Shown piece after piece: positions 1-64,000 of a stretch of DNA of 64,000 bases. Numbering within the stretch: the first letter of the stretch is position 1; every line of letters begins with the position of its first letter. Below the pieces are notes generated by a model. It worked only from the letters and a program-made list of their open reading frames with translations. It did not search any database and was not told the origin of the DNA. Source of the stretch: Armatimonadetes bacterium DC (GTDB taxonomy: Bacteria; Armatimonadota; Fimbriimonadia; Fimbriimonadales; GBS-DC). A program made the translations under genes and the position numbers. Where the stretch lies: contig LDYB01000019.1 of assembly GCA_001442985.1 (NCBI GenBank), positions 248,001-312,000 of the forward strand, given 5' to 3'.

Positions 1-465
1 AAGCATGTAAGGAAAATTGCAAGACACACCGCTGCAGATGTACGAACGGGTACCTTGGGCGATGTTGAGATTGAGTGTGTTGGTGCTGACGGCACGAATG
101 TAATTGTGTATGAGATCAAGATGCGCCCTCTTTCTGTGGGCGACCTGAAAAATGCCCTCGAGAAAGTTAGGCATGCTCGCGACCCGATAAGTCAGTATGT
201 GTTCATAGTAAACTCCCCACCCAAAAGCGGGTTAACCGAGTTGCTAAATCAGCCAAACCTTCCCGTGGAGTTTCTAGTATTTGACTGCCTCTCCTTTGTG
301 GAGCATTTTTTGCATATTTTCCATGAGAGCAGAATGGAATTTCTTGAGAAGTATAAGGAGTTGCTTCTCAACGAACCCGATTCCAGTGTAAGCTATGCGC
401 TCAAAAAGGCTTTTCTGGTGTTGTGGGCTGAAGAAGCAAGCTCAGAGAGTGGTCTCTCTCACTAA
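1..465 (+). CDS. C-terminal part of a SacI-like restriction endonuclease (5' end outside window)
   Basis: The reading frame is open from base 1 to the TAA at 463-465, so the gene enters from the left and about 154 residues are visible. A PD-(D/E)xK-like core can be read: GDVEIEC, a short turn, then VIVYEIK, where the E-x-K triad would bind metal for DNA cleavage. The following helix (LSVGDLKNALEKV) and the FIVNSPP strand fit the C-terminal half of SacI-type enzymes as I remember them; the family name is inferred. The DNA is visibly richer in A and T than the genes to the right, which suggests horizontal acquisition. Its 3' end overlaps the convergent ccmF gene by 4 nt. No methylase partner is visible, so it may be a remnant or part of a system to the left. 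Confidence 0.5.
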   Translation, partial: KHVRKIARHTAADVRTGTLGDVEIECVGADGTNVIVYEIKMRPLSVGDLKNALEKVRHARDPISQYVFIVNSPPKSGLTELLNQPNLPVEFLVFDCLSFVEHFLHIFHESRMEFLEKYKELLLNEPDSSVSYALKKAFLVLWAEEASSESGLSH

Positions 466-2855
466 AGCACTACCCTTGCCTGCTCTTGTGCAAGCGACGG
501 TGCAGTGTCATCCCACTCCGGCGTCAGTTTGCGCACGCCTTCACGCACAGCACGCGCGCGGCGCACCACTGCCAGCAGCCCACCCAACAGCGTCAGCGGC
601 GGACCCAGCCACACCAGTATCGTGAACGGCTTGTAATAGACCTCCAGCGGAATCACCCAGCGCGGGTTCGTTTCGGGCTTGCCCGGCACCATGATGAGCT
701 GGAACTCCACCAGTCGGCGGCTCACATCCATCTGCCCCACCAGAATCTGCGCGCCGTCAGGCAGGGGCACAGGGATGGGAATAATCCCGCTCCGATCCAT
801 CAGGCGGAACGGCGCCACCTCCACAGACTCTCTCCAGCGGGGATGGCTCACCCGTGCGACCGCAATCGCCCGAAAGCCTTCCTGTCCCATCGCCCCAGCG
901 GTTTCAAAGCCTTTGAACTCTATCGTGTAGTCCCCTACCTTGCCCTTCTCTTTCTCATGCAGGCGCAGGGTCAGGGGGTCAGCGCTTACCTGGGGCGGCG
1001 CGAAGAAAGAAACATAGAGGTCATGGTCCCACCAGCGCACGATATGGGGCCAGACCACATTGCTCACTTCCCCGCCACGCTGGAACTGGTAGAAGCGCGG
1101 TTCTACAATAAACTTCGTGTCATGCGAGGCAACCTCAATCCGCACCCGATTGAACTTATCGCGCATCGGGTCGCCCGGAAACTTTTCGTTGCCCGTCATG
1201 CCCAGATAGCGCCAGCGGTAGCCGAAGGCAATCGTGTCTCTCCCCTGCTCCACGACCACCTGCTGCTTCACCTCGTAGGCATAGGAGAGAATCAGCCCGA
1301 TTAACCCCACCGCCAGCCCGAAATGGGTCAGGAATCCGCCCATTGAATAGCGAGCCTGCCATAGCCCTGCCAGCGCCTGCCCATAGGCGGCGGGGCGGAG
1401 CCATGCTTGCCAGCCCTTCCCCTTCCCGACCTGCGCCCGACGCCAGATCGCGCCCAGGTTTGCGAATGCCACGAAAGCCAGTAGCACCACGATAAATAGG
1501 GTCAGCGGTTCACGGAAGCCGTACCAGAACGCCGCGAACCCCGTCAGCACCGCCAGCACCCAGCTTTTGGTGAGGCGCTCCAGAATCTGATCCAGTGTCA
1601 TGCCGCGCCAGCCGAGCATCGGCGCCGCCGCCGCCACGATGGCGGTCAGAATAATCCACGGGATATGCACCTGATTGTAAAATTCAGGCTGGAGCGCCGC
1701 CGCCTGCCCGCGAAAGAGTTTCGCAATCAGCGGCCAGGAGGTGCCCACAAGGCTAATCAGCGCAGAGATGCTCAACAGGGCAATTCCCCAGCGCAGAGCC
1801 GCCTCGCGCGAGAAGCCTTTCGTCATGTCGGGCGCAGGCAACGGCATCTGCCGATACCGATAGAGCCACAGCCCCAGCGTCACCAGAACGCCGCCCGCCA
1901 GCATGCCAATCAGAATGCCCAGCGCGCTCTTGGTTAAGGCGTCAAACGAGTGAACCGAGACCTCCGCCAGCACCCCACTGCGAGTCAGGAAAGTCCCGTA
2001 CACGAACAGCAGGAACGGAATCGCCAGCAGCAGTGGGTTCCAGCGCACCATCCTGCCCCGATTAATCTGGAGCATGACGCCGTGAACTCCCGCCGCCATA
2101 AGCAGCCAGGGGAAATAGGAAGTGTTTTCTACGGGGTCCCACGCCCAGAAGCCGCCCCAGCCGAGCGTCTCGTACGCCCAGTAGCCGCCCAGCACCAGCC
2201 CGAAGCCGAGCATGGTGGTCGCATAAATCGCCCACGGGCGCACTCGAATAGCCCATTCGTAATATTCGTTGCGCCAGAGTGCCGCCAGCGCATACATAAA
2301 CGGTACCGCCAGCGCCGCGAACCCCGCAAAGATAATCGGTGGGTGAATGGTCATCCAGATATTTTCCAGCGAGGGGTTCAAGCCGAAGCCATCCTGCGGC
2401 GGCCATACCGCAGGCGCGGGGTCGGGCTTGGGCAACGGCGCAAACGGGCTTTGATATGCCAGAATGCCCATCAGCGCCAGCACCAGCCCCGAATAGAGGG
2501 TCATCACCCAGCGCTCATAGCCCCCTGCTGTGCGCATCAGCACCAGGCCGTAGATGCCCGTCCAGATTGCCCACAGCAGGAAGCTCCCTTCCTGTCCTGC
2601 CCACGCGCCCGCAATCTTGTACCACAGGTGCAGGCTCCGCTCACTGAAGCTGAACACATACTGCAGGTCGTAGCGCCCCGTGATGAGGGCATACTGCAGT
2701 ACCGCCTCAGTGGCGAGAATCATCAAAAACGCGCCCCAGAACAGCCCCCTGCCCCAGCGGATGAGGTGAGGCTTGCGCCCACTGAGCGCATACGCGACTA
2801 CCGCCCCCAGCGCAAACGCGCACCCCAGCCAGACCACCAGATAGCCCAGTAGCAT
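462..2855 (-). CDS. ccmF: Cytochrome c maturation haem lyase CcmF
   Basis: CcmF takes haem from holo-CcmE and, in canonical systems together with CcmH, ligates it to CxxCH motifs of apocytochromes on the outer face of the inner membrane. The 797-residue product is highly hydrophobic with about 15 membrane segments. The tryptophan-rich WWD haem-handling domain is clear at residues 233-251 (GWGGFWAWDPVENTSYFPWL), and the conserved HPP histidine lies at 171. A large periplasmic loop near residues 530-750 precedes the last helix. It is longer than the E. coli protein (about 650 residues). The start lies 4 nt after ccmE, so the two are an operon. Its clients in this window are the many c-type haems of ActA, ActE and CoxB. 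No ccmABCD or ccmH gene is visible nearby. Confidence 0.93.
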   Translation of the reverse strand: MLLGYLVVWLGCAFALGAVVAYALSGRKPHLIRWGRGLFWGAFLMILATEAVLQYALITGRYDLQYVFSFSERSLHLWYKIAGAWAGQEGSFLLWAIWTGIYGLVLMRTAGGYERWVMTLYSGLVLALMGILAYQSPFAPLPKPDPAPAVWPPQDGFGLNPSLENIWMTIHPPIIFAGFAALAVPFMYALAALWRNEYYEWAIRVRPWAIYATTMLGFGLVLGGYWAYETLGWGGFWAWDPVENTSYFPWLLMAAGVHGVMLQINRGRMVRWNPLLLAIPFLLFVYGTFLTRSGVLAEVSVHSFDALTKSALGILIGMLAGGVLVTLGLWLYRYRQMPLPAPDMTKGFSREAALRWGIALLSISALISLVGTSWPLIAKLFRGQAAALQPEFYNQVHIPWIILTAIVAAAAPMLGWRGMTLDQILERLTKSWVLAVLTGFAAFWYGFREPLTLFIVVLLAFVAFANLGAIWRRAQVGKGKGWQAWLRPAAYGQALAGLWQARYSMGGFLTHFGLAVGLIGLILSYAYEVKQQVVVEQGRDTIAFGYRWRYLGMTGNEKFPGDPMRDKFNRVRIEVASHDTKFIVEPRFYQFQRGGEVSNVVWPHIVRWWDHDLYVSFFAPPQVSADPLTLRLHEKEKGKVGDYTIEFKGFETAGAMGQEGFRAIAVARVSHPRWRESVEVAPFRLMDRSGIIPIPVPLPDGAQILVGQMDVSRRLVEFQLIMVPGKPETNPRWVIPLEVYYKPFTILVWLGPPLTLLGGLLAVVRRARAVREGVRKLTPEWDDTAPSLAQEQARVVL

Positions 2856-2859
2856 CTGC

Positions 2860-3237
2860 TCACCGCCCCTGCGTGGTCTCCGTGCCCTGATACTTGCTGG
2901 GGCACTTCACCAGCATATCCTCGGCATAAAACACGCCGTCGCGGTAGCTGCCAATCACCACCACCTGCGACGCCATCTCAAAATTATTCGGCTTGCCCTT
3001 TGGATACACCACTTTGACCTTGCCCGTCTCGTCTTCGCCCTCGAAGGCGAGTGTCATGCTCCGCATATCAAACTGAATGGTCTCTTTGAGAGGTTTGAGG
3101 GCGACATGCACATTTTCTGCGCGCTGCGCGAGCTGGGACACCTTCACATAGGGGCTTGTGTTCTGAATGAACGCGGTCACGGTGAAAGCTAACCCCGCTA
3201 ACAATAAGACGAGTAAGATAGCCGTGTTCAGTTTCAT
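2860..3237 (-). CDS. ccmE: Haem chaperone CcmE, CxxxY variant
   Basis: CcmE is a membrane-anchored periplasmic OB-fold protein that binds haem covalently and carries it to CcmF. The 125-residue product has one N-terminal anchor (about residues 5-23) followed by a small beta-rich domain. The C-terminal haem motif is C112-P-S-K-Y116 instead of the usual H-x-x-x-Y. In the literature the CxxxY form occurs in archaea and some Desulfovibrio-type bacteria and goes with a modified System I, so haem here is expected to bind to a cysteine. The gene lies directly upstream of ccmF (4 nt gap). The short C-terminal tail after Tyr116 (9 residues) is typical of this variant. Confidence 0.9.
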   Translation of the reverse strand: MKLNTAILLVLLLAGLAFTVTAFIQNTSPYVKVSQLAQRAENVHVALKPLKETIQFDMRSMTLAFEGEDETGKVKVVYPKGKPNNFEMASQVVVIGSYRDGVFYAEDMLVKCPSKYQGTETTQGR

Positions 3238-3263
3238 ACACTGACCTCCGCGCCTATTATACC

Positions 3264-4613
3264 CTACGAGGCGATAGACCAGAGCGCGAGCATCGCCACG
3301 AGATTATTCACGGCGTGCAAAAGAATGCTCGGCACCAGCGAACGGGTGTACGCGAACAGGAGCGCCAGCACCGTACCAATCGCCGTGAGCGGAATAAGCC
3401 CCGCCAGGAACTGAGGGTGGATGATGGCGAACAGGAATCCGCTGACGAACGCGCTCAGCCAGACGCGCCCCGTGCGCTGCCACAGCGTCTGGAACAGCAC
3501 GCCCCGAAACACGAACTCCTCCACAATCGGCGCCAGCACAACGCCCTGCACGAAAATCACCACCCAGCTCACCCAGCCTTCTGCCCCCCTCGCCGCTTCC
3601 TGAATCGGATGACTCGACTGGAAAACTGTGGGCGCCAGCAATACAACCAGCGCAAGCCCCGCCACTGCGACAGGCACATACGCCAGCCCCCCCGTCAACA
3701 CGGCAAGGGCGTGCTTCCAGAAGCCGTTCGGCACGAACCACCGAACGCCTGTTTCCAGACGCTCCTGCACGGTGTGCAGGTACGACAGACTCAACGCCGA
3801 CGCCATCAGCTGATTCAACAGCGTCGTTTCAGGAAGCGTGATGCCAAACCCCTGCAAAAATCGGTCCAGAAACTCCGCAGGCGCAAGGATGATTGTCAGC
3901 AAAAAAATGACCAGCGCCCATAGTAACGGGTCTAAGGCAAACGGCGAGGCGTTTTCCAGCGGGCGCGCTGGCAAGCGCGGCGGATTTGCCAGCACCCACA
4001 GCAGCACCCCCAGCCCTATCACCACCCCAAAACAGACTGCGATAAGAATCGCAAATAGCACTGCTACTCCCAGCACGCCGCGCCTGCGGAGCGAGTCGCG
4101 TAGTTGCTCGGCTTTCGCCTTCTCCCCTGCTCTTTGCGCCATCACCGCCTCCGCAAGGCGCAGATAAAAAGGCGAAACCGTCGGCGACAGAGCCTCCAGA
4201 ATCCCTGAGATTCGTTCAGGCGCATGTGTGCCCGTCAGCGCCCACGCCCAGAGAGTCGTATACCAGCGTCGCTCGGCAGGGGTGAGCCTCTCTGCAGGCA
4301 GTTGCGCGGCGCGCTGGAGCGTCTCTGCATACCCCTTCTTGCCCAGATACGCCTGCACAATCGCTTTACGCACCTGCTGCTCCCACACGGGGCTTTCCAG
4401 CTCCTCCAGAGCCTGATTCAGGAGAGGATTAGAGGCAGGGTCCGAGCCGAGCGCGAACGCCAGCTTGAGCGAAATCTCCGCCTCTTCTAATGACCTGTTT
4501 ACCGATTTGGGTGGCTGGCTCAGCATCCAGCCAAACAGGGCAAAGTTGAGGGCGATAATGAGGGAAAAAAGAAGTATGAGAAGCCACCATGCGTACCGAC
4601 TTGACTCGTGCAT
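3264..4613 (-). CDS. CPBP-family intramembrane metalloprotease
   Basis: A 449-residue membrane protein with an N-terminal anchor, a soluble alpha-helical region (about residues 40-175, possibly TPR-like) and a cluster of C-terminal helices. The CPBP (CAAX protease/bacteriocin-processing) signature is present: E365-E366-x3-R370 in the segment EEFVFRG, followed by the second motif with H399 in FAIIHPQF. These glutamates and histidines form the intramembrane metal site in the family. The substrate is unknown; bacterial members act in bacteriocin immunity, membrane-protein processing or prenyl-protein maturation. The ATG lies only 10 nt after the encoded CCA of tRNA-Ser and no separate promoter is evident, so it is probably co-transcribed with the tRNA. 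Confidence 0.85.
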   Translation of the reverse strand: MHESSRYAWWLLILLFSLIIALNFALFGWMLSQPPKSVNRSLEEAEISLKLAFALGSDPASNPLLNQALEELESPVWEQQVRKAIVQAYLGKKGYAETLQRAAQLPAERLTPAERRWYTTLWAWALTGTHAPERISGILEALSPTVSPFYLRLAEAVMAQRAGEKAKAEQLRDSLRRRGVLGVAVLFAILIAVCFGVVIGLGVLLWVLANPPRLPARPLENASPFALDPLLWALVIFLLTIILAPAEFLDRFLQGFGITLPETTLLNQLMASALSLSYLHTVQERLETGVRWFVPNGFWKHALAVLTGGLAYVPVAVAGLALVVLLAPTVFQSSHPIQEAARGAEGWVSWVVIFVQGVVLAPIVEEFVFRGVLFQTLWQRTGRVWLSAFVSGFLFAIIHPQFLAGLIPLTAIGTVLALLFAYTRSLVPSILLHAVNNLVAMLALWSIAS

Positions 4614-4623
4614 CGTAGTAGGC

Positions 4624-6099
<1,476 letters not shown>

Positions 6100-6116
6100 C
6101 TGCCTGCCCCTTTCCT

Positions 6117-6149
6117 CCTCTTAGCGAGGGATAACCCCTCGCTAAGAGG
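6117..6149 (+). terminator. Intrinsic terminator after ahcY
   Basis: Perfect 14-bp stem (CCTCTTAGCGAGGG / CCCTCGCTAAGAGG) with a 5-nt loop, followed by the pyrimidine-rich TGTTCTCTTC. It separates ahcY from the independently promoted ndh. Confidence 0.8.
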
Positions 6150-6162
6150 TGTTCTCTTCAGG

Positions 6163-6168
6163 TATCCT
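6163..6168 (+). promoter_or_regulatory. -10 box of ndh, leaderless arrangement
   Basis: ggTATCCT, then 6 nt (taagat), then the GTG start. Transcription would begin at or next to the start codon; there is no Shine-Dalgarno. Confidence 0.65.
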
Positions 6169-6174
6169 TAAGAT

Positions 6175-7521
6175 GTGAGCAAAGTTTTTCAAACCACGGC
6201 TTCCGCTGGCAAGCCCCATGTGGTGATTGTGGGAGGCGGCTTCGGGGGGCTACAAGCCGCCAAGGCACTTCGAAAAGCGCCTGTTGAGGTAACCCTGATC
6301 GATAAACGAAACTTTCACCTCTTTCAGCCCCTGCTTTATCAGGTAGCGACAGGAGGCTTAGGACCCGCAGAGATTGCCGCGCCCATTCGTGCCCTTCTGA
6401 AACGACACCCCAACACGCGCGTATGGAACGCCGAAGTTATAGACATAGACCCGCAAACGCAAACCGTTTTGCTTCACGACGGAGATAGAGTGAACTATGA
6501 TTTTCTGATTCTGGCGGCGGGATCGGTTTATCACCATTTCGGTCATCCCGAATGGAGCCTCCATGCGCCCGGGCTGAAAACAATAGAGGATGCTCAGGAG
6601 ATTCGGCGGCGTGTTCTGCTTGCTCTGGAGCATGCGGAGCGTGAAACCGATGTCGAGCGCAAGCACGCATGGCTGACCTTCGTCATTGTGGGGGGCGGTC
6701 CGACGGGTGTGGAGTTGGCAGGCGCCCTGGCGGAGCTGGTTCGCGTCACGATTCGTGGAGAGTACCGAAACTTTGATCCTGCCGCGACACGACTGGTGCT
6801 GCTGGAAGGAGGACCAAGAATCCTACCGACCTATCCTCCAGAATTAAGCGAACACGCTCGCAGGGCGCTTCACCGATTGGGCGTTGAAGTATACACAGGG
6901 GCGGTGGTAACGGATGTAAGCACCGAGCAGGTTCAGTACCAGTATCAAGGGGAAATCGGGCGCATAAACACAAGGACGGTATTGTGGGCAGCGGGTGTTC
7001 GCTCGGCGCCGTTAGCCGAACGCCTTGCCGAGCGGGCTTCGCTCCCTACCGATAAGGGCGGACGCCTGATAGTCAATCCCGACCTTTCCGTACCAGGATA
7101 TCCGAACCTGTTTGTTATTGGCGATATGGCGCACTATGCACATCAGGGAAATGCGCCGCTGCCTGGGGTGGCGCCCGTTGCAATTCAACAGGGCGCCTAT
7201 GTGGCGCGTGTCATACGCAATCGCCTCCTTGGACGCCCAACGCCGCCGTTCCGGTACCGCAATAAGGGCGATATGGCAGTCATTGGGCGTAAAGCCGCTG
7301 TAGCCCAAATTGGGCGACTGCGGTTGAAGGGTTTCATCGCCTGGCTGGCGTGGCTCTTTGTGCATCTACTTTACCTTGTTGGCTTCGAGAACAAACTGCT
7401 GGTGTTGATTCAGTGGGCGTGGAACTATTTCACTCGTAACCGTCGCGCACGAATTATTCTCTACTGTTTCGGTCACGATTCGCAGAAAAACAGTCCACCC
7501 GGTAGACACGGGAGCGGCTGA
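6175..7521 (+). CDS. ndh: Type II NADH:quinone oxidoreductase
   Basis: A single-subunit, non-proton-pumping flavoprotein that passes electrons from NADH to the quinone pool; this would supply quinol to alternative complex III encoded at 40-48 kb. The 448-residue protein has the FAD-binding loop G20-G-G-F-G24, a second Rossmann loop VGGGPTGVELAGAL around residue 170 for NADH, and the ATG-like motif NLFVIGDMA near residue 315. The C-terminal region contains an amphipathic/hydrophobic segment (WLAWLFVHLLYLVGF) that attaches the enzyme to the inner face of the membrane. The start is the GTG at 6175, immediately behind the -10 box. A perfect hairpin follows the gene. Confidence 0.92.
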   Translation: MSKVFQTTASAGKPHVVIVGGGFGGLQAAKALRKAPVEVTLIDKRNFHLFQPLLYQVATGGLGPAEIAAPIRALLKRHPNTRVWNAEVIDIDPQTQTVLLHDGDRVNYDFLILAAGSVYHHFGHPEWSLHAPGLKTIEDAQEIRRRVLLALEHAERETDVERKHAWLTFVIVGGGPTGVELAGALAELVRVTIRGEYRNFDPAATRLVLLEGGPRILPTYPPELSEHARRALHRLGVEVYTGAVVTDVSTEQVQYQYQGEIGRINTRTVLWAAGVRSAPLAERLAERASLPTDKGGRLIVNPDLSVPGYPNLFVIGDMAHYAHQGNAPLPGVAPVAIQQGAYVARVIRNRLLGRPTPPFRYRNKGDMAVIGRKAAVAQIGRLRLKGFIAWLAWLFVHLLYLVGFENKLLVLIQWAWNYFTRNRRARIILYCFGHDSQKNSPPGRHGSG

Positions 7522-7537
7522 TTTCTTTGAACGCAAA

Positions 7538-7563
7538 GCCGTAGGGGCGTGTGCCCCTACGGC
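7538..7563. terminator. Hairpin between convergent ndh and secreted-protein gene
   Basis: Perfect 11-bp stem GCCGTAGGGGC / GCCCCTACGGC with a GTGT loop, placed between two convergent genes and able to act on both strands, although neither side has a strong T-run. Similar GTAGGGGC...GCCCCTAC palindromes occur as dispersed repeats in many environmental genomes. Confidence 0.6.
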
Positions 7564-7569
7564 GAGAGC

Positions 7570-8310
7570 TTATCGCACATGCACCACGAGGTTGCCGCCC
7601 GCGAGCGTGCCCCACGCGCTATAGACGAGGTTGTTCCCGCTGTCGTAGACCCAGATCATGAAGAGGTCGCTGGTGCCGGGCGTGCCGCCGTCCCAGAGGG
7701 CAACCCAGAAGCGGTAATCGCCGCTGCCGTTCAGCGTTGCGCGTCCGCTGAAGTATCCCTCGGAGGGGTTGGGCACATAAACCCAGTCAATCACGAAAGA
7801 CTTCAGGTTGAGCCGCCAGCCGTGATCCTGATATTCGAGGCTGCCGCGCAGGCTGCCGTTGCGCTGAACCTGAGCGACGAAGCCAAAGTTCTGGCGGGCG
7901 CCTTCCAGTTCCAGCCAGCCGCCGCCCGTCACAAAGCCTGAGGCGTCAGGCTGGTAGGCGGTAACCAGCATCACCTGCTGGCGCTCCGCCCCATCGCTGA
8001 CCGCCCACACGGTGAAGGTGTCCGCAAAAGGCGGCGACCACGACCAGGAAACCGTTCCCTCCTCCGAAACCGCCATCGGGCTGGTATAGTAGACGCGGTT
8101 CCCGTGCGAATCGTATACTTCAAACTGTACGGAGGACGCGCCGTTGACAACGGTGAACTCGAAGTTGACAGGCGTGCCGACCGCGACCGGTTCCGAAGAG
8201 CTGCCGCCCTCATCGCCGCCGACAACTCCTGTGGCAACCCCTGCGGAAAACATGCCCTGCAGAAGCGTGAGGCTAAGCAGAAAGGCAGTCATCAGTTTGT
8301 TTTTCATCAT
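7570..8310 (-). CDS. Secreted protein with post-COAP-1-like domain
   Basis: The 246-residue product begins with a typical signal peptide (basic MMKNK, hydrophobic stretch to about residue 26), so it is exported. Residues 45-115 look like an Ig-like or Big-type beta-sandwich (VNFEFTVVNGASSVQFEVYD). From about residue 127 the segment VTGGGWLELEG...NFGFVAQVQRNG...GSLEYQDH matches the pattern I know from the post-COAP-1 domain, a beta-rich module found in secreted proteins of unclear function. No catalytic motif is visible. Two adjacent ATG codons sit right behind GGGAGGGAG, so the exact start may be 8307. Role unknown, probably extracellular or periplasmic. Confidence 0.7.
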   Translation of the reverse strand: MMKNKLMTAFLLSLTLLQGMFSAGVATGVVGGDEGGSSSEPVAVGTPVNFEFTVVNGASSVQFEVYDSHGNRVYYTSPMAVSEEGTVSWSWSPPFADTFTVWAVSDGAERQQVMLVTAYQPDASGFVTGGGWLELEGARQNFGFVAQVQRNGSLRGSLEYQDHGWRLNLKSFVIDWVYVPNPSEGYFSGRATLNGSGDYRFWVALWDGGTPGTSDLFMIWVYDSGNNLVYSAWGTLAGGNLVVHVR

Positions 8311-8388
8311 CTCCCTCCCTGCGTCGGTTGTTCCACAGTCTGGTGGGACTTTTATCGGCGGAATTGCGGGGAGTAGCCCCCAAACCCC

Positions 8389-8418
8389 TTGACACAGCCG
8401 AAACGGATGGGGTATAAT
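8389..8418 (+). promoter_or_regulatory. Consensus promoter of tRNA-Glu
   Basis: TTGACA (8389-8394), an 18-bp spacer and TATAAT (8413-8418), with the tRNA beginning 15 nt downstream. Confidence 0.9.
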
Positions 8419-8432
8419 AGAGGGCGTCAGGT

Positions 8433-8509
8433 GGCCCCATGGTCTAGTGGTCTAGGACGCCTGGTTCTCAGCCAGGAGGACGGGGGTTCGAATCCCCCTG
8501 GGGCTACCA
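8433..8509 (+). tRNA. tRNA-Glu (anticodon CUC)
   Basis: Acceptor stem GGCCCCA pairs with TGGGGCT (one terminal G-U), discriminator A and encoded CCA at 8507-8509. The anticodon stem CCTGG/CCAGG encloses the loop TTCTCAG, giving CTC, and the T-arm is CGGGGGTTCGAATCCCCC. A T-run (8511-8517) follows as a simple terminator. Confidence 0.96.
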
Positions 8510-8515
8510 ATTTTT

Positions 8516-9619
8516 TTATGCCTGCACGGGGGTCTGGGCGGTTCTTCGGCGCGACTCAGCACGCTGGCGAATCTGTTCAATTTCCTCCTCTGTGATGGCT
8601 CGCTCAAAGCTGCGGAACCCTGCCAGTCGGAAGCCGTGCTTGTGCGCCATCTCTTGGGTCTGCTCCACCTGAGTCAGGGAGACCTCTTTGCCCAGTGTAA
8701 AGTTTTCGATGCGTCCTTCCAGCGCCAGCATCATCGTTTCCGACATGCAGGCGTAGGCGGTTCGGGGCGGGAATCCGAAGTCAAAGCCAAAGTCCACCTC
8801 TCCGGGTACCGCCACCAGCCCGCCCTCAATCACCAGCACATCGTCGCGTTCGCGGGCGACGCGCACCGACACATCGCGCGGGCGCGCCACATCCACCACC
8901 ACGGCGCCCACTTTGAGGTCTTTCGGGTAAATCACGGCGTCTACCGCGCTGGTCACAGTAATCACCACATCGGCGGCGGGCAGGTCGCGGCTGATGTCGG
9001 TGGAGACGCCCACACTGCCCCGCGCGCGCTCGCGCAGTTGCGCCGCAATCGGTTCCAGTCGGCTGGCGTCGCGCCCCAGCAGTAAAATGCGCTCCGCCAC
9101 AGGCGCGAGCGCCTCCGCACATGTGCGCCCAATAGAACCCGTCGCCCCCACCACCGCCACTGTCGCCTCCTCCATCGCGATGCCCATGCGCCGTGCGCCT
9201 TCCACCGCCGCCTCAATCGCCGTCGCTACGGTATAGCTGTTGCCTGTGGTGACGGCAATCTCCAGATTCTTCGCAATCGTAATCCCGCCATCCCCCACCA
9301 CCGAGGTGAACGCGCCCAGCCCGATAATCTCCGCCCCCAGCTCCTGCGCAATCTGTCCGCAGCGGATAATCTTCTGGTAAACAAAATCCAGCGGCAACGA
9401 GAGCATCATCCGCGGCGAGAGCGGGCAGCCAATAAACCACCCCTCGGTCTCCACCCCCGTAATCGAGCGTACCCCTGTGATTTTAGAGACCACCATCGGC
9501 TCCTTGCGCTTCAAGAGCGACTCCACCCACGACTCCGGCAAGTAGCGTGCGATGGGATATTTGCGCGCCGCGTCCCGCTTCACATCAATCGGATGAATGA
9601 CAAAGGCAAACCGGTGCAT
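8516..9619 (-). CDS. Acyl-ACP-reductase-like NAD(P)-binding oxidoreductase
   Basis: The 367-residue protein resembles cyanobacterial long-chain acyl-ACP reductase (AAR), which reduces fatty acyl-ACP to aldehyde. Shared segments are LGAFTSVV near residue 107, TTGNSYTVATAIEA near 130, the nucleotide loop VVGATGSIG near 165, and a C-terminal ACMSETMMLALEG...HGF pattern. Family knowledge places an acyl-enzyme cysteine in this part of AAR; I cannot assign it with certainty here. No aldehyde-deformylating oxygenase neighbour is visible, so an alkane pathway is not supported; an aldehyde-forming or different reductive role is possible. I choose the ATG at 9619 because GGAGG lies 5 nt upstream; a GTG four codons earlier overlaps that site. 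It diverges from ruvA. Confidence 0.6.
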   Translation of the reverse strand: MHRFAFVIHPIDVKRDAARKYPIARYLPESWVESLLKRKEPMVVSKITGVRSITGVETEGWFIGCPLSPRMMLSLPLDFVYQKIIRCGQIAQELGAEIIGLGAFTSVVGDGGITIAKNLEIAVTTGNSYTVATAIEAAVEGARRMGIAMEEATVAVVGATGSIGRTCAEALAPVAERILLLGRDASRLEPIAAQLRERARGSVGVSTDISRDLPAADVVITVTSAVDAVIYPKDLKVGAVVVDVARPRDVSVRVARERDDVLVIEGGLVAVPGEVDFGFDFGFPPRTAYACMSETMMLALEGRIENFTLGKEVSLTQVEQTQEMAHKHGFRLAGFRSFERAITEEEIEQIRQRAESRRRTAQTPVQA

Positions 9620-9655
9620 AGGCTCCTCCACCTAAAAGGATACCCCATCAGGCGG

Positions 9656-9661
9656 TACAAT
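9656..9661 (+). promoter_or_regulatory. -10 box of ruvA, leaderless arrangement
   Basis: ggTACAAT, 7 nt, then the ATG of ruvA at 9669; no Shine-Dalgarno between them. Confidence 0.65.
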
Positions 9662-9668
9662 TACCGCA

Positions 9669-10283
9669 ATGATCGGGCGTCTGACGGGGTATCTTGTGGG
9701 TTTTGAGGGCGACACGCTCCTGCTGGATGTGCATGGGGTGGGCTATGAGGTACGGGTTCCCCAGAGCGTGCGGACGCAACTGCCCCCGCTGGGAGAAATG
9801 ATCACGCTCCATGTGCGCACGCTGTTCAGCGAAGAGGAAGGGCTGATGCTGTTCGGTTTCACCGAGCTGGCACAGCGCAGGCTGTTTGACCTGCTTTTGC
9901 GGGTGAGCGGTGTGGGACCGAAGATGGCGATGAACCTGCTCAGCGCGGCGGAGCCAGAAGTGCTGGCGCGAGCGATTGCCCGAAAAGACACACGCTACTT
10001 GCGGAGCCTGCCCGGCGTGGGCGCGAAGTTAGCCGAGCGGATGGTGCTGGAACTGGCAGATAAGGTCGCTGAGTTCGCTTTTGAGCGCCAGATTGAGCGG
10101 CTGGAAGCTGCCTCCCGCACTAGCCAGATTGATCTGGACGCGCTCGCCGAGGGGCTGGTGCAGCTTGGCTACTCGCGACGCGACGCGCTCAATACCCTCA
10201 CGAACCTGCTCAACGAGAACCCCTCCGCCGACGAAACCACCCTGATGCGCCTCGCGCTGACCCGACTCGGCTTGAAGCGCTAA
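9669..10283 (+). CDS. ruvA: Holliday junction branch-migration protein RuvA
   Basis: RuvA binds four-way junctions as a tetramer and loads the RuvB motor during recombination repair. The 204-residue protein is of normal length. It begins with the OB-fold domain (MIGRLTGYLVGFEGDTLLLDVHG), continues with the tandem helix-hairpin-helix region containing VSGVGPKMAMNLLS and SLPGVGAKLAERMVLEL, and ends with the flexible linker and the three-helix domain III (residues about 155-204) that contacts RuvB. ruvB and ruvC are not adjacent. Transcription probably starts at the ATG itself. The DNA behind the gene carries an inverted-repeat element rather than a classical terminator. Confidence 0.95.
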   Translation: MIGRLTGYLVGFEGDTLLLDVHGVGYEVRVPQSVRTQLPPLGEMITLHVRTLFSEEEGLMLFGFTELAQRRLFDLLLRVSGVGPKMAMNLLSAAEPEVLARAIARKDTRYLRSLPGVGAKLAERMVLELADKVAEFAFERQIERLEAASRTSQIDLDALAEGLVQLGYSRRDALNTLTNLLNENPSADETTLMRLALTRLGLKR

Positions 10284-10374
10284 GAGACGGACTCAGAATT
10301 CTGGGGGATTCGGACGGGTGAACCTGCTCTGTTGCAAAGATACCTTCTGGAACCCACGATGCCCCCGAAAGAGC

Positions 10375-10471
10375 GACGGCTAAAGCCGTTCCTACTAAAC
10401 AAAGCCAGCCTCCGCTGGCTTTATCAGCCGACGCAGGTCGACTTCGTCTCGCAGGAATGGCTTCAGCCGTC
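10375..10471. repeat. Inverted-repeat element with internal hairpin
   Basis: Two 18-nt arms, 10375-10392 and 10454-10471, are complementary at 16 of 18 positions (left arm GACGGCTAAAGCCGTTCC). Between them lies a perfect 9-bp hairpin, AAAGCCAGC (10401-10409) with GCTGGCTTT (10414-10422). The whole would fold into a branched cruciform. It sits in the 280-nt gene-free interval between ruvA and the lipoprotein gene; nothing else recognisable is in that interval apart from a CAGAATTCTG palindrome near 10295. It looks like a non-autonomous, MITE-like or palindromic repeat, but no second copy occurs in this window. Confidence 0.6.
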
Positions 10472-10563
10472 AAGTATGAGGTGGCATTTCTCGAACACCC
10501 TCGGTTGGGCTTAAGCAGGAAAAAACGGTCTGTATGCTGTACTCTTATAGGGGGGATGACAGA

Positions 10564-11394
10564 ATGACAGTGCCAAGGTGGATACTGCTGGTGTTGGTGT
10601 GTCTGGGAAGTGGATGCTCGCAGCGTCCCGTCCTACCTCCGATAGTAACCGTTGTAGGCGTTCAGCATCAAGGCGAATATCCCTTCGGACAAGTGATTAA
10701 GCCCCAAATAAGCGTTGTCAGTCCTGTCAAAACCGAAGTCGAAACCCGATTGAATGGGCAACCCTATGTCCAGGGTACCCCTATTGTGGAACCTGGTCAC
10801 TACATACTGACCGTCTTTGCAAAGGCGAAGGGAAGTAAGGATCCCGGCACTGTACTGCCTCGGGAATTCTGGATACTGGCACCTGTCGATGTGCGCCTGC
10901 TGAGATGGTCTTATCGTCCTCACCAAACAGGCTATGCGGATGTAGAGGCAGAATTCCTTGTATCGTCCAGCCATCGTGCTGTTTCTGTGGGCGAAATAGA
11001 CTTCAGTACGCTCGAGCTGAACTTGTGGGTTGAGTCGGGCTCCAACTTGCCTAAACTATACACGCTCGTCCCGCGCTATATGATTTTACTCAAAAACCGC
11101 AAAACCCAACGAGTCGAGGCTGCACTCATCGGGTTCAAGACCCTACATTCTTCCCGTGAGGTCAAAGCGGGTAAGGTTCTCAGCCAATCACCCCACCAAC
11201 CCAATCTAAAGGGAGAGGCTCGTTTCAGATGGCGGCTAAATCGTTTTCGTGAGCCTGTCTCTTTGATAGAGGGTGAGAACAGATTACTGACTCAGCAAGT
11301 CAAAAAGCAATATGCCCCCGCACCTGGTGTGATAGGCGCACTCGGTCAGGATGATAGATGGTATCAGTGGGCGTACAGGGCGACAGCACCATAA
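10564..11394 (+). CDS. Hypothetical lipoprotein
   Basis: The 276-residue product starts with a clear lipoprotein signal: MTVPRWILLVLVCLGSGC, where LGSGC is the lipobox and the cysteine would be lipidated. The rest is soluble and beta-rich, with no family I recognise and no obvious catalytic motif. I start at 10564 because the purine stretch GGGGGGA lies 7 nt upstream; a start ten codons earlier would disturb the signal peptide. It stands alone between the inverted-repeat element and the convergent accA gene. Function unknown; probably anchored to the inner or outer membrane. Confidence 0.6.
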   Translation: MTVPRWILLVLVCLGSGCSQRPVLPPIVTVVGVQHQGEYPFGQVIKPQISVVSPVKTEVETRLNGQPYVQGTPIVEPGHYILTVFAKAKGSKDPGTVLPREFWILAPVDVRLLRWSYRPHQTGYADVEAEFLVSSSHRAVSVGEIDFSTLELNLWVESGSNLPKLYTLVPRYMILLKNRKTQRVEAALIGFKTLHSSREVKAGKVLSQSPHQPNLKGEARFRWRLNRFREPVSLIEGENRLLTQQVKKQYAPAPGVIGALGQDDRWYQWAYRATAP

Positions 11395-11478
11395 TCCTCG
11401 ATTGCTGTGGAGTCTGAAACAGGCACTTACGCAGGGCGCAAGGCGCACCCCGCTTCGGTCGAGCAGGCAAGGAACACT

Positions 11479-12438
11479 TCAGGGTGCTGCAGTCTGGAAC
11501 ACCCCCATCTGGCGGAACCGCTGGTAGCGGTGTTCCCGAAGCGCTTCGGGTTCCATCTGGCTCAGCTCGTCCAGTTGCTGCAGGATGGCAGAGCGCACGC
11601 TCAGCGCGGTGGTCTGCGGGTCGCGATGCGCCGCGCCCAGCGGCTCTGGCACAATCAGGTCAATCAGTTTCAGGCGGAGCGCCTCTTCGGCGGTCAGCTT
11701 GAGCGCGTTCGCGGCTTCGGGCGCACGGTTCGGGTCGCGCCACAGAATCGCGGCACATCCTTCAGGCGGGATGACAGAATAAATCGCATGCTCCAGCATC
11801 AGCACACGATTCGTCGCCGCCAGTGCTATTGCGCCGCCACTCCCCCCTTCCCCCAGAATCACCGAAACGGTCGGCACGGTCAGCTCAAACAGGGTGAGCA
11901 TAGAGCGTGCAATCGCCTCGCTGATACCCCGCGATTCTGATTCCACGCCGGGGTCGGCGGCAGGGGTGTCCACCAGCGTCAGCACGGGCAGGCGGAACTT
12001 CTCGGCGAGCTGGAACATACGCATTGCTTTGCGATAGCCTTCAGGTTTCGCCATGCCGAAATTGCGCCTCTGGCGCTCTTTGAGGTCGCGCCCCTTCTGC
12101 TGCCCCACAATCACCAGCCGATACGCCCCCAACTTGCCCACACCCGCCACAATCGCGGGGTCGTCAAACCCTAGGCGGTCGCCGTGCAACTCCACAAAGC
12201 TCTCGCACATCAGGCGAATATAATCCAACGCGTAGGGGCGTTTGGGGTGGCGTGCGAGTAGCACCTTGTCCCACGGGCGCAGGTGGCTGAAAATCTGGCG
12301 GAGCAGTCGCTCGCGCTGGGCTTCCAGCTCCGCAATCTCGCGCGTGCGGTCTATCCCCTTCTCCGCCACCAGCTGGCGCAGCTCCTGAATCGCGCTCTCC
12401 AGCTCGTTGATAGGCTTCTCGAAATCAAAAATCGTCAT
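11479..12438 (-). CDS. accA: Acetyl-CoA carboxylase carboxyltransferase, alpha subunit
   Basis: AccA with AccD forms the carboxyltransferase that moves CO2 from carboxybiotin to acetyl-CoA, giving malonyl-CoA for fatty-acid synthesis. The 319-residue length is standard. Family segments visible are the N-terminal helical LDFEKPI-like start (FDFEKPINELESAIQEL), LARHPKRPYALDYI near residue 83, GQQKGRD near 133, the oxyanion/CoA region GEGGSGGAIAL near 200, and PPEGCAAILWRD near 225. The start ATG overlaps the accD stop in an ATGA quartet, so translation is coupled and the subunits are made in equal amounts. Confidence 0.96.
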   Translation of the reverse strand: MTIFDFEKPINELESAIQELRQLVAEKGIDRTREIAELEAQRERLLRQIFSHLRPWDKVLLARHPKRPYALDYIRLMCESFVELHGDRLGFDDPAIVAGVGKLGAYRLVIVGQQKGRDLKERQRRNFGMAKPEGYRKAMRMFQLAEKFRLPVLTLVDTPAADPGVESESRGISEAIARSMLTLFELTVPTVSVILGEGGSGGAIALAATNRVLMLEHAIYSVIPPEGCAAILWRDPNRAPEAANALKLTAEEALRLKLIDLIVPEPLGAAHRDPQTTALSVRSAILQQLDELSQMEPEALREHRYQRFRQMGVFQTAAP

Positions 12439-13247
12439 ACGCGCGCACCTCCCGTGAAGATATCCAGCAAGTAGGCGAGCGTCGGACGGATTTGCTTGCG
12501 GGGCACAATCAGGTCAATCATGCCGTGTTCCATCTGGAACTCAGCGGTCTGAAAATTGGCGGGCGGCTTGCCCACGGATGCCTGCGCCGCGACGCGCTGA
12601 CCCGCGAACCCCACCAGCGCGCCCGGCTCAGCGAGAATCACATCCGCAAGCGAGGCGAAACTCGCCAGCACGCCTGCCATCGTGGGGTCGGTAAACACGG
12701 CGATATAGGGCTGACGCGCCTGCTGAAACCGCGCCACGCCCGCCGTCGTTTTCGCCATCTGCATCAGCGAGACCAGCCCCTCCTGCATCCGCGCGCCCCC
12801 CGAAGCACAAAACAAAATCACAGGCAGGCTCTGCTCCAGCCCACGCTCAAAACAACGCACCACCTTCTCGCCCACAACCGACCCCATGCTCCCGCCCATA
12901 AACGCGAAATCCATCACGCCAAGCACCACGCGATGCCCTTCAATCGTGGCAATCCCTGTAATGATGGCCTCATTTTCGCCTGCTGACTGAGCGCCCTTCG
13001 CCAGCTTGTCGGCATACTCCGGGAAACCGAGGGGGTCAGCGGGGCGCAGGTCAGCATCGGTCTCCACGAAGCTGTTGGGGTCTACGGTGAACGCGATGCG
13101 CTCGCGAGCGCGAAGGCGGTGATGGTGCCCACACGAAGGGCAGACACGCATCGCCTGCTCAAAGTCGGGTTTGAAGAGAATCTTCTTACACTTCGCGCAC
13201 TGTACCCACTGATCCGAGGCGCTCGCCACAACCGCTCGCCTTTGCAT
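12435..13247 (-). CDS. accD: Acetyl-CoA carboxylase carboxyltransferase, beta subunit
   Basis: The beta subunit of carboxyltransferase, 270 residues from the start I prefer. The family's N-terminal four-cysteine zinc ribbon is present: C17-x2-C20 and C36-x2-C39 (CAKC...CPSC). The crotonase-like core follows with GFMDFAFMGGSMGSVVGEK-type sequence near residue 130 and FCASGGARMQEG near 160. The start ATG at 13247 lies 7 nt behind a TAGAAT box, the leaderless arrangement seen repeatedly in this window; a longer frame to 13307 would run through the nrdJ terminator and is unlikely. It is the first gene of the accD-accA pair. Confidence 0.94.
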   Translation of the reverse strand: MQRRAVVASASDQWVQCAKCKKILFKPDFEQAMRVCPSCGHHHRLRARERIAFTVDPNSFVETDADLRPADPLGFPEYADKLAKGAQSAGENEAIITGIATIEGHRVVLGVMDFAFMGGSMGSVVGEKVVRCFERGLEQSLPVILFCASGGARMQEGLVSLMQMAKTTAGVARFQQARQPYIAVFTDPTMAGVLASFASLADVILAEPGALVGFAGQRVAAQASVGKPPANFQTAEFQMEHGMIDLIVPRKQIRPTLAYLLDIFTGGARV

Positions 13248-13254
13248 GGCTCCA

Positions 13255-13260
13255 ATTCTA
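13255..13260 (-). promoter_or_regulatory. -10 box of accD, leaderless arrangement
   Basis: On the minus strand ggTAGAAT, 7 nt, ATG. The -35 region would fall inside the nrdJ terminator hairpin. Confidence 0.6.
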
Positions 13261-13276
13261 CCCGAAACGAGAAAAG

Positions 13277-13298
13277 GGGGCAGGGAGTCCCCTGCCCC
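13277..13298 (-). terminator. Intrinsic terminator of nrdR-nrdJ operon
   Basis: Perfect 9-bp stem GGGGCAGGG / CCCTGCCCC with a 4-nt loop; on the minus strand it is followed by CTTTTC. It lies 32 nt after the nrdJ stop. Confidence 0.75.
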
Positions 13299-13329
13299 AA
13301 TCATCAAGGGTCTGGATGGAAAGAGGCAA

Positions 13330-16300
13330 TTATCCGCATCCGAAGGAGGTGCCGCAGTTGAGGCACTGATGGCATGCTCCAGAGCGCACCATAATCATCC
13401 CGCAGTTGGGGCAGGGGGGCGCATCCTGCTGCAGTTTCACGATTTTCGACCAGTCCGTGGTCTTCGCCCCCTGCGGTGTGGCAGAGACCGTTGGCTCCGT
13501 TTTGGCGCCTTCCAGCCCGATGGCTTCGGGCTGCGTGGCGGCGGCGTGCGCAGTCAGCGTTGCCTCGTCCAGCGGTTGAACCTGAGGCGGCTGATGGTTC
13601 AGGAACTTCAGCGCCAGCCAGCGGAAGATATAGTCCACGATCGAGGTCGCCACAGGGATCTGCGGGTTGTTGGTGAAGCCGCTGGGCTGGAAGCGCGTGT
13701 AGGAGAATTTTTCCACCAGCTTCTCCAGGGGCACGCCATACTGGAGCGCCATCGAGATGGCGGTCGCGAAGGCGTCCATCAGACCTGAGATGACCGAGCC
13801 TTCTTTCGCCATCGTCACGAAGATTTCGCCCGGCGTGCCGTCCTCGTACATGCCAACGGTGATATAGCCCTCGTGCCCCGCGATGCTGAACTTGTGGGTG
13901 ATGCTCTTGCGCTCGTCGGGCAGATGGCGTCGGATGGGGCGCTCCACAACCTGCACCGTCGCCTGAGCGGGTTTCTGTTCCTCGCTGGGCTTTTTCGTGG
14001 AGAGCGGCTGGGTGCGCTTGCTGCCATCCCGATAGATGGCAATCGCTTTCAGCCCCAGTTTCCACGCCTGCATGTAGATTTGCTCAATATCTTCAGGTGT
14101 GGCGTCGTTGGGCATGTTGACGGTCTTGGAGATGGCACCCGACAGGAACGGCTGCACCGCCGCCATCATCTTCACATGCGCCATCGGCGGGAGACTCCGC
14201 TTGCCTTTGGCAGGGCGGAAAGCGCAGTCGAACACGGGCAGATGCTCCTCTTTGAGGTGCGGCGCGCCTTCAATCGTGTCATGCTCGTCGATATACTTCG
14301 TGATGGCTTCAATCTGTTCGGGGGTGTATCCCAGCTGCTGGAGCGCCAGCGGCACGGTGGTGTTCACAATCTTCAACAGCCCGCCCCCGACCAGCGTCTT
14401 ATATTTCACCAGCGCAATGTCGGGTTCGATCCCTGTGGTGTCGCAATCCATCATGAAGGCGATGGTGTTGTGGCTGACGAAGCCATTCGCGATATAAGTT
14501 ACATTCGCGGGCACGGAGAGGTCGTAAGTGGGCTGAACGCCTCCATCTTCGTTGGACCCTACAGTATCATAGTAGAATCGGAGAGCGTCTGCAAGGCGTG
14601 CGTCGCCCGTTTCCTGCAGGAGCATTTGCACCCGTCGGCGTGGAATTCCGCCGCGGCGCTTGAGAGACAGCATGATTGGCTGGTAATGAGGACTGTCGGG
14701 TGGCACGAGCTCCTGAATCAGGGCTACGGGCAGATAGATGAGGTCATTCTTTCCGCCCATTTTGCACTTTTCGAGGCTTACGGCGCTGCGCTTGCGCTCC
14801 CCGATGAAACCAATCTCGCGCAGGAACGCCTCGTTGTAGTTCTTGTTACGCAGCCGCAGCACTTCCAGAGTACCCTGCCCCCACTGTGAGTGGTTTATCT
14901 TTGTGGTGGTGGGGTACCCCATCGCCAGAAGCAGGGAGCGAATCTCTTCTGCGAATTTCGCGCTGACGGTACAGAGAGCAGGCACACCCTGGATCACCGT
15001 GCCGTCCGCTTCGAACACGCCGCGCAGAAAAGCGCCGTAGATTTCCGGGTCGTTCGTGTAAAGAATCGCGTCGGGGATGTGCGGTTCGTAGCCCTTGCCC
15101 GAGTGCTCCGAGTCAGGCTTTTGTTTCGCGAAGCCGCAAGCCTCCCACCATACCGCAAGTGGAACCGAGTTCAGGCACACCTCAATATAGCCAGTACGCT
15201 CAGCGGTGTGCGCTTCCAGCCCGAACAGTTCACGGCAGAGCGTGCGAATCCGCTCCACGACATCCCTATCCTCCGCCGTGACGTAGAAGCGCAGTCCTTT
15301 TGCGTGCAGGCTGCCATCGCCCATGTAGTAACCAACCAGCTCAGCAAGCTCGGGAGTTACGGTTCGGGGAACGCGCGTCTGGAAGTCAGCTACCCAGTAT
15401 AGGTCTCCAAGCGGCGGTAGGAGAACTTCCTGAGGCTCCCCAAACAGAGTGTTGAGGCTCAACGGAACAATATCGCCAGGCTGGACAGCATCCAATCGGC
15501 GCCATACACGCTCGCCTGTCTGCGAGTCGATCACCTTAATCTGGTGATTGGGTGTGCCCTGTATTGTATAGCCAGAGCGTGTACGAATAACCCGCGTCGG
15601 TGCCAGCCCATTGATATAGAACTTCGTCGCAGTTTGAATACCATCGTCGGTAGCAACCTGCAGGTTGAGTGATTGCCACTGCGCGCCTTTGGGGTCACCC
15701 AATGTGCGCAGGCGTACCAGCCCGCGCTCGGTAGCAATCAGGGAGTTGCCAACCAAACACCCTGTCGGCGCAAGCACCGTGACCTGCGCATTCCGGTAGC
15801 CGTGCTTCTCGCCGAGTTTGAGCGTTTCGTCCCAGATGGCGCGCGCGGCTGCCATCAACGACGGGGGCACCAGATTCGCCTGAATCTGGTTGAGCGCGTC
15901 GGCGTGCATGCGCATCACTTCCAGCATCGGCTCGCGGTTCAGCTCAAAGCCCGGGAACGGAGCGCCGCAATCCCGCGCAATAATGGCTGACTGCCGATAC
16001 GCTTCGCCGTGCATAATTGCGGTCAGCACTGCGGCATAGGCGCGCCCCTCGTCGCTATCATAGGGCAAGCCGAGCGACATCAGCAACGCGCCGAGATTGG
16101 CGTACCCCAGCCCCAGCGGACGGAAGTTGTGGCTGTTGTCCGCAATCCGTTCGGTGGGGTACGCCGAGTTGTCCACGATAATCTCCTGCGCTGTGATGAG
16201 CGTGCGCACCGCCGCCCGATACGCCTCCACATCGAAGCTGCCATCCGGCAGGCGGAACTTCATCAGGTTCAGGCTCGCGAGGTTGCAGGAGGTATCGTTC

Positions 16301-19300
16301 AGGAACACAAATTCCGAGCAGTTGGCAACAACAAGCCCATTAACGATGTAAGTATGATGAATCGGCTCAGTCAGGTTGTAGGTCAGCTCGTATCCGTCGA
16401 ACTCGCGCTCCACAAGATGCGCATCGGCGCGTACCGCGTAGAACTCATGTTCCTGAATCCAGCGCTCAAGGATTTGTTGCTTGCTGGCAGTCGCAAAGCC
16501 GATATAGTCGTAGAAGCGCCGAATCGAGGGTCCCGTGATGCGCAGGTCGTAGCTGTTGCCATGAGAGAAATAGGTCACCTGCTGACCGTCGCGCTTGCGC
16601 GTGTAGCAGAACTTCGTCTGCTTGGGCGGCTGCGTGTAGATACGGCTCTGGATGCCGAACATCAGCAGCAGCTGCTGCACCTGCTGCAGGAGGGTGAGCG
16701 ATTTACTCCCCAGTCCGATATAGCGGGTGCCCTTTTTCTGGTCGTCGCGGGCGCATCCATCAGCGGTAAACAGCCCACGCAGGTAAGCTGCCACGATTTC
16801 GGCAGGCGCTCGGAAAATCGCTTCCGGCACGCATTTGTCAGCGGCTTTGGCTTGCTTCACGCCCAGCGCTTGCAGGAAACGACTGAACGCAGCTCGCACG
16901 ACGCGCAACTGGGCGGTACCGTTGGCTTGCTGGCTGATGTGCGGATGCAATCCCAGCGACTCCAGCACAGCGCGGTGGCGAGGCAACAGCTGTTCTTGCT
17001 CTTCAGCGCCGCCGTATGTCCAGATTACCATCGGGCTGGAGTGCACAAAGCAGCTGTCGCCCGTGAGATGCCCCAGCATCTCCGCAAAGGGCACAGACCA
17101 CTCCGAGGGCAGGTTTAGCGGAGCGTGGCGCTCGCCCTTCGCACGCAACTGTTTCCAGTCGGCAGGCACAGGCAGTTCCCACGAGGCGTCTACAGGTAGG
17201 CACGGAGCATCCGTCACCAGCACGGTGTCTTCAGGGGTCAGCTCATCGGCACGCACCATGCCCCGATTCAGCGTGAAGAAGCGGTGATTCGGCGTACAGC
17301 GCACCTCAATCCCGTTTGAGAAACGCAATCGCCACACCTCATTCACGCCCGTAATCATCCACTGAGTCGGCTCACTCAGCAAAACACCATCGTGCGGTTC
17401 ACTGGCAGTACGGTTATGTGTGTAAACCCGAATCGACTCGCCCTGACTCACCCGGTGAATCAGCTCCCGAAACGGGATTAGCCCCTTGGAAGTGTAGACG
17501 AGACTGTCTCCCGTAAAACAGGGGTTGCTCGCCTCAATCGGACCGCTGTTCTTGACCGTGTGCCAGCGGTTGGTGGTGTCGTGAAACTGCAAGCCGGGGT
17601 CGCCGCAAATCCATGCCGCTTCGGCAATCTTGCGGAACAGGTCGCGCGCACGGTAGCGCCCCAACACCTCGCCTGTGGTGCGGGCAGTTGTACACCACTC
17701 TTTATCCTCTTCGACCGCCCGCATAAACTCGTCGGTCACGCGCACGCTGTGGTTCGCATTCTGGAAGAAGACCGAATCGTATGCCCCACCGGGCACATTG
17801 AAGCCCGGATCATAGCCTGCCTCAATCAGCGCCCAGGCTTTCTGTTCCTCCTTGGCTTTGCACTCGATGAAGTCCACAATATCGGGGTGGTCAATATTCA
17901 GCACCACCATTTTGGCGGCGCGGCGGGTTTTGCCTCCGCTCTTGATGACCCCTGCAAAGGCGTCAAAACCGCGCATAAACGACACAGGACCTGACGCGCG
18001 CCCGCCACCCGACAGATACTCCTGCGAGCCACGAATACGCGACAGATTAGAGCCAGACCCAGAGCCATACTTGAAAATCATCCCCTCGGTCTTCGCAAGC
18101 TCCAGAATCGACTCCATCGTGTCCTCGACCGAGACGATGAAACAGTTGTGAACCAGCACGCCGTTGGAGAGATATTGCCCGCTCAGAGTCTGGATGTCAT
18201 AGACATCCATCTCACCAACAGGCTCGATGGAGACTATCCGCTGGTATCTCACTTGGGGGCATCGCTTGCCCTTGACGCCAAGGGAACCGAGTAATTTCGC
18301 CTGCTTATGTTCGGAAATGAACCCAATTTGCTCGGCAAATTTTTGCCGTTCAGAGGCAATCGAGATGTCCACCTCCCATAAATCGTAGCGATCGGGGCGT
18401 TTTTCGCGCTTCTGGCGCACTCGTGAGTAAATGCCGAACCTTGTCAACAAAAGCTGGATGTCCTCCACAAGTTTGCGTGAGATCAGCGCTAAAGCAATGT
18501 GTGCGCTGGGGTGGTGGATTGCAGCGTAGCCATCGGCTTGGAACAGGCTCTTCAAATACGCAGCAACCGCCTCGTTTGGAGCTGTCCACACGGGTTTAGG
18601 AACACGCATCTCTGCACCGCGGCGTAGCAGCTCATACTTTTCGACGAAAGGACGCAGCTCCTCGCCATAGAGGCGGATTCGCAGGCAAGGCTCTTTCAGG
18701 GTCTTTGTAGTAACTTCGCTGATTCGGCAGTGGTGATTTGGGAAGACGCGCCTGAGATGCGTCATAACCCACTCGAACTCTTCATCCCCGACTGTCATAA
18801 ACTCAATAGTCAGAGATTGGTACTCTCCCACCAGACCGTCGGCTTGCAGCCAGCCTGCCAGCGCACATTCGGAGACGACCACTTCATCGGCTTCGGGTGT
18901 ATAGGTGCGTGGCAGGTTGGCATACACGCGCATGAGCATCCCAGGTTTGAGCTCATCCACACGGTACCACTCGAGACGGCGTGTTCGGCGTGTGGTGTGG
19001 GCACACACAAGATGGTCGCCTGTTGCTTCAATGCTGAACCCGTCGTTCAGCGTAATCCTGTAAACGGGCTTACGACCATTGTGCTTTACAGCAATCACAG
19101 GTGTCAATCCCTGGCTGTCATACACAGGGAGACCGATGAGCCTTTTTTCCACAATCTCACCGATGGGCATAGGACCGTACAGAGTGTTGACCATTGCGTG
19201 GTAAGGTTGGCATGCGGAACACTGCGGGCGCGGCTCAATCCCGACATTGAACCAGACGGGGCTGTTGAAAGCGGCATACTGGTGTAGCAACAGATATTTC

Positions 19301-19788
19301 AACTCGTCGCGGAAGGCGTCGGCGTCTTCGTCGCTGGCGAAGTAGCGCATCTCGCGTCCCCAGCGCGAAATGGTGTCCACCACGCGCCCAATCACCTGCC
19401 GCACACTGGTCTCCCGCTCAGGCGTGCCCACCTGACCACGGAAATATTTGGAGACCACCACATTCGTTGCCAGCTGCGACCAGAAGCGCGGCACCTCCAC
19501 ATCTTTTTGCTCAAATACCACCTCGCCGCGCTCGCCCGTAATCACCGCCGTGCGCTTCTCCCATTCCACCTGGTCAAACGGGTCCACGCCCGCCTGCGTG
19601 AAGTAGCGTTTGAAGCGCAATCCTTTGCCACGATTAATCAGATCAAACTTCTCGCGGGGCACATAACCGTAGCGTCGTCCCGTGCCGTTCGTTGTCGGCT
19701 TTTGCGACTCCTCTTTGGGGGCAGTCTCTACGACAGCGCCATTCGTTATCTCCACCATGTCCAGCAGACCTTCTTCAGGATTGAACAT
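13330..19788 (-). CDS. nrdJ: B12-dependent class II ribonucleotide reductase with three inteins
   Basis: NrdJ reduces ribonucleotides to deoxyribonucleotides using adenosylcobalamin to make a thiyl radical, with no oxygen requirement. The precursor is 2152 residues; removing three inteins (193-548, 757-1156, 1344-1774) leaves 965, a normal size for this long NrdJ type. The reconstituted extein joints read PQCSA-CFIVSVED, EASNP-CSEFVFLND and LAPTG-TIAFMMDC, all standard RNR sequence. By comparison with class I enzymes, the first joint cysteine is the reductive partner and NPCSE contains the radical cysteine. The C-terminus has a four-cysteine ribbon (CPNC...CLNC) and a terminal CxxxxxC tail that probably re-reduces the active site. 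AGAGGAGG lies 8 nt before the ATG. It follows nrdR by 38 nt. Confidence 0.96.
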   Translation of the reverse strand: MFNPEEGLLDMVEITNGAVVETAPKEESQKPTTNGTGRRYGYVPREKFDLINRGKGLRFKRYFTQAGVDPFDQVEWEKRTAVITGERGEVVFEQKDVEVPRFWSQLATNVVVSKYFRGQVGTPERETSVRQVIGRVVDTISRWGREMRYFASDEDADAFRDELKYLLLHQYAAFNSPVWFNVGIEPRPQCSACQPYHAMVNTLYGPMPIGEIVEKRLIGLPVYDSQGLTPVIAVKHNGRKPVYRITLNDGFSIEATGDHLVCAHTTRRTRRLEWYRVDELKPGMLMRVYANLPRTYTPEADEVVVSECALAGWLQADGLVGEYQSLTIEFMTVGDEEFEWVMTHLRRVFPNHHCRISEVTTKTLKEPCLRIRLYGEELRPFVEKYELLRRGAEMRVPKPVWTAPNEAVAAYLKSLFQADGYAAIHHPSAHIALALISRKLVEDIQLLLTRFGIYSRVRQKREKRPDRYDLWEVDISIASERQKFAEQIGFISEHKQAKLLGSLGVKGKRCPQVRYQRIVSIEPVGEMDVYDIQTLSGQYLSNGVLVHNCFIVSVEDTMESILELAKTEGMIFKYGSGSGSNLSRIRGSQEYLSGGGRASGPVSFMRGFDAFAGVIKSGGKTRRAAKMVVLNIDHPDIVDFIECKAKEEQKAWALIEAGYDPGFNVPGGAYDSVFFQNANHSVRVTDEFMRAVEEDKEWCTTARTTGEVLGRYRARDLFRKIAEAAWICGDPGLQFHDTTNRWHTVKNSGPIEASNPCFTGDSLVYTSKGLIPFRELIHRVSQGESIRVYTHNRTASEPHDGVLLSEPTQWMITGVNEVWRLRFSNGIEVRCTPNHRFFTLNRGMVRADELTPEDTVLVTDAPCLPVDASWELPVPADWKQLRAKGERHAPLNLPSEWSVPFAEMLGHLTGDSCFVHSSPMVIWTYGGAEEQEQLLPRHRAVLESLGLHPHISQQANGTAQLRVVRAAFSRFLQALGVKQAKAADKCVPEAIFRAPAEIVAAYLRGLFTADGCARDDQKKGTRYIGLGSKSLTLLQQVQQLLLMFGIQSRIYTQPPKQTKFCYTRKRDGQQVTYFSHGNSYDLRITGPSIRRFYDYIGFATASKQQILERWIQEHEFYAVRADAHLVEREFDGYELTYNLTEPIHHTYIVNGLVVANCSEFVFLNDTSCNLASLNLMKFRLPDGSFDVEAYRAAVRTLITAQEIIVDNSAYPTERIADNSHNFRPLGLGYANLGALLMSLGLPYDSDEGRAYAAVLTAIMHGEAYRQSAIIARDCGAPFPGFELNREPMLEVMRMHADALNQIQANLVPPSLMAAARAIWDETLKLGEKHGYRNAQVTVLAPTGCLVGNSLIATERGLVRLRTLGDPKGAQWQSLNLQVATDDGIQTATKFYINGLAPTRVIRTRSGYTIQGTPNHQIKVIDSQTGERVWRRLDAVQPGDIVPLSLNTLFGEPQEVLLPPLGDLYWVADFQTRVPRTVTPELAELVGYYMGDGSLHAKGLRFYVTAEDRDVVERIRTLCRELFGLEAHTAERTGYIEVCLNSVPLAVWWEACGFAKQKPDSEHSGKGYEPHIPDAILYTNDPEIYGAFLRGVFEADGTVIQGVPALCTVSAKFAEEIRSLLLAMGYPTTTKINHSQWGQGTLEVLRLRNKNYNEAFLREIGFIGERKRSAVSLEKCKMGGKNDLIYLPVALIQELVPPDSPHYQPIMLSLKRRGGIPRRRVQMLLQETGDARLADALRFYYDTVGSNEDGGVQPTYDLSVPANVTYIANGFVSHNTIAFMMDCDTTGIEPDIALVKYKTLVGGGLLKIVNTTVPLALQQLGYTPEQIEAITKYIDEHDTIEGAPHLKEEHLPVFDCAFRPAKGKRSLPPMAHVKMMAAVQPFLSGAISKTVNMPNDATPEDIEQIYMQAWKLGLKAIAIYRDGSKRTQPLSTKKPSEEQKPAQATVQVVERPIRRHLPDERKSITHKFSIAGHEGYITVGMYEDGTPGEIFVTMAKEGSVISGLMDAFATAISMALQYGVPLEKLVEKFSYTRFQPSGFTNNPQIPVATSIVDYIFRWLALKFLNHQPPQVQPLDEATLTAHAAATQPEAIGLEGAKTEPTVSATPQGAKTTDWSKIVKLQQDAPPCPNCGMIMVRSGACHQCLNCGTSFGCG
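14467..15759 (-). other. Intein 3 of NrdJ (431 aa, LAGLIDADG type)
   Basis: Precursor residues 1344-1774. It starts with C1344, has block B TPNH (1412-1415) and ends VSHN1774 before T1775. LAGLIDADG-like motifs are LVGYYMGDGS (1484-1493) and AFLRGVFEADG (1586-1596). It interrupts the PTGT loop, part of the substrate phosphate-binding region in the RNR family. Confidence 0.93.
16321..17520 (-). other. Intein 2 of NrdJ (400 aa, LAGLIDADG type)
   Basis: Precursor residues 757-1156. It starts with C757, has block B TPNH (832-835) and ends LVVAN1156 before C1157. The penultimate residue is Ala instead of the usual His. LAGLIDADG-like motifs are EMLGHLTGDS (903-912) and AYLRGLFTADG (1001-1011). 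The site is immediately before the radical cysteine of NPCSE. Confidence 0.92.
18145..19212 (-). other. Intein 1 of NrdJ (356 aa, LAGLIDADG type)
   Basis: Precursor residues 193-548. It begins with C193 (block A), has a block B TGDH at 256-259, and ends VLVHN548 followed by C549, so all four splicing residues are canonical. Two LAGLIDADG-like helices, ALAGWLQADG (309-318) and YLKSLFQADG (411-420), mark a homing endonuclease domain. The insertion is directly before the cysteine equivalent to the reductive C225 of E. coli NrdA (inferred from alignment by eye). Confidence 0.93.
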
Positions 19789-19826
19789 TGCAGGAACCTC
19801 CTCTGAAAGGAATTGAGAAAAGCGGT

Positions 19827-20306
19827 TTATTGGCGCGATGCCGACGCGCGTTTCTGCATGCGGGTCAGCATCTGCACCAGACGGTTGAATTGCTGGGGAT
19901 CGTTAAACTCCTCATAGACCGATGCGAAGCGGACATACGCCACGGGGTCAATCGCGAGGAGTTTCTCCATCACCATGCGTCCGATCTCGGTGCTACTGAT
20001 CTCGGACTCCATGCGGTTCTGGATTTCATGCTCAATTTCGTCAACGGCTTGCTCCAGCCGTTCCATACTGACGGGGCGTTTCCTGCAGGCGATTACCATG
20101 CCTCGCAGCACTTTTTCCCGATCAAACGGCTCACGGCGCCCATCTTTTTTGACGACCATCAGTGGACGCTCTTCGTAGCGCTCAAAAGTGGTGTAGCGTC
20201 GCCCGCACGCGAGGCACTCCCGACGGCGGCGTATTACCCGACCCTCCTGCGAAGGGCGCGAGTCCACCACATGGTCCTCATCCTTGCCACAGTAAGGGCA
20301 TCGCAT
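19827..20306 (-). CDS. nrdR: Transcriptional repressor NrdR
   Basis: NrdR represses ribonucleotide reductase genes when dATP is high, by binding paired 16-bp NrdR boxes. The 159-residue protein has the N-terminal zinc ribbon C3-x2-C6 and C31-x2-C34 and the following ATP-cone domain (from about residue 48, VVKKDGRREPFDREKVLRGM). The C-terminal tail is slightly longer and more basic than in E. coli. It is the first gene of an operon with nrdJ, 38 nt apart, and two box-like palindromes lie in its promoter (20325-20371), so it probably controls its own transcription and that of nrdJ. Confidence 0.96.
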   Translation of the reverse strand: MRCPYCGKDEDHVVDSRPSQEGRVIRRRRECLACGRRYTTFERYEERPLMVVKKDGRREPFDREKVLRGMVIACRKRPVSMERLEQAVDEIEHEIQNRMESEISSTEIGRMVMEKLLAIDPVAYVRFASVYEEFNDPQQFNRLVQMLTRMQKRASASRQ

Positions 20307-20324
20307 GGTATCACCTTAATTAAT

Positions 20325-20371
20325 TCCCAGATGTTCGGGGATTGAGCGCACAAATCCCCTACATCTTGGGG
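20325..20371. promoter_or_regulatory. Tandem NrdR-box-like operators
   Basis: Two 16-nt imperfect palindromes, TCCCAGATGTTCGGGG (20325-20340) and CCCCTACATCTTGGGG (20356-20371), lie with centres 31 bp apart, about three helical turns. That is the spacing known for NrdR box pairs. They lie between the nrdR -10 box and its start codon. The flanks are G/C-rich rather than the A/T-rich enterobacterial consensus. Confidence 0.7.
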
Positions 20372-20379
20372 TTGTCTAT

Positions 20380-20409
20380 ATTATGACATGCCCCTGCCCC
20401 TTTTGTCAA
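20380..20409 (-). promoter_or_regulatory. Promoter of nrdR-nrdJ
   Basis: Minus strand TTGACA (20404-20409), 18-bp spacer, CATAAT (20380-20385). The start point would fall next to the promoter-proximal NrdR box, so bound repressor would block initiation. Confidence 0.75.
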
Positions 20410-20467
20410 GGGGGGAAGGGCAAAAAGAGGCAAATTTAACATTCTATGCCCTTCCCCGAGCGACGGG

Positions 20468-20473
20468 TACAAT
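20468..20473 (+). promoter_or_regulatory. -10 box of serS, leaderless arrangement
   Basis: ggTACAAT, 6 nt, ATG at 20480. No Shine-Dalgarno. Confidence 0.65.
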
Positions 20474-20479
20474 TGGGCT

Positions 20480-21757
20480 ATGCTGGACTACCGTCGTTTG
20501 CGCAACGAGCCTGAGTTCGTTAAGGAGTCGCTGGCAAAACGGGGCTATGACCCCTCTATGGTGGATGAGTGGCTCGCGGTGGACACGCGCTGGCGCGAGC
20601 TGACCACGCAGGTGGAACAGCTCACTGCCGAGCAGAACCGCGTCTCTAAAGAGATTCCCCAGCGCAAAAAAGCGGGCGAAGATGTAGAGCCGCTTCTCGC
20701 TCAGATGCGGGCGCTCAGCGACCAGATCAAACAGCTCGAAGCCCAGAAGCGCGAGCTGGAAGCCCAGCGCGAACAGATGCTGCTGATGTTCCCCAACATC
20801 CCGCACGCCAGCACGCCAACAGGCACAGACGCCAGCCAGAATGTGGAAGTCCGTCGCGGTGGGCAACCGCACGCCTTTTCGTTTGAACCCAAGCCCCACT
20901 GGGAGATTGCCGAAAATCTGGGGCTGATTGACTTCGAGCGCGCCGCCAAAATCAGCGGCAGTGGGTTTATGGTCTACACGGGCTTGGGCGCACGGCTGGA
21001 GCGCGCGCTCATCAACTTTATGCTGGATCTGCATGTGCGTGAACACGGTTATACTGAAATCTTTCCCCCGTTTCTGGTGCGCCCTGAAGTGATGGTGGGT
21101 ACAGGGCAGCTGCCCAAATTCGAAGAGGAGATGTATCGTTGCGCTGACGACCCGCTGTATCTCATCCCGACCGCCGAAGTGCCCGTGACGAACTTGTATC
21201 GGGAGGAGATTTTGAATGCGTCCGAGTTGCCGTTGAATCTGGTGGCATACTCGCCCTGTTTTCGGCGCGAGGCGGGCGCGGCAGGCAGGCTCACGCGGGG
21301 GCTACTGCGCGTGCATCAGTTCAACAAAGTGGAGCTGGTGAAGCTCACCTTGCCCGAAACTTCCTACGAAGAGCATGAGCGCCTGCTTCGTGATGCGGAG
21401 ACGGTACTCCAACGGCTGGAACTGCCCTATCGGATTATGCTCCTCTGCACAGGCGATCTGGGCTTCGCCGCGGCGAAGTGCTACGACTTAGAGGTGTGGT
21501 CGCCGGGCGTTCAGCAGTGGCTGGAGGTCTCTTCATGTAGCAACTTTGAGGACTTTCAGGCGCGGCGGGCGAACATCCGCTTCCGTCGGGAGCCGACCGC
21601 GCGCCCGGAGTTTGTGCATACGCTCAATGCTTCAGGCGTCGCCACCCCGCGCCTGATGGCGGCGATTCTGGAAAACTATCAGCAGGAAGACGGCTCGGTG
21701 GTCATCCCCCACGCCCTGCGTCCCTACATGGACGGGTTAGAGGTGATCCGTCCCTGA
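20480..21757 (+). CDS. serS: Seryl-tRNA synthetase
   Basis: Class II aminoacyl-tRNA synthetase that charges tRNA-Ser, including the one encoded at 4.6 kb. The 425-residue protein starts MLDYRRLRNEPEFVKESLAKRG, the typical N-terminal lead into the long antiparallel coiled-coil arm (about residues 30-105) that grips the long variable arm of tRNA-Ser. The catalytic core shows motif 2 (CFRREAGAAGRLTRGLLRVHQFNKVE) and motif 3 (ALNASG-type: HTLNASGVATPRLMAAILEN). Its end overlaps the convergent HxlR gene by 21 nt. Confidence 0.96.
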   Translation: MLDYRRLRNEPEFVKESLAKRGYDPSMVDEWLAVDTRWRELTTQVEQLTAEQNRVSKEIPQRKKAGEDVEPLLAQMRALSDQIKQLEAQKRELEAQREQMLLMFPNIPHASTPTGTDASQNVEVRRGGQPHAFSFEPKPHWEIAENLGLIDFERAAKISGSGFMVYTGLGARLERALINFMLDLHVREHGYTEIFPPFLVRPEVMVGTGQLPKFEEEMYRCADDPLYLIPTAEVPVTNLYREEILNASELPLNLVAYSPCFRREAGAAGRLTRGLLRVHQFNKVELVKLTLPETSYEEHERLLRDAETVLQRLELPYRIMLLCTGDLGFAAAKCYDLEVWSPGVQQWLEVSSCSNFEDFQARRANIRFRREPTARPEFVHTLNASGVATPRLMAAILENYQQEDGSVVIPHALRPYMDGLEVIRP

Positions 21758-22096
21758 GTCGGCGTTCTGCTTGTCCCACTGCTCGGCGAACTGGCGGATG
21801 GTCTGCAACAGCTCCGCCAGCCGCTCGCCGCGCGGGGTGAACCGATACTCCACATGCGGCGGGATGGTGGGGTACGCAATCCGCTGGAGGATGCCGTACC
21901 GCTCCAGTTTGCGCACGCGCTCCTGAAGCACTTTGGGGGTCAAGCCCGGGAGCGCGCGCTCCAGCTGACCGGGACGGCAAATCCCCCGCGAGATGGCGTC
22001 CAGTATCTCCAGCGTCCACTTGCATTTGAGGATGTCGGTCAGACACTCGTAAACCTCGGCATGGGGATAGCCTTCCATCTCACGCGATGGTCTCAT
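21737..22096 (-). CDS. HxlR-family winged-helix regulator
   Basis: A 119-residue DNA-binding protein of the HxlR type, small dimeric winged-helix regulators that often sense aldehydes, quinones or redox change. The pattern CLTDILKCKWTLEILDAI, RPGQLERALPGLTPKVLQERVRKLERYGILQR, and YPTIPPHVEYRFTPRG is the family signature. Two cysteines (about residues 18 and 25) and one at 40 could be redox sensors, but this is inference. The ATG overlaps the recN stop as ATGA, so it is translated from the recN mRNA; its own target gene is not evident. An internal ATG at 22078 is an alternative start. Confidence 0.88.
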   Translation of the reverse strand: MRPSREMEGYPHAEVYECLTDILKCKWTLEILDAISRGICRPGQLERALPGLTPKVLQERVRKLERYGILQRIAYPTIPPHVEYRFTPRGERLAELLQTIRQFAEQWDKQNADSGTDHL

Positions 22097-23757
22097 ACAG
22101 GCGCCTCCTCTGCCTGCTTTTGCAGAAGTTCGCGGGCGTGTTGCAGGGCGGTTTCGGTCGCCTCCCCTGCAAGCATGCGGGCGATTTCCGCCACGCGCGC
22201 CTCGCCTGTTAGCGGGGTAATCGAAACACGGGTGCGCTCGCCCTCCACATATTTTTCAATCAGGAAGTGGGTGCCTGCACGGCTGGCAATCTGCGGCAGG
22301 TGCGTGATGCAGAGAATCTGGAAATGTTCCGCCAGATGCGCCAGCTTCTCGCCGACATAGTATGCCGTGCGCCCGCCCAAGCCTGCGTCGATCTCGTCGA
22401 ACACCAGTGTCGGTACGGGCGAAGCATCCGCCAGCACCGCCTTGAGCGCGAGCATCACGCGCGACATCTCGCCGCCAGAGGCAATTTTGTTAAGTGGACG
22501 CGGCGGCTCGCCCGGATTGGCAGAAAACAGAAACTCTATTGCGTCCACCCCTGACGAGTCCATCGGCTTGGGGGTAACGGCGACCTCGAACAGGGCGCGC
22601 TCCATCGCCAGCTCGCGCAGGTGTCCCTGCACAGCCTGCGCGAAGCGTTCTGCCCCCGCGCGGCGCAGTTCTGAAAGTTGCGCACAGAGCTGTTCTGCTT
22701 CTGCCTGCGCTTCCGTCAGTTCCTGCTCAATCGCCTCACGCCGCTCCGACTGATGCTCCAGCGCCTGCAGTTTCTGTTCGGCTTCGTTAGCGTATGCCAG
22801 AATCGCCTCAATCGTGTCGCCGTACTTGCGCTTGAGGCGTTTGATGAGCTCCAGCCGGGCGATCACCTGCTCCAGCCGTTCGGGGTCATATTCCACCGTT
22901 TCGGTATACTGGCGCAGGGTGTGCGCGACTTCTTCCAGCAGGGCAAGGGCGCTTTCCAGCTGCTCCTGAGTGGCGCTCATGCTGGGGTCAATTCGGCAGA
23001 TTTCGGTGAGGTTGCGGCTGGCGGAGGCGGCGAGGTCATAGGCGCTCCCCTCGCCCATCAGCCACTCGTAGGCGGCGCCTGCCAGCGACAGCAGGCGCTC
23101 GGCGTGCGTCAGGCGTCGCTCCTCTGTGAGCAGATGCTCCTCTTCGTCGGGGGTCAGCTCGGCGGCGCGAATCTCCTCCACCTGAAAGCGATACAAATCC
23201 AGCATCTGCTCGCGCTCGCGTTCGCGGGCGATCAGTTCCTGCAGTTCGTTTTGCAGGCTTCGGAGCCTTTGTACGGCGTCCCGCACACGCGCCCGCAGGT
23301 GCAACGCAGGCTCTCCCAGCCAGCGGTCCAGTAGCTCCAGATGCTGGCTGGGCTTGAGCAACGACTGATGTTCGTGCTGACCGTGCAGGTCTACGAGCCG
23401 TTCGCCCAGCGCTTTGAGCGTGCCCAGCGGCACAGGTTGCCCGTTCACCCGCGCCAGCGAGCGTCCCCCTGCCTGCACCTCGCGGTAAAGATAGAGTGCG
23501 CCCTCCTCCAGCTCAATCCCCAGGTCAGCAAGCTCCACTGAGGGCGGCGGCAGGAATACCGCGCTGACCTTGAGGCGGTCGGCACCGGCGCGGATCAGTG
23601 TCGGGTCGGCACGGTCGCCCAGCACCAGCCCCAGCGCGTCCAGCAAAATTGACTTCCCCGCCCCCGTCTCACCCGTCAACACATTCAAGCCGGGCTGGAA
23701 CTCCACCTCCAGCCTGTCAATAATCGCCAGATTCTCCACATACAGGCTCTGGAGCAT
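22093..23757 (-). CDS. recN: DNA repair protein RecN
   Basis: RecN is an SMC-like ATPase that gathers broken DNA ends during double-strand-break repair. The 554-residue protein has the N-terminal ATPase half with Walker A GETGAGKS near residue 30, a central coiled coil (about 160-370, rich in E, Q and R) and the C-terminal half with the ABC signature region ASGGEMSRVMLALK and Walker B TLVFDEIDAGLGG. Length is normal. The ATG lies 8 nt behind a TACAAT box, so a leaderless transcript is likely. The downstream HxlR gene is translationally coupled. Confidence 0.95.
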   Translation of the reverse strand: MLQSLYVENLAIIDRLEVEFQPGLNVLTGETGAGKSILLDALGLVLGDRADPTLIRAGADRLKVSAVFLPPPSVELADLGIELEEGALYLYREVQAGGRSLARVNGQPVPLGTLKALGERLVDLHGQHEHQSLLKPSQHLELLDRWLGEPALHLRARVRDAVQRLRSLQNELQELIAREREREQMLDLYRFQVEEIRAAELTPDEEEHLLTEERRLTHAERLLSLAGAAYEWLMGEGSAYDLAASASRNLTEICRIDPSMSATQEQLESALALLEEVAHTLRQYTETVEYDPERLEQVIARLELIKRLKRKYGDTIEAILAYANEAEQKLQALEHQSERREAIEQELTEAQAEAEQLCAQLSELRRAGAERFAQAVQGHLRELAMERALFEVAVTPKPMDSSGVDAIEFLFSANPGEPPRPLNKIASGGEMSRVMLALKAVLADASPVPTLVFDEIDAGLGGRTAYYVGEKLAHLAEHFQILCITHLPQIASRAGTHFLIEKYVEGERTRVSITPLTGEARVAEIARMLAGEATETALQHARELLQKQAEEAPV

Positions 23758-23765
23758 CGAGGGGA

Positions 23766-23771
23766 ATTGTA
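23766..23771 (-). promoter_or_regulatory. -10 box of recN, leaderless arrangement
   Basis: Minus strand ggTACAAT, 8 nt, ATG at 23757. No Shine-Dalgarno. Confidence 0.6.
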
Positions 23772-23821
23772 CCTGTTGATGGCGCTCCAGTTTCGATAGG
23801 GTGACCTAACTTCTTTGTTTC

Positions 23822-24943
23822 CTACTTACCTTTCACATACACCTGCCGATTCGAAGACAGCGGTATCCATCCCAGCATGTGCGCAATAACTCTGTGTCCG
23901 TCGAGACCTTGCACAGTGTCAGGCGTAATGAGAGTCAGCGTTATCGCGAAGTCTTCCGGTCCTATCACCAGCGAGTCTGCTGGCACAGACTCGGCTAAAC
24001 CCCTCAGTACCAGTTCTTGTAAAGGAGGAGGCAGTTGACTAAGGCTCACAGGCTGTGTGAAGTTTGAGCCCATGGGGAACCCGCTCGCTTGAAGCAGCCA
24101 TTTTGCCAGCTCTGCCTCCGCTCGCTGTAAGCGTTCCCGTACCTCCTGACGCATTCGCTGGAGCTGTTTCCAGTATTTCTGAACATATACATCGATTTTT
24201 TCCACCCCAATACTGCGTGAAAAATGGAGCGAGGCTTGTAGCACTTGCCCTGCAGATAGGAGGGCACGCTCCCGCACATTAGCCAGATGCGCGCCCGCTG
24301 CCTCATGACCCGTTCGCGATTCGCCCGAAGCCGCGCCTATCTCTGGTGACTTTGCCTGCCATTTGGCAAGGCACTCGTCTAAGGAACGCGAAGCCGCGGC
24401 GGCGTTCTCAGGCAAGTGCGAAAGCATAGGAACCGAGTCAACGCTCTTAAAGGTGATAGAGGCGCCCGATCGCATTCTGGGAGCTATAATAACATCCACA
24501 CTCAGCGCGACAATGCCTTCTGATATCCAACGCCTCAAAGAAGAACTCTGGTCAGTCGTCATGAGATTTGTGAACGCCTCCACTGCTTCACGGCTAAGCT
24601 CGTCTACAGTTATCACCTGTCCGGGACGATAGCCCCGCACCTGTAATTCCCTCAAGAACGTTTCCGCGAATGTTGCAGCATGGCTTTCGCGGCTCTCTGT
24701 GGTGAGCGTCTTGGGAAAAAGCATTCCGACCTCTCCATCCCACACCAGCTTATAGCCCAGCGCGTCTGCTTCAGTCTGTAGCCTGGCTCGATCAGAGAGA
24801 TACTCCCGCAGGCGTTCCAGAACCTCTGGCGCCTTGGAAGCCTCTTCTTGGGTGAAACTCCCTATCACCAGAAGAGGCGATTGACTCCAGATGGTTGCCC
24901 AGAGACACAAACCAAATGCGATGGTCCAGTAGAAGCGCACCAT
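23822..24943 (-). CDS. Hypothetical secreted protein, paralogue of the gene at 25.3-26.4 kb
   Basis: The 373-residue product has a signal peptide (MVRFYWTIAFGLCLWATIWSQ) and no recognised domain. Residues about 45-190 are mixed alpha/beta; residues about 250-290 (KYWKQLQRMRQEVRERLQRAEAELAKWLLQ) are strongly helical and likely a coiled coil; a beta-rich tail (ITLTLITPDTVQG...) follows. Its layout and several short segments resemble the broken gene just upstream: both have DRxxL...G(Y/W)..(E/D), LSxxEA followed by helices, a central coiled region and a strand-rich end. I choose ATG 24943 because AGGAGG lies 5 nt upstream; a GTG two codons earlier overlaps that site. Function unknown; it lies in the accessory patch. 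Confidence 0.6.
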   Translation of the reverse strand: MVRFYWTIAFGLCLWATIWSQSPLLVIGSFTQEEASKAPEVLERLREYLSDRARLQTEADALGYKLVWDGEVGMLFPKTLTTESRESHAATFAETFLRELQVRGYRPGQVITVDELSREAVEAFTNLMTTDQSSSLRRWISEGIVALSVDVIIAPRMRSGASITFKSVDSVPMLSHLPENAAAASRSLDECLAKWQAKSPEIGAASGESRTGHEAAGAHLANVRERALLSAGQVLQASLHFSRSIGVEKIDVYVQKYWKQLQRMRQEVRERLQRAEAELAKWLLQASGFPMGSNFTQPVSLSQLPPPLQELVLRGLAESVPADSLVIGPEDFAITLTLITPDTVQGLDGHRVIAHMLGWIPLSSNRQVYVKGK

Positions 24944-24952
24944 ATTCACCTC

Positions 24953-25263
24953 CTAACTTTGCCTTATGACTATGGGCTTGACAATTATACCTTCCGGCAG
25001 AAATATAACATCCCCTGGCTCTCTGGGAGTGCATGGGCATTCAAGAGCAAAGGGCACGCAGAGAGTACCAAGCGGTAGATAATACAACACCAACCCGCAA
25101 CGCGCCCACGCCCCCCTACGCGAGCGCACACCCTCCGAACGATGAAACGACGCATTATCCCAAAACACCACCACCGACCGCCCATCACGCGCCGCCGCCT
25201 GCGCCAATCCCTCCAAGGACGCCACCACCGCCTCCGTGCAAACGGCGAACAGTAAAGGGGCAC
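24953..25263 (-). mobile_element. IS630-family transposase remnant
   Basis: On the minus strand the frame reads VVASLEGLAQAA, then VVVFWDNASFHRS, then LVLYYLPLGTL. The DNASxH motif and the downstream YLP strand are typical of the DDE domain of IS630 transposases, where the Asp of DNA is the second catalytic acidic residue. Sequence upstream of PLLFAVCTEA and the ending with the third acidic residue (normally in SPELNPIE) are missing, and no terminal inverted repeats were found. It is a dead fragment wedged between the two paralogous secreted-protein genes. Confidence 0.7.
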
Positions 25264-25266
25264 CTC

Positions 25267-26423
25267 TTAGCGAAGCTTGCTTACGACGAAGCTAACATTC
25301 CTTTCTTCATCAGGGGATCCAAGTTGACCTCCCCACATCCCCAGGCTCATCGTCACCCTCCAGCCGTTCAACTCGAAGGTAAGATATGCAGTGGGTATCA
25401 TCTCATACATCACCTGTGTACCGCTGGGAAGACCTGTTTGTGGGAAGGGTTGCTCCATTGCCTCGAAAAGATGCTTCACCGATGCCAGTAGCTCGAATGC
25501 TTTCTCCTGAGCATCGCGCAGGAGCGAGTTGTAGGCGAGCCACTGATCAAGTCTCGGTCCGATCCACTGTTTTCCTAATTCCTCCCTTGCGCGTGCAAGC
25601 CATTTGGCATATGCTTTTTCTGCCTCTTGAGCTTGCTTTTTGAAGGTTTCTGACACGGTTTCATGACCTCATTGTGCTGATCGCTGGCAATCCCCGAAGA
25701 GAAGAGGAAGCTTATCTCTTCTGGGCGCGATTTGTCTCTGGGTGGGCGGGGCTTTGTCGTGGGCGACGGATTGGTAGGTCGCCCCGAGCTCTGGGGGTAG
25801 GGCACCACGCCTGCCGCTTTTTGAGGATTGCCCTCCACTCCGGGGATGTCGTATGTGAGCCATACTTTACCAACTAAATCAACACGCACGAGACCTTGCT
25901 GAAGAGCATCCTCAAAAGGTACTTCCAAAATATTACTTAGAGACGCTCGTGCGGCCGCATTATAGTGAGAACCCGGGTAAAGAACCGTATTCACCCATTC
26001 TGCGACGAGGGAGCGCGCCGCCTCGTTGTTAGAAAGATCAAGGGAGCCGTTGTTCTGAAGGAGCATCTCCAACAGCTCTGCCTCAAGGCGCGCTCGTCCC
26101 CCTGCAAGATGCTTCGCGCCTGGCAGAAGAATTATCGTGATCTCTCGTGGCATCGACTCTATGTGCCATCCCCTCGCTTTGGCGAGAGATAGCAATCCAT
26201 CCCTGTCGCCCTGCTCAGCAACAGAAATAGCTAAGAGGGCATCTTCCCGCTCCGCAGGGGTCGACACAACGACGCATGGGACGGAGATAGGCACGGATTC
26301 TGGCACTGCCAGGCTCTTATCCTGAGCAACTGCCAGCGCCCCTCCAAGAAGCGCGACCCATATACCCAGCGCGCTTCGCAGATACGCTCTCATGGCCTCA
26401 CGACACAACTTGCTCCTGAACAT
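25267..26423 (-). pseudogene. Secreted-protein paralogue broken by a frameshift
   Basis: Two overlapping minus-strand frames cover this region: 26423-25575 (282 codons, signal peptide MRAYLRSALGIWVALLGGALAVAQ after a short basic lead) and 25656-25267 (129 codons, coiled-coil start SETFKKQAQEAEKAYAKWLARAREE and a strand-rich end). The first frame ends in an unnatural basic tail (KSKLKRQKKH). Together they span 385 codons, close to the 373 of the intact neighbour, and the first part matches its N-terminal half while the second matches its C-terminal half. The simplest reading is one ancestral gene split by a one-base shift near 25.6-25.7 kb. Two separate genes cannot be excluded. GGAGGG precedes the first ATG. 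Confidence 0.55.
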
Positions 26424-26537
26424 GTTCCCTCCAGCAAATTGACCCCTATGCTCTTACCTCTTGCAACAGATTCCTGCCCTATGCGAAGATTCCTGCTGTT
26501 TTTCGAGGCGATCCTCTGAAATCGGCGATGAAAGAGC

Positions 26538-26669
26538 CTACGGGCAGAGTCGCTCAAAGAGGGGGTCTGTGGCGGGGTGCAGTTCCACCTCCACCTGGGT
26601 GCCATCGGGCAGGGGCGGTTCCTGCTCCAGTTCAATCGTGCGCCTGCGTATGACACCACGTAGACTCAT
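26538..26669 (-). pseudogene. Truncated copy of the VapB-like antitoxin gene
   Basis: Forty-three codons reading MSLRGVIRRRTIELEQ...PDGTQVEVEL, almost the same as the N-terminal domain of the antitoxin at 28408-28650, then a diverged short end. A 59-bp block (26584-26642) is identical to 28556-28614. There is no toxin gene behind it. The rest of the 26424-26776 interval holds no other gene I can support. Confidence 0.6.
26584..26642. repeat. 59-bp direct repeat, copy 1 (antitoxin coding segment)
   Basis: Identical over 59 bp to 28556-28614; both encode the TIELEQEPPLPDGTQVEVEL region of a VapB-like antitoxin on the minus strand. Confidence 0.8.
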
Positions 26670-26776
26670 CGCGCTCAGCAGTGAAGTTGTGCGAGGTGGA
26701 GGCGTGTTGGATCGTGGTGGCGTGTGTGCGGTGGCTGGTGCATCGAACAGAGACGCGGAATTCCTAAGATAGCCTC

Positions 26777-27271
26777 TTAGACATGTTCTGACATATATTG
26801 CTGCCAAATCTCTCTTAAGCCTCCCGGCAGATCTGCAAGAGGCACTTTCGGGGATAAACGTCGCGGCATTATGCGAATCAGATGACCATTTTGACGAAGT
26901 TCCAGCCATTCATAAGCAGGTTGACGTAAGACGGTACTGGGGGATATGAAAAAGACATAAATTTTTTCAAAATCTTTTGATATATCAATTTCCATTTGGC
27001 AATTAAGTAATATCTGCTTAATTATATTTCCTTCTATATAAACAACAGACCAAACAAAGGCTCGTTGTAAGCTGATGTATAAAGCCGAAGCAGTAGGAAT
27101 CAACACCAGTAAAGCACATATGCTATACACGCCAGCCTGATACTGCCCCCAAAAATATGAGATTTGTATCAGACAATAGATGATGAAGACACAGCCTACA
27201 ACCCCTACGGCTGCATAGAAGATCCATTCGGCTTTCGCAGCCATATCATGACGCAATTCAACTTTAGCCAT
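26777..27271 (-). CDS. Small membrane protein behind Rhs cassette, possible immunity protein
   Basis: The 164-residue product has two membrane helices near its N-terminus (about residues 17-38 and 45-66) and a cytosolic or periplasmic mixed domain of about 95 residues with the end EIWQQYMSEHV. I do not recognise a family; the arrangement of two helices then a beta-rich domain is PH-domain-like in outline only. The DNA is clearly A/T-rich compared with the flanks (for example 26940-27080), indicating foreign origin. I start at 27271 because GAGGTGAGG lies just upstream; a GTG six codons earlier overlaps the Rhs stop. Its place directly behind a hydrophobic Rhs C-terminus fits an immunity gene, which is inference. 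Confidence 0.5.
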   Translation of the reverse strand: MAKVELRHDMAAKAEWIFYAAVGVVGCVFIIYCLIQISYFWGQYQAGVYSICALLVLIPTASALYISLQRAFVWSVVYIEGNIIKQILLNCQMEIDISKDFEKIYVFFISPSTVLRQPAYEWLELRQNGHLIRIMPRRLSPKVPLADLPGGLREIWQQYMSEHV

Positions 27272-27285
27272 CTTCCTCACCTCTG

Positions 27286-27999
27286 TCACGGTAATAAGTT
27301 TGCATAGGCAGCAGCGTCAGCAAACATCATTCCCAAATCTATTGACAGAAGCATATAAAGAAGGAGCTGGCGTTCAGCAGCAGCGACTTCTACACTCAAT
27401 ACACCTCCAAACAGTCCAGCCATGCCTCCCAGTATCGCCCCTGCTAAAGGACTGCCGCCAGTGAGCCAAGCATCCACCATTCCAACTATTGCACCCGCAA
27501 TGGCTCCACCAATTGGTCCGAATAAGGTGCCGATGGCTACCAAAACACCCTCGAAGAACCCACGGAAGAAGTTTCCAAGGAATGACCCCTTGCCTCTATT
27601 CAATATAGCCGTCATTAAGCCATTTACAAGACCGCTCACAAGCAGATATGCTATAACTACAGGATTTTTTCCACTATCATCCACCTTATTCATCGGATTC
27701 CCATCGGCATAGAGATACCAGTTCACCCCATCCCGCGCGGGGTCTTCGCTGATAAACCGACCTGTCGCCGGCTCGTAATACCGCGCCCGCATATAGATCA
27801 GCCCTGTCTCATCCTCCGAATGTCCCAGATTGGCGCAATAGCCCCTGCCCACACCCAGCGAACCATGAACCTCACCCCATACCCCACGCCACTGAAACGC
27901 CGAGAGCGCATAGTTAGACGCCATCGTGCGCACCAGATTGCCGTGCCCATCGTACAGCAACCTGCCATAACCCCTCACGCTTGCCTGCAACCCTTTCAC
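27286..27999 (-). CDS. Orphan Rhs C-terminal cassette with hydrophobic tip
   Basis: The 237-residue product starts GTG at the vapC stop (GTGA overlap). Residues 1-110 are the last part of an Rhs/YD-repeat core: YDGHGNLV, then the core end ETGLIYMRARYYEPATGRFISEDPA and YLYADGNPMNKVDDSG. In full-length Rhs toxins this sequence directly precedes the variable toxin tip. Here the tip (about 125 residues) is hydrophobic and glycine-rich, with GPIGGAIAGAIVGMVDAW and LAGAILGGMAGLFGGVL, suggesting membrane insertion. The long N-terminal Rhs shell is missing. It may be a displaced tip kept for recombination with a full Rhs gene elsewhere, or a decaying fragment. Confidence 0.65.
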   Translation of the reverse strand: MKGLQASVRGYGRLLYDGHGNLVRTMASNYALSAFQWRGVWGEVHGSLGVGRGYCANLGHSEDETGLIYMRARYYEPATGRFISEDPARDGVNWYLYADGNPMNKVDDSGKNPVVIAYLLVSGLVNGLMTAILNRGKGSFLGNFFRGFFEGVLVAIGTLFGPIGGAIAGAIVGMVDAWLTGGSPLAGAILGGMAGLFGGVLSVEVAAAERQLLLYMLLSIDLGMMFADAAAYANLLP

Positions 28000-28427
28000 T
28001 CCACCACCTCCTCCCGCCAGTTTACTACACGCAACGGATAACCCACCTCTATCACACGCCGATAATGCCGCTCGTTCGCCGACACCAGAACCAGCCCATA
28101 CCGCAACGCCGTCGCCGCTATCAGCGGATCCAAACGCCCTATCGGGAAACCTGCCAGATCCAACCGCGCATATAACTCCCCCGCTAACTCCCCAATCGCA
28201 TAGTCCACAGGCACAATCTCCAGCCTGCCTGCATCCGCACGCCACTGCGCTAACAAGTCCGCTCGCTGGCGACGCACCAGCCCCCGCACCACCTCCGCCA
28301 TCGTGATCACCGACAGCGTAAAAGTGCCGTGAACCGCCCAGTAGGCGTTCGCCCGCGCCTGCACCCCAGGAAGCACGCCGCGCATAATGTCCAGCCAGAT
28401 GTCGGTATCAATCAGTGTCTTCTCCAT
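27996..28427 (-). CDS. vapC: VapC-type PIN-domain toxin
   Basis: A 143-residue PIN-domain ribonuclease, the toxin of a type II toxin-antitoxin pair. The acidic metal-binding residues of the family are visible: the first Asp in LIDTDIWLD (residues 5-13), a Glu in MAEVVRGL near 45, and the later Asp in GRLDPLIAATAL near 99. It overlaps the upstream antitoxin by 20 nt and its stop overlaps the GTG of the Rhs cassette, so antitoxin, toxin and Rhs tip could be read from one mRNA. Confidence 0.88.
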   Translation of the reverse strand: MEKTLIDTDIWLDIMRGVLPGVQARANAYWAVHGTFTLSVITMAEVVRGLVRRQRADLLAQWRADAGRLEIVPVDYAIGELAGELYARLDLAGFPIGRLDPLIAATALRYGLVLVSANERHYRRVIEVGYPLRVVNWREEVVE

Positions 28428-28650
28428 TCAGGCTTCTCCAGACAGTGCTTTCGCGCGCGGTCAGGATTTCCTGTTCTATTTCGGTCAGCAGGTCGGCATA
28501 CTCGCGCCAGCGTCCCCAGAAGGGGTTTTCGGAACTGGTGGTGTGCGGAATCAGCTCCACCTCCACCTGGGTGCCATCGGGCAGGGGCGGTTCCTGCTCC
28601 AGTTCAATCGTGCGTCCGCGTATCACTCCGCGTAAACCCATCACACTCAC
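28408..28650 (-). CDS. VapB-like antitoxin (AF2212/DUF104-like N-terminus)
   Basis: About 80 residues. The N-terminal VMGLRGVIRGRTIELEQEP..PDGTQVEVEL is a small swapped-hairpin-like domain of the AF2212/DUF104 type; the C-terminal part (WREYADLLTEIEQEILTARESTVW) is helical and would wrap the VapC active site. A -10 box 8 nt upstream suggests a leaderless start at GTG 28650; an ATG at 28641 is the alternative. Parts of this gene are duplicated at 26.6 and 29.4 kb. Confidence 0.75.
   Translation of the reverse strand: MSVMGLRGVIRGRTIELEQEPPLPDGTQVEVELIPHTTSSENPFWGRWREYADLLTEIEQEILTARESTVWRSLNGEDTD
28556..28614. repeat. 59-bp direct repeat, copy 2
   Basis: Lies inside the intact antitoxin gene and is identical to 26584-26642. 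Confidence 0.8.
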
Positions 28651-28668
28651 CGACAAAGAGGATACCTC
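28611..28668. repeat. 58-bp direct repeat, copy 1 (antitoxin head and promoter)
   Basis: Covers the first codons and -10 box of the antitoxin gene; 56 of 58 bases match 29408-29465. Confidence 0.8.
28659..28664 (-). promoter_or_regulatory. -10 box of antitoxin, leaderless arrangement
   Basis: Minus strand ggTATCCT, 8 nt, GTG at 28650. Confidence 0.5.
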
Positions 28669-28689
28669 GTGCAGGTGTCAGCACCGCTT

Positions 28690-29112
28690 CTATCCCTCGC
28701 GCTCAGTTTCCGACAACCAATCTTCTACCACCAACCCTTCTATCCGACGAAAATGACGCACATTCCCCGTCGCCACGCCAATCCCCAGCACTCGTGCCGT
28801 CGCCCCTATCAACACATCCGCATCATCCAGACGCATCCCCTGTGCTGCCAGCTCCCCCGCTATCTGCGCCGCCTCCCGCGCCACTTCCATCGAGACCTCC
28901 CAAGCCCGACAGTGCGCCACAAACGCCTCCAGCTCCGCCAATCGCCGACGCGCCCCGATCCGCACCAACCCTCGCCGCAACTCATAATAACTCACCACGC
29001 TCAACTCCAGCGGCACCCCCAGCTGCAGATAGCGCACCACCCGCTGCACCACCTGCGCCTGACCCCGCAGGTAAAATGAGATCACATCGGTGTCCAGCAA
29101 ACAACGGTTCAT
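28690..29112 (-). CDS. vapC: VapC-type PIN-domain toxin (second module)
   Basis: A 140-residue PIN-domain ribonuclease. MNRCLLDTDVISFYLRG carries the first conserved Asp, SYYELRRGL the conserved Glu near residue 44, and MRLDDADVLIGATA the later Asp pair near residue 95; GNVRHFRRI is the typical end motif. I start at 29112 because this ATG overlaps the upstream antitoxin stop as ATGA; an open frame 19 codons further up runs through the antitoxin gene. It is only distantly like the first VapC. Confidence 0.88.
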   Translation of the reverse strand: MNRCLLDTDVISFYLRGQAQVVQRVVRYLQLGVPLELSVVSYYELRRGLVRIGARRRLAELEAFVAHCRAWEVSMEVAREAAQIAGELAAQGMRLDDADVLIGATARVLGIGVATGNVRHFRRIEGLVVEDWLSETEREG

Positions 29113-29336
29113 CGGGGTTCCTCTCCGATGCGCACGCCTTCGTTCAGTGCTTGCTGGAGTGCTTGCCATTCCTCATCGGGCATGTCGCTCCAGATACCCG
29201 CAAAGAGCAGGGTGGCTATCTGGCTTTCATCGGCTTGGGTTGGGATGAGCACCACCACTTCCTGGTCGGTCAGTTCGGTGTGTGGCTCCAGCAGGTGGAC
29301 GATGTTGCCCTGGGCACGTCCTTTGACCGCTCGCAT
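29109..29336 (-). CDS. VapB-like antitoxin (second module)
   Basis: A 75-residue acidic partner of the downstream VapC, with a small N-terminal beta domain (AVKGRAQGNIVHLLEP..LTDQEVVVLIP) and a helical C-terminus (DEEWQALQQALNEGVRIG) that likely neutralises the toxin. A TATACT box lies at 29356-29361, 19 nt upstream of the ATG. The family is inferred from position and fold pattern. Confidence 0.7.
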   Translation of the reverse strand: MRAVKGRAQGNIVHLLEPHTELTDQEVVVLIPTQADESQIATLLFAGIWSDMPDEEWQALQQALNEGVRIGEEPR

Positions 29337-29407
29337 CGCTTTTCACCCGCAGGGAAGTATACCTGTTCGCTTGTCCCACAGGGATGGCTTCTGAACTCGC
29401 TCGGCTG

Positions 29408-29465
29408 TGCGTCCGCGTATCACTCCGCGTAAGCCCATCACGCTCACCGACAAAGAGGATACCTC
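29408..29465. repeat. 58-bp direct repeat, copy 2 (decapitated antitoxin head)
   Basis: Matches 28611-28668 at 56 of 58 positions, including the -10 box copy at 29456-29461, but the gene body is missing and the following sequence differs. It lies between the second antitoxin and miaA. Confidence 0.8.
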
Positions 29466-29490
29466 ATTTTGCCCCCTTTCCGCACAGAGG

Positions 29491-29496
29491 TACAAT
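29491..29496 (+). promoter_or_regulatory. -10 box of miaA
   Basis: ggTACAAT, 10 nt, TTG at 29507. Leader of at most a few nucleotides and no Shine-Dalgarno. Confidence 0.55.
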
Positions 29497-29506
29497 TCCC
29501 CTTACC

Positions 29507-30433
29507 TTGACAGAGCGAGCGCTGGTGATTCTGGGACCCACCGCCACGGGCAAGACGGCAGTGGGCATTCTGCTGGCGGAGGCGCTGGACGGCGAAATTA
29601 TCTCCGCCGATTCGGGCGCGGTGTATCGGGGGCTGGACATCGGCACTGCCAAGCCCACGCCCGAGGAGCAGCAGCGCGTGCGATTCCACCTGATTGATGT
29701 GGCAGACCCCGACGAGGTGTTCACTGCCTCACGCTTCCGGGAGCTGGCGCTGGAAGCGATAGAGTCGATTCGGGCGCGGGGCAAGCGCGTGCTGATTGTG
29801 GGCGGCACGGGGCTGTACCTGCGCGTGCTGTTGCACGGCTTCAGCCTCGCCCCGCCCCCTGCCTCGCCTGAGATTCGCGAGCGCCTGATGGCGGAGTGCA
29901 AAACCCTCGGCACACACGCGATGCACGCGCGTCTAAAGCAGGTGGACCCTGTGGCGGCGACGCGCATCCATCCCAACGACGCGGTGCGAATCGTGCGGGC
30001 GCTGGAGGTCTACGAAGCCACGGGCGTGCCCATCAGCCAGTGGCAACGGCGTGCCGAGTCGGAGCTGCCAAGCCTCAAAGTGGGGCTGACCATGCCCAGA
30101 CAGCAACTCTACGCTCGAATCGACGCCCGCGTCGACCAGATGATGGCGCAGGGCTTTTTGCAGGAGGTGCAAAACCTCTTGCAAAAAGGGTACAATAAAG
30201 ACCTGCCCGCTCTCAAAGGGCTGGGCTACCGCCATATGATCGAGTATCTGGAGGGGCGCCTCTCGCTGGAGGAGGCAGTTCGCCTCTGGAAACGCGACAC
30301 GCGGCGGTTCGCAAAACGCCAGATGACCTGGTTCCGCAAAGAACCCGGGGTCCACTGGCTGGACGCAAGTGCGGGCGCCGAAAAGACCGCCCAACATATC
30401 TTGAGTCTGATTGAACAACAGGGAGGGCTATGA
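29507..30433 (+). CDS. miaA: tRNA dimethylallyltransferase
   Basis: MiaA adds a dimethylallyl group to A37 of tRNAs that read UNN codons. The 308-residue protein has the P-loop LGPTATGKT at its start, SADSGAVYRGLDIGTAKPT near residue 37 and VGGTGLYLRVLL near 100, followed by the tRNA-binding insertion and TRRFAKRQMTWFRKEP near the C-terminus. I choose TTG 29507 because it follows the -10 box and gives a standard N-terminus (MTERALVILGPT); the frame is open for 41 more codons but these run through the antitoxin-like repeat. hfq follows after 3 nt, as in many bacteria. Confidence 0.92.
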   Translation: MTERALVILGPTATGKTAVGILLAEALDGEIISADSGAVYRGLDIGTAKPTPEEQQRVRFHLIDVADPDEVFTASRFRELALEAIESIRARGKRVLIVGGTGLYLRVLLHGFSLAPPPASPEIRERLMAECKTLGTHAMHARLKQVDPVAATRIHPNDAVRIVRALEVYEATGVPISQWQRRAESELPSLKVGLTMPRQQLYARIDARVDQMMAQGFLQEVQNLLQKGYNKDLPALKGLGYRHMIEYLEGRLSLEEAVRLWKRDTRRFAKRQMTWFRKEPGVHWLDASAGAEKTAQHILSLIEQQGGL

Positions 30434-30436
30434 ACG

Positions 30437-30697
30437 ATGCCGAAAGCGATTAATTTGCAGGATATGTTTTTGAATCAGGTGCGCAAGGAAGGTATTGGCG
30501 TGACGGTGTACCTGAGCGGTGGGCTACAGTTGCGCGGCGTAGTGCGCGGCTTCGATGCGTTCACCATCCTTCTGGAAAGCCCCGGCAAGCCGGTGCAGCT
30601 GGTCTACAAGCACGCGGTTACCTCGATTGTGCCCTCGCGTCCTGTGCCGGGCTACGGACCCAGCCGCGCCCCACAAGAGGGTGAGTTTGAGGAGTGA
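30437..30697 (+). CDS. hfq: RNA chaperone Hfq
   Basis: Hfq is an Sm-like ring protein that helps small RNAs find their mRNA targets. The 86-residue protein shows Sm1 (INLQDMFLNQVRKEGIGVTVYLSGGLQLRGVVRGFDAFTILLES, described in pieces: LQDMFLNQ and VTVYLSGG are the RNA-contact parts) and the Sm2 motif YKHAVTSIVP, close to the classical YKHAISTVVP. A short proline- and glutamate-rich tail follows. It is third in line with miaA 3 nt upstream and its stop overlaps the dapF start, so all three are one operon. Confidence 0.95.
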   Translation: MPKAINLQDMFLNQVRKEGIGVTVYLSGGLQLRGVVRGFDAFTILLESPGKPVQLVYKHAVTSIVPSRPVPGYGPSRAPQEGEFEE

Positions 30698-31560
30698 ACC
30701 GCCTCGCCTTCGTGAAGGTTCAGGGCAACGGCAACGACTTCATTCTGCTGGACGGGATTGGCGAGGCGTTGCCTGCGCAGGATTGGGGCGCTTTAGCGCG
30801 CGTGTGGTGCCAGCGGCGCTATGTTATTGGCGCGGACGGGCTTTTGCTGGCGCTCCCTTCGGAAGTCGCAGATTACCGCATGCGCCTGTTTAATGCCGAT
30901 GGCTCCGAAGCGGAGATGTGCGGCAACGGCATCCGCTGTCTGGCGCACTTTCTGTTTGACCGCTACGCGCCCGACGCAGAAGCGTTGCGCATCGAAACGG
31001 GGGCAGGCGTTCGGGAGGTGTTTCGCGCCTGCCCCGACGCCTCGCAGATTCGGGTTGCGATGGGCGCGCCGCGACTCGCTCGTGCCGAAATTCCAGCCGC
31101 CGGCACACCCCCTGACCAGCCGATTCTCGATCAACCGCTCACCCTGCCGTCGGGCGAGACGCTCTGCATCTCCGCCGTCAACACGGGCACGCCCCACGCC
31201 GTGCTGTTTACTGAACGCCCCCTGAACGAGTTCCCGCTCGAACAGATCGGACCGCAGGTGGAGAACCACCCCCTCTTTCCCCAGCGCACGAACTTTCAGG
31301 TGGCGCGAGTACACGCACGCAACGCGGTGGAAGTGCGCCCATGGGAGCGCGGGGCAGGCGCCACGCCCGCCTGCGGCACAGGCGCATGCGCCGTGGTGGT
31401 GATCGGCGTGCTGACCGGGCGGCTGGAACCCCAGACCGTCGTGCATATGCCCGGCGGCGACCTGCTCATTCACTGGGAAAACCCCGAAACCCTTTGGATG
31501 ACAGGACCCGCCCAAGTTGCTTTTGAGGGCACGGCACCTTTGCCCCCTTCCCCCGTCTAA
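30694..31560 (+). CDS. dapF: Diaminopimelate epimerase
   Basis: DapF converts LL- to meso-diaminopimelate for lysine and peptidoglycan synthesis, so the organism has a DAP-type wall. The 288-residue protein carries both catalytic cysteines: C76 in EMCGNGIRC and C227 in TPACGTGAC. The substrate-binding start KVQGNGNDFILLD is also standard. Translation starts at GTG 30694, which overlaps the hfq stop (GTGA), so it is coupled to hfq. Confidence 0.95.
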   Translation: MNRLAFVKVQGNGNDFILLDGIGEALPAQDWGALARVWCQRRYVIGADGLLLALPSEVADYRMRLFNADGSEAEMCGNGIRCLAHFLFDRYAPDAEALRIETGAGVREVFRACPDASQIRVAMGAPRLARAEIPAAGTPPDQPILDQPLTLPSGETLCISAVNTGTPHAVLFTERPLNEFPLEQIGPQVENHPLFPQRTNFQVARVHARNAVEVRPWERGAGATPACGTGACAVVVIGVLTGRLEPQTVVHMPGGDLLIHWENPETLWMTGPAQVAFEGTAPLPPSPV

Positions 31561-31605
31561 TTGCTCAGGCGGAACCCATCAAGAACCTCAGAGCGTCAAA
31601 TAGCG

Positions 31606-31611
31606 TATAAT
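31606..31611 (+). promoter_or_regulatory. -10 box of M48 protease gene
   Basis: TATAAT, 19 nt upstream of the ATG; AGGAG at 31617-31621 serves as Shine-Dalgarno, so this transcript has a short leader. Confidence 0.6.
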
Positions 31612-31630
31612 TACCCAGGAGCTACTGAAT

Positions 31631-32815
31631 ATGCGTTTACGAAGCCGAATACGACACGGGTGGAGATTGGTCTTCGTGCTGGCGCTCTCCCTCACGGGGG
31701 TGTTCGCCCGTGCGCAGGAGCCTGCCCATCCCGAACTCAGCCCCAGAGACAAGGAAGAGATTGAACTGGGCAAGCAGATTGTCGCCGAAATTGAGAAAGA
31801 GGTCAAGTTCGTCAACGACGCCGCCCTGGCAGAGCGCGTGAACCGAATTGGGCAAACGCTTGCCGAGATTGCACGCCGCACCAAAACAAAAGCGCTCTGG
31901 GGTGAGGAAGGTCCTGCGCCGTTTGAATACACCTTCCGAATCATCGATGAGAAAGAGGTCAACGCTTTCTCCGTCCCGGGCGGTTTCATTTTCATCTATA
32001 AAGGCTTGCTGGACTTTGTGAGCAGCGACGACGAGCTGGCGGGCGTGATTGCCCACGAGATTGCTCACGCCGACCATCGCCATGTGATTCACCTCCTGCG
32101 CCGCGACGCCAAGATTCAGGAGCGTGTGCTACTGCCCGCCATTCTGGTGGGCATTCTGGGGCGGCTGCCCTCGGAAGATATGGCGAATGTGATTGCGGGC
32201 ACGCAGTTTTATCGGATTGCCCGCATGAGCAGCTTCAGCCAGGAAGCCGAGACCGACGCCGACCTCACCGCCCTGGAATACCTGCGCCAGTCGCCCTATA
32301 ACCCTGTGGGATTGCTGGTGTTTATGGAGCGACTGGAGGCGGAAGAGCGCAAGCGCCCTCAGATTGATTGGGGCATCTTCCGCACGCACCCCATTACGCG
32401 CGAGCGCGTGGCGAAGATTCGTCAGGCGCTGACCGAAATGGGCATCCCCATCCGCCGTCGGGAGGTCAGCCCTGCCCTGCAGGTCAAGGCGCTCCCTGTG
32501 GATGCCGAAAAGCCGGAGGGGCTGTACCGCGTGGTGTACGACCAGATAGAGATTTTCACGCCTGCGAACGACTCCCAGCAACGAGCGCAACAGATTGCGA
32601 AGGCACTCAACCGCCTGCTGGACGACGGCTTGCAACTCTACGAAGTGCAGCTCGCTCCCGATAAGCAAGGCGTTGTGATTCGCGGGCAGGAGCTGGTGCG
32701 CATCACCCCCGAAGACGCCCAGCTGCGCAATAAGACCCCCGAAGAGGTGGCGCAGGCAGTCCGTGAGGCGATTCGGCGCGTACTCTGGACCGAGTCCGTG
32801 CGGATTGGCTACTAA
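31631..32815 (+). CDS. Periplasmic M48-family zinc metalloprotease
   Basis: A 394-residue exported protease of the M48 (BepA/LoiP/Oma1-like) group, which usually degrades misfolded envelope proteins or helps outer-membrane assembly. A signal peptide (GWRLVFVLALSLTGVFARAQ) is followed by the M48 domain with H142-E143-x2-H146 (the HExxH zinc site) and the third-ligand region FSQEAETDADLTALEYL near residue 205. RTHPITRERVAKI near 250 is also typical. The C-terminal 110 residues hold a separate small domain I do not recognise. It ends at the convergent ABC ATPase gene with a 4-nt overlap. Confidence 0.9.
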   Translation: MRLRSRIRHGWRLVFVLALSLTGVFARAQEPAHPELSPRDKEEIELGKQIVAEIEKEVKFVNDAALAERVNRIGQTLAEIARRTKTKALWGEEGPAPFEYTFRIIDEKEVNAFSVPGGFIFIYKGLLDFVSSDDELAGVIAHEIAHADHRHVIHLLRRDAKIQERVLLPAILVGILGRLPSEDMANVIAGTQFYRIARMSSFSQEAETDADLTALEYLRQSPYNPVGLLVFMERLEAEERKRPQIDWGIFRTHPITRERVAKIRQALTEMGIPIRRREVSPALQVKALPVDAEKPEGLYRVVYDQIEIFTPANDSQQRAQQIAKALNRLLDDGLQLYEVQLAPDKQGVVIRGQELVRITPEDAQLRNKTPEEVAQAVREAIRRVLWTESVRIGY

Positions 32816-33804
32816 CCGGGCACCGGCTCGCACTTGCCCGCAAAAATATCGCGAATAATCTCGTCGATATCCACCTCTTCAATCGTGATGTCGTGAATCG
32901 GGAACGCCTGCAGCAGCGCACTGGCGACCCGACTCACCTGCTCGCGCGGCACCTCCAGCACCGCCGAGAGCGGTTCCATGCGCACAATCCGCCCATAGCC
33001 CTCTAAATCCGCCGCCGAAACGGGACGCTCAAACTGCAGATGGAGCGCGCGTGAGGGGCTGTAGCGTTCCACCAGCGCGCGGAGCGTGTCGTCAAAAATC
33101 AGCTGCCCGTGATGGATAATCAACACGCGCTGTGCCAGCTCCTGAACATCTTGCATGTAGTGGCTGGTAAGCAGAATTGTGGTGCGTTCGCGCTGGTTAT
33201 ATTCTTTCAGGAACTCACGGATGCGTTTCTGTGAGACCACATCCAGCCCGATTGTCGGCTCGTCCAGAAACAGCACGCGCGGACGATGCAACAACGCCGC
33301 CAGCAGCTCGCACTTCATCCGTTCCCCCAGCGAGAGGCGGCGTACCTGAGTGTGCAACACATGCCGAATCTCCAGCATCTCCGCCAGCTCGTGAACCCGG
33401 CGCTCAAACACATCATCGGGGATCTCATAGAGCGCCTTGAGCAGAATGTAAGACTCATAGGGGGGCAAATCCCACCACAGTTGCATCTTCTGCCCCATCA
33501 CCAGCGCAATCTGGCGTTGCATTTCAGGACGGCGCTCCCAGGGCACAAACCCCAGCACCCGCGCCGTGCCCGATGTGGGAAAGATGATTCCGGAAAGCAT
33601 CTTCAGCGTAGTGGTCTTGCCCGCCCCGTTCGGTCCCAGAAAGCCCACCAGCTCGCCTTCTTCAATACGGAACGAAATGTCGCGCACCGCCTGCACCTCG
33701 TGGCGCTCGCGATGAAACAGGCTCTTAATCGCGCCCCACAATCCGGGCGGGCGCTTGTAGGAAATATAGGTCTTGCTGAGGCGTTCCGCTTCGATAACGG
33801 GCAT
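32812..33804 (-). CDS. ABC-2 type transporter ATPase (COG4586-like)
   Basis: The 330-residue cytosolic ATPase has Walker A GPNGAGKT (57-64), a signature loop [19 protein letters not shown], Walker [13 protein letters not shown] and the H-loop LLTSHYMQD. The N-terminal [20 protein letters not shown] insertion is characteristic of the COG4586 group, which pairs with ABC-2 permeases of unknown substrate. No permease gene is adjacent. I start at ATG 33804 because it lies 8 nt behind a TATACT box; a longer frame to 33876 would read through both divergent promoters. It diverges from hslU with only 40 bp between start codons. Confidence 0.85.
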
Positions 33805-33812
33805 GGGTATCA

Positions 33813-33818
33813 AGTATA
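33813..33818 (-). promoter_or_regulatory. -10 box of ABC ATPase, leaderless arrangement
   Basis: Minus strand TATACT, 8 nt, ATG at 33804. It faces the hslU -10 box, 13 bp away. Confidence 0.6.
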
Positions 33819-33831
33819 CCCTGCTCAGAGG

Positions 33832-33837
33832 TATACT
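33832..33837 (+). promoter_or_regulatory. -10 box of hslU, leaderless arrangement
   Basis: ggTATACT, 7 nt, GTG at 33845. Its -35 region overlaps the -10 box of the divergent ABC ATPase gene. Confidence 0.6.
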
Positions 33838-33844
33838 TAAGCCT

Positions 33845-35269
33845 GTGAAGACACCTGTACCGATGGAGTCGCTCACGCCGCGCCAGATTGTGGCGGAGCT
33901 GGATAAGTATATCGTAGGTCAGAACCGTGCGAAACGCGCCGTCGCGATTGCCCTGCGCAACCGCTATCGCCGCCAGTTGCTACCTCCACACCTGCGGGAT
34001 GAGGTACTGCCTAAAAACATCCTGATGATTGGTCCCACAGGAGTGGGTAAGACCGAGATTGCGCGCCGACTGGCGTTGCTGGTGCGTGCCCCCTTCATCA
34101 AGGTGGAAGCCACCAAGTTCACCGAAGTTGGCTATGTGGGGCGCAATGTGGACTCGATGATTCGCGACCTCACAAATGTCGCCGTTCGCATGGTGGAACA
34201 GGAGAAGATGGAGGAGGTGCGCCCCAAAGCGCGCGAGCGCGCGATAGAACGAATCGCCAGCCAGCTGGTGGAGATCGAAATGCCCCGACGCCGACGAAGC
34301 ACCCCGCCCCCCTTCCCGTTCGCCGCGCTTCTGGAAGCTTTTGAAGAAGAGGAGGAACTGCCGCGCGAGCCAAAAGAGCGCGCCGCGAAACGGCGCCAGC
34401 GCAAGCGGGAAATTATCAAGCAGCTCAAAAACGGTGAACTGATGGACGAAACGCTCACCGTTGAGGTGGAGGAAAGCGCGTCCCCGTTCGTGCAAATCTT
34501 CTCCCCCCAGGGGATTGAGGAGATGGGCATCGATATAGAAATGTTCTCCCCCTTTGGACCCCGCTCGCAAACAGAGCGCACGGTCTCCGTGGCAGAAGCG
34601 ATAGAAATCTACACTCAGCAGGAGGCACGCAAGATGCTGGACCGCGGCGCCCTGATTCGCGAAGCCATCCAGCGTGTGGAGCAGACAGGAATCGTGTTTC
34701 TGGACGAGATAGATAAAATCGCCGGCGCACGCAGTACCGTCGGACCCGATGTGAGCCGCGAAGGGGTACAGCGCGACCTGCTGCCGATTATCGAAGGCTC
34801 CACCGTCGCGACCAAGTACGGACCCGTGCGCACCGACCACATCCTGTTTATTGCGGCAGGCGCGTTCCACATGTCCAAGCCCTCAGACCTGATCCCAGAG
34901 CTGCAGGGACGCCTGCCCATCCGTGTGGAGCTGGACCCGCTTGGCTCCGAAGATTTTCGGCGCATCCTCGCCGAGCCAGAAAACGCGCTCATCAAGCAAT
35001 ATCAGCACCTCATGGCGACTGAAGGCGTTACGGTAGAGTTCACCGAAGACGCCATCGATGAGATTGCTCGGATTGCCCATGAGGTCAACACCCGCACAGA
35101 GAATATCGGCGCACGGCGCCTGCACACCGTGATGGAGCGCCTGATGGAAGACCTCTCGTTTGAGGCGCCAGAGCGCAGAGGTGAGCATGTGGTCATCGAT
35201 GCGGCGTATGTGCGGGCGCGTCTGGCGGATATTGTGCAGGATGTGGACCTGAGCCGTTATATTCTGTAG
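33845..35269 (+). CDS. hslU: HslU (ClpY) unfoldase ATPase
   Basis: HslU is a hexameric AAA+ ATPase that unfolds proteins and feeds them into the HslV peptidase. The 474-residue protein starts near [19 protein letters not shown], has Walker [10 protein letters not shown] near residue 70, the pore motif region [11 protein letters not shown] near 95, the HslU-specific intermediate domain (about 110-240, charged and helical), Walker [12 protein letters not shown] near 285 and a C-terminal domain ending DLSRYIL, the tail that inserts into HslV. hslV, usually next door, is not in this window. The 3' end overlaps the convergent dihydroorotate dehydrogenase gene by 77 bp. Confidence 0.93.
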
Positions 35270-36125
35270 GATGACGCTCACGCCACTGGCGCACCAGTCG
35301 GTTCGGCATCCAGGGAGCGCGTAAAAATAGCGTGCCGATGCTGAACGCGCGCGCTCCCAGTGCCCACAACTCCTCCAGATCCTGAAGCGTGTAAATCCCG
35401 CCCCCTGCAATCAGGGGCAGATGAGTTGTCTCGCGGAGTCTGCGAATCGCCTCGCGCACCATCGGACGAATCGGTTCGCCAGAAACGCCCCCGCCTCCCA
35501 GATTCGCCAGCGGCGACGGCTTGTCGGGAAACACCATCCGCCACGGCACGGCGTTAATCGCATGAATCGCCTCCGCAACCCCCTCTACAGCGCGCGCAAT
35601 CTCTGTGTAAGGCTGGTCATAGCCGACCTTGACAATCAGTGGGTGTCCCGACTCAGCCAGCGCTTCAGCGAGAGCGCGCACATGGGCGACCGCGCTCTCA
35701 TGGGGTACATTCGGACAGGAGGCGTTGAGCTCAATCGCCGCAATCTCCAGAGGCTTGAGTTTCTCAGCGAACGCCTGCGCCTCGGCAGCGTTTTCGGCGA
35801 ACACCGAGACCACTATCTGCAGGCGCATCCGCTTCATACGGGGGTAGCAGGTGCGTATCCACCAGTCCACTCCCGGATTGGTTAGCCCAACGGCGTTAAC
35901 GGTCCCTCCCGGGATGAGGCGCACACACCGCCAGGGCGCATACCAGCGCAGGTTCCCCCGACGGGGCTTCAGGGTGAGCGTTTTGACCACAATCGCGAAG
36001 TCGTGAGGGTTCAGGATACCGAGCCACCGGAGAGGATACTCCCACCACCAGCCGCGCCCGTCAAAACCCAGCGCCCCACTCCCCGTGAGGAACTCCAGCC
36101 GCTCGCCGTTCGAAAGCGTTATCAC
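35193..36125 (-). CDS. pyrD: Dihydroorotate dehydrogenase-like flavoprotein
   Basis: A TIM-barrel flavoenzyme of the dihydroorotate dehydrogenase family, which makes orotate in pyrimidine synthesis. Visible segments: [10 protein letters not shown] near residue 50, [13 protein letters not shown] near 78, [10 protein letters not shown] near 133 (substrate and FMN contacts), IVKVGYD near 168, [11 protein letters not shown] near 210 and the FMN phosphate loop [15 protein letters not shown] near 240. It is 310 residues, with a proline- and histidine-rich tail that extends 77 bp into the opposite end of hslU, unusual for the family. GTG start lies 7 nt behind TACAAC. The exact substrate within the family is not proven. 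Confidence 0.85.
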
Positions 36126-36132
36126 AACCTAT

Positions 36133-36138
36133 GTTGTA
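36133..36138 (-). promoter_or_regulatory. -10 box of pyrD-like gene, leaderless arrangement
   Basis: Minus strand ggTACAAC, 7 nt, GTG at 36125. Confidence 0.55.
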
Positions 36139-36173
36139 CCCGATTGGCTCCAGTCCTGCCCATACCCAGCGGG

Positions 36174-36179
36174 TACAAT
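36174..36179 (+). promoter_or_regulatory. -10 box of Nif3-like gene, leaderless arrangement
   Basis: ggTACAAT, 6 nt, ATG at 36186; no Shine-Dalgarno. Confidence 0.65.
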
Positions 36180-36185
36180 TGAAAC

Positions 36186-37277
36186 ATGCCCATCACGGTA
36201 CGTGAGGTGCTGAACGCGCTGAACCAGATTGCGCCGCCCCAGTGGGCGCTCCGCGACGACCCGATCGGTCTGCAGATTGGCTCGCCCGACCAGAGCGTGG
36301 AGCGCATTCTGGTGGCGTTAGACCCTGACCCCAGAACGGCGGTTCAGGCGCACTATCGCGGCTGCCAGCTGCTGATTACGCACCACCCCCTGATTTATCG
36401 TCCCCTGCGCACAATTCGCTTTGACGACCCCGTGGGTCAGGCGGTCCAGACCCTCTGCGCTCACCAGATTGCCCATATCGCCGTGCATACCAACTGGGAC
36501 ACAGCACCGGGGGGCATCAACGACGCGCTGGCGCAAACGGTGGGATTAGAAGAAGTGCGCCCCTTCGGCGAGGGCGCATGTGTATCCCAGTTCAAGCTGG
36601 TGGTGTTCGTGCCCACCGCCTACCTGGACCCTGTTCTGGACGCGATGGCGGATGCGGGCGCAGGGGTGATTGGGCTGTACCGACGATGCGCCTTCTATCA
36701 TCCCGGTACAGGCACCTATGAGCCGATGGAGGGCGCGAACCCGTTTCAGGGTGCAGTCGGACAGCGTGAGCATGCCGAAGAGATGCGCCTCGAAGTGCTT
36801 GTGCCCGCCGACCGGCTGGAAACGGTGATTGCCGAAATGAAGCGGGTTCACCCCTACGAGGAGGTGGCATACGATGTGTATCCGCTCCACACGCCGCAGG
36901 TCTACCCGCTGGGACGGGTAGGACGCCTGCCACGCGCGATGCTCGCCAGCGAACTGCGCGATTACCTCGCCGAGAAACTGGGCAACCCGTATGTGCGCGT
37001 GTACGGTAAGCCGAACGCGATTATTCGCACACTGGCGGTGGTGGGTGGCTCTGGCGGCGACTATCTGGCTCAGGCGAAAGCCGCGCTCGCCGACGCCCTG
37101 CTCACAGGCGAAGTACGCCACCACCACACATTGGAAGCGTGGGCGCGCGATATCGTGCTGTTTGAAGGCGGGCACGCCGAAACCGAAATGCCAGGCGTCT
37201 ATGCGCTCGCTGAACGCCTGCGCCCGCTACTGGAACCCTACGGCGTGGAAATCCTCACACAGGGAGGGCATTCATGA
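36186..37277 (+). CDS. Nif3-like dinuclear metal-centre protein (DUF34)
   Basis: The 363-residue protein belongs to the Nif3/DUF34 family, hexameric proteins with a two-metal site; members have been called GTP cyclohydrolase 1 type 2-like, but the true role is unsettled. Metal-ligand segments are ITHHPLIYR near residue 62, AVHTNWD near 101 and the late GGSGGDYLAQA and HHTLEAWARD near 287 and 318. Its length includes the central PII-like insert (about residues 130-230) seen in the long forms. The response-regulator gene follows with a 4-nt overlap, so they are one transcription unit. Confidence 0.9.
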   Translation: MPITVREVLNALNQIAPPQWALRDDPIGLQIGSPDQSVERILVALDPDPRTAVQAHYRGCQLLITHHPLIYRPLRTIRFDDPVGQAVQTLCAHQIAHIAVHTNWDTAPGGINDALAQTVGLEEVRPFGEGACVSQFKLVVFVPTAYLDPVLDAMADAGAGVIGLYRRCAFYHPGTGTYEPMEGANPFQGAVGQREHAEEMRLEVLVPADRLETVIAEMKRVHPYEEVAYDVYPLHTPQVYPLGRVGRLPRAMLASELRDYLAEKLGNPYVRVYGKPNAIIRTLAVVGGSGGDYLAQAKAALADALLTGEVRHHHTLEAWARDIVLFEGGHAETEMPGVYALAERLRPLLEPYGVEILTQGGHS

Positions 37278-37864
37278 ACACCTACCGCGTGCTGATTGTG
37301 GACGACGAACCCGTGATTCGCATGGATTTGCGTGCCATGCTGGAATCGATGGGGCACACTGTTGTGGGCGAGGCGGATAACGGAGAGACCGCCCTCGCGC
37401 TGGCACGCACCCTGCAACCCGACCTCGTTATCGTGGACATCATGATGCCCGGCATGGACGGGATTGAACTCTCCCGCCGTCTGGCAAAGGAGCGGATTGC
37501 CCCCGTGCTGATCCTGACCGCCTACAGCGAGCAGGCGATGATTGAAGGAGCCGATAAGGCAGGCGTGCTGGGCTACCTCGTGAAGCCGTTTCGCGAGGCG
37601 GATTTAGCCCCCGCTATTCAGGTGGCGGTCAGCCGCTATCGCGAGATGCGTGCAATCGAGGCGCAGATGCTGAATCTGGAACGCGAGATGAAGGCGCGCA
37701 AAACGATTGGGCGCGCCCGCCGCGTGCTGGCACAGAAACTCGGCATCTCCGAAGAGGAGGCGTTCCGACGCATGGTCAACACTGCGGAAAGCACAGGTAA
37801 GCCGCTGGTGGAGGTCGCCGAAGCCGTGCTGCTGGCACATCAGGTGGAGCCAGAGCAAGACTAA
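37274..37864 (+). CDS. Response regulator with ANTAR RNA-binding domain
   Basis: The 196-residue protein has a receiver domain (residues about 1-120) with acidic pair D10-D11, phosphorylation site D55 in VDIMMPGMDG and K104 in LVKPF. Residues about 125-190 form the ANTAR helix bundle (QKLGISEEEAFRRMVNTAESTGKPLVEVA), which in the family binds paired hairpins in nascent RNA and prevents termination. No histidine kinase is adjacent; the only operon partner is the Nif3-like gene. Its RNA targets are unknown. The end overlaps the convergent coiled-coil gene by 4 nt. Confidence 0.9.
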   Translation: MNTYRVLIVDDEPVIRMDLRAMLESMGHTVVGEADNGETALALARTLQPDLVIVDIMMPGMDGIELSRRLAKERIAPVLILTAYSEQAMIEGADKAGVLGYLVKPFREADLAPAIQVAVSRYREMRAIEAQMLNLEREMKARKTIGRARRVLAQKLGISEEEAFRRMVNTAESTGKPLVEVAEAVLLAHQVEPEQD

Positions 37865-38856
37865 TCGCGCTCCAGCCTCTCAGCGCCCTGAATTTGAGAA
37901 TCGGTCATCAACACGACCCCCTCCGCCTCTGCCAGAGACTGGGCTTCAGGCGTTATATAGTTGCCAACCGCGACGGGATAGGCTGGCAGCCCCTGCTCCC
38001 GTAAAATCTGCGCCCGATCCCGAGCGCGGATCACATCCGTAACACCAACACCCCACGATACCTCCACAGCCAGATATACTTCACGCCCATCAGAGCGCCG
38101 CAAACCACGCACAATATAATCCAGCTCCAGCAGCTGGGAACGCTGGGGTTCAGGAATCTCTCCGTCTTCTTCAATCTCATCACAGATTTCACCTGGCGCG
38201 TAGACCCGTACCTTGCGCAAAAGCCGTCCGAAGTACGACCTGGCGCGATGTCCCCACTGCAACTCCAGCACGATTCCCTTGAGCTGACCCACATCGTCCC
38301 GAAGCTGCTTAATGTCTCCCTCACGAATCTGTCTAATGTCTTCCTCGATTCGCTCGAATCGCGCCGTGAACTCTTCGCGCATTTGCTTCATCTCGGCGCG
38401 CAGGTCATGGTAGCGTTGCTCAAACTCCTGGCGCATCGCCTGCATCTGCTCCTGGAACTCCTGACGCATCGCCTGCATCTGCTCTTGGAACTCCTGACGC
38501 ATTGCTTGCATCTGCTCTTGGAATTCCTGACGCATTGCCTGCATCTGCTCCTGGAACTCCTGACGCATTGCTTGCATCTGCGCTTGAAACTCCTTGCGCA
38601 TTGCCTGCATTTCGCGCTCGAAGTCGGCACGCTGGCGGGCAATCTGCTCTTCAATCGCCGCCATGCGTTCCTCGTGAGCCTGCATGCGCCGCTCGTGCGC
38701 CATCAGCATTTCGCGCACTTCTGCGCGGAAATCACGGAACTCCTGAGGCAGTGCAAGCAGGTCTTGTGGCAGCAGCACGCTCAACAGCGCCTCGCGCCAC
38801 TCGGGGTGCTGGCGAATAATCTGGATCAGGTCTTCGATTGAGCTAATCTGGGGCAC
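37861..38856 (-). CDS. Coiled-coil protein with DUF3782-like nuclease-fold C-terminus
   Basis: The 331-residue product has an N-terminal helical part, a long charged coiled coil (about residues 45-200) and a C-terminal alpha/beta domain (about 215-331) with YFGRLLRKVRVY, LELDYIVRG and VYLAVEVSWGV. The D...E-x-x pattern recalls the PD-(D/E)xK fold assigned to DUF3782-type proteins; catalytic activity is not shown because the lysine is not clear. The coiled coil contains six copies of an 11-residue unit (QEFQEQMQAMR). I start at GTG 38856, 7 nt behind a perfect TATAAT; an open frame nine codons further up covers that box. Function unknown; such genes are often multicopy. Confidence 0.7.
   Translation of the reverse strand: MPQISSIEDLIQIIRQHPEWREALLSVLLPQDLLALPQEFRDFRAEVREMLMAHERRMQAHEERMAAIEEQIARQRADFEREMQAMRKEFQAQMQAMRQEFQEQMQAMRQEFQEQMQAMRQEFQEQMQAMRQEFQEQMQAMRQEFEQRYHDLRAEMKQMREEFTARFERIEEDIRQIREGDIKQLRDDVGQLKGIVLELQWGHRARSYFGRLLRKVRVYAPGEICDEIEEDGEIPEPQRSQLLELDYIVRGLRRSDGREVYLAVEVSWGVGVTDVIRARDRAQILREQGLPAYPVAVGNYITPEAQSLAEAEGVVLMTDSQIQGAERLERD
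38423..38620. repeat. Six tandem 33-bp repeats inside the coiled-coil gene
   Basis: Units begin at 38423, 38456, 38489, 38522, 38555 and 38588, differing at only a few positions; each encodes 11 residues, so copy-number change keeps the frame. Confidence 0.9.
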
Positions 38857-38863
38857 CTGTGAA

Positions 38864-38869
38864 ATTATA
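38864..38869 (-). promoter_or_regulatory. -10 box of coiled-coil gene, leaderless arrangement
   Basis: Minus strand ggTATAAT, 7 nt, GTG at 38856. Confidence 0.7.
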
Positions 38870-38879
38870 CCACGCGAAC

Positions 38880-40064
38880 TCACTTCTTTGCAGGCACGCG
38901 CCCCATCCAGAGCGCGACGCCCAGCAGCAGCAATCCCGCAGAGGCAAAGGGGAGTGTCGTGTCATATTTCAATAAGCCGTTGCCCCAGACGGGTCCGATA
39001 ATCCGCGCGAGGCTCTCCAGCGAGCCGCTCACGCCCTGCAAACGCCCCTGCTCGTCGCTCTGAACGGACTGGCTCAAGATGCTGGTGAAAGTGGGGAGCG
39101 CGAGCGCGCCCCCCGCCGCCGCCAGCCCTGCCAGCCCATAGAATAGCCACACCGAATGGGTTAGCGAGGCGCCCACCAGCCCCGCCACATTCAACCCCAT
39201 CCCCAGCAGAAACGCCGCGCGCTCTCCCAGACGACGCACCACAGCCCCTACCAGCACCGCCTGCGCCGCCGCCGCCACAATCCCCACAAAAGTCAACACA
39301 TATCCCACCTGCGCAGGGGTGAACTCAAAGCGCTTGTTCAGAAACAGTGGAAAACTCGTCTGATAAACTGAAAAGCCCAGCCACATCAGAAAGTTGAGAA
39401 TCAGCAGGGTTCCAACAGGCGCACGCTGGAGCATGCGGGGCAACTCGCGCCATGGGGAAACCTGCACCGCCTGCGTGCGATGTATTGTCTCAGGCAGCTG
39501 ATACCATGCCAGAAACGCCGACGCCAGCGACAGCCCCACAGCGAACCACGCAGGCGCCGCCAGCCCAAAATGCGCCAGCGCGCCCCCCAGTGCTGGTCCC
39601 AGAATGAACCCCAGCCCGAACGCCGCGCCAATCAGCCCGAAATTACGGGAACGCTCATGTGGCTCGCTGATGTCCGCAATATAGGCGCGCGCCGTGGTGA
39701 TATTCCCCCCTGTGAACCCGTCCACCAGCCGCGACACAAACAGCCACCCCAGGTTCGGCGCCAGCGCCAGGATCACAAAGCTCAGCGCCGACCCCAGCAA
39801 ACTCAAAATCAGCACAGGACGCCGACCCCACCGATCCGACCATACCCCCAGCAGCGGCGACGCCAGCAACTGCGCCACCGAAAACGACGCAAACAAAAAC
39901 CCTATCTCCAGCTCGGACGCATCAAACTGCTGCGCATAAGCAGGCAACAGGGGGATCACAATCCCGAATCCAATCAGACTCACACAGATGGTGAGGAATA
40001 CCGCAAACAGCGCCCGCTTTTTCAGCCGCGGCTCCGAATCAGGCGTCAGGCGCACCACACGCAT
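38880..40064 (-). CDS. MFS exporter, TetA/multidrug-like
   Basis: A 394-residue, 12-helix major facilitator. The loop 2-3 signature is clear in GVWSDRWGRRPVLILSLLG near residue 75, and the helix 5 antiporter motif C-like GLGFILGPALGGAL near 135 marks a drug:H+ antiporter. Overall it resembles TetA-type and related multidrug exporters; the substrate cannot be told. I start at ATG 40064, 7 nt behind TATTCT. An ATG two codons upstream lies inside that interval. It diverges from the ACIII operon. Confidence 0.88.
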   Translation of the reverse strand: MRVVRLTPDSEPRLKKRALFAVFLTICVSLIGFGIVIPLLPAYAQQFDASELEIGFLFASFSVAQLLASPLLGVWSDRWGRRPVLILSLLGSALSFVILALAPNLGWLFVSRLVDGFTGGNITTARAYIADISEPHERSRNFGLIGAAFGLGFILGPALGGALAHFGLAAPAWFAVGLSLASAFLAWYQLPETIHRTQAVQVSPWRELPRMLQRAPVGTLLILNFLMWLGFSVYQTSFPLFLNKRFEFTPAQVGYVLTFVGIVAAAAQAVLVGAVVRRLGERAAFLLGMGLNVAGLVGASLTHSVWLFYGLAGLAAAGGALALPTFTSILSQSVQSDEQGRLQGVSGSLESLARIIGPVWGNGLLKYDTTLPFASAGLLLLGVALWMGRVPAKK

Positions 40065-40071
40065 GGGCATG

Positions 40072-40077
40072 AGAATA
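40072..40077 (-). promoter_or_regulatory. -10 box of MFS gene, leaderless arrangement
   Basis: Minus strand ggTATTCT, 7 nt, ATG at 40064. Confidence 0.6.
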
Positions 40078-40131
40078 CCCCAACCCCCGCCGATAACTCT
40101 GTGAAAAAAAGCACAAACCCCCACTCTCCCC

Positions 40132-40162
40132 TTGACAACGCCCCCTGCTCATCGGGTAATAT
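40132..40162 (+). promoter_or_regulatory. Promoter of the ACIII-oxidase operon
   Basis: TTGACA (40132-40137), 19 bp, TAATAT (40157-40162). It would give a leader of about 175 nt before actA. Confidence 0.65.
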
Positions 40163-40169
40163 ATTCGTC

Positions 40170-40346
40170 AGCAGGAGGGCGGTAAAGCCAAATTGTCAGC
40201 GGAAAAGATGGTTAGTCTGGCTAAGATTGTGATGGTGTTCACAATCTGGGCGAGGATCGATAAGGCTTTGACGCTTTATCCATCCCCGTTCTGCAGGAAG
40301 GCGACGCCGCCTCCCGAAAATAAATCATAGACGAGGTGACGAAAAC
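40170..40346 (+). promoter_or_regulatory. Structured 5' leader of the ACIII-oxidase operon
   Basis: The leader contains a perfect 9-bp hairpin (40224-40232 with 40239-40247, loop TGGTGT) and an 8-bp hairpin with one G-U (40259-40266 with 40273-40280). Its ends can pair: GGAGG-g-CGG (40174-40182) with CCGCCTCC (40307-40314), closing a multi-branched fold. The same 3' strand can instead form a local hairpin (40299-40303 with 40308-40312). The Shine-Dalgarno GAGGTGA lies just beyond. I do not recognise a known riboswitch class. Confidence 0.4.
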
Positions 40347-41072
40347 ATGCCACAGGTCTTTAAGCGTCATCATAACACAGTAGCGCGAGCGACAATCTTC
40401 GGCGGCTTGCTTGCGCTGGTGGGACTGGTGCTGGCAGGTTCCAACATCACCCGCTCCCCGTGGATGACCCGTGCTGGCGAGCCACCCGACCAGCCCGTGC
40501 CGTTCAGCCACAAACACCACTACGAGGAGCTGGGCATCGACTGCCGTTACTGCCACTGGTCAGTAACACAGTCCGCACATGCAGGGGTGCCCTCTACCGA
40601 AGTGTGTATGACCTGCCACTCGCAAATCTGGACGAACAGCCCCCTCCTGCAACCTGTGCGCGACAGTTATAACAACGACAAGCCCCTCGTCTGGAACAAA
40701 GTCAACAATCTCCCCGAATTTGTTTACTTCAATCACAGCGCCCATGTGAACAAAGGCATCAGCTGTGCGACCTGCCATCAGGGCATCGAGAAGATGCACC
40801 TCACGGCGAAGTCGCAACCTTTCTCAATGTGGTGGTGTCTGGACTGCCACCGCAACCCCGAAAAGCACATTCGCCCCAAAGAGGAAGTTTTCAATATGTA
40901 TTACCAGACCCCGCGCAATCCCGAAGAGATGAAAGCGATGTTGGACAAGTATAACATCCCCTACGACCCCAACGCCATCCCCCGCAACCAGATTGAGTTG
41001 GGGCGACTTCTGGTGAAGCACTATAACATTCACAAGGAGCAGCTGAGCGACTGCTCCATCTGCCATCGGTGA
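40347..41072 (+). CDS. actA: Alternative complex III subunit ActA, pentahaem cytochrome c
   Basis: ACIII oxidises quinol and passes electrons to cytochrome c or directly to the oxidase, replacing the bc1 complex. ActA is its multihaem subunit on the outer face. The 241-residue protein has one N-terminal membrane anchor (about residues 15-33) and five CxxCH haem sites at 66-70, 87-91, 140-144, 164-168 and 236-240, plus several free histidines (SHKHHYE, NHSAH) that can act as distal ligands. First gene of a run actABCDEF-sco-coxBACD without internal gaps. Confidence 0.95.
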   Translation: MPQVFKRHHNTVARATIFGGLLALVGLVLAGSNITRSPWMTRAGEPPDQPVPFSHKHHYEELGIDCRYCHWSVTQSAHAGVPSTEVCMTCHSQIWTNSPLLQPVRDSYNNDKPLVWNKVNNLPEFVYFNHSAHVNKGISCATCHQGIEKMHLTAKSQPFSMWWCLDCHRNPEKHIRPKEEVFNMYYQTPRNPEEMKAMLDKYNIPYDPNAIPRNQIELGRLLVKHYNIHKEQLSDCSICHR

Positions 41073-41082
41073 GGGAGTCAGC

Positions 41083-44000
41083 ATGGAAAAGCGAACGCAC
41101 GAACAGGGCACAGGCGAGAAGTTCTGGCGCAGTCTGAACGAGTTGATGGAGGCGCCCGATTTTGAAGAACATCTGGCGCGCGAGTTCCCGCGCCATGCCC
41201 AGCCTCTCAGCGACTTTGTGAGCCGACGCCAGTTTCTCAAGCTGATGGGCGCCTCGATGGCGCTGGCAGGGCTTTCCGCATGCGGCTACAAGCCTCAGGG
41301 TCCCATTATCTCGCAATCCAAGACCCCGCCCGAACACCTGCCTGGTGAAACCCTCTACTTCGCCACCGCGCTGGCGGTCAGCGGCTTCGCGACAGGCGTG
41401 CTGGCGAAGTCGTACGAAGGGCGTCCTATTAAAATTGAAGGCAACCCAAACCATCCCGCCAGCCTGGGTGCAACCAGCGCCATCACACAGGCGATGCTGC
41501 TGGACCTCTATGACCCCGACCGCTCGCAGAATCTGCTTAAGTTCGGGCGTGTTGCCGGCTGGAGTACCTTCACAGGGGAGCTGCTCCAGCAGATTGCCAT
41601 CCAGAACGCCAAGCAGGGCGCTGGGGTGCGCATCCTTACGGGCGCCATCACCTCGCCCACCCTCGCCGACCAGATTCAGCAGTTCCTGAAGGCAAACCCG
41701 CAGGCGAAATGGTATCAATACGAGGCGGTCAGCTGGGAGAATGTGTACGAAGGCACCAAGCTCGCCTTCGGGGAATGGCTGTACCCCCTCTATCGCCTGG
41801 ATCAGGTGGATGTGCTGGTCGCCCTGGATAGCGATATCCTCTACAGCGGTCCGGGTGCGGTGCGCTATGCGCACGATTTCATGCAGGGGCGGAAAGTGCG
41901 CAAGGGTCAGGAGCGCATGAATCGCCTCTTCGTGGCGGAGCCGATGTTCACGGTTACGGGCATGACCGCTGATGAGCGCTTGCCCATCCCCTCCAGCAAG
42001 ATTGGTCGGCTGGCATATGAGATTGCCCGCCTGCTGGATGCCCCCGTACAGGCAGAAGTTGCAGGCGAACTGACGCCTGAAGAGCAGAAGTGGGCGCAGG
42101 TCGTCGCAGGGGAACTGAAGGCACATGCTGGCAGGAGCCTGCTGGTGGTGGGCGAGGCGCAGCCGCCCGCCGTACACGCAATCGCCCACGCCATCAACCA
42201 CGCGCTGGGCAACATTGGCAACACGGTGGTGTTTATCGCGCCGCCAGAAGCCAAGCCCACCCTCCACACACAGGACATCCGCCAGCTCGCACAGGAAATC
42301 CAGAACGGCGCGGTAGAAGTGCTGATCATGCTGGGCGTCAACCCCGCTTACGACGCGCCCGCAGACCTCAACTTCGCCGAGCTCATCCCCAAAGTGCCCT
42401 TCAGCGTCCATCTGGGCGCGTATGTGGACGAGACCGCCGCGCTCTGTGTGTGGCATGTGCCCGAAACGCACCCGCTGGAGACTTGGGGCGATGTGCGCGC
42501 GTTCGACGGCACGGTCTCTATCCAGCAGCCTTTGATTTATCCCCTCTACTCCAACACGCGCACCGCGCTGGAACTGATGGCGCTTATCAACGGGCAGGCA
42601 GGAAAACAGACCTATGAACTGGTGCAAGCCTACTGGCAAAAAGCCAGCGGTCTTAGCGGCGCCCAGTTCGACAAATTCTGGCGTCAGAGCGTCCACGACG
42701 GGGTGATGCCCCGCACGGCACGCCCTGTGAAAACGGTCGCGCTGAAGCAGAATCCGCTCGTGGTGCAGGTTCCTGCGCTGCTGGATACCGTGCAGGCAGC
42801 CGATACGCTGGAAATCCGTTTCGCGCCCGACCCCACGATTTACGATGGGCGCTTCGCCAACAACGCATGGCTTCAGGAGCTGCCCAAACCCGTTACCCGA
42901 ACCTGCTGGGACAACCTCGCCTTCATGAGCCTCAACACCTTCAAGAAACTGGGGCTGTGGAGCAAGGCAACCTACGCGTGGAACGAAGATGTGTCCTTCG
43001 TGCGCGACCAGGTGCCCCTGATTGAGATTCGGCTGGACGGGAAGTCGCTGGTCGTGGCGGCGTACCCGATTCCGGGGCATGTGGACGATGCGATTACCCT
43101 CCATCTGGGCTACGGGCGCACGCGAGCAGGCGCAAAAGGCTCTGGTGCGGGATTCAACGCCTACACTCTGCGCACCACCAGCAACCTCTGGTTCGCTCGT
43201 GGAGCGGAAGTCATCCCGACGCGCCAGTCCTACACCGTCGCCCGCACGGAGGAACATCACCTCATCGATACGCGCCAGAAGGAGCCTGAGCTGGACAGCA
43301 CGGCGCACCGCCCCATCCTGCTCACGGGCACGCTTGAAGAGTTCCGTCAGGACCCCGAATTCAAAAACAAGCCGCACCGCAAGGGGTATGAGCATGTTCA
43401 CCCATCGATGTACCCTGAGCGATTCCGCTACGACCGATATGAGAACCCCGATAACTTCCGCTACGCCTGGGGCATGGTGATTGACCCGACGCTCTGCACG
43501 GGTTGTAGCGCGTGCGTGACGGCGTGTCAGGCGGAGAACAACATCCCCGTGGTCGGCAAGGAACAGGTTGTGCGCCGACGCGAAATGCTCTGGCTCCGAA
43601 TCGACCGCTACTTCAAAGGTTCGCCTGAGAACCCGAAAGTCTATCAGGTGCCCGTGCCCTGTATGCACTGCGAAAACGCGGGCTGCGAGCTGGTGTGCCC
43701 TGTCGCCGCAACAGTGCATGACCACGAAGGGCTGAATGTGATGGTCTACAACCGTTGCGTGGGCACACGCTACTGCTCCAACAACTGCCCGTACAAAGTG
43801 CGTCGTTTCAACTTCTATCGCTACAGTTACATGAAATCGCCTGTGCTGCACCTGATGCAGAACCCCGATGTTACGGTGCGCGGGCGCGGTGTGATGGAGA
43901 AATGCACCTACTGTGTGCAACGAATTAGCAAGGCGCGGATTAACGCCAAGCGCGAGAATCGGCGCATTCGCGACGGCGAGGTCATCCCGGCTTGCCAGCA

Positions 44001-44199
44001 GGCGTGCCCGACGGGCGCAATCGTGTTCGGCGACCTGAACGACCCCAACAGCAAGGTACGCCAGCTGCGCGACCAGCCGCACAACTTCGCCATGCTGGGC
44101 GAACTGAACTACCGACCTCGCACCACCTACTTAGCCAAGATAGACAACCCGCATCCTGAACTTTCTGGCGCGGAGGCAAGCCATGCAGGAAGCCATTAA
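41083..44199 (+). CDS. actB: ACIII subunit ActB, molybdopterin-oxidoreductase-like with Fe-S domain
   Basis: The 1038-residue protein is the fused large subunit of ACIII. Near residue 47 it has a Tat-type signal, SRRQFLKLMGASMALAGLSAC, which may also be lipidated at the cysteine. The first 750 residues resemble a molybdopterin oxidoreductase catalytic subunit; in characterised ACIII this domain has no molybdenum cofactor. The C-terminal part (about 800-1000) is a ferredoxin-like electron wire with cysteine clusters starting CTGCSACVTAC, CMHCENAGCELVCP, CVGTRYCSNNCP and the last CTYC...CQQACP. Its end overlaps actC by 17 nt. Confidence 0.95.
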   Translation: MEKRTHEQGTGEKFWRSLNELMEAPDFEEHLAREFPRHAQPLSDFVSRRQFLKLMGASMALAGLSACGYKPQGPIISQSKTPPEHLPGETLYFATALAVSGFATGVLAKSYEGRPIKIEGNPNHPASLGATSAITQAMLLDLYDPDRSQNLLKFGRVAGWSTFTGELLQQIAIQNAKQGAGVRILTGAITSPTLADQIQQFLKANPQAKWYQYEAVSWENVYEGTKLAFGEWLYPLYRLDQVDVLVALDSDILYSGPGAVRYAHDFMQGRKVRKGQERMNRLFVAEPMFTVTGMTADERLPIPSSKIGRLAYEIARLLDAPVQAEVAGELTPEEQKWAQVVAGELKAHAGRSLLVVGEAQPPAVHAIAHAINHALGNIGNTVVFIAPPEAKPTLHTQDIRQLAQEIQNGAVEVLIMLGVNPAYDAPADLNFAELIPKVPFSVHLGAYVDETAALCVWHVPETHPLETWGDVRAFDGTVSIQQPLIYPLYSNTRTALELMALINGQAGKQTYELVQAYWQKASGLSGAQFDKFWRQSVHDGVMPRTARPVKTVALKQNPLVVQVPALLDTVQAADTLEIRFAPDPTIYDGRFANNAWLQELPKPVTRTCWDNLAFMSLNTFKKLGLWSKATYAWNEDVSFVRDQVPLIEIRLDGKSLVVAAYPIPGHVDDAITLHLGYGRTRAGAKGSGAGFNAYTLRTTSNLWFARGAEVIPTRQSYTVARTEEHHLIDTRQKEPELDSTAHRPILLTGTLEEFRQDPEFKNKPHRKGYEHVHPSMYPERFRYDRYENPDNFRYAWGMVIDPTLCTGCSACVTACQAENNIPVVGKEQVVRRREMLWLRIDRYFKGSPENPKVYQVPVPCMHCENAGCELVCPVAATVHDHEGLNVMVYNRCVGTRYCSNNCPYKVRRFNFYRYSYMKSPVLHLMQNPDVTVRGRGVMEKCTYCVQRISKARINAKRENRRIRDGEVIPACQQACPTGAIVFGDLNDPNSKVRQLRDQPHNFAMLGELNYRPRTTYLAKIDNPHPELSGAEASHAGSH

Positions 44200-45619
44200 A
44201 CCTAAAGTGCAGGAGTTCCCCTTGTTTGAGGGGCAGCAAACTTACGAGCGCATCACCGACCAGATTGCGCGGATTCCTGAAAATCCGCATCCGCCTGCCT
44301 GGACGGTGATGTTCGGCATCGGCGCCGTGGGCACCTTGATGCTCATTACCTCGCTGGTGTGGCTGCTCATCGTGGGGCTGGGCATCTGGGGCATCAACCA
44401 GCCCGTCGCCTGGGGATTCGCGATTATCAACTTCGTCTGGTGGATTGGTATCGGACACGCAGGCACGCTCATCTCGGCGATTCTGTTGCTGTTGCGCCAG
44501 GCGTGGCGTATGTCCATCAACCGCTTCGCCGAGGCGATGACGATTTTCGCCGTGATGTGCGCCGGCTTATTCCCCCTGTTCCACACAGGGCGTCCCTGGG
44601 TGGCGTACTGGCTCTTCCCGCTGCCCAACTGGCTGGCGATGTGGCCCCAGTTCCGCAGCCCGCTGGAGTGGGATGTGTTCGCCGTCTCCACCTACTTCAC
44701 GGTCTCGGTGCTGTTCTGGTACATGGGGCTTATCCCTGACCTTGCCACGATGCGCGACCGCGCCAAAAGCACGCTGGCGAAGGTGATTCACGGCATCCTC
44801 TCCTGGGGCTGGCGCGGTTCGGCGGTTCACTGGCTCCGCTACGAACAGGCTTACCTCCTGCTGGCAGGACTCTCCACGCCACTGGTGCTCTCGGTTCACT
44901 CGATCGTGTCGTTAGACTTTGCCATCTCCATCGTGCCCGGCTGGCATGTAACTATCTTCCCGCCCTATTTCGTGGCAGGCGCCATCTTCTCCGGCTTCGC
45001 GATGGTGCTGACCCTTGTCATTCCGTTCCGCATTCTCTATCCGGGCTTGCGTGAATACATCACGATGAACCACATTGACTGGATGGCGAAGGTCATGCTT
45101 GCCACGGGCTGGATCGTCTTCTACGGCTATCTCAGCGAAATGTTCTTCGGCTGGTACAGTGCGAACCAGTTTGAACAGTTCCTCGTGGTGAACCGCTTCT
45201 TCGGACCCTACTGGCTGGCATACTGGGCGCTGATTTTCTGCAACGGCGTCGTGCCCCAGCTGCTCTGGATACCTAAAATTCGCCATAACTTGCTCCTGCT
45301 GTTCATCATCTCGATTATTGTGAACATCGGGATGTGGTTCGAGCGGTTCGTGATTGTGGTCATCAGCCTGCATCGCGACTTCCTGACCTCGGCGTGGGGT
45401 CAATACGCACCTACTATTTGGGACTGGAGCCTCTATCTGGGCACGATCGGTTTCTTCATCATGATGATGTTCCTGTTCGCGCGGTTCGTGCCGATGCTGG
45501 CGATTGCAGAGCTGAAAGATATCTGGCATCGCCTCTACCACGGGCACGGCGGGCATAACGGGCACGCAGGCAAGCACGCCCCCGCGCCTGCCCCAACGGG
45601 CAAAGGAGGTGAGTCCTGA
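44183..45619 (+). CDS. actC: ACIII subunit ActC, NrfD-like quinol-binding membrane protein
   Basis: A 478-residue integral membrane protein of the NrfD/PsrC family with about ten helices. In ACIII structures ActC holds the quinol site and possibly proton channels, next to the Fe-S domain of ActB. Conserved segments are WWIGIGHAGTLISAILLLLRQAWR near residue 90 and SVHSIVSLDFAISIVPGWHVTIFPPYFVAGAI near 235 (quoted in parts: VHSIVSLDFA, GWHVTIFPPYF). The C-terminal tail is histidine- and glycine-rich. The actD start overlaps its stop by one base. Confidence 0.95.
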   Translation: MQEAIKPKVQEFPLFEGQQTYERITDQIARIPENPHPPAWTVMFGIGAVGTLMLITSLVWLLIVGLGIWGINQPVAWGFAIINFVWWIGIGHAGTLISAILLLLRQAWRMSINRFAEAMTIFAVMCAGLFPLFHTGRPWVAYWLFPLPNWLAMWPQFRSPLEWDVFAVSTYFTVSVLFWYMGLIPDLATMRDRAKSTLAKVIHGILSWGWRGSAVHWLRYEQAYLLLAGLSTPLVLSVHSIVSLDFAISIVPGWHVTIFPPYFVAGAIFSGFAMVLTLVIPFRILYPGLREYITMNHIDWMAKVMLATGWIVFYGYLSEMFFGWYSANQFEQFLVVNRFFGPYWLAYWALIFCNGVVPQLLWIPKIRHNLLLLFIISIIVNIGMWFERFVIVVISLHRDFLTSAWGQYAPTIWDWSLYLGTIGFFIMMMFLFARFVPMLAIAELKDIWHRLYHGHGGHNGHAGKHAPAPAPTGKGGES

Positions 45620-46167
45620 TGGCACATGTGGAAACCGCACCGCAACTTTACGGGATTATGGCGGAGTTTGAAACGCCGGAACAACTGATTGAGGCTGCCG
45701 AGCGCACTCGCGCCGCGGGCTACAAGAAGTTTGACTGCTATACTCCCTTCCCCATCCACGGGCTGGTTGAAGCGATGGGCGTGGAAGAGGCAAAAGTGCC
45801 CTGGACGGTATTTATCTGCGGGTTGTTTGGCGCGATCGCCTTTTTCAGCCTGCAGGTTTACACCAGCGTTATCGACTACCCGCTGAATGTGGGTGGGCGC
45901 GACTTCCTGAGCTGGCCCTACTTCATCCCGATTACCTTCGAGGGCATGGTGCTCTGCGCGGCGTTTGGCGCATTTATCGGCATGCTGGCGTATAACGGCT
46001 TGCCCGCGCCCTATCACCCCGTGTTCAATGTGCCGCAGTTCGCCCGCGCCAGCACCGACCGATTCTTCCTGTGCATCGAGGCGAAAGACCCGAACTTTGA
46101 CCGCAATCGTGTCTACGAGTTCCTGCAGTCGCTCAACCCTCTCAGCATCAGCGAGGTGGAAGCATGA
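45619..46167 (+). CDS. actD: ACIII subunit ActD (DUF3341)
   Basis: A 182-residue protein with a cytosolic N-terminal domain (YGIMAEFETPEQLIEAAERTRAAGYKKFDCYTPFPIHGL, read in parts) and two membrane helices (about residues 65-88 and 105-130). This is the DUF3341 family, the ActD subunit that packs beside ActC. The following actE start overlaps by 4 nt. Confidence 0.93.
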   Translation: MAHVETAPQLYGIMAEFETPEQLIEAAERTRAAGYKKFDCYTPFPIHGLVEAMGVEEAKVPWTVFICGLFGAIAFFSLQVYTSVIDYPLNVGGRDFLSWPYFIPITFEGMVLCAAFGAFIGMLAYNGLPAPYHPVFNVPQFARASTDRFFLCIEAKDPNFDRNRVYEFLQSLNPLSISEVEA

Positions 46168-46847
46168 GAACCCGTAAAGCATGGATTGGACTGAGCGCAT
46201 GCGTGCTGGCTCTGGGGCTTTCGGGATGCCGCACCGACATGTGGGTTCAACAGCGCGTGGAGGCGCAGGACAACAGCGAATTCTACGCCATGAAAGAGCC
46301 CATTCAGGGGTTTGATGGCAAAATCTACGGCTTGGGTTCACGCCCCATCCCCGCCAATACAATTCCCTACGGGCGACTGCAAGACCCCAACGACCCCTTC
46401 CTCACGGGCAAAGATGCACAGGGCAACCTGCTGAGGACCCTGCCCCCGCAGGTCAAGCTGAGCAAAGAGCTGCTGGACCTGGGGGAGGAAAAATACAATG
46501 TCTTCTGCTCCCCCTGCCATGGGCGTGCTGGCGACGGCAAGGGCATGATTGCCCTGCGGGGGCAGTGGCCCCGCCCCGTGCCTTCACTGGTAGATCAGCG
46601 GCTGGTGTCGCAGCCGATTGGCTACTTCTACGGCGTCGCCACAAACGGGTTCGGCATCATGTATGGCTACGGCAAGCGCATGACGCCCGAAGAGCGATGG
46701 GCGGTGGCGGCTTATGTGCGTGTGCTCCAGCTCAGCCAGAATGCCAACCCCAAAGACCTGCCTGAAGAAGACATGATGAAGATTCTGGAATCTGCCAGCA
46801 ACACCAACACAGGGCGTCAGATTGCGACAAGGAGTGAAGGGCAATGA
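46164..46847 (+). CDS. actE: ACIII subunit ActE, monohaem cytochrome c lipoprotein
   Basis: The 227-residue protein has a lipoprotein signal with lipobox LSGC (cysteine near residue 22), a long lead, and one CxxCH haem site (CSPCHG near residue 116) with a later methionine in GYGKRMTPEERW as likely axial ligand. In ACIII, ActE sits on the outer surface and can hand electrons to the oxidase. It overlaps actD and actF by 4 nt each. Confidence 0.93.
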   Translation: MRTRKAWIGLSACVLALGLSGCRTDMWVQQRVEAQDNSEFYAMKEPIQGFDGKIYGLGSRPIPANTIPYGRLQDPNDPFLTGKDAQGNLLRTLPPQVKLSKELLDLGEEKYNVFCSPCHGRAGDGKGMIALRGQWPRPVPSLVDQRLVSQPIGYFYGVATNGFGIMYGYGKRMTPEERWAVAAYVRVLQLSQNANPKDLPEEDMMKILESASNTNTGRQIATRSEGQ

Positions 46848-48079
46848 GTCACCCAGCAAGCAACGAGCAACAGGTACGCGAACGGATTGCACGCGGGCGC
46901 TCTCTCGCGCTCGTGGTCGGGATTGTGGGACTGGCGGCGAGCCTCGCGGGCATGTTCGGTATATTTGGCGACCCCAAGCTCGCCTTCCAGGGTTACCATT
47001 TCGGCTTCTTCTACTGGCTCCTGCTGGGGCTGGGATGCCTCGGCATGAGCCTGCTCGCCCACGCCACACGCGGACAGTGGACGCTCCCGCTTATTCGAAT
47101 CTGGGAGTCGGGCGCGCGCGCCATCCCTGTTGTGATGCTACTCTATGTGCCCGTGCTGGCGCTGGGCATGAAGCATGTCTACGAATGGATGCACACCGAG
47201 CATGTGGCAGAAGACCCCGTGCTACAAGCCAAGTCGCCCTTCTTCTTCTGGCCCGCGGACTACACGGGCACGCCCGTGTTCTTCCTCGTGCGCTTCGTGT
47301 TCTACGCCGCGGTCTGGTTCCTGATGGCGAACTTCCTCTGGAAGAAGTCGCTGCAACAGGATCAGGCGAAAGACCCGATTGAGGGCGAAGTTCTCTCCCG
47401 CCAGCGCACAGGACCCGCTTCGGGCATGATTGTGGCGTTCATGCTCGTCTTCACGCTGGCGATGGTGGACTTCGGTCAGTCGCTAATGCCCCACTGGTTC
47501 TCCACCATGTACGCAGTGATTATGGTGGTAGGAGGCGGCTTTCTGGCGCTGGCGCTGGCGGTCTACATGGTGCTTCAGTGGCGCGACCTGCCTCCCTACA
47601 CGGGTAAGATTACCTACATGCCCTACCGCCGCGACTGGGGCAACTTCATGTTTACGCTCACCGTCTTCTGGTCGTATGTCTCCTTCTCCCAGCTGCTGAT
47701 TACCTATTCGGGCAATCTGTACGAGTTCACCCAGTTCTACCTGCGCCGCAACGACGGCGGCTGGCAGTATCTGGCTTACCTGATTGTGATTTTCCACTTC
47801 TTCGTGCCCTTCTTCCTGTTCCTTGCACCGCGCACCAAAAAGGTCGTGCCCCAGCTGCTGGCGGGCGCCATTCTGGTGCTGGCAATTCGCACGGTGGACA
47901 TCTTCTGGCAGATTAAGCCCTTTTTCGCGGAGACCCTCTCCATTTCGCTGTTTGACATCACGGCGTTCGTGGGTTTCGGCGGGCTGTGGTTCTACTTCAT
48001 GCTGGGCTTTCTGAACCAGCGCGCCCTGCTACCGCAAAACGAAGCACGCCTGATGGAGGTGGCTCATGGACATTCTTAA
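46844..48079 (+). CDS. actF: ACIII subunit ActF, NrfD-like membrane protein
   Basis: A 411-residue membrane protein with about ten helices, a relative of ActC. It forms the second large membrane subunit of ACIII; a separate quinol site is not established for it in the family. Typical parts are FPFWPADY-like FFFWPADYTGTPVFFLVRFVFYAAVWFL near residue 130 (read FFFWPADY) and PHWFSTMYAVIMVVGG near 215. The last codons overlap the next small gene by 14 nt. Confidence 0.93.
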   Translation: MSHPASNEQQVRERIARGRSLALVVGIVGLAASLAGMFGIFGDPKLAFQGYHFGFFYWLLLGLGCLGMSLLAHATRGQWTLPLIRIWESGARAIPVVMLLYVPVLALGMKHVYEWMHTEHVAEDPVLQAKSPFFFWPADYTGTPVFFLVRFVFYAAVWFLMANFLWKKSLQQDQAKDPIEGEVLSRQRTGPASGMIVAFMLVFTLAMVDFGQSLMPHWFSTMYAVIMVVGGGFLALALAVYMVLQWRDLPPYTGKITYMPYRRDWGNFMFTLTVFWSYVSFSQLLITYSGNLYEFTQFYLRRNDGGWQYLAYLIVIFHFFVPFFLFLAPRTKKVVPQLLAGAILVLAIRTVDIFWQIKPFFAETLSISLFDITAFVGFGGLWFYFMLGFLNQRALLPQNEARLMEVAHGHS

Positions 48080-48461
48080 GCCCGTAGACCCTGAAGAGTT
48101 GAAGCTGATTGAGAGCGAGCCGTATGAACAGCGCGACCTCTCGGTGCGCGCGATGACGCAGTTCCTGATTCTCATCTTCGCCACCATCATTGCTTCGGTG
48201 ATAATCTCCTACTTCGTGTTCGCATGGGTCGTGAATGTGCCAGAACCCGAAGTGCCTTCCGTTCGTAAAGAATCCCGGGAGCGTCAGCTCCCTCCGGAAC
48301 CGCGCGTGCAGGGGTTCCCGATGCGCGACTGGGAAAACTTCTATCGCGAAGAGATACGCAAAACAACCACCTATGGCTGGCAAGACCAGACCATGACCCG
48401 CGCGCGAATCCCTGTGGAACGCGCCAAGCAGCTCATCTTAGAGCGTGGGCTGCCTCAGTAA
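48066..48461 (+). CDS. Small single-helix membrane protein of the ACIII operon
   Basis: A 131-residue protein with a short cytosolic start, one membrane helix (about residues 30-53) and a soluble outer domain that ends RIPVERAKQLILERGLPQ. It lies between actF and sco in the position where other ACIII operons carry small accessory subunits (ActG/ActH or similar). I cannot name it from the sequence. The end motif is reminiscent of assembly or tether proteins, but this is a guess. Overlap with actF suggests it is part of the complex or its assembly. Confidence 0.6.
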   Translation: MDILKPVDPEELKLIESEPYEQRDLSVRAMTQFLILIFATIIASVIISYFVFAWVVNVPEPEVPSVRKESRERQLPPEPRVQGFPMRDWENFYREEIRKTTTYGWQDQTMTRARIPVERAKQLILERGLPQ

Positions 48462-48474
48462 GAGGTGATATGCT

Positions 48475-49344
48475 ATGCGCAACCAACTATGGGTATGGAT
48501 TATGGTGATGGCATCCGTGGGGCTGACCAGCCTCGCCGGTGCCCAGCTCTATCGCCGCCCCGGCGAGATAGGGCAGTTTCAAGAGCAGGAACAGAAAAAG
48601 ATTCTGGAACAGGTCACTGTGGAGCAACGACTTAACACGCAGGTGCCCTTAGACCTGACTTTCCGCGACGAGACGGGCAAAACCGTGCGACTGGGCGATT
48701 ACTTCGGCAAGCGCCCCGTGATACTGGTGATGGCTTACTACGAGTGCCCAATGCTCTGCACCGTCGTGCTGAACGAGCTCACCCGTTCGCTGAACGCCCT
48801 GGACTACACCATCGGCAAAGAGTTTGAAGTCATCACCGTGAGCATCTCGCCGACCGAGACCCCAGAACTGGCGCGTCAGAAGAAACAGACCTACCTCTCC
48901 GCCTACAAGAAGTCCGGTGGGGAGAAAGGCTGGCACTTTCTCGTGGGCGATGAGCCAAACATCAAGGCGCTGGCAAACGCGGTGGGGTTCCAGTATACCT
49001 ATGACCCGCGCACGAAGCAGTACGCGCATCCTGCGGTGATTATGATTCTCACTCCGCAGGGCAAACTGGCGCGCTACCTGCTCGGCATCGAATTTTCCGC
49101 ACGCGACCTGAAGTTCGCTTTAGCGGAAGCGTCCGAAGGAAAGATTGGCAACCCGGTGTTGAGCGCCGTGCTGTACTGCTTCCAGTACGACCCCTCCGCG
49201 GGCAAGTACGGACTGGTGATTCTGCGAGTAGTGCAAGTCGCGGGTATCATCACGGTGCTTTCGCTGGCAATCCTGATGGGCGGTGCGCTGCTGCTGGAGC
49301 GGCGCCGACCTAACCAAACGCCGACCGAAAACGAACAGGAGTGA
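48475..49344 (+). CDS. Sco1/SenC-type copper chaperone
   Basis: Sco proteins deliver copper to the CuA centre of cytochrome oxidase subunit II, whose gene follows after 6 nt. The 289-residue protein has a signal peptide or N-anchor, a thioredoxin-like domain and a C-terminal membrane helix (about residues 245-268). The copper ligands are C91-x3-C95 (CPMLC) and the histidine of YAHPAVIMI near residue 182. ECPMLCTVVLNEL and TVSISPTETPELA are family hallmarks. Confidence 0.93.
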   Translation: MRNQLWVWIMVMASVGLTSLAGAQLYRRPGEIGQFQEQEQKKILEQVTVEQRLNTQVPLDLTFRDETGKTVRLGDYFGKRPVILVMAYYECPMLCTVVLNELTRSLNALDYTIGKEFEVITVSISPTETPELARQKKQTYLSAYKKSGGEKGWHFLVGDEPNIKALANAVGFQYTYDPRTKQYAHPAVIMILTPQGKLARYLLGIEFSARDLKFALAEASEGKIGNPVLSAVLYCFQYDPSAGKYGLVILRVVQVAGIITVLSLAILMGGALLLERRRPNQTPTENEQE

Positions 49345-49350
49345 GGAACT

Positions 49351-50316
49351 ATGTGGAACATTCCTTTTGTACCGCCAACCGCATCGCAGGAGGCTGTGGG
49401 TATCTCGTGGCTCTATTGGGTCATCACAGCGCTCTCTGTTTTCTTTGGTGGGATTGTCTTGTTCGGCGCCATCTTTCTCGCCGTCAAATATCGGGCTGGC
49501 AACCAGAATGTGGACCGCTCCAACGCCACCGATAGCGACCTGCGTCTGGAGCTGTCCTGGACGCTGATCCCCCTGATTCTGGCGATAGCCATCTTCGGGT
49601 GGGCGGCGAAGCTCTACGGTGACATCTATGCCCCACGCGAAGGCGGCTACTATGAGGTGTTTGTTGTCGGCAAGCAGTGGATGTGGCACTGCCAGCACCC
49701 GAACGGCGTGCGCGAAAACAACGAGCTCACCCTGCCTGCAGGGCAACTGATCAAAGCCACCATCATCTCACAGGACGTGATTCATGCTTTTTCTATCCCT
49801 GCGTTCCGTGTCAAGCGCGACGCCGTGCCAGGGCGCTACAACGCGATGTATTTCACCCCCACCGTGCCCGGCGAATATCACCTCTTCTGCACCGAATACT
49901 GCGGTACGAAGCACTCTGAGATGATTGGCAAGGTGCGGGTGCTTCCGCCTGACGAGTTCGAGAAGTGGCTTCAGAGTGGCGGGGCGGGCGCGGCGGCAGC
50001 GCCGATGTCGCTCGAAGAGCAGGGCAAGCAACTCTTCACCAAACTTGCCTGCAACACCTGCCACATGAACCCGAACTCAGCGGTTAAAGCGCCCGACTTG
50101 AACGGGTTGTACGGGCATGAGGTAAAATTAGCCGACGGGCGTACCGTCAAAGCAGACGATGCCTATATCCGGGAATCTATCCTGAATCCTGGCGCAAAGA
50201 TTGTTGCAGGCTATCAAAACCAGATGCCCCCCTATCAGGGGCAGATCAAAGAGGAAGAAATTATCGCCCTGATTGCCTATATCAAATCACTGGCGCAAGC
50301 CGGAGGAGGTAACTAA
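49351..50316 (+). CDS. coxB: Cytochrome c oxidase subunit II with fused cytochrome c domain
   Basis: The 321-residue protein has two N-terminal membrane helices (about 20-46 and 68-90), a cupredoxin domain with the CuA ligands H145, C180, C184, H188 and M191 (segment [12 protein letters not shown]), and a C-terminal cytochrome c domain with CNTCH at 234-238. This makes the enzyme caa3-type: electrons enter through the fused haem c. The coxA start lies 1 nt after the stop. Confidence 0.96.
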
Positions 50317-50317
50317 T

Positions 50318-51997
50318 ATGGCAACACAAACTATTGCCCATGGCGAACAGCAGCGAGTCAACTATCTGAACTGGAAGACGACCGTCGCTTCGTGGCTTTT
50401 TACTTATGACCACAAGCGCATCGGGATTCTCTATCTGGTGAGCATCACCATCTTCTTCCTGTTGGGGGGTATCGCCGCGGCGCTAATCCGCATGGAGCTG
50501 GCAACCCCCAAGGGCGACCTGCTCACCTCCGATGTGTATAACAAGATGTTCACCATTCACGGCGTGCTGATGATCTTCTTCTTCCTGGTTCCCTCCATCC
50601 CCGCCGTGTTTGGGAATTTTGTGCTGCCGATGATGATTGGCGCGCGCGATGTGGCGTTTCCTCGCCTGAACCTGCTGAGCTGGTACTTCTTCATGGTGGG
50701 GGCGCTGCTCGCGACCATCGCGCTCGTCAAGGGCGGTATCGACACGGGTTGGACATTCTACACGCCCTACAGCAGCTCCTTCGCGAAGGGCGAGGTGAGC
50801 CTTGCGATTGTGGGTGTCTTCCTGGCAGGGTTTAGCTCCATTTTTACCGGGATTAACTTCCTCGTGACCATCCACAAGATGCGCGCGCCTGGGATGACCT
50901 GGTTCCGCCTGCCCCTGTTCGTGTGGGCGATGTATGCCACCAGCCTTATTCAGGTGCTGGGCACGCCAGTGGTGGCGATTACCCTGCTGCTGGTGGCAGT
51001 TGAACGCTCGCTCCGAATCGGTATTTTTGACCCCAATCTGGGCGGCGACCCGATTCTGTATCAGCACCTGTTCTGGTTCTATTCGCACCCAGCCGTTTAT
51101 ATTATGATTCTGCCCGGCATGGGCGTGATCAGCGAGGTCATCTCGGCGTTCTCCAAAAAGCGCGTGTTCGGGTATCACTTCGTGGCGTTCGCCAGCCTCG
51201 CGATTGCGATTATCGGCTTCCTCGTCTGGGGACACCACATGTTCAGCACGGGTCAGTCCATCTACGCCAGCATTCTCTTCTCGTTCCTGACCTTCCTGGT
51301 GGCGATTCCCTCGGCGATTAAGACCTTCAACTGGATGGCGACCATCTGGAAGGGACGCGTTCACTGGGAAGCGCCCATGATCTACGCGCTGGGCTTTATG
51401 GGCTTGTTCGTGATTGGGGGACTGACCGGGCTGTACCTGGCTGCGATGGCGACGAATGTGCATCTGACCGATACCTACTTCATCGTGGCGCATTTCCACT
51501 ATGTGATGGTGGGCGGCGCGATTATGGCGTATCTGGCAGCGCTCCACTTCTGGTGGCCCAAGATGACGGGGCGCATGTACCCGCAGAGCTGGGCGAAGCT
51601 TTCGGCGCTGCTGGTGTTTGTGGGGTTCAACCTCACCTTCTTCCCCCAGTTTATTCTGGGCTACATGGGGATGCCACGCCGCTACCATAGCTACCCCGAA
51701 GAGTGGGCGGCGTTGAACCTGCTCTCTTCGGCAGGCGCCTCGGTGCTGGGTATCGGCTACCTGCTGCCTGCGATTTACCTGGTATGGTCGCTCAAGTATG
51801 GGCGCGTCGTCACGGAGCGCAACCCGTGGGGTGCGCGCGGGCTGGAGTGGGAGCTGGTGGACACACCGCCTGACCCCCACAACTTCGAGCGCACGCCCAT
51901 CGTAACCCGTCCTGCCTACGACTATGGGCATCCCGAAGAACCGACAGGCATTATCCCCAAGCCGCGCCCTGTCGTCGTCGGAGGCAAAGACGGCTAA
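50318..51997 (+). CDS. coxA: Cytochrome c oxidase subunit I, A2-type
   Basis: Catalytic, proton-pumping subunit that reduces O2 to water. The 559-residue protein has 12 or more helices, low-spin haem ligands H81 and H394, high-spin haem ligand H392, and CuB ligands H257, H306 and H307, with Y261 as the cross-linked tyrosine. Helix VI reads Y255-S-H-P-A-V260 instead of HPEVY, the mark of the A2 subgroup in which a Tyr-Ser pair replaces the glutamate of the D-channel (as described for Rhodothermus-type caa3). I start at ATG 50318 because GGAGG lies 8 nt upstream; a longer frame overlaps coxB. Confidence 0.96.
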
Positions 51998-52003
51998 GCT
52001 TCT

Positions 52004-52031
52004 CCCCTCCCGCCTGATCGGGTGGGAGGGG
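52004..52031 (+). terminator. Hairpin between coxA and coxC
   Basis: 11-bp stem CCCCTCCCGCC / GGTGGGAGGGG with one G-U pair and a 6-nt loop, without a T-run. As it lies inside the operon it may partly terminate, or mark an RNA processing or stabilising point that sets subunit ratios. Confidence 0.5.
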
Positions 52032-52065
52032 GCACAATAAACTTATCAATGGAGGCTAACCGACC

Positions 52066-52860
52066 GTGAGTGTCAAAGAGGCGGAAGTGTTGGAGCATGG
52101 AACTTCGCTTGCCCATCCAGCACACGAGGAGATTCTGGGCGAGCAGTTTGAAACCTTAGAGCAGCAGAACAACGCCTACCTCATCGGCATGTGGGCGTTT
52201 ATCGTGCAGGAGGTGCTGTTCCTGGGCGCTATCTTCGCCGCCTACGGCATCTATCGCCTCAAGTACCTGCACGAATTTACCCTCGCCCACAAAGAGCTGG
52301 ACTGGGTGGTGGGCGGCATCAACACCCTGGTGCTGCTTGCCAGTAGCTACACGATGGCGCGCGCCGTGCGTGCCGCCATGCAAAACAAGCACGGACGCCA
52401 GATTCTCTATCTCGGCTTCACGCTCTTCTTCGCAGGCATCTTCATGTTCAACAAGTATATCGAGTACAGCAAAAAGTACGAACACCACCTTATTCCGGGC
52501 TGGGGTTATGACGCCCATGCGATTGTGGAGCATGGCGAGAAGAAAAAGATACTCGAACCCCTGCCCGACGGCAACTACAAAATCAAACTGGAAACTGAAA
52601 AGACCGTAACCCCTGAAGAGTTCAAACAGCGCACGCAGCTTTTCTTGGGCTTTTACTTCATCCTCACGGGCTTGCACGGCTTACATGTGCTGGTCGGGAT
52701 GATTGCGATTGGCGTGCTGATGGTGCGCGCCTATATTGACTACAAAAAACGCAAACCCGTCGCCGATTACATGCCCGTGGAGATGGTCGGGCTATACTGG
52801 CACTTCGTGGATATTGTGTGGATTTTCATCTACCCCTTGCTCTACCTCATCGGGAGGTAA
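52066..52860 (+). CDS. coxC: Cytochrome c oxidase subunit III
   Basis: A 264-residue membrane protein of the CoxC family with about five helices, needed for stability and sustained proton pumping. NAYLIGMWAFIVQEVLFLGAIFAAYGIYR near residue 38 (in part FIVQEVLFLGAIF) and the end LYWHFVDIVWIFIYPLLYL are typical. Between the third and fourth helices lies a charged soluble insert (about residues 130-195, with GEKKKILEPLPDGNYKI), longer than in most homologues. Starts at GTG; GGAGG is 10 nt upstream. Confidence 0.94.
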   Translation: MSVKEAEVLEHGTSLAHPAHEEILGEQFETLEQQNNAYLIGMWAFIVQEVLFLGAIFAAYGIYRLKYLHEFTLAHKELDWVVGGINTLVLLASSYTMARAVRAAMQNKHGRQILYLGFTLFFAGIFMFNKYIEYSKKYEHHLIPGWGYDAHAIVEHGEKKKILEPLPDGNYKIKLETEKTVTPEEFKQRTQLFLGFYFILTGLHGLHVLVGMIAIGVLMVRAYIDYKKRKPVADYMPVEMVGLYWHFVDIVWIFIYPLLYLIGR

Positions 52861-52866
52861 AAAACG

Positions 52867-53202
52867 ATGGCGGAACATACGGCACATCACACGGAAGGAC
52901 ACGAACACCATGTGGTTCCCATTCGGGTCTACACATGGACTCTGATAGGGCTACTGATTTTACTGATTGTCACGGTGGCAGCGGGCTTTATCCCGATGCC
53001 TGTATGGTTGGGCACAGTGGTCGCCTTAGCCATCGCGGCGTTTAAGACCTCTCTGGTAATGGCGTTCTTCATGCATGTGAAGTTCAGTGGCAAACTCGTC
53101 TGGCTTTTTGCGGCGGCGGGCTTTTTCTGGCTGGTGATTATGATCATCTTTGCCTACGCCGACTACATCACCCGCCCGTGGGAGCCAGTGCCAGGCTTCT
53201 AA
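52867..53202 (+). CDS. coxD: Cytochrome c oxidase subunit IV
   Basis: A 111-residue protein with a histidine-rich start (HTAHHTEGHEHH) and three membrane helices; KTSLVMAFFMHVKFSGKL is the family hallmark of prokaryotic subunit IV. It closes the operon 6 nt behind coxC. Confidence 0.92.
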   Translation: MAEHTAHHTEGHEHHVVPIRVYTWTLIGLLILLIVTVAAGFIPMPVWLGTVVALAIAAFKTSLVMAFFMHVKFSGKLVWLFAAAGFFWLVIMIIFAYADYITRPWEPVPGF

Positions 53203-53241
53203 CCACCCCCCTCTGCTTGACACCTCCTCACTCACCCCCCG

Positions 53242-53268
53242 CCCCCTCCGCAAATCCTGCGGAGGGGG
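53242..53268 (+). terminator. Hairpin at the end of the respiratory operon
   Basis: Perfect 11-bp stem CCCCCTCCGCA / TGCGGAGGGGG with a 5-nt loop, 39 nt after coxD. No T-run of more than three follows, so it may be a weak or factor-assisted terminator. Confidence 0.6.
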
Positions 53269-53295
53269 TCGCGGCTTTATACGGTGGAGATGAGG

Positions 53296-53301
53296 TATAA
53301 T
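53296..53301 (+). promoter_or_regulatory. -10 box of pheS-pheT
   Basis: ggTATAAT with the ATG 33 nt downstream, so this operon has a short leader; no leader peptide or T-box was found. Confidence 0.6.
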
Positions 53302-53333
53302 CTTACCCCAGCCTAATAGAGGTCTAAAGGCAG

Positions 53334-54338
53334 ATGGAATCGATTCAGGCGATTGTAGCAGAGGCAGAATCGGCGATAGCGAATTGTCGCTCCACCGCGG
53401 AACTGCAGGCGGTGGAGTCGCACTATCTGGGAAAAAAGGGAGCCATCAGCCAGCTACTGCGTCAGATAGGGACGCTCCCGCCAGAACAGCGCCCCCTGTT
53501 CGGGCAGCAGGTGAACGAGGCGCGCGCCTATATAGAGACACGCATCGCGGAACGCCGCGAAGTGCTGGCTCAACAGGAGATTGCCGAGCGCCTGCGCGCC
53601 GAATCGCTCGACATCACCCTGCCGGGTGTACCCCTGCGCCCTGCGCGGCTGCACCCCCTGACTCTCACGATGCGTCGCGTCAAGCAGGCGCTGCTGGGAC
53701 TGGGCTTCGAGTTCGTGGAAGGACCTGAGCTGGAGCGCTTCGAATACAACTTCGGCGCGCTCAACTACCCGGAAGACCACCCTGCGATGGACGCGCAGAA
53801 CTCGTTCCATGTGGGCGACGGCTGGCTCCTGCGCACGCAGACCACCGCCATTCAGGGACGCATCTTCGAAGAGGTTCAGCGCGGCGAGCGCTCGCTACCC
53901 CTGCGAATCGCCATCATCGGGCGGTGCTTCCGCTACGAGAATGTGGACGCAACCCATTCCCACACCTTCCATCAGGTAGACGCCTTCATGGTGGACGAGG
54001 GGGTCAGCATGGCGCATCTCAAGGGCACGCTCACCCAGTTCGCCCGCATTATGTTCGGCGAGGAGGTGCGCGTGCGCTTCCGCCCCGACTTCTTCCCCTT
54101 CGTGGAGCCAGGGGTGGACTTCGCCATCTCGTGGAAGGGCGGCTGGCTGGAACTCGGCGGCGCGGGGCTAATTCACCCCAACATTCTGGAACACTACGGC
54201 ATCGACTCGGAACGCTACTCCGGGTTCGCCTTCGGACTGGGCATCGAGCGTATCCCAATGCTCCAGTACGGCATAGACGACCTGCGACTCTTTCTGGAGA
54301 ACGACATGCGCTTCCTGGCGCAGTTCCCTCTGTTATAA
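53334..54338 (+). CDS. pheS: Phenylalanyl-tRNA synthetase alpha subunit
   Basis: Catalytic subunit of the (alpha-beta)2 enzyme that charges tRNA-Phe. The 334-residue protein has the N-terminal coiled coil (residues about 1-85), motif 2 region IGRCFRYENVDATHSHTFHQVDAFMVDEG (in part FRYENVDATHSHTFHQ) and motif 3 GFAFGLGIERIPMLQYGI near residue 300. Normal length. pheT follows after 3 nt. Confidence 0.96.
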   Translation: MESIQAIVAEAESAIANCRSTAELQAVESHYLGKKGAISQLLRQIGTLPPEQRPLFGQQVNEARAYIETRIAERREVLAQQEIAERLRAESLDITLPGVPLRPARLHPLTLTMRRVKQALLGLGFEFVEGPELERFEYNFGALNYPEDHPAMDAQNSFHVGDGWLLRTQTTAIQGRIFEEVQRGERSLPLRIAIIGRCFRYENVDATHSHTFHQVDAFMVDEGVSMAHLKGTLTQFARIMFGEEVRVRFRPDFFPFVEPGVDFAISWKGGWLELGGAGLIHPNILEHYGIDSERYSGFAFGLGIERIPMLQYGIDDLRLFLENDMRFLAQFPLL

Positions 54339-54341
54339 GCC

Positions 54342-56435
54342 ATGCGAGTGCCAATAGACTGGTTGAAGGACTTCGTGCAGTTTGATCTCAGTGCAGACGC
54401 CCTCGCCGAAAAACTCACGATGGCGGGGCTGGAGGTGGAAGAGGTCCTGGAGACCCCGCAGGGCACAGTGCTGTCGCTCTACATCACCCCCAATCGCGGC
54501 GACTGCCTGAGCATCTTCGGAATCGCCCGCGAAGTGTACGCCCTGCTGGGGGACGCCTGCGAGCCAACCCCTCTCTTCTGGCGCCTCAATGAGTGGATTC
54601 TCCAGCCGCCCCCCGTGGAGCCGGGCGAAACCGCCCAGTACGCCCGCGTGGAAGTGTTAGACCCCGACCTGTGCCCCCGCTACGGCGCGCGCGTGATTCG
54701 AGGCGTAAAAATCGCCCCCTCACCCGCCAAAGTGCAGAACCGCCTGCTTGCCGCGGGTATGCGCCCCATCTCCAATATCGTGGACGCCACCAACTATGTG
54801 ATGCTGGAGCTGGGGCAGCCCCTGCACGCCTTTGACCTGGACACCCTTCACCAGCAATCCATTATTGTGCGACGGGCGCGCCCCGGCGAACGCATCACCA
54901 CGCTGGACGAGCGCGAACACGCCCTCCAGCCCGATATGCTCATGATTTGCGACGCCGAGCGCCCCGTCGCTGTCGCGGGCATCATGGGCGGCGCCGAAAC
55001 CGAAGTGACGGAAAACACACGCAACATCCTGATGGAGTCGGCGCACTTCAATCCCCTCTCCATTCGGCGCACCTCGCGTGCGTTAGACCTGCGCACCGAG
55101 TCCTCCTATCGTTTCGAGCGCTTCGTGGACCCAAACCTCGTGGTGGTGGCACAGTTCCGCGTGTGCGAGTTGATTGAAGAATGGACAGGGGTCGCGCCTG
55201 TGCCCGGCATGCTGGATGTGTACCCAAATCCCTATCCCGCGCGCACACTGCATGTGCGCCTCTCCCGTGCCGAGCAGATGCTGGGGTTCCCAATAGACCC
55301 CCACGAAGCGGAGCAGACTCTCGCACGGCTCAACCTCAAGCCCAGCCGCACTGAGACGGGGTTTGAGGTGCAGGTTCCGCTCTACCGCCCCGACCTTCAG
55401 CGCGAGATCGATTTGATTGAGGAGCTGGGACGCATTCTCGGCTACGAACGCATTCCTGAAACGCCTCCTGCGGGCACGACGACACAGGGCAAAGATAGCC
55501 CCGAAGGCGCCTTCGCCGAGCGGCTGCGCACCATCCTGCTGAGTGCGGGACTGCAGGAAGTGGTCAGCCACACACTGGAACCCGAAAATCCCTTCCAGAC
55601 CGCCGGAAAGGGACTGAGCGAGCAGCTTTATCAGCCGATAATGCTCCGCAACCCGATGAGTGAAGAGCTAAGCTTCCTGCGCTTCTCGCTGCTCTCCAGC
55701 CTTGTGCGCACGGCGGACTACAACCGTCGGCGCGGCATTCGCGACCTGCACCTGTTTGAGATTGGGCGCGTGTTCGCACTTGGTGAACAGGGCTATCACG
55801 AATGGCTCCATCTCGGCATCCTGATGACGGGCAACCACCACAGCCCCCACTGGGCGGAAAAGCCCAAGCCTGTGGATTTCTATCACCTCAAGGGCGTGGT
55901 GGAGCATATGCTTCACGCGCTGGGCATCGAGGCGCGGTTCCTGCCTGTTGGCGACCATGACCCCCGTTTCCACCCGGGGCGCTCCGCCTATGTGCATGAC
56001 AAAGATGACCAGCGTCTGGGCGTGATAGGCGAAATTCATCCGAATATTGCCCGCGAATATGAGTTCCGCCAGCGCGTGTATGTGGGCGAGTTCAGCCTGA
56101 ACGCACTGCGACATGCCGCGGCGCATACGGTTGCCTATCGTCCTTTGCCCATCTTCCCGCCTGTGCTTCGCGATATTGCGATTCTCGTGCCTGAAGAGGT
56201 GCCCGTGGGGCAACTCTTTGACACGATTCGTGAAGTGGGCGGCGACTGGCTCGAATCGGTGCAGCTGTTTGATCGCTACACGGGCAGCCACATCCCGGAG
56301 GGGCTACACAGTCTCGCGTTCTCGCTGGTGTTCCGCAGTCGGGAACGCACGCTCACCGACGAGGAGGTCAATCAGCGCGTGGAGCAGATTTTCCAGGCGC
56401 TGGAAACGCGACACGGCGCGGTAGCGCGCCGCTAA
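54342..56435 (+). CDS. pheT: Phenylalanyl-tRNA synthetase beta subunit lacking the tRNA-bind (EMAP) domain
   Basis: The beta subunit carries editing and tRNA-anchoring domains. The 697-residue product is about 100 residues shorter than usual. The N-terminus MRVPIDWLKDFVQF...LTMAGLEVEEV passes within about ten residues into LSLYITPNRGDCLSI; in canonical PheT about 110 residues of an OB-fold tRNA-binding domain lie between these. The B3/B4 editing domain (VDATNYVMLELGQPLHAFD), B5 domain, catalytic-like core and C-terminal FDX-ACB domain (PLPIFPPVLRDIAILV) are present and in frame, so this is a clean domain loss rather than decay. Confidence 0.93.
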   Translation: MRVPIDWLKDFVQFDLSADALAEKLTMAGLEVEEVLETPQGTVLSLYITPNRGDCLSIFGIAREVYALLGDACEPTPLFWRLNEWILQPPPVEPGETAQYARVEVLDPDLCPRYGARVIRGVKIAPSPAKVQNRLLAAGMRPISNIVDATNYVMLELGQPLHAFDLDTLHQQSIIVRRARPGERITTLDEREHALQPDMLMICDAERPVAVAGIMGGAETEVTENTRNILMESAHFNPLSIRRTSRALDLRTESSYRFERFVDPNLVVVAQFRVCELIEEWTGVAPVPGMLDVYPNPYPARTLHVRLSRAEQMLGFPIDPHEAEQTLARLNLKPSRTETGFEVQVPLYRPDLQREIDLIEELGRILGYERIPETPPAGTTTQGKDSPEGAFAERLRTILLSAGLQEVVSHTLEPENPFQTAGKGLSEQLYQPIMLRNPMSEELSFLRFSLLSSLVRTADYNRRRGIRDLHLFEIGRVFALGEQGYHEWLHLGILMTGNHHSPHWAEKPKPVDFYHLKGVVEHMLHALGIEARFLPVGDHDPRFHPGRSAYVHDKDDQRLGVIGEIHPNIAREYEFRQRVYVGEFSLNALRHAAAHTVAYRPLPIFPPVLRDIAILVPEEVPVGQLFDTIREVGGDWLESVQLFDRYTGSHIPEGLHSLAFSLVFRSRERTLTDEEVNQRVEQIFQALETRHGAVARR

Positions 56436-56445
56436 TGAGAAACCC

Positions 56446-58416
56446 ATGCGCTACACCCGATGGTGGCTGTGGGGCGGCGTATTGCTGATACTCGCCCTGC
56501 TCTATGGGCAGACAGCCAATTTCGGGTTCGTGTGGGACGATGAGCAGATTATCTACGGGCGTCCTGACTACCGCGACCCTGCGCAGTGGCTGCAGGCGAT
56601 TCGGAAACCGCTGGATTTCTCACCAAACTACTTCCGCCCGCTGGCTTTGAGCAGTTTGCTGGTGCAGATATGGCTCTGGGGCGACAACCCTGCCCCGTTC
56701 CACCTCGCGAATGCGCTGATTCACCTTGTGAACACGCTGCTGGTGATGGCAATTGCGTGGCGCCTTTTGCAGAACGAGATATTGAGCGCCGCCGCAGGCT
56801 TGCTGTACGGTTTACACCCCGCGCTTGTGGAAAGCGTCGCTTTCGTTTCGTCGCGCTATGACCTGCTGATGACCACCTTCCTGCTGCTCGCTTTCTGGTT
56901 GAGCCTCATCTTGCACGGCTGGAGGCGTGTGGTGGGCACGGGGATTGCCCTGCTATGCGCGATGCTGTGTAAGGAGATGGCGGTCATGGCGCTTTTGGCG
57001 TTCCCTGTGGCGTACTGGGCGATACGCAGGGTTTCGGCTAACGCCCCTTCTGCGGACAAGGGACTTTATACAGGTTTTGGCGTGATTCTTGCACTTTATC
57101 TCGCGCTTCGCTGGGTCGCGCTGGGTTATCTGCTTACCGCGCCTGCCGAGGGTGCGCAAATTGAGGCAGGCACACCCCTCCAGCACCTGCTGCTTGTGGG
57201 GCGCACCTTCGCCACGCTGATGGGCTTGGTGGTCTTCCCCTTTTTCAGCATCTCCCCCGTGCATCACTCGCCTCTGCCTGTGCCCGTAAACGACTGGCTT
57301 GCGTGGGGTCAACTGGCTTTCTCGGTGGGGCTAATAATCCTGATGGGGCTGGTGGCTAAGCGCGCTCCCTTGACAGGCGGGATGCTCTGGGCAGGCGTGA
57401 TTCTGCTGTTGCCTGTGCTGAACCTGCGCCCGATGGAGTTTGCTTTTGGTGTGTTCACGGCGGAGCGCTTTTTGACCGCGCCGCTGGCGTTTTTTGTGCT
57501 GGGGGTCAGCGCGTGGGGGGCTGGACTGCTTCAGCGCAAAGCCGCGCGCCTCTGGTGGGCGAGCGCAGGGCTGTGGGCAACGGGTGCGCTTATTGTCTCA
57601 GCGCTGGCGCTACCCAACTGGCGCGAGTCGGGCGTCTTCTGGGAGTGGGTGACCCGCACCGCGCCCCACTCCCCGATTGGCTACAGCAATTTGTCGGACT
57701 ACTACAACAAGCGCGGCGACTTCCAGCGCGGGCTGGAGTATGCGGAGCGTGCTATTCAGATTGCGCCCGACAGCGGCATGGGCTGGGTCAATAAGGGCGT
57801 TGCGCTCCTGCGATTGGGCAACCCGCAGGGCGCGACCGAGATGTTCCGCAAAGCCACCCAGTTAGAGCCGCAGAATGTGATTGGCTGGAACAACCTCGCC
57901 ATTATGCTTGCCGAGCAGGGTCAGTTAGATGAGGCGGAGCAGATTGTCAAAGAGCATGTGCTGGGCAAAGTACCGCTGATGCTGGGCTATCAGGCGATGG
58001 CGTATATTCAGCTGCGGAAGGCGCGCCCCGATCTGGCGGAGCCGTATGTGCAGCGGGCGCTGCAGCACGCTTTTCAGGTGCAGGGTTCGCTGGCAGCGGA
58101 GCTGGCAGACAAGCTGCGCTCCGCCGAAGTCTGGCTGGCGAGCGCCTACCGTGCGCTCCAGAACGGCGACCTGCCCTTAGCCCAGCGCCTGCTGGAAGAG
58201 GGCAAGAAGCGCGACCCTGACAAGCTGAGCCTCGCTTTCGTGGAAGGGATGCTGTTATTGCGTCAGGGGCGCGTCCGCGAGGCAGAAGCCAGAGCGCAGG
58301 CGCTGCTGGAGGAAGGCTACAACGACCCTCGCCTCTATGAGTTGCTGGCAGCCTGCGCCGAGCAACGGGGCGATACGGCTACGGCGCGCGCTTTGCTGGA
58401 GAAAGCGAAGCGTTAG
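56446..58416 (+). CDS. TMTC-like membrane glycosyltransferase with TPR repeats
   Basis: A 656-residue protein with about 10-11 membrane helices (residues 1-400) and a C-terminal TPR domain (about 415-650; units such as YSNLSDYYNKRGDFQRGLEYAERAIQIAPDS). The first loop FVWDDEQIIYGRPDYRD has the acidic DDE-type motif of GT-C enzymes, and HPALVESVAFVSSRYDLL resembles the TMTC/DUF1736 family, which in animals O-mannosylates cadherins. A lipid-linked sugar donor and extracytoplasmic targets are likely but unproven. The ATG lies 10 nt behind pheT, so it may be read from the pheST mRNA. Confidence 0.75.
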   Translation: MRYTRWWLWGGVLLILALLYGQTANFGFVWDDEQIIYGRPDYRDPAQWLQAIRKPLDFSPNYFRPLALSSLLVQIWLWGDNPAPFHLANALIHLVNTLLVMAIAWRLLQNEILSAAAGLLYGLHPALVESVAFVSSRYDLLMTTFLLLAFWLSLILHGWRRVVGTGIALLCAMLCKEMAVMALLAFPVAYWAIRRVSANAPSADKGLYTGFGVILALYLALRWVALGYLLTAPAEGAQIEAGTPLQHLLLVGRTFATLMGLVVFPFFSISPVHHSPLPVPVNDWLAWGQLAFSVGLIILMGLVAKRAPLTGGMLWAGVILLLPVLNLRPMEFAFGVFTAERFLTAPLAFFVLGVSAWGAGLLQRKAARLWWASAGLWATGALIVSALALPNWRESGVFWEWVTRTAPHSPIGYSNLSDYYNKRGDFQRGLEYAERAIQIAPDSGMGWVNKGVALLRLGNPQGATEMFRKATQLEPQNVIGWNNLAIMLAEQGQLDEAEQIVKEHVLGKVPLMLGYQAMAYIQLRKARPDLAEPYVQRALQHAFQVQGSLAAELADKLRSAEVWLASAYRALQNGDLPLAQRLLEEGKKRDPDKLSLAFVEGMLLLRQGRVREAEARAQALLEEGYNDPRLYELLAACAEQRGDTATARALLEKAKR

Positions 58417-58428
58417 CCTGAGTTCAGG

Positions 58429-58434
58429 TATACT
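58429..58434 (+). promoter_or_regulatory. -10 box of ComEC-like gene, leaderless arrangement
   Basis: ggTATACT, 6 nt, GTG at 58441. Confidence 0.6.
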
Positions 58435-58440
58435 TCCTGC

Positions 58441-59526
58441 GTGAGAGCGCGACGCCTCCTGTTCTGGCTGCTAACGCTGGTTCTGTTTTTTGCAGGCTGT
58501 CAGACCCCTCAACGCACGATACGCCAGCCTCAACCTGCGCCTGCCGAAACGCTACAGGTGGTCTTTTTTGATATTGGTCAGGGCGATAGCGCGCTGGTGC
58601 GCTTCCCCAACGGCAAAACGATGCTGATTGACGGCGGACCGACCTCTGCGGGCGCACGCCTCGTGGCGAAACTGCGCCAGCGCGGTATCCAGCGACTGGA
58701 CTGGGTTGTCGGCACACACCCGCACAGCGATCACATCGGGGGGCTTATCGCCGTTCTCAAGGCGTTCCCCGTGGAGGAGATATGGGACAGCGGCTTTGTG
58801 TACGAGTCGCCCGTCTATCGCGATTACCTGCTGGCGGCGCGTGGGGCGAAAAATCAGGCGGGCAAGCGCCCCCCGTTTCGGGTTGCCCTCAAAGGCACGA
58901 AAATCCAGCCCGCGCCCGACATCACGGTGGAGGTGCTGGCGCCCAGCAAGCCCTACTTGACTGGCACTTCGTCTGACCCGAACAACAACAGTATCGTGTT
59001 GCGCATCGACACGGGAAGCGCGCGCTTCCTGTTCACGGGCGATATGGAGGAGGCACTGCGCCGTCGGCTCTATCAGCAAGGGGCGAACCTGCGGGCGGAG
59101 GTGCTGAAGGTCGCCCATCACGGCTCTCACGATGGCACAGATGTGCCCCTGCTCCGCCGGGTGCGCCCCCAGATAGCCGTGATTTCCTGCGGGCAGGGGA
59201 ATGTGTACGGGCATCCTCACAAAGAGACGCTACAGGCGCTTCAGGCTTTCGGCGTGCGCGTCTACCGAACCGATTTACAGGGCGACATCACGGTGCGCCT
59301 TGTGGGCAAAACCCTGCAGGTCCTTCCAGAGCGTTCCCCTTCTGCCCAGGAACAGCGTTCGCCGCGTGAACGCACGCGCTTTATTGGCAACCCTCGGAGC
59401 AAGGTCTATCACGCGCCCGATTGCGCGCGCCTGCCGCAACCCAGCAACCGCGTCTACTTCCCCACGCGCGAGGCAGCGGAACGCGCCGGCTACCGCCCGC
59501 ACAAAGAGTGTCTTGGAGATTACTGA
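58441..59526 (+). CDS. ComEC-like MBL-fold lipoprotein with Ada-like zinc motif
   Basis: The 361-residue protein begins with a lipoprotein signal (lipobox FAGC, cysteine 20). Residues about 38-290 are a metallo-beta-lactamase fold of the ComEC/Rec2 soluble type: FFDIGQGDSALVRFPNG, the metal motif H93-P-H-S-D-H98, FTGDMEEAL and KVAHHGSHDGT. In ComEC this domain is thought to degrade the non-transforming DNA strand. Unlike ComEC there is no membrane competence domain. The C-terminal 45 residues (SKVYHAPDCARL...FPTREAAERAGYRPHKEC) match the small Ada-type zinc-binding repeat found behind some nucleases. A periplasmic nuclease or phosphodiesterase role is inferred. Confidence 0.85.
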   Translation: MRARRLLFWLLTLVLFFAGCQTPQRTIRQPQPAPAETLQVVFFDIGQGDSALVRFPNGKTMLIDGGPTSAGARLVAKLRQRGIQRLDWVVGTHPHSDHIGGLIAVLKAFPVEEIWDSGFVYESPVYRDYLLAARGAKNQAGKRPPFRVALKGTKIQPAPDITVEVLAPSKPYLTGTSSDPNNNSIVLRIDTGSARFLFTGDMEEALRRRLYQQGANLRAEVLKVAHHGSHDGTDVPLLRRVRPQIAVISCGQGNVYGHPHKETLQALQAFGVRVYRTDLQGDITVRLVGKTLQVLPERSPSAQEQRSPRERTRFIGNPRSKVYHAPDCARLPQPSNRVYFPTREAAERAGYRPHKECLGDY

Positions 59527-60744
59527 CTACTTCATCTTATCCATCAAATCATAAATCGGCGAGATGACGGAAAAGGCGAACACGCCGATTACCAGCCCCA
59601 GAAAGAGCATCATCATCGGCTCCAGGGTGGAGGTCAGCCCCTTGAGCTTCTGCTGAACCTCGTCTTCGTAAAAAGCGGTGATTTCGCCCAGCATTTCGGG
59701 GAGCGCACCCGTCTTCTCGCCTGCCGCAACGAGCTGAATCACCAGCGAGGGAAAAATGCCGGTGTCTTTGAGCGCCTGCGCCAGCGGGATGCCCGTCTCC
59801 ACCTGTGCCCGCACCTGGTGCAGGGCGGTTTCCATGCGGTGGTCGCCTGCGGTTTCGGCTGCCAGCTCCAGCGCACGCGGCAGGCTGACCCCCGTGCTGA
59901 TGAGCGTCTGCAAAGCAGAAAGCACGCGCGTCAGAATCACCTTGAGCGTGAGGTCGCCCACCAGCGGCAGGCGTACTACCCAGTAGCTGAGCCTTTCCCG
60001 AACTCGGCGCACGCGCCACAGCCCCCACAGCGTGCCCAGAATCAGAATGGGCGAGAGCATCACCAGCACCTTATTTTTCGCGCCCACCTCGCCCAGCGCC
60101 ACCAGAAGCTTTGTGGTCAGCGGCAGGTTCACCGCCATCTGCTGGAACATCTCGGCGAACTTGGGCACGATAAACGCCACCATATACGCCATCACAAACA
60201 GCGTGGCGACCAGCACCACCGCGGGATACATCAGCGCCGACTTGACCCGCCGCGCCAGCCCCAGCGATTCGTTGAGGTAGTCCGCCGCACGCTTCAGCAC
60301 GGTGTCAAGGCTTCCGCTGGCTTCTGCCGCGCGAATCAGGCTCACATACAGGTCAGGAAACACCAGCGGATGCTTGCCCATCGCCTCCGAGAGCGAAGTG
60401 CCCCCCTCTACATCGCGTTGAACCTGCTCCAGTGCAGTACGCAGGAGACCGGGACGCATGTGCTGAATGATGCTCTGGAGCGACTCCATAATCGGCACGC
60501 CCGCTCGAATCATCACGGCGAACTCGCGACTGAAGGCAACGAGGTCTTCCAGCTTAACCTGCTGGAACCGCTGGAGCCAGCTGGGCGTGTCGGTGCGGGC
60601 GCGTGTGCGTTTTTCGCGCACCTGTACCACGAAGTAGCCATCACGATGGAGCTGCTCCAGCGCGGCTTGCAGGCTGGGCGCCTCTATCTGAAGCGTCTTG
60701 GGTTCGCTCTGCGCCGAACGCACGCGACACTCGTAGTACGGCAT
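59527..60744 (-). CDS. Type II secretion/type IV pilus inner-membrane platform protein (GspF/PilC)
   Basis: The 405-residue protein has two copies of the T2SSF domain (about residues 70-190 and 275-400), each with LLAFSREFAVMIRAGVPI- and LSALQTLISTGVSLPRAL-type starts, and three membrane helices. The N-terminal 60 residues (YECRVRSAQSEPKTLQIEA...LQRDGYFV) are the usual platform lead. It connects the ATPase to pilin assembly. It is the last gene of the operon secretin-gspE-gspF and starts 6 nt behind the ATPase gene; its stop abuts the convergent ComEC-like gene. Confidence 0.92.
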   Translation of the reverse strand: MPYYECRVRSAQSEPKTLQIEAPSLQAALEQLHRDGYFVVQVREKRTRARTDTPSWLQRFQQVKLEDLVAFSREFAVMIRAGVPIMESLQSIIQHMRPGLLRTALEQVQRDVEGGTSLSEAMGKHPLVFPDLYVSLIRAAEASGSLDTVLKRAADYLNESLGLARRVKSALMYPAVVLVATLFVMAYMVAFIVPKFAEMFQQMAVNLPLTTKLLVALGEVGAKNKVLVMLSPILILGTLWGLWRVRRVRERLSYWVVRLPLVGDLTLKVILTRVLSALQTLISTGVSLPRALELAAETAGDHRMETALHQVRAQVETGIPLAQALKDTGIFPSLVIQLVAAGEKTGALPEMLGEITAFYEDEVQQKLKGLTSTLEPMMMLFLGLVIGVFAFSVISPIYDLMDKMK

Positions 60745-60750
60745 AGCCTA

Positions 60751-62433
60751 TCAGGCAACCTCCGCAGAGTAAGCAGGCGACTCAGGCGCTTCGTCCACAT
60801 CGTTCGCCACGACACGCAACACCTCTTCCAGGCTGGTCTCGCCTGTTAGTACCAGCCGCAGCGCGTCGCGATACAACGGCACCATTCCGTTCTGAATGGC
60901 GCTTTCCCGAATCACAGTGGTTGGCTGGTGGTGGGTGATGTGGTGGCGGATGGTGTCGTTGACTTCCATCAGCTCTACAATCGCGCGGCGCCCGCGATAG
61001 CCCGTGAATTGACAGCGATGGCAGCCGCGTCCCGCATAGAGTTTATGCCCCTGCACCATCTGTGGGGTCAGGCGGAGCCGCGCCAGCAGCTCAGGGTCTG
61101 GCTCCGTCGGCTCGCGACACTCCTTGCAGAGCAGGCGCACCAGCCGCTGAGAGAGGACTCCCACGAGCGCGGACGCGAGCAAAAACGGCTCCACGCCCAT
61201 CTCTATCAGGCGTCCAGGCGCGCCTGCCGCCTCGTTCGCATGCAGAGTGGAAAACACCATGTGCCCTGTGAGCGCCGCCTCCACGGCAATCACGGCGGTC
61301 TCACGGTCGCGAATCTCGCCCACCAGCACCACATCGGGGTCCTGACGCAAAATCGCCCGCAAGCCCGTGGCGAAGGTCAACCCCGCACGGGGGTTCACAT
61401 TCGCCTGCGTAATGCCTGGCAGCTGGTACTCCACGGGGTCTTCAATCGTGATGATGTTGCGCTCTGGGGTGTTCAGGTGGCTGAGCGAAGCGTACAGCGT
61501 GGTGGTCTTCCCCGAACCTGTCGGACCGCACACAATCAGCATCCCGTAGGGGCGCTCAATGATGCGTTTCAGCAAGGTCAGCACCGATTCTTCCAGCCCC
61601 AGTTTCTGCAGGTCAAAGCGCTCCGTGGATTTTTCCAGAATACGCAACACCACCTTCTCGCCATGCACGCTGGGATAGGTGGAGACACGCAAGTCGTAGT
61701 CTTGCCCCCCGATGCGGTAAGCAATCCGTCCATCCTGTGGAGCGCGCTTCTCGGCGATATCGAGATTGGACATTATCTTGATTCGCGCCACGACCGCCTC
61801 ATGCAGTTCGCGCGGGATTTCGGCGGTCTGTCGTAGCACGCCGTCGATGCGCTCGCGCACGCGCGTGTTGCCCTCCATCGGCTCAATATGGAGGTCGCTG
61901 GCGCGGTCGGCAATCGCACGGTTCAGCACCGCCTCCACCAGCCGGATAACGGATGTGTCTTCCTCCTCTGCGGCGCGCATCCGCTGGACGACGGTTTTGA
62001 CATCTTCGTCCAGCCCGTAGTAGCGCATCAGGGCATCCTGAATCTGGGGGCGCGGCGCAACGGCGATTGCAATCTCGCGCCCCGACGCTGTGCGCAAATC
62101 GTCCAGCGCCACAATATCGGCGGGGTCTGCCATCGCCACCACGAGCTGCGACCCCTGCACGCCAATCGGCACTGCCTTACAGCGCAGGGCGACCTCGCGA
62201 GGCACGAGCGCCAGCGCCTCAGGTTGTACCGTAACGGTTTGGAAATCCAGCAGGGGCACACCATACATGAGGCTCAACACGCGGGCGCGCGTGCGCTCGT
62301 CAATCGCACCAACACGCACCAGATACTCATCCACAGGCTCCTGCAGATCGGTTCGCGCCGCAATCAACTCGCCCAGACGCTGGGCGTCCATAATCCCCTC
62401 TTCGATCAGCACATCGGTGAAGCGTCGTAGCAT
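60751..62433 (-). CDS. Type II secretion/type IV pilus assembly ATPase (GspE/PilB)
   Basis: The 560-residue hexameric motor powers pseudopilus or pilus extension. The N-terminal GspE-N domain is followed by ASDLHIEPMEGNTRVRERIDGV near residue 180, Walker A CGPTGSGKTTT near 310, the Asp box ITIEDPVEYQLPGI near 340, Walker B RQDPDVVLVGEIRDRETA and the His box STLHANEAAGA. A four-cysteine zinc site (CKEC...CHRC near 440-465) is present as in GspE and PilB. AGGAGG is 5 nt before the ATG. No retraction ATPase (PilT) is visible, so T2SS and T4P cannot be told apart here. Confidence 0.94.
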   Translation of the reverse strand: MLRRFTDVLIEEGIMDAQRLGELIAARTDLQEPVDEYLVRVGAIDERTRARVLSLMYGVPLLDFQTVTVQPEALALVPREVALRCKAVPIGVQGSQLVVAMADPADIVALDDLRTASGREIAIAVAPRPQIQDALMRYYGLDEDVKTVVQRMRAAEEEDTSVIRLVEAVLNRAIADRASDLHIEPMEGNTRVRERIDGVLRQTAEIPRELHEAVVARIKIMSNLDIAEKRAPQDGRIAYRIGGQDYDLRVSTYPSVHGEKVVLRILEKSTERFDLQKLGLEESVLTLLKRIIERPYGMLIVCGPTGSGKTTTLYASLSHLNTPERNIITIEDPVEYQLPGITQANVNPRAGLTFATGLRAILRQDPDVVLVGEIRDRETAVIAVEAALTGHMVFSTLHANEAAGAPGRLIEMGVEPFLLASALVGVLSQRLVRLLCKECREPTEPDPELLARLRLTPQMVQGHKLYAGRGCHRCQFTGYRGRRAIVELMEVNDTIRHHITHHQPTTVIRESAIQNGMVPLYRDALRLVLTGETSLEEVLRVVANDVDEAPESPAYSAEVA

Positions 62434-62442
62434 GGCGACCTC

Positions 62443-63780
62443 CTATTCGCGTAAGATTTCGGGCTTCAGAAAGATGACCAGTTCGTTCTGCACCGTGGAT
62501 TTGCGTCGGCTCTTGAACAGCTCGCCCAGCACGGGCAGGTTGCCCAGAATCGGCACCTGTGAGAGTGTACGCACCTCTTCCTCGCGAATCAGCCCGCCCA
62601 GCGCAATCGTTGTACCGTCCTTAACACGGATTTTGGTGCGCAGCTCGCGGGTGGCAATCTGGGGGAAGCTGCTGTCTCCCACGCGCAAAAAGCCCGTAAT
62701 CACGCTCACCTGCGGGTAGATATCCAGCGTGATTGTGCCTTCGGGTTCGGCATAAGCGCGCACCACCAGCACAATCCCCACCTGTTGCTCGCGCACATCA
62801 AAGAGGGGCGTGCCCGCCGTGGTCGTGCCCGACACGACGGGATACAGCACGCGGTCGCCAATCAGAATCTGCGCCGATTCGCCGTTCAGCACCGAGATGC
62901 TGGGGTTCGCGAGCAGTTTCGCGGCGCCACGCTGTTCCAGCGCCTTCAGAGTTGCCTCAAACCCCAGAGGCGCACGCCACACAGTGCTGGTGTCAAAGGG
63001 CTTGAGCAGGGTTTCGTTCGCGATCTGGTCTTTCTCGCTGGTGCGCACAATCTCCTGCAGGCTCAGTTTGCTCCATGTATAGTCCAGTCCCAGCTCTTTG
63101 AGGGCGTTGCGCGACATGTCGGAGACGGTGACCTCAATCCGAATCTGCATCGGGGGCTGGTCCAGGCGTTTTGCGGTTTCCAGCGCCTGCGCTACCCTGT
63201 CGGCGGGACCATAGAGCAGAAGCGTGCGCGCCGATTCCGTGGCTTCAGGAGTGGCGCTTTGCGTGCCGCTCTGCGCCGTGCTGGAAGCGCCGATCCCGCC
63301 GCTGCTGCCGCCCGTAGTGGTGAGTTGTGGTGAATAAGACGGTACGCCTGGCAGAACCTTCACATCAGGATGTACCTGCTGGAGCGTGGTCAGCAGATTC
63401 GCCGCGCTGACAAAGCGCACCGTGTAGACCTCCACAACGGGTGGCTGGGGCGGCGCGGTGTTCTGAGGTGCGGGGATATCCCACACAGCAAGCTGGTCTT
63501 TCTTGCCGACGACATAGCACCCCTCAATGAGGCGATATTCCAGCCCCAGCGGCTTGAGCAGAATCTCCAGCGCCTGCTCCACCCGGACATTCTTCAGGAT
63601 GGCGTTCACTTTCAGGTCTTCGCCCCCTGCCAGCACAATATTGACTTCCGCTTGCCTCGCCAGAGTCTGGAGCGCCATGCCCAGTGGCACGCCCTCCAGT
63701 TCCAGATCAAAGGTTTTCTGGGGATACACAGTCCCCAGCAGGCAAGCAGTCAGGAGCAGAACAAACCAGCTATTTCGCAT
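62443..63780 (-). CDS. Secretin (GspD/PilQ family)
   Basis: The outer-membrane ring of the secretion or pilus machine. From ATG 63780 the product is 445 residues with a signal peptide (NSWFVLLLTACLLGTVYPQ). Residues about 22-90 form an STN/N0 domain (LELEGVPLGMALQTLARQAEVNIVL), followed by one short N-type repeat and the secretin domain (about 220-445) with the segments VLNGESAQILIGDRV, LDIYPQVSVITG and TIALGGLIREEE...VPILGNLPVLGELF. It is short for a secretin. GGAGG precedes the ATG; a longer frame to 63897 overlaps the upstream gene and is not used. Confidence 0.93.
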   Translation of the reverse strand: MRNSWFVLLLTACLLGTVYPQKTFDLELEGVPLGMALQTLARQAEVNIVLAGGEDLKVNAILKNVRVEQALEILLKPLGLEYRLIEGCYVVGKKDQLAVWDIPAPQNTAPPQPPVVEVYTVRFVSAANLLTTLQQVHPDVKVLPGVPSYSPQLTTTGGSSGGIGASSTAQSGTQSATPEATESARTLLLYGPADRVAQALETAKRLDQPPMQIRIEVTVSDMSRNALKELGLDYTWSKLSLQEIVRTSEKDQIANETLLKPFDTSTVWRAPLGFEATLKALEQRGAAKLLANPSISVLNGESAQILIGDRVLYPVVSGTTTAGTPLFDVREQQVGIVLVVRAYAEPEGTITLDIYPQVSVITGFLRVGDSSFPQIATRELRTKIRVKDGTTIALGGLIREEEVRTLSQVPILGNLPVLGELFKSRRKSTVQNELVIFLKPEILRE

Positions 63781-64000
63781 GGGGTACCTCCACCGTAAAA
63801 GTCTGCTCGCCATACCGAACCACAAGGGCTTCGGAGGTGATTTTGACAATCCGCCATTCAGCGCCGGGCGTGTTGGTGGCGCGAATGAGACGCCCATTCC
63901 ACTCGAGGATCGCGGCTACCTGCCCATCGTTCCGACTTTCTATCCTTCCCCTGAGTCTTGGTGGTGAGACAGCCCCCGCTTCCACCTTTTGTGGGTTGTC
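63770..64000 (-). CDS. Pilus/secretion accessory protein, partial (PilP/GspC-like)
   Basis: The last 76 codons of a gene that enters from the right; the frame is open to base 64000. The visible part reads RLRGRIESRNDGQVAAILEWNGRLIRATN...EWRIVKITSEALVVRYGEQTFTVEVP, a small all-beta pattern like the HR domain of PilP or GspC, which contacts the secretin's N0 domain. The gene's stop lies 11 nt inside the secretin gene start, so both are co-translated. The identification rests on position and pattern only. Confidence 0.5.
   Translation of the reverse strand, partial: DNPQKVEAGAVSPPRLRGRIESRNDGQVAAILEWNGRLIRATNTPGAEWRIVKITSEALVVRYGEQTFTVEVPHAK

Follow-up and report, generated by a model that had tools for sequence, protein, structure and literature searches.

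Two boxes in the leader of the nrdR-nrdJ transcript very probably form one NrdR operator through which the operon, nrdR included, would be autoregulated; we put the probability of this reading at about 0.88. The boxes were found in the window, the 64-kb stretch of DNA analyzed here, which belongs to a 2.85-Mb genome in 26 contigs. Judged by NrdR, its nearest named relatives are Fimbriimonadales of the phylum Armatimonadota (identity, 81 to 86%). By comparison, the control of ribonucleotide reductase (RNR) genes by NrdR, a repressor of DNA precursor synthesis, would thereby extend to the Fimbriimonadales.

The nrdR-nrdJ locus and its promoter

The coordinates of the features discussed are collected in Table 1. 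The product of nrdR, with its zinc ribbon and ATP-cone, scored 189.5 bits against TIGR00244 in a profile search, over the cut-off of 124.65. It also matched PF22811 and PF03477 and, among PDB structures, the NrdR entries 9fxk and 7p37. Sequence and alignment placed D15, R17, and R26 to R29 (RRRR) at the positions that they occupy in a solved NrdR structure; R37 is present as well. The gap between nrdR and nrdJ is 38 bp, and the two genes likely constitute a single operon. The nrdJ frame is broken by three intein regions with LAGLIDADG homing endonuclease domains.

Divergent serS and nrdR are separated by 173 bp, in which one promoter-like site, TTGACA-18-CATAAT, was found against an expectation of 0.1. 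It is TG-extended and matches at 11 of 12 bases. We infer a start site for nrdR-nrdJ near 20373. Both boxes lie directly 3' of this promoter and before nrdR-nrdJ, that is, at the promoter of an RNR operon.

Table 1. Positions of genes and control elements (window coordinates unless L064 is given)
Feature	Position	Strand	Remarks
nrdJ	13330..19788	(-)	B12-dependent class II ribonucleotide reductase; open reading frame and profile search
nrdR	19827..20306	(-)	159 aa; open reading frame; zinc ribbon and ATP-cone
NrdR box 2 (putative)	20324..20339	(-)	CCCGAACATCTGGGAA; core GAACATCTGG; 32 bp between its centre and that of box 1
NrdR box 1 (putative; start-site box)	20356..20371	(-)	CCCCAAGATGTAGGGG; about +2 to +17
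Extended -10, TGT-CATAAT	20380..20388	(-)	Hexamer CATAAT 20385-20380; 18-bp spacer
-35 hexamer TTGACA	20404..20409	(-)
11-bp perfect inverted repeat GGGGAAGGGCA / TGCCCTTCCCC	20412-20422, 20447-20457	.	Flanks GGCAAATTTAACATTC
RNR-linked element GGCAAATTTAACATTC	20429..20444	(+)	Other genome copy precedes nrdBA
serS	20480..21757	(+)	Neighbor, divergent from nrdR
nrdB-nrdA	L064 4230-6920 (C12)		Class I, NrdE-prime type

Sequence and spacing of the two boxes

The preliminary description had reported a pair of palindromes behind the TTGACA-18-CATAAT promoter, with centers 31 bp apart. The promoter stands, and so does box 1, which pairs at six of its eight dyad positions and matches the published NrdR core at 6/6. 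Box 2 is hardly palindromic, with 4/8 dyad pairs at 20340-20325 (center distance, 31 bp) and 3/8 at 20339-20324 (32 bp). Only the latter register gives a core match, at 5/6, the first core base being G instead of C. The published core thus moves box 2 by one base, so that the centers lie 32 bp apart and the spacer measures 16 bp (31 and 15 bp in the register proposed earlier). The three-turn spacing that had been claimed holds at either distance, and the spacer is one of those that correspond to whole turns (14 to 17 or 24 to 27 bp). A 16-bp spacer is within the common, tight-binding range (PMC12051234).

The weakness of box 2 counts against the operator reading. Its G stands at what is probably a binding-sensitive position, where an inversion cut binding strongly in Streptomyces coelicolor (PMC9110341). 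For genome scans, the core has been written as C.[AT].A[AT].[AT].G (PMC12051234). This expression misses the window pair because the core of box 2 begins with G, and it does pick out an unrelated site at 45272 of the window. In Escherichia coli nrdAB, a pair with a non-canonical second box is functional (PMC12176259). Pairs that are typical of the family are overlooked by the published expression.

We defined a strict core pair as one 6/6 match plus another of at least 5/6, with centers 30 to 33 bp apart. Such a pair occurred once in the 64-kb window, in the nrdR-nrdJ leader, and in 0.1% of 5,000 dinucleotide-preserving shuffles. A looser pattern, which allowed C or G as the first base of box 2 and center distances of 30 to 34 bp, gave three matches in the 2.85-Mb genome, as opposed to two for the reversed control. 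By count, the looser pair is thus at background genome-wide, and the argument is carried by location and conservation. The third match, at C7:54047, falls in a stretch of coding frames that shows no evident connection to RNR, and it was not considered further.

Conservation of the pair in the order

The sample of the order comprised 61 genomes; nrdR was present in 54, and their upstream regions were extracted. A strict pair was located at most 140 bp upstream of nrdR in 26 of the 54 relatives, compared with 2 of 475 background tiles. The preliminary description had made its reading depend on the presence of the pair in front of nrdR in relatives, and there it was found. Its proposal of NrdR boxes and autoregulation ahead of nrdR-nrdJ is likewise supported by comparison, through the TIGR00244 assignment and the recurrence of the pair. 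The suggestion of a lineage-specific box fared worse. The core CnAnATnTnG is the general, canonical one, and only the CC/GG flanks are lineage-flavored, varying from genome to genome.

Measured from the promoter, the start-site box of every one of the 13 loci in the window's family (f1) begins 12 to 15 bp beyond the first base of the -10 hexamer, and in four sister families (f2 to f5) the loci with good scores have it at the same distance. Spacing, too, is much alike, mostly 31 to 32 bp in the sister families. What differs is the place of the partner box. In f2 to f5, it lies 31 to 32 bp upstream of the start-site box, inside the -35/-10 spacer, with mean scores of 9.5 to 10.8. In f1, that upstream place scores 5.9, whereas a partner with a mean score of 8.7 lies 30 to 32 bp downstream, near the ribosome-binding site. 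The downstream partner was present at 12 of the 13 f1 loci, the exception being G003, which had no convincing partner box. Several f3 genomes had no pair ahead of nrdR. To judge from these placements, the side of the partner box switches within the order, being upstream in the four sister families and downstream in f1. Given this switch, the promoter spacer should be occluded in the sister families, and initiation or escape should be blocked in the family of the window.

Comparison with known NrdR operators

The nrdRJ operator of S. coelicolor (PMC9110341; PDB 7p37, 7p3f, and 7p3q) also precedes nrdR and then class II nrdJ. Although from a different phylum, it is like the window in having two boxes about three turns apart and in the D15, R17, and RRRR contact residues. 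The S. coelicolor protein binds DNA in tetrameric form, carrying both dATP and ATP, and kinks it at each box; D15 and R17 contact the bases, and RRRR contacts the backbone (PMC9110341).

The closest architectural precedent of the window pair is E. coli nrdAB, where the true pair lies downstream of the promoter and includes one non-canonical box. The downstream boxes 1 and 2 are bound with a KD of 113 nM, as opposed to >6000 nM for boxes 0 and 1 (PMC12176259). The E. coli spacer is 15 bp rather than 16 bp. Moreover, nrdAB is a class I operon, whereas the window site belongs to nrdR-nrdJ, whose promoter spacer contains no clear box.

Published work on NrdR of S. coelicolor, E. coli, Listeria, and Streptococcus suggests how binding, the nucleotide switch, and repression may proceed at this locus. 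High dATP would bring NrdR onto the site as a tetramer covering the stretch from about +2 to +49 relative to the nrdR-nrdJ start site. Since the operator spans this region, the bound tetramer would obstruct RNA polymerase during initiation and escape. Transcription of nrdR-nrdJ would then stop, and nrdJ and nrdR itself would both be shut off.

Alternative readings of the leader

The strongest alternative, which we nevertheless consider unlikely, accepts box 1 as an NrdR box and takes box 2 to be mainly the 3' strand of a stem-loop in the 5' untranslated region (UTR), with box 1 as the 5' strand. A leader hairpin just before the ribosome-binding site might protect the mRNA or tune translation. 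Because the f1 pair is transcribed, the two boxes can pair as RNA, and in all 12 f1 leaders with a downstream partner box 1 was predicted to be able to pair with the box 2 region. The leader in the window has a predicted energy of -24.3 kcal/mol (z, -2.2). The downstream box of f1 retains chiefly its right half, ATnTGG, in most of the family, and this retention could also reflect a hairpin strand, which counts against the operator reading. In a permutation test, the stem arms paired better within than between genomes, with suggestive P values short of the 0.05 level (inner stem, 0.062; outer stem, 0.060).

However, two boxes that are nearly palindromic are complementary to each other by their nature. 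In the alignment, the window and the g5 genomes do not share the register of the inner stem, and the AT of the NrdR half-site, which is unpaired in the stem, is kept in 11 of the 12 leaders. Searches of the nrdR intergenic region and the nrdBA region against Rfam gave nothing up to E = 1. A leader hairpin is possible either as a rival or as a companion of the operator.

It is improbable that the palindromes are the target of another regulator or part of the serS promoter. The divergent region is short and does hold a second RNR-linked element, but the core, the spacing, the gene neighbor, and the recurrence in relatives all fit NrdR, and both boxes are downstream of the nrdR promoter, with at least some 110 bp between them and serS. 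Least probable of all are chance palindromes in a G/C-rich leader: box 2 is poor and CCCC-N8-GGGG is fairly common (four in the window; 4.3% of shuffles of the intergenic region), but the strict pair, rare in shuffles and unique in the window, recurs before nrdR in relatives, which largely refutes this reading.

Boxes upstream of the class I nrdBA operon

Besides nrdR-nrdJ, the genome of the window has a class I nrdBA operon, which among 291 genomes of the phylum occurred only in two sister genera; class III nrdD is absent from the genome. The preliminary description had proposed a search for the same pair before other nucleotide-metabolism genes. One such pair exists, at the only other RNR operon: a looser match at C12:13024-13064 (L064 4025-4065), composed of CCCC-flanked NrdR-like boxes 165 to 205 bp upstream of nrdB. 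The inner box, CCAGATTTnG, was found in 11/11 genomes with full upstream sequence, but the outer box is unconserved in relatives.

Within the nrdBA leader, box-like CTAnAGGTTG and CAACAnnTGG have their centers 52 bp apart (about five turns), a distance that is constant in most relatives. No NrdR pair with three- or four-turn spacing was conserved among the nrdBA leaders of the relatives. The leader boxes (L064 about 4157-4218) have a central AG in many relatives, and an inverted repeat, CCACAAC...GTTGTGG, overlaps the first of them.

A second element linked to both RNR operons

The 16-bp sequence GGCAAATTTAACATTY was found twice in the 2.85-Mb genome with up to one mismatch, as opposed to zero matches for the control. 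One copy precedes each RNR operon, at 20429-20444 of the window and at C12:13066-13081 (L064 4067-4082). The copies have opposite orientations, and their centers lie at about -61.5 (nrdR) and -62 (nrdBA) from the inferred starts. The element is also present ahead of nrdBA in the sister genus, and all four family genomes of at least 94% completeness that lack this nrdB lack the element as well.

We tentatively propose, rating it somewhat below even odds, that both RNR operons carry NrdR boxes or box-like sites together with GGCAAATTTAACATTY as a second, RNR-specific control element for another regulator, which would couple the B12-dependent and B12-independent enzymes. The element would go with class I nrdBA in the two sister genera and also stand before nrdR-nrdJ in the genus of the window, and the NrdR partner box of f1 would lie in the 5' UTR, not in the promoter spacer. 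An element common to both operons offers a specific lead toward an additional RNR regulator. The GGCAAATTTAACATT element may resemble Rex, ArcA, MntR, or DnaA sites. A third genome match to GGCAAATTTAACATTY appears at two mismatches, and G007 has an extra single-mismatch match, apparently within coding sequence.
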